12,407 nucleotides of DNA from Pseudomonadota bacterium (lineage in GTDB: Bacteria; CALINM01), in the NCBI GenBank assembly GCA_026415985.1, contig JAOAGA010000054.1:1-12407 (forward strand). The letters run 5' to 3'. A model generated the notes under the pieces. It saw only the letters and a program-made list of their open reading frames with translations, did not search any database and had not been told where the DNA came from. Shown piece by piece: positions 1 through 12,407 of the stretch (positions are counted from its first letter, which is position 1; each line of letters starts with the position of its first letter). The position numbers and the translations under genes are program-made.

Positions 1-13
1 TCTTATTATTAGC

Positions 14-20
14 AAGGAGG
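14..20 (+). promoter_or_regulatory. Shine-Dalgarno site of rpsT
   Basis: The sequence AAGGAGG is a near-perfect Shine-Dalgarno site. It lies 1 nt before the ATG at 22 and 7 nt before the in-frame TTG at 28. The 7-nt spacing is normal and the 1-nt spacing is not, so this site points to TTG 28 as the true start of rpsT. Confidence 0.8.
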
Positions 21-27
21 AATGAAG

Positions 28-306
28 TTGGCAAGTAAAAAAAATAAATCAGCCATGAAAAGAGAAAGGCAGAGCCTTAAAAGAAGGATGAGAAACAAGT
101 CTGTAAAGTCTGCAATAAAGACTGCAATCAAGAAAACCATTCAGTTGATTGAATCAAAGGATATTGAGACTGCAAAATCAGCCTTTGTTAAAGCAGAAAG
201 TCTTTTACACAAGGCTGCAGTTAAAGGGATCTTACATCCCAATAACGCTTCAAGAAGGACTTCAAGGCTCGCTGAAAGGCTTAGCAAAGCCATCAAGGCA
301 GTGTAG
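28..306 (+). CDS. rpsT: 30S ribosomal protein S20
   Basis: S20 is a small, lysine- and arginine-rich primary binding protein of 16S rRNA in the 30S subunit. The product is about 92 residues, the usual length, and is strongly basic. It starts MASKKNKSAMKRERQ, matching the family's typical N-terminus (MA..KSA.KR), and its later part has the conserved pattern of lysines, an alanine-rich helix and a HPNNASRR-type segment near residues 71-78. An upstream in-frame ATG at 22 would add two residues but sits only 1 nt from the Shine-Dalgarno site, so I chose the TTG at 28. The 3' end overlaps the convergent lptE-like gene by 14 bp. A strong hairpin 35 bp past the stop is the likely terminator. The promoter is outside the window. 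Confidence 0.95.
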   Translation: MASKKNKSAMKRERQSLKRRMRNKSVKSAIKTAIKKTIQLIESKDIETAKSAFVKAESLLHKAAVKGILHPNNASRRTSRLAERLSKAIKAV

Positions 307-802
307 CAAGACTGCTTAAAATAACTGACGATATCTCTGAGGCAGATTTCTCCAAAGAAATCTGCCTTTCTATTTCTGCATCGGTAAGAGACTTAACGGT
401 ATAATTGTTAACCGGTGTTAGCTTAAAGGATTTAATTAATCTCCTCGTTTCTTTGTCTAAACCATAAATTTTAATATCTGTTTTAACATTAAGATTGTAA
501 CTATTTGCAACGTCTTTTTTATCAAAGGAAGCCGGTATTGCCTTTACATCAAGTATATCAACCTGAATTAGCAGGCTCTCTCCGCTTTCAACGGCTTCTC
601 CGCCCCTTTTTATGATGTCTCTTTCGATAATGTTCTTAAAAAGATGAGTTATCCCTATTTCATAGGAGTGGTTATTTATCTCAACTCTGATTAACCGACC
701 GGTAAGATTTTTCTCCTCTACAACTTTTATATTTTGAGAGCAGGAAAAAAATATTACAAAAAAAATCAAACAATAATATTTATAAGCTTTTGTGGAACCC
801 AT
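293..802 (-). CDS. lptE: LptE-like outer-membrane lipoprotein (LPS assembly)
   Basis: This is probably the lipoprotein that plugs the LptD barrel and helps place lipopolysaccharide in the outer membrane. The 169-residue product has a short basic start, a hydrophobic stretch (residues 9-20) and Cys21 preceded by IFFS, an imperfect lipobox. The mature part has the weak LptE pattern: a strand region, a segment ending in a 'I.KRGGE' element near residue 65, a Y.L.V strand near 102-107, and a C-terminal amphipathic helix ending in A..IS..I..SLA. The gene starts inside the end of leuS (37-bp overlap), and leuS-lptE is a conserved order in many Gram-negative genomes. The call rests on this context plus the lipoprotein signal, because LptE sequences diverge strongly. 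A GGGAGAG about 14 nt before the ATG is a distant ribosome site, so coupling to leuS translation is likely. Confidence 0.7.
341..377 (+). terminator. intrinsic terminator of rpsT, inside the antisense strand of the lptE-like gene
   Basis: A perfect 10-bp inverted repeat, GGCAGATTTC (341-350) and GAAATCTGCC (357-366), encloses a 6-nt loop. On the plus strand it is followed by TTTCTATTTCT, a T-rich tail. On the minus strand the hairpin is followed by CTCAGAG, with no T tract, so termination should work only for rpsT. It overlaps codons for about residues 146-154 of the lptE-like gene. Confidence 0.75.
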
Positions 803-3339
803 ATTATTTTTTTAATCTCTCCCTTAGTATATTGTTTAATCCTCTCATCTTTCAGAATTATTTCTTCCATCTCCTTTTCTGAACTTGATGAGGGGAAATC
901 AAACTTCCCTCTTACCTTTCCGTTTACCTGAACAACTATAGTAAATATCTCTTCAGTTATCATTTTTTCATCATATAAAGGAAGTTTTTCAAAAAACAGA
1001 CTTTCCTTATTCCCCATCTTTTCCCAAAGTTCCTCTGCAATGAACGGAGTAAAAGGATATATTAGTATAATAAGAGTTTTCATAGCAAAAGACATGGCTT
1101 TTCTTATTTCTGTATCGTCTGATTTATCAACATTGTAGAGGAAGTTAACTAACTCCATTATGGCACTTATTGCGGTGTTAAAGTGAAATCTCTTTAAGGC
1201 ATCCTCTCTCACCTTTTTAATAGTCTTGTGAGTAATCCTTATTATATCTCTTGAAACCTTATTATCATAATTTTCATTGCCATTTACTTTAACTAATAAA
1301 TCTTCCCAAATATGATAAAGTCTCCAGACCCTCTGAATAAATCTATTACAGCCTTCCACCCCTCTTTCTGACCAGTCTAAATCCTTTTCTGGGGGAGCAG
1401 CAAAGAGACAGAAAAGCCTTAAAGTATCTGCGCCATAATCTTTAACAAGGTCATCGGGATCGACAACATTTTTTTTAGATTTAGACATCTTCTCAACTCT
1501 ACCTACAATTACTTCTCTGTGGCAAAATTTGCAATACCTTTTCCCATCTTTGTCAACCGATTCTTCAGGAAACAGATAGCCGTGTTCTTCACATTTATAG
1601 CTTTCCATACATACCATGCCCTGAGTTAGAAGATTAGTGAAGGGCTCATCAAAAGTGAGCATTCCAAGATCTCTTAATACTTTTACATAAAATCTTGAAT
1701 AGAGCAGATGCAGTATTGCGTGTTCCACGCCTCCGATATATTGATCAACAGGTAACCAATACTCAACTTCTTCTCTGTTGAACATACCCTCTTCGTAACG
1801 AGGTGATGCAAATCTGATAAAATACCAGGAAGATTCAACAAAGGTGTCCATCGTATCGGTATCTCTCTTTGCCTTAGCTCCGCACTTTGGACAATCGACA
1901 TTAACAAATTCCGAAACCTCTGCCAAGGGAGAGCCACCTTTTCCGGTAATATTTACGTTTTCAGGGAGAATAACCGGCAGATCCTTTTCAGGCACAGGAA
2001 CCATACCACATTTGTCACAATAAATGATAGGAATAGGAGCCCCCCAGTATCTCTGCCTCGATATACCCCAATCTCTCAATCTATAATTAACTGTTCTTTT
2101 TCCTATACCCTTTTTTTCAAGAAAATCAGCTATCTTTTCCTTTGCCTCTTCATTAAAGAGCCCATTAAACTCTCCTGAGTTCACTAAGTAACCCTCACCG
2201 GTATAGGCTTCTTTTAATTCCTCTGCTTTTAGGATCTTGTTTTCCGGTTGGATTACAACAACAATCGGCAAGTTATATTTTTTTGCAAACTGAAAATCCC
2301 TTTCATCATGAGATGGAACCGCCATTACAGCACCTGTGCCATATTCCATCAGCACAAAATTTGCAATATAGATGGGCATCTTCCAGCCGGTAACGGGATT
2401 TATACAATAACTACCTGTAAAAACACCTTCTTTTTCATACTCTGCCATCTGTCTTTGGACAGAAGTCAGATTTTTAGAACTTTCTACATATTTTAATACT
2501 TCCTGCTCTTCCTTTTTACCTTTACAAAGCTTAGGTATGATAGGATGCTCCGGTGCCAAACTCATAAAAGTTGCACCATAAAGCGTATCCTGTCTTGTAG
2601 TAAAAACCGTTATATCTCCGCTTCCATCTTCAAGGGGGAATTTTATCTCACAACCATAACTTTTTCCAATCCAGTTTTTCTGCATCAAGGTAACCTTATC
2701 GGGCCAGCCGGTAAGTTTATCACAATAATCCAGTAGCTCTTCCGTATACTGGGTAATCTTGAAAAACCACTGATCTAACTCTTTAATCTCAACCTTTGAT
2801 CCACATCTCCAACACTCACCGCCTTCTACCTGTTCATTGGCAAGGACAGTATTACAGGAGTTACACCAGTTGACGGAAGATTTTTTCTTATAGGCAAGAC
2901 CCTTCTCAAACATCTTAAGAAAGATAAGCTGTTCCCATTTATAATACTCCGGTCTGCATGTAGCTATCTCCCTGTCCCAGTCATAGGAAAAACCCAACCT
3001 TTTCAATTGTTTTTTCATAAAAGAGATATTTTCATAGGTCCATTTAGCAGGGTGAACCCCTTTGTCTATTGCAGCGTTTTCTGCAGGAAGTCCGAAGGCA
3101 TCCCATCCCATAGGATGCAAAATATTGAACCCTTCCATTTTTTTCAATCTCGCAACAACATCTCCAATAGTATAGTTTCTCACATGACCCATATGGATCT
3201 TGCCGGAAGGATAAGGAAACATCTCAAGGACATAATATTTTGGTTTGCTTTTGTCTATCTGAGATTTATAAATTTTTTGTTTCTCCCATCTTTCTAACCA
3301 TTTCTCCTCAATCTCATGGGGATTATACTTAACCTCCAT
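766..3339 (-). CDS. leuS: leucyl-tRNA synthetase
   Basis: This class Ia synthetase charges tRNA-Leu and edits mischarged products. The 857 residues are a typical bacterial length. The catalytic signature HMGH (the HIGH motif) is at 49-52 and KMSKS at 617-621. A zinc knuckle of two CxxC pairs is at 159-162 and 176-179, and further Cys pairs occur at 441-444, 483-486 and 603-606. The CP1 editing domain shows the threonine-rich TTRQDT at 247-252 and the [15 protein letters not shown] region at 335-348, including the conserved editing Asp345. The C-terminal VNGKVRGK (804-811) belongs to the tRNA-binding domain. The start is supported by GGAGGAG just upstream with good spacing. It is the first gene of a two-gene operon with the lptE-like gene. 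Nothing suggests truncation or frameshift. Confidence 0.98.
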
Positions 3340-3369
3340 TTAGCTCCTCCATAAAAAGTTTGATATTAT

Positions 3370-3398
3370 TTTTTATCATAAGAGGGGATTTTAAACAA
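3370..3398 (-). promoter_or_regulatory. candidate sigma-70-type promoter of leuS
   Basis: On the minus strand TTGTTT (3398-3393) is separated by 17 nt from TAAAAA (3375-3370), which is preceded by TG at the extended -10 position. Transcription would begin near 3363, giving a leader of about 24 nt that contains the GGAGGAG ribosome site. The -10 matches consensus at four of six bases. In AT-rich DNA such a match is suggestive, not proof. Confidence 0.45.
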
Positions 3399-3404
3399 GA
3401 TTTT

Positions 3405-3418
3405 TTGACTTAAATCAA
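3405..3418. promoter_or_regulatory. FNR/CRP-family operator in the leuS / cytochrome c intergenic region
   Basis: TTGACTTAAATCAA is a near-perfect dyad matching the FNR consensus TTGAT-N4-ATCAA at 9 of 10 defined positions. Its centre (3411.5) is about 42 bp upstream of the predicted cytochrome transcription start at 3453-3454, the class II activator position. It is about 48 bp upstream of the predicted leuS start, so the cytochrome is the more likely target. The regulator gene is not in the window. Confidence 0.6.
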
Positions 3419-3438
3419 TGTCATTATTTTTCTTGTTC

Positions 3439-3447
3439 TGATATTAT
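3439..3447 (+). promoter_or_regulatory. extended -10 element of the cytochrome c gene
   Basis: TGATATTAT has the TGN plus TATTAT form of an extended -10. It ends exactly 6 nt before the ATG at 3454, which puts the predicted first transcribed base at or next to the A of the start codon. There is no Shine-Dalgarno sequence. The -35 region is filled by the FNR-type dyad instead of a standard hexamer. Confidence 0.5.
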
Positions 3448-3453
3448 TAAGTT

Positions 3454-3675
3454 ATGAAAATTTTTGTAATATTTTTACTTTTATTATCTGCTACTTCTTC
3501 CTATTCCTTTGAGTGTAAGGTTTGTCACAGCAAAAACCCTAAGATGGTATCTATGCACAAGGCCCTTAATTTTAAGGACTGTTTTAACTGTCACAGGCCC
3601 GGTGGAATTAAGAAGGATAACCTAAAAGAACAGGCGAAATCCGATGAAAAATGTATCCGATGCCACAACCGGTAA
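3454..3675 (+). CDS. small periplasmic tri-haem cytochrome c
   Basis: An exported electron carrier of 73 residues. Residues 1 to about 18 are a signal peptide (basic start, hydrophobic FVIFLLLL core, small residues before the mature end), leaving about 55 residues. Three CxxCH haem-attachment motifs are visible: CKVCH (21-25), CFNCH (43-47) and CIRCH (67-71). Beyond the three motif histidines only His35 is left as a possible distal ligand, with Met31 and Met34 nearby, so not all haems can be bis-His. It resembles cytochrome c7-like or class III fragments but I cannot place it in a named family. The FNR-type dyad upstream suggests induction without oxygen. The start is supported by the signal peptide and by the extended -10, not by a ribosome site. 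The cupin gene follows after 42 bp on the same strand. Confidence 0.9.
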   Translation: MKIFVIFLLLLSATSSYSFECKVCHSKNPKMVSMHKALNFKDCFNCHRPGGIKKDNLKEQAKSDEKCIRCHNR

Positions 3676-3717
3676 TGCCTTTCAGGAAAAAAGCAAAAAA
3701 ACTAAAGGTGATTTTAT

Positions 3718-4044
3718 ATGATAAAGGAAAGTTATCTGGCAAAGCCATTAGATTTAAAAAACCTTGTTGAGTATCAGGAAGATTCAGTAATCAGCAAAGA
3801 AATTCTCAAAAAAGCTACCGGGACATTAACCGTTTTTGCCTTCGACAAAGGGCAGGGATTAAGTGAACACACCGCTCCTTTCGACGCTATTGTGATTATT
3901 CTTGATGGTTGTGCCAATATATACATCAACAAGGAGCTGAAAGTAGTCAAAACTGGTGAGATGATTATAATGCCTGCCAATATTCCTCATTCTCTGTCTG
4001 CCTCTCAACGTTTCAAAATGCTGTTAGTAATGATTAAAGGTTAG
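3718..4044 (+). CDS. small cupin-fold protein
   Basis: A 108-residue single-domain cupin, a double-stranded beta-helix. The first motif region reads GQGLSEHTAPFDAIVIILDG (about residues 47-66) and the second GEMIIMPANIPHS (about 80-92). His53 and His91 are kept, but the usual second histidine and glutamate of motif 1 are replaced (HTAPFD in place of HxH...E), so metal binding is weak or uses other ligands. Stand-alone proteins with this same pattern are common in anaerobes and have no assigned reaction. I can name the fold but not a substrate. AAAGGTGA upstream of the ATG is a good ribosome site. It may be co-transcribed with the cytochrome gene. Its stop overlaps the stop of the convergent thioredoxin by 4 bp. 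Confidence 0.85.
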   Translation: MIKESYLAKPLDLKNLVEYQEDSVISKEILKKATGTLTVFAFDKGQGLSEHTAPFDAIVIILDGCANIYINKELKVVKTGEMIIMPANIPHSLSASQRFKMLLVMIKG

Positions 4045-4481
4045 AGGTTAATATATCTACTTAAAAAGGCATTTAATTGCTCAAAAGGCAAAGCACCCGC
4101 AGTCTGGCCAAGTATCTCTCCTGCTTTTAAGAGGATTAGAGCTGGTACACCTTTTATAGAAAATTTCTGAGCTATCTCTGGATTACTCATAACATTTATC
4201 TTTACAACCTTAATTATCCCCTTCCATCTTTTGGCTATCTCGTCCAGAACCGGACTTAGTTTAAGACAATAAGGTCAGGTGGGGGACCATAAATCAAGCA
4301 AAACATAACCGCTATAGTTTTCAACTTCGTCAATATATTGACTGAAATTAATATCAAGGGGTCTATCGAGAATATTCAAATAATTATTACATTTGCCACA
4401 GCGAGGGTTACTGTGAATCTTTTCAAATAAAACCCTGTTTAAGGCCCCACAGTTACTGCATTTTATTATTGTGCCTCTCAT
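4041..4481 (-). CDS. zinc-ribbon thioredoxin with UGA-encoded selenocysteine in the active site
   Basis: A disulfide reductase of the thioredoxin 2 type in which selenocysteine probably replaces the first catalytic cysteine. Reading through one TGA (4277-4275) gives 146 residues. An N-terminal zinc ribbon is seen at Cys8/Cys11 and Cys28/Cys31. The thioredoxin fold follows: YVLLDLWSPT (59-68), then Sec69, then Pro-Tyr-Cys72, then a helix with LDEIAKRW, a KVVKINV strand, GVPALILL with the cis-proline (Pro113) and a C-terminal helix ending at a TAA (4043-4041). No other stop occurs after the TGA. The residue at the TGA is exactly the first Cys of the expected CxxC. A SECIS-like hairpin lies just past the TGA and selA is in the window. 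GAGGGAG, 5 nt before the ATG, is the ribosome site. It is the last gene of an operon, 12 bp after tldD. The alternative is a nonsense mutation or base error. Confidence 0.88.
4235..4277 (-). promoter_or_regulatory. SECIS-like hairpin downstream of the thioredoxin UGA
   Basis: In the mRNA, GUCC (plus 4255-4252) pairs with GGAC (4245-4242) around a 6-nt loop GGUUCU. A lower CUA/UAG pairing (4259-4257 with 4237-4235) adds a second short helix. The loop starts 23 nt after the UGA and opens with GG followed by U, as expected for bacterial SECIS elements (loop about 16-37 nt from UGA, G in the first two loop bases). The upper stem is only 4 bp, so the fold is modest. Confidence 0.6.
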
Positions 4482-4493
4482 ATTGTCTCCCTC

Positions 4494-5837
4494 TTAAATT
4501 TTTCCACCTATCGTCATGGCAGGAATAAATATGCTTGGCTGTCCGTCACCAACAGGAACTCCCTGACCTTCTTTTCCGCAGGTACCTATGGCAGTTCCAA
4601 AATCATTTCCTACCGCCTCTATATCGTTTAGAACTTTTGGTCCATTTCCTATGATGCTTAAATTTTTTAAAGGATAGGTTAACTCTCCGCCTTCAATAAA
4701 ATAGCCATCCTGAATCTCAAAAATAAAATCACCGGTAAGAGTGTTTACCTGCCCGCCTCCCATTTTACCTACATAAACACCTTTGTCTATGGACTTTATA
4801 ATATCAAAAACATTATCATTTCCCGGTAGGATATAAGTATTTGACATTCTCGGATAGGGCTTAAAATTATAACTCTGCCTTCTTCCGTTACCTGTTGAAG
4901 TTTTTCTGTGTTTGTAGGCATAAAACTTATCATACAGGTAATTGATAAGCACTCCCTTTTCAATCAAAACGGTCTCTCTTGCTGGAGTACCTTCATCATC
5001 GCAATAAAAACTACCCCAGCCATTCTTTACAACACCACTATCTATAACTGTAATCTTATTACTTGCTACTTTTTCATTTAACTTCCCACCGTAGATAGAA
5101 ATACCCTTATCAACTAAATCTGCCTCCAGTCCATGACCTACTGCTTCATGGATTAAAGTACCACCCGCTGAAGAAGAAATTATAACCGGATAGATCCCTG
5201 ACGGACCATCTTTTGCGATAAGCTGTTTCTTCGCCCTATCTATACAGATTTTAGCCAGTTCTTCCAGATCTTCTTCTGAAAGTTCTTTAAAGGTATATCC
5301 CTGACTTTCATAAACAGACGCCTTTTCATTACCTCTTTTTATAGTGAGATTCAAAAAAATTCTTTCACCAACATTTAAGCTCTCCGTTTTTTTCTGCTCA
5401 CTACTGGCAATCTGAAAATTTTTTCTATACCTCTGATATAAAATATTAATATTTAAAAGACTTTCTATCTCTGACTTCAGCATGGACGATAAGCCTTTTA
5501 TCTGAGAAATAAGCTTTTCCTTATCCTTTTTAAAATCAAACTCATCGGTATATATCTTTTCTTCGAGAAAAGTAAAATTTCCTCTGCCCTCTTCTGTATT
5601 TTTTATATGGTTATGAATTAAATCCTTTTCAGGTAAAAAGTTTGTAGCAGAAAAAAAGACCTCTTCCTTTACAAATGTTCTAAGGGAGATACCGGTGTCT
5701 TTTACCTGGATACATTTCTCAATATTATCATTAAAAAGCTCAACGATAAATGTATCTATTTCTTCCTTATAAACTTCACTAAAGTCACCGACATTTGCTA
5801 TTTTATGAATAATTTTTTCTGTATCATAATTAATCAT
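4494..5837 (-). CDS. tldD: TldD-family zinc metalloprotease
   Basis: TldD pairs with TldE (PmbA) to form a cytoplasmic protease that degrades unfolded peptides and in some systems trims peptide natural products. The 447 residues fit the family. The zinc-binding HExxxH motif is HEAVGH at 230-235, followed by GLEADLV as in TldD, and the C-terminal ligand cysteine lies in AIGTCGKEGQGVPVGDGQ (Cys420). HExxxH marks this as the catalytic TldD type, since TldE lacks it. No tldE is in the window. GGAGG lies 6 nt before the ATG. The start overlaps the upstream small gene by 8 bp and the Sec-thioredoxin follows after 12 bp, so the three genes form one transcription unit. Confidence 0.93.
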   Translation of the reverse strand: MINYDTEKIIHKIANVGDFSEVYKEEIDTFIVELFNDNIEKCIQVKDTGISLRTFVKEEVFFSATNFLPEKDLIHNHIKNTEEGRGNFTFLEEKIYTDEFDFKKDKEKLISQIKGLSSMLKSEIESLLNINILYQRYRKNFQIASSEQKKTESLNVGERIFLNLTIKRGNEKASVYESQGYTFKELSEEDLEELAKICIDRAKKQLIAKDGPSGIYPVIISSSAGGTLIHEAVGHGLEADLVDKGISIYGGKLNEKVASNKITVIDSGVVKNGWGSFYCDDEGTPARETVLIEKGVLINYLYDKFYAYKHRKTSTGNGRRQSYNFKPYPRMSNTYILPGNDNVFDIIKSIDKGVYVGKMGGGQVNTLTGDFIFEIQDGYFIEGGELTYPLKNLSIIGNGPKVLNDIEAVGNDFGTAIGTCGKEGQGVPVGDGQPSIFIPAMTIGGKI

Positions 5838-6045
5838 TTACTTCCTCCAAAATCTTAAAAGAAATACTTTTACCGATAAGTTCCAATAACTCCTTAATCT
5901 CTTTGATATAATAGGGAGAAACTATTAGTTCTAAGATTGGTATAGTCTTATCGACTGTTCTTACTATAGCAAAACGTTCCGACACTTCTAATATGGAACA
6001 AAAAAAGACAATATCTCTTTTATCCATAGTAAGCAGGTATTTCAT
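5830..6045 (-). CDS. small conserved protein resembling DUF4911
   Basis: A 71-residue protein starting MKYLLTMDKRDIVFF. It has the alternating pattern seen in DUF4911-type proteins: an N-terminal strand with a D/KRDI segment, a helix, an FAIVRTVD segment, a hydrophobic strand (IPILELIVSP) and a C-terminal helix rich in Glu and Leu (EIKELLELIG). I recognise the general pattern but assign no function. The open frame can be extended to a TTG at 6075, but the ATG at 6045 lies exactly 6 nt after an extended -10 element and has no Shine-Dalgarno site, so I take 6045 as the start of a leaderless message. An ATG at residue 7 (MDKRDI) is also possible. It heads the operon with tldD and the Sec-thioredoxin and overlaps tldD by 8 bp, which suggests translational coupling. 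Confidence 0.72.
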   Translation of the reverse strand: MKYLLTMDKRDIVFFCSILEVSERFAIVRTVDKTIPILELIVSPYYIKEIKELLELIGKSISFKILEEVND

Positions 6046-6051
6046 AAAAAT

Positions 6052-6060
6052 ATAATAGCA
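6052..6060 (-). promoter_or_regulatory. extended -10 element of the DUF4911-tldD-thioredoxin operon
   Basis: On the minus strand TGCTATTAT (6060-6052) is followed by ATTTTT and then the ATG at 6045. The predicted transcription start is the A of the ATG. No good -35 hexamer is visible (TTTAAT at a 17-nt spacer), as tolerated by extended -10 promoters. Confidence 0.5.
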
Positions 6061-6132
6061 AAAAAAGACAAACAATTAAAATGCTTAAGATAATGAAAGG
6101 AAAAAGAAGGTTTTAAGACTGTACAATATTTT

Positions 6133-6160
6133 GAAATAAAAAGGGGGGCTTTAGCCCCCC
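6133..6160 (-). terminator. intrinsic terminator of fhs
   Basis: GGGGGGCTTTAGCCCCCC (6143-6160) folds into a 7-bp pure G/C stem with a 4-nt loop. On the minus strand it is followed by TTTTTATTTC (6142-6133). It begins 6 bp after the fhs stop codon. It separates fhs from the DUF4911-tldD operon, which therefore needs its own promoter. Confidence 0.92.
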
Positions 6161-6166
6161 GATAAC

Positions 6167-7966
6167 TTAGAATAATCCTTTTACTTTACCTGTATTTACA
6201 TCCACATCAATTCTTCTGAATGCAGGGTCTGATGCGGTTCCGGGCATGAGCTTAATTGCTCCGGCAACAGGAACTATAAATCCTGCACCTTTGAAGACAA
6301 GGATATCTCTGACAAAGAGTTTCCAGCCTTTAGGAGCACCTTTGAGATTTGGATTATCGGAAAGGCTTAAGTGTGTTTTAACCATACAGGTGCCTAACTT
6401 AGAAGATTCAGGATCTGCTTCTAATGCCTTTGCCTTTGCCAATGCCTCAGGTGAGTATTCAACACCATCTGCACCATAAACGTTAGTTGCAATAAGGTTA
6501 ATTCTTTCTCTAAGCGGAGTTGTAAGCTCATAGAGGAACTTGAAGTTGTTTGGCTCGTTACAGGCATCAATTACTGCATCGGCAAGTTCTAATGCACCCT
6601 CTCCACCATACTGCCAGTGCTTGGATAGGGCGACTCTTGCACCAGCCTGCTCACAGAGTCTTCTAACCGCTTTAATCTCATTATCAGTATCTGTATAGAA
6701 GGCATTGATACATACAACAGGATTAACACCTGCTTTCTTAACAATATTGATACAGTGCAGTAAGTTCTCAAATCCTTTCTCTACATAGCCAACATTTTCT
6801 TTTGTGTACTCTTCTGGTAGTGGTCTTCCCGGTACCGGGATTGGAGCACCCCCGTGGCTTTTTAAGGCTCTTATTGTAGCAACGATAACCGCTGCGTTTG
6901 GTTTTAAACCAGAGTATCTGCATTTTAAGTTCCAGAACTTCTCAAAACCGATATCTGCTGCAAAGCCAGACTCAGTTACGTTATAATCAGCCAATTTTAG
7001 GGCAACTCTATCGGAGATAACAGAAGACTGACCAATAGCTATATTTGCAAAGGGACCTGCATGAACGAACACAGGTTGTCCTTCAACGGTCTGAATTAAG
7101 TTTGGATTTAACGCGGGAAGCATCCAGGCGGTCATAGCACCTGCTACATCTAAATCTTCACAGGTCACTGGCTTGCCGGACTTGCTGTATCCAACAACAA
7201 TTTTGCCGATTCTTTCTCTAAAATCTTTTAAGTCCTTGGCAACAGATAATATAGCCATCACTTCTGAAGAAACCGCTATATCAAAACGGGATTCCATCAT
7301 AAATCCGTCTTGCTTTCCACCAAGACCAATAATTATCTTTCTTAAGGCCTGGGCACAGAAGTCCATTATCCATCCCATCTGGACGTTTCTTGCATCTACA
7401 TCAAGTCTTTTTAAACCTCTTTTTGCAAGCTCCTCGTCTGTATAATTATACTCATGCTGCATCCTTGAGGTTAATGCAACCATTGCTAAGTTATGGGCGT
7501 TCATAATGGCATTAATATCGCCTGTAAAACCTAAAGAAAACTCTGTCAAAGGAATACACTGGGAAAGACCGCCACCTGCAGCTGAACCTTTTACGTTCAT
7601 TGTTGGTCCACCAGAGGGCTGTCTAATTGCAGCAACTACTTTCTTACCTCTTTTTCCCATTCCCTGAACAAGACCAATAGTAGTAGTGGATTTTCCTTCG
7701 CCAAGCGGAGTTGGTGTAATTGCTGTAACATCAACATATTTACCGTCTGGTCTGTCCTTTAATCTTTCAAGAACCTTAAGATAGTCAACCTTAGCAATAT
7801 AGTGTCCGTAAGGTAAAAGCTCTTCATCGGTTAAACCAAGCTCTTCGGCGATCTGTTTGATGGGTTTCATGGTCTTTTCGGCTTCTTCAGCAATCTGCCA
7901 GTCCTTTAGCTCTCCTCTCCCTAACTTCTCTGTGAATTCTTTGTAAGTCTTTTCACTTAGTGGCAT
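6167..7966 (-). CDS. fhs: formate-tetrahydrofolate ligase
   Basis: Joins formate to tetrahydrofolate using ATP to give 10-formyl-THF, feeding one-carbon metabolism and, where present, the methyl branch of the Wood-Ljungdahl pathway. The P-loop-like PLGEGKST is at residues 87-94 in the family context [12 protein letters not shown]. Other signatures are [17 protein letters not shown] (117-133), FTGDINA (147-153), GPFANIA, YGADGV and the C-terminal [13 protein letters not shown] and VKGLF. The product is 599 residues, about 40 longer than the acetogen enzyme of about 559. The extra length is mainly an N-terminal extension and an insert rich in charged residues around 166-192, after the AHNL segment. 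This looks like a long subtype, not a fusion. GGAGG lies 5 nt before the ATG. No other Wood-Ljungdahl gene is in the window, so acetogenesis cannot be inferred. Confidence 0.97.
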
Positions 7967-8001
7967 ACTTACCTCCCTATGGTGTGTTTTTTATAAAAAA
8001 G

Positions 8002-8029
8002 ATAATAGGCTACTTCACGGGGATGAAAA
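8002..8029 (-). promoter_or_regulatory. candidate promoter of fhs
   Basis: On the minus strand TTTTCA (8029-8024) is separated by 16 nt from TATTAT (8007-8002). Transcription would start near 7995, giving a leader of about 28 nt that includes the GGGAGGTAAG ribosome site. The shared 10-bp element lies directly upstream of the -35. Confidence 0.5.
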
Positions 8030-8031
8030 GA

Positions 8032-8120
8032 TTGTATTAGCTTTGATTTTCCATACTTTAATCTCCCCCCGAAAAAATAAGTAGTGTTATCCTTTTACCA
8101 TAACTTTAATGCTAATACAA
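8032..8120. repeat. 10-bp inverted repeat flanking the fhs / radical SAM divergent promoters
   Basis: TTGTATTAGC (8032-8041) and its exact complement GCTAATACAA (8111-8120) lie 69 bp apart in the 189-bp divergent spacer. Read toward either gene, each copy is GCTAATACAA. Each is centred about 41 bp upstream of the predicted start of its gene (7995 and 8156). The arrangement fits one regulator acting on both promoters. The pair may also be chance similarity in AT-rich DNA. The rest of the spacer holds no gene. Confidence 0.5.
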
Positions 8121-8140
8121 GTTTTTTTTACAGTTAAATC

Positions 8141-8149
8141 TGCTAATAT
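8141..8149 (+). promoter_or_regulatory. extended -10 element of the radical SAM gene
   Basis: TGCTAATAT is followed by ATTTTT and then the ATG at 8156. The element, the 6-nt spacer sequence and the missing Shine-Dalgarno site match the start of the DUF4911-like gene (TGCTATTAT, ATTTTT, ATG). Confidence 0.5.
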
Positions 8150-8155
8150 ATTTTT

Positions 8156-9340
8156 ATGAGAAAAATGGATATCTGTTTTATAAGAAATAACTGGAACTAT
8201 TACAGTTTGGCAACGATTTTTGCTTCTATAGAAGATCTTGATTATGTTAATCCTTTTTTTGTCAATATATCAGATCTAAAAAACAGTAGCTTTACTGATG
8301 GAACAATCTTTTGTTTTTCCCTCAATTCCATCTATTATAACAAAAATAAAGATAATATTATCTCTATCATCAGATTTTTAAAAAAGAAGGGAAATTATTT
8401 TTTTATTGCAGGAGGGCCTCATTGTCAATATAAGCCTGACCTTTTACTTGAAGATGGCTTTGATATTGTTGTTGTTGGAAGCGGTGAAAAGTCAATCAGA
8501 ACAATAATTTCGGATATAAAAGAAAAAAAAGACTTAAAAAAAATTTATCAGGAAGAGGTCACCAATCTAAATGATTATAAACCTTTCCCGGTAAAATTCT
8601 TTCATTACAAACCCATCGAGATTACACGGGGATGCCCTCACAGGTGTTATTTCTGTCAGACAAGCTATCTCCATAGTCATAACCCCATTGAAAGAACTAT
8701 AGAAAATATAGTAAAGTATGTCAAAATAGCCTTCGAAAGAAATATAAAAGATTTTCGTTTCATAACACCCAATGCCTTTTCCTATGGTAATTCAATAAAT
8801 ACTAATAGTATGTGTGCTATTCAGGAGCTGTTGTCTTCTATAAGATCAATAATAAAAGATAATGGACGAATTTTTTTCGGAACTTTTCCCTCGGAAGTCA
8901 GACCAGATTATGTAACCACTGATTTATTGATTATGCTAAAAAAATATGTAAATAACAAAAGGATAATCATCGGTGCCCAAAGTGGTAGTGACAGAATTCT
9001 TGAAAACTCCAACAGGGGGCATAACGTAAAGACTATAGAAAGAGCAATAGATACCGCCATTCAAACGGGTTTTGCTGTAGATGTAGATATTATTATTGGA
9101 ATGCCCGACGAAAACGAAGAAGATACGAAGGAAACATTTAATCTAATTCATCGGTATATGAAAAAACCGGTAAGATTTCACCTCCATTATTTTATGCCTT
9201 TACCGGGCACTCCATGGCGGGACAAAAAACCAGCAACACTCTCTAAAAAATTTATAGAAGAAATTGAGTACCTGACAGGTCGCGGTGTTATATGGGGTAA
9301 CTGGAGAAATCAAAGAATGGCGGTTGCAAAAGAATATTAA
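8156..9340 (+). CDS. radical SAM protein with N-terminal B12-binding-like domain
   Basis: An iron-sulfur enzyme of the radical SAM superfamily; its reaction is unknown. Residues 1 to about 145 look like a Rossmann-type domain of the B12-binding family: FIAGGPHCQYKPDLLL (83-98) and FDIVVVGSGEKSI (102-114) are the usual landmarks. The cobalamin motif DxHxxG is absent, so cobalamin may not be bound. The cluster motif CxxxCxxC is Cys160, Cys164 and Cys167 in ITRGCPHRCYFCQ. Then come a KDFRFITPNAFSY strand (198-210), an IGAQSGSDRIL segment (272-282) and DIIIGMPDENEEDT (311-324), as in methylthiotransferase-like and Elp3-like radical SAM folds. It resembles the MJ_1487-type group of B12/radical SAM proteins by overall layout. 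The 394 residues look complete. There is no ribosome site, and the ATG lies 6 nt after an extended -10. The histidine kinase follows after 21 bp. Confidence 0.88.
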   Translation: MRKMDICFIRNNWNYYSLATIFASIEDLDYVNPFFVNISDLKNSSFTDGTIFCFSLNSIYYNKNKDNIISIIRFLKKKGNYFFIAGGPHCQYKPDLLLEDGFDIVVVGSGEKSIRTIISDIKEKKDLKKIYQEEVTNLNDYKPFPVKFFHYKPIEITRGCPHRCYFCQTSYLHSHNPIERTIENIVKYVKIAFERNIKDFRFITPNAFSYGNSINTNSMCAIQELLSSIRSIIKDNGRIFFGTFPSEVRPDYVTTDLLIMLKKYVNNKRIIIGAQSGSDRILENSNRGHNVKTIERAIDTAIQTGFAVDVDIIIGMPDENEEDTKETFNLIHRYMKKPVRFHLHYFMPLPGTPWRDKKPATLSKKFIEEIEYLTGRGVIWGNWRNQRMAVAKEY

Positions 9341-9361
9341 AAATATTATAATTTTTTAAAA

Positions 9362-11380
9362 ATGTTATCAAAAATTAAAACACCCATTATAAAAAAGCTC
9401 TTTCTCATCTTATCAATAGCAATGTTTACTCAGTTTTTTTTATCTCTTTCCTTAAACGTATTCGGATATTACGTAGATCTCAAAGACAGCATATACAAAA
9501 ATGTAGAGAGCAAGCTTGAAAAGATAAAGTCATCTGTTGAAAGGATAACTAATTTGGGTATTCCTATAAAAGAACTGCCACCATTAAATGAAGATCTTGA
9601 GAAGGAAATAAAAGACGAACCGATTATTTTTTTAGCTATCCTTGATGAAAAGGGGGGTGTTTTATTTCATTCGGACCCAATTCTCATAGGGACAAAAGTG
9701 CCCGTCTTCCTTGAAGAAATTGTCAATATAAAAGAAGCCAGTTCAGTAATTCAACCATATGGCAGTGTCAATATAATTTTAAAACCAATATTTGATGCCA
9801 AATCCAGTAAGATTGGCTACATAATAGCGGGATATAAACCTGATTTTATTTACAAGAAAATATTAATGGTTTTTCTCAGAATGTCTCTTTCATCTGCCTT
9901 GGCAGGATTTTTAGGCTTTTTTCTTATCTATTTCTTTTATAGAAGAGATGTGGCGGTTTATTTAGACAAGTTCCTCCTTCAGGTAGAGAAAATAAGAAAA
10001 GGGACCTTTGAAGAGTTCGAGATTGCCAGTGATGAAAACGAGTTTTCTGCTGTTTCCGAAGCAATGAACAAAATGGTTAAAGAGCTTAAAAAAACCTTTA
10101 ATGAAAAAGAGGAACTCCTTCTTAAGCTATACAGGGAAGAGGAAAAACTCAGAAAAATAATTGAAAAAACGGAGATCGGCATTGCTGTCGTAAAGGACGA
10201 TACTATAGTCTTTGCAAATCCGGGGTTTTATAAAATTTTTAACTTTAATGCAGAATCTCCAATAATCGGACAGGACATCTTTAGATTTGTGCCGGAAGAA
10301 TCGGAAACACATTTTAAAAACATTCTCCATCAAGTAATGGAAAAGGAAGAAAATATTCAGATTGATACAATAAAAATGCTTGATCTTGCCAAAAACGAGA
10401 TATACTGTTCTTTAGAGGCAAATCTCCTCGAAACATCCGAATGGGGGAGAAGGGTTATAAGCCTGACTTTTCAGAATATCACCGAGAAGATCAGATATAT
10501 TGAGGAATTAAAAGAAAAAAATAAAACCCTTGAAATTCTTATTAATAAATATCAATCAACCCAGATAGCTTTACAGATATCAAATGAAAAATTAGAAAAC
10601 GCTCTTATGGCCATCGAAAAGGCTAATGAAGAGCTAAAAAAGGTAGATAGTTTAAAAGATGTTTTCTTCTCTACAATATCCCACGAGCTGAAAACACCTA
10701 TCTCGCTAATTCAAGGATACATCGGGATTCTTAAAAATGATCCTGCTATAAAAAAATCTAACGTTTCCACAGACATAATAGATGCTATTGACAGGGCTTC
10801 AAAAAGACTTTTAAACCTGACGGAAGAGATTATGGAGCTCCTGAAAATTAAATCAGGAAAAATTACGCTCAATCTTAATCTGACCTCCATAAAAACATTA
10901 ATGCAGTCAATAACTCCAGAAATAGACCACTTCCTTAAGATGAAAAATATTCAGCTTATATTTCAAAACTTAGAGGACCTTCCTATTGTTAATGTTGATT
11001 CTAAGAGACTCGAAACTGTTTTCAGAAATCTTATAGTAAACGCAATAAAATTTACCAAAGAAGGCGGGAAAATAACAGTAACCGGGTCAATAGAAACAGA
11101 GAATGGAACTAATTATATCAAAATCTCAATCAGAGATGAGGGATGCGGTATCTCAAAATTTAATTTAGACAAGATATTTAATGAGTTTTTTACTCTGCCA
11201 CCACCGCCTAATGTCTCTAAAATCTCAAATCTAAAAGGCAGTGGTCTTGGTCTGTCAATCGCAAAGGGGATAATTGAAGCCCATAGAGGAAAAATCTGGG
11301 CTGAAAGTGAAGGCTATGATCCGGAAAAATATCCCGGAGCAACCTTTTATATTATGATACCTGTAACAAATGAAATCTAA
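9362..11380 (+). CDS. membrane-bound sensor histidine kinase with HAMP and PAS domains
   Basis: A sensor that autophosphorylates on a histidine and passes phosphate to a response regulator. Layout of the 672 residues: first membrane segment about 13-36; an extracytoplasmic sensor region of about 37-165 with a single-Cache-like pattern (ILDEKGGVLFHSD, IGYIIAGY); second membrane segment about 167-193; HAMP about 194-245; coiled-coil; PAS about 258-375 (EIGIAVVKDDTIVFANPGFYKIF); a long coiled-coil 375-430; HisKA with His441 in SHELKTP; and HATPase with N box Asn560 (NLIVNAIKF), G1 DEGCGIS (592-598), F box IFNEFF and G2 GSGLGLS (626-632). All catalytic motifs look intact. No response regulator is in the window, so it is an orphan here. 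No ribosome site is seen; TATAAT ends 9 nt before the ATG. It may be co-transcribed with the radical SAM gene. It converges on selA with a 5-bp gap. Confidence 0.95.
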   Translation: MLSKIKTPIIKKLFLILSIAMFTQFFLSLSLNVFGYYVDLKDSIYKNVESKLEKIKSSVERITNLGIPIKELPPLNEDLEKEIKDEPIIFLAILDEKGGVLFHSDPILIGTKVPVFLEEIVNIKEASSVIQPYGSVNIILKPIFDAKSSKIGYIIAGYKPDFIYKKILMVFLRMSLSSALAGFLGFFLIYFFYRRDVAVYLDKFLLQVEKIRKGTFEEFEIASDENEFSAVSEAMNKMVKELKKTFNEKEELLLKLYREEEKLRKIIEKTEIGIAVVKDDTIVFANPGFYKIFNFNAESPIIGQDIFRFVPEESETHFKNILHQVMEKEENIQIDTIKMLDLAKNEIYCSLEANLLETSEWGRRVISLTFQNITEKIRYIEELKEKNKTLEILINKYQSTQIALQISNEKLENALMAIEKANEELKKVDSLKDVFFSTISHELKTPISLIQGYIGILKNDPAIKKSNVSTDIIDAIDRASKRLLNLTEEIMELLKIKSGKITLNLNLTSIKTLMQSITPEIDHFLKMKNIQLIFQNLEDLPIVNVDSKRLETVFRNLIVNAIKFTKEGGKITVTGSIETENGTNYIKISIRDEGCGISKFNLDKIFNEFFTLPPPPNVSKISNLKGSGLGLSIAKGIIEAHRGKIWAESEGYDPEKYPGATFYIMIPVTNEI

Positions 11381-11385
11381 AGGCT

Positions 11386-12407
11386 TTAATAAGCTGATAA
11401 ATAATCTTTGATTGCATTAATAATTAGCGGAACCTCTTCATTAAAAATTGTTCTGAAATCTATTATGACATAACCATCTTTTTGTCTTATAAGTATTGGT
11501 GGATCGTTGTTTAAAAAGAAATTTCTTGTCCTTTCCTCACCTTTCCGGGATTTAAACCTTATCACATAGGTAGGTAAGGTCTTTAAAGGGAGGCTCCCTC
11601 CTCCAAAGGTAGCCATATCTTGAATAAGTTCCGCTTTAAGATCCTTAAAACCTTTAATCTCTTTAAAAACCCTGAGTGCTCTTTTCTTTATTAACTTAAT
11701 ATCTGTAAATATCATATCAAGCACCGGTGACTTTGAATAATCTTCTATTGATAAATAATAAAGGAGTCTTTCAAGGTAATATATGGTAATTTTATCAGGT
11801 CTGATAGCCCTATAAAGGGGGTGTCTTTTCATCTTTTCTATAAACAAAGGTTGACCTAAAATTAATCCTCCCTGACAGCCACCCAAAAGTTTATCGCTAC
11901 TGAAAGAAACAATGTCAGCACCGTTTTTTAGTGTTTCCGAAATGGTTGGTTCATCCTTTTCAATACTTTTGATTATACTTAACGCTCCACTACCAATATC
12001 GTAATAAAAGGGAATATTAAATTTTCTGGCCAATCCCGATAACTCTTCTACAGAGACCTCTTCCACAAAACCATCAATTCGAAAGTTACTTCTGTGAACC
12101 TTTAAGATTAAGCCTGTATTATCATTAATAGCCCTCTCATAATCTGATAACTTGGTTTTATTGGTAGTTCCCACCTCTCTCATGGTACAACCAGAAAGCT
12201 CCATCACCTCGGGTATTCTGAAGGAACCACCAATCTCAACAAGTTCAGAACGGGAGACAATAACTTCCTTACCCTTAGCAAGGGCCGAAAGGACAAGTAA
12301 ACAGGCACTGGCATTGTTATTAACTAATAATATTCCTTGAGTTCCGAAAAAATCCGGCGACAAGTTGTCCTGTCTTGATCCCCTTATCCCTTTGTTTAAA
12401 TCAAACT
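11386..12407 (-). CDS. selA: L-seryl-tRNA(Sec) selenium transferase, 5' end beyond the window
   Basis: SelA is a PLP enzyme that converts Ser-tRNA(Sec) to selenocysteinyl-tRNA with selenophosphate, the tRNA charge needed to read UGA as selenocysteine. The frame is open to the right edge and 339 residues are visible. The part upstream of the TTG at 12363 (DLNKGIRGSR) is clearly SelA sequence, so that TTG is not the start. Landmarks are VNNNASA (visible residues 28-34), GKEVIVSRSELVEIGGSFRIPEVM, EVGTTNKT, the PLP lysine in SFSSDKLLGG (visible Lys172) and GGGSLPL. Compared with E. coli SelA (463 residues, Lys295) about 120 N-terminal residues are missing. The stretch between RGSR and VNNN is 16 residues where E. 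coli has 19, and it lacks the usual LLC.LTGAE, which looks like local divergence. It supports the Sec reading of the thioredoxin. selB, selC and selD are not in the window. Confidence 0.96.
   Translation of the reverse strand, partial: FDLNKGIRGSRQDNLSPDFFGTQGILLVNNNASACLLVLSALAKGKEVIVSRSELVEIGGSFRIPEVMELSGCTMREVGTTNKTKLSDYERAINDNTGLILKVHRSNFRIDGFVEEVSVEELSGLARKFNIPFYYDIGSGALSIIKSIEKDEPTISETLKNGADIVSFSSDKLLGGCQGGLILGQPLFIEKMKRHPLYRAIRPDKITIYYLERLLYYLSIEDYSKSPVLDMIFTDIKLIKKRALRVFKEIKGFKDLKAELIQDMATFGGGSLPLKTLPTYVIRFKSRKGEERTRNFFLNNDPPILIRQKDGYVIIDFRTIFNEEVPLIINAIKDYLSAY

Follow-up and report, generated by a model that had tools for sequence, protein, structure and literature searches.

In thioredoxins, the first active-site residue attacks the disulfide of the target and the second serves for release (PMC8615215). 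In the zinc-ribbon thioredoxin of Deinococcus, this active-site pair is restored by thioredoxin reductase and NADPH, with mutation of either active-site cysteine giving an inactive protein, and mutants of the zinc site remaining partly active (PMC8615215). Thioredoxin appears as a known selenoprotein family in PMC13188914, which lists a selenocysteine (Sec)-containing thioredoxin (PF00085, UxxC) as experimentally verified, citing Kim et al. 2015, in agreement with the statement of the first-pass annotation that Sec-thioredoxins exist. The window analysed here, a stretch of 12,407 nucleotides, holds what is very probably a genuine selenoprotein gene, encoding a cytoplasmic zinc-ribbon (Trx2/TrxC-type) thioredoxin with a UGA-encoded selenocysteine at residue 69 (Sec69; Table 1).

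The gene is read on the minus strand, with an ATG start and 68 codons preceding the TGA, and a further 77 codons leading to a TAA stop, giving the translation M...LLDLWSPT-TGA-PYCLKLSP...RYINL-TAA on read-through. The plus strand carries many stops across 4041-4484. The first-pass annotation had proposed a thioredoxin with an in-frame TGA at this place, which is borne out, with the strand, which it had left unnamed, now given; it had also seen no further stop after the TGA, as is the case, however its count of 74 residues beyond this codon falls short of the actual 77. Its expectation that an automatic caller would halt at the TGA and return a 68-residue fragment agrees with the mechanical list of open reading frames, where the thioredoxin frame ends at the TGA after 68 amino acids. 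Both halves of the frame are coding, as the match to the thioredoxin family (PF00085, residues 47-141, 71 bits) runs over the TGA, and the Trx2 zinc ribbon (PF21352, residues 8-31) precedes it, with both matches lying above their curated cut-offs. The G+C content at third codon positions is 0.37 5' of the TGA and 0.31 3' of it, with a value of 0.33 in the neighbouring genes.

Table 1. Positions in the window of the predicted selenocysteine thioredoxin gene, its elements, and nearby or related genes.
Feature	Position	Strand	Details and basis
Predicted Sec-thioredoxin gene	4041..4481	-	146 residues including one in-frame TGA; ATG 4481-4479; TAA 4043-4041
In-frame TGA, codon 69, predicted selenocysteine	4275..4277	-	stands opposite the leading Cys of the CxxC motif in thioredoxin alignments
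U-P-Y-C active site, codons 69-72	4266..4277	-	translation and alignment
N-terminal zinc ribbon CxxC...CGxC (C8, C11, C28, C31), PF21352	4389..4460	-	profile match and alignment
Conserved cis-proline P113 codon	4143..4145	-	translation and alignment
Shine-Dalgarno-like GAGGGAG	4487..4493	-	5 nt 5' of the ATG; by eye
SECIS-like hairpin	4235..4274	-	folded RNA 3' of the TGA, -8.0 kcal/mol
tldD-like metallopeptidase gene	4494..5837	-	ends 12 nt 5' of the thioredoxin gene; ORF list and profiles
selA	11386..12405	-	339 codons; 5' part lost at contig end; profile matches

The read-through protein has the Trx2-type architecture but lies outside the TrxC equivalog as curated, since its top NCBIfam model, TrxC (NF008229), scores 90.8 bits against a family cut-off of 125. 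The glutaredoxin profile (PF00462) also matches, with 26 bits against a cut-off of 22.9, far below the score of PF00085. Alignment with seven zinc-ribbon homologues shows residues C8, C11, C28, C31, D63, C72, P113, G121, and G129 to be invariant, and places residue 69, encoded by the TGA, in an invariant Cys column. Between the active-site residues, the dipeptide is PY in this protein, compared with GP or GA in the Cys homologues, and the Sec position is preceded by Thr where the same homologues have Trp. The closest solved sequences include the zinc-ribbon thioredoxins 2 7ysi and 7d6l, with residue 69 standing opposite the first CxxC Cys of these chains, and of an ancestral thioredoxin, in the PDB alignments. 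The predicted structure has a mean pLDDT of 83.4, and the five PDB chains ranked highest against it are all Trx2, in keeping with a thioredoxin fold in which the cis-proline P113 faces the active site. In a protein search of 193 genomes, every homologue read has Cys at the TGA position.

The two comparisons suggested by the first-pass annotation therefore yielded a full-length Trx2-type alignment with the TGA on the catalytic Cys column, and Cys-containing homologues from the 193-genome search, the PDB, and the seven-homologue alignment. Of the thioredoxin features it had noted beyond the TGA, the cis-proline is the invariant P113. Its proposal of a Sec69/Cys72 (UPYC) thioredoxin 2-type enzyme with a zinc ribbon is supported by PF21352, PF00085, the alignment, and the Sec pathway of the genome.

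This pathway is present as a whole in the source genome, a draft of 161 contigs that is 84% complete. The three genes that the first-pass annotation had named for a genome search were all found, with tRNA-Sec (selC) scoring 76.6 bits and bearing a UCA anticodon, selB scoring 373 bits, and selD 324 bits, and the selA gene that it had placed in the same window was confirmed, truncated by the contig end. tRNA-Sec also occurs in two genomes of the sister genus. The selD gene has an in-frame TGA of its own at the classical place, within ASGUAAK, and is itself a selenoprotein gene (L012, 1487-1560; MSDKIRLLDYASASGUAAKMGPGDL). Across 80 kb of the source genome, selD and the thioredoxin gene are the only two in-frame TGA read-throughs that were recognised as members of protein families. 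Among Sec clients, formate dehydrogenase is very common. The molybdopterin Fe4S4 domain (PF04879) was not found in the source genome at its 84% completeness, and hence neither was the alpha subunit of a typical formate dehydrogenase; the peroxiredoxin genes, examined as other Sec clients, have no in-frame TGA. A formate-tetrahydrofolate ligase gene lies in the window at 6167-7966, despite the lack of a formate dehydrogenase match.

The RNA 3' of the TGA can be folded into a hairpin with a lower stem of seven pairs, a 7-nt bulge, an upper stem of five pairs (four Watson-Crick and a G-U), and the loop GUUC, with 24 nt between the UGA and the loop. As an Rfam search found no known RNA family at the thioredoxin gene, the hairpin was judged by the published structural limits for bacterial SECIS elements. 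In PMC13188914, these are a loop of 3-9 nt with G in loop positions 1-2, an upper stem of 4-16 bp, a spacing of 16-37 nt, and an energy of <= -7.5 kcal/mol; the hairpin satisfies all four limits of the model as given there. Synonymous recoding of the codons after the TGA was chosen as the null since minimum-energy z-scores do not single out the region, with dinucleotide shuffles showing the hairpin to be no stronger than expected (z -0.24). Among 1000 such recodings, 3.4% satisfy the model, and 2.4% do so with a GG or GU loop at the same energy, whilst its strict form is satisfied at ~6% of codons drawn at random from neighbouring genes. Because these sequences also pass, the support that the hairpin lends to Sec is modest and short of proof. 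As a control, the hairpin of selD from the source genome also satisfies the model, and by eye both hairpins carry GUCCGG at the upper stem.

The weak point of the selenoprotein reading is that the gene is a singleton. In a DNA-level scan of ~780 genomes, the pattern D[FL]W[AST]xxUxxCxxxxP matched once in the source genome and four times elsewhere, and pattern scans of these genomes found no second TGA-bearing zinc-ribbon thioredoxin. The four other matches (G173, G399, G745, and G418) are chance or unrelated, with no zinc-ribbon thioredoxin recognised, and in three TGA-containing rows of the homologue search (G151, G167, and G143) the TGA falls outside the active site. The match in G418 (L069, 1501-1544) reads DFWTYCUINCLHVLP and stands before NHL-like repeats in another frame; it may represent an NHL-repeat thioredoxin-like protein in a Sec form, or else result from gene damage or misassembly. 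A scan of viral contigs found no relative, and the relatives listed by a plasmid search are all at <60% identity, the best being annotated as ordinary thioredoxins. No frame-breaking relative was found, and no close relative either. In the Sargasso Sea survey, single-sequence clusters were held to be only candidates, because an in-frame TGA can arise through sequencing error, with known selenoprotein families exempt (PMC1088965). A second TGA homologue is asked for when new families are to be discovered, and is no defining property of a selenoprotein.

Because the gene is a singleton, a base error and a fresh nonsense mutation both keep a small share of the probability. The former, or a strain variant, would make the true codon TGC or TGT and the product an ordinary Cys zinc-ribbon thioredoxin (CPYC), and is improbable. 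A single substitution in a fragmented draft would be enough, and such an origin would fit the Cys seen in all homologues and the want of a second TGA homologue in the ~780 genomes; however, the error must have struck the sole codon at which Sec is chemically sensible, with only one of the 64 single-base routes from the thioredoxin frame to any stop yielding TGA at codon 69, in a genome that carries the full Sec pathway and ahead of a hairpin that satisfies the SECIS model. Less probable again is a recent nonsense mutation, by which the gene would be a fresh pseudogene and the 68-residue zinc-ribbon fragment its only product. Such a loss would be in keeping with both sister-genus genomes, which keep the DUF4911-tldD pair and have no thioredoxin gene behind tldD, and with the other thioredoxin, CGPC, of the source genome. 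It would, however, have struck exactly the catalytic codon and left the 77 codons that follow free of frameshifts and second stops, with all functional columns retained, the codon composition the same on both sides of the TGA, and the start and Shine-Dalgarno-like site intact. Decoding of UGA as an amino acid other than Sec, whether through leaky suppression or through reassignment across the whole genome, would also supply the read-through that a complete protein requires, but is highly improbable, as TGA terminates eight of the 51 long open reading frames in sampled stretches of the source genome, which rejects genome-wide reassignment, and the tRNA-Sec with its UCA anticodon is canonical.

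Taking the gene as a selenoprotein gene, we infer the reading of UGA as Sec, the binding of zinc, the catalytic cycle, and thioredoxin reductase as the partner, all four. SelB would deliver Sec-tRNA(Sec) to the UGA, aided by the SECIS hairpin just 3' within the coding sequence, to give a product of ~16 kDa. The U69 selenolate would then attack the target disulfide and C72 would resolve the mixed selenosulfide, with thioredoxin reductase and NADPH re-reducing the U69-C72 bond. The source genome has a gene for thioredoxin reductase (TrxB, 372 bits), and one for a second thioredoxin, of the ordinary kind, with the motif CGPC. It may be speculated that the PY pair shifts the enzyme towards glutaredoxin-like chemistry.

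The tldD-like gene and the thioredoxin gene are probably on one transcript. The DUF4911 and tldD genes (4494-6075, minus strand) adjoin here and in both sister-genus genomes, and this adjacency in three genomes suggests that DUF4911, which is uncharacterised, is functionally linked to its neighbour. On the plus strand, positions 3454-3675 encode a very small multihaem cytochrome of 73 residues, in which three CxxCH haem motifs (Paired_CXXCH_1) accompany a likely signal peptide.

As selenocysteine thioredoxins have already been described, the kind of protein is known, and what is unusual in it is the zinc ribbon and the UPYC motif, which resembles that of glutaredoxins. The first-pass annotation held the combination of a zinc ribbon with UxxC to be uncommon, which fits the pattern sampling of ~780 genomes, where no other case was found. 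No zinc ribbon is mentioned for Sec-thioredoxins in the accessible parts of the review literature, and a search covering mainly open-access papers turned up no description of a zinc-ribbon Sec-thioredoxin, which is weak evidence of novelty. A more tentative suggestion, which we consider rather doubtful, is that a zinc-ribbon thioredoxin lineage gained Sec independently and adopted the glutaredoxin-type UPYC without the usual Trp. If so, the result would be a selenoenzyme whose redox potential and targets are altered, in a host where no typical formate dehydrogenase was found to explain the upkeep of the Sec pathway.

If the selenoprotein reading is true, the range of selenocysteine thioredoxins extends to the zinc-ribbon Trx2 type, and automatic annotation records a 68-residue fragment from which the catalytic half is missing. 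The protein would be small and easily expressed, allowing the effects of Sec, the zinc ribbon, and the PY pair to be separated. Current understanding of Sec insertion would be unaffected.

Compared with known systems, the predicted protein shares with the Sec-containing thioredoxin (UxxC) the thioredoxin fold, Sec in place of the first CxxC Cys, and a full bacterial Sec pathway; it differs in adding an N-terminal zinc ribbon, in its UPYC motif, and in having Thr rather than Trp before Sec. With thioredoxin 2/TrxC (7ysi, 3p2a, 2ppt, and 7d6l), which provides its best fold and sequence matches, it has in common the domain order and the four zinc cysteines, whereas the catalytic residue there is Cys, usually within WCGPC, at what is here the Sec position. 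A P-Y dipeptide between the redox residues is the classical glutaredoxin active-site pair, and is shared with glutaredoxin (CPYC) and Sec-glutaredoxin (UxxC). In contrast to these enzymes, the remainder of the protein is that of a thioredoxin (71 bits for PF00085, and 26 bits for PF00462).
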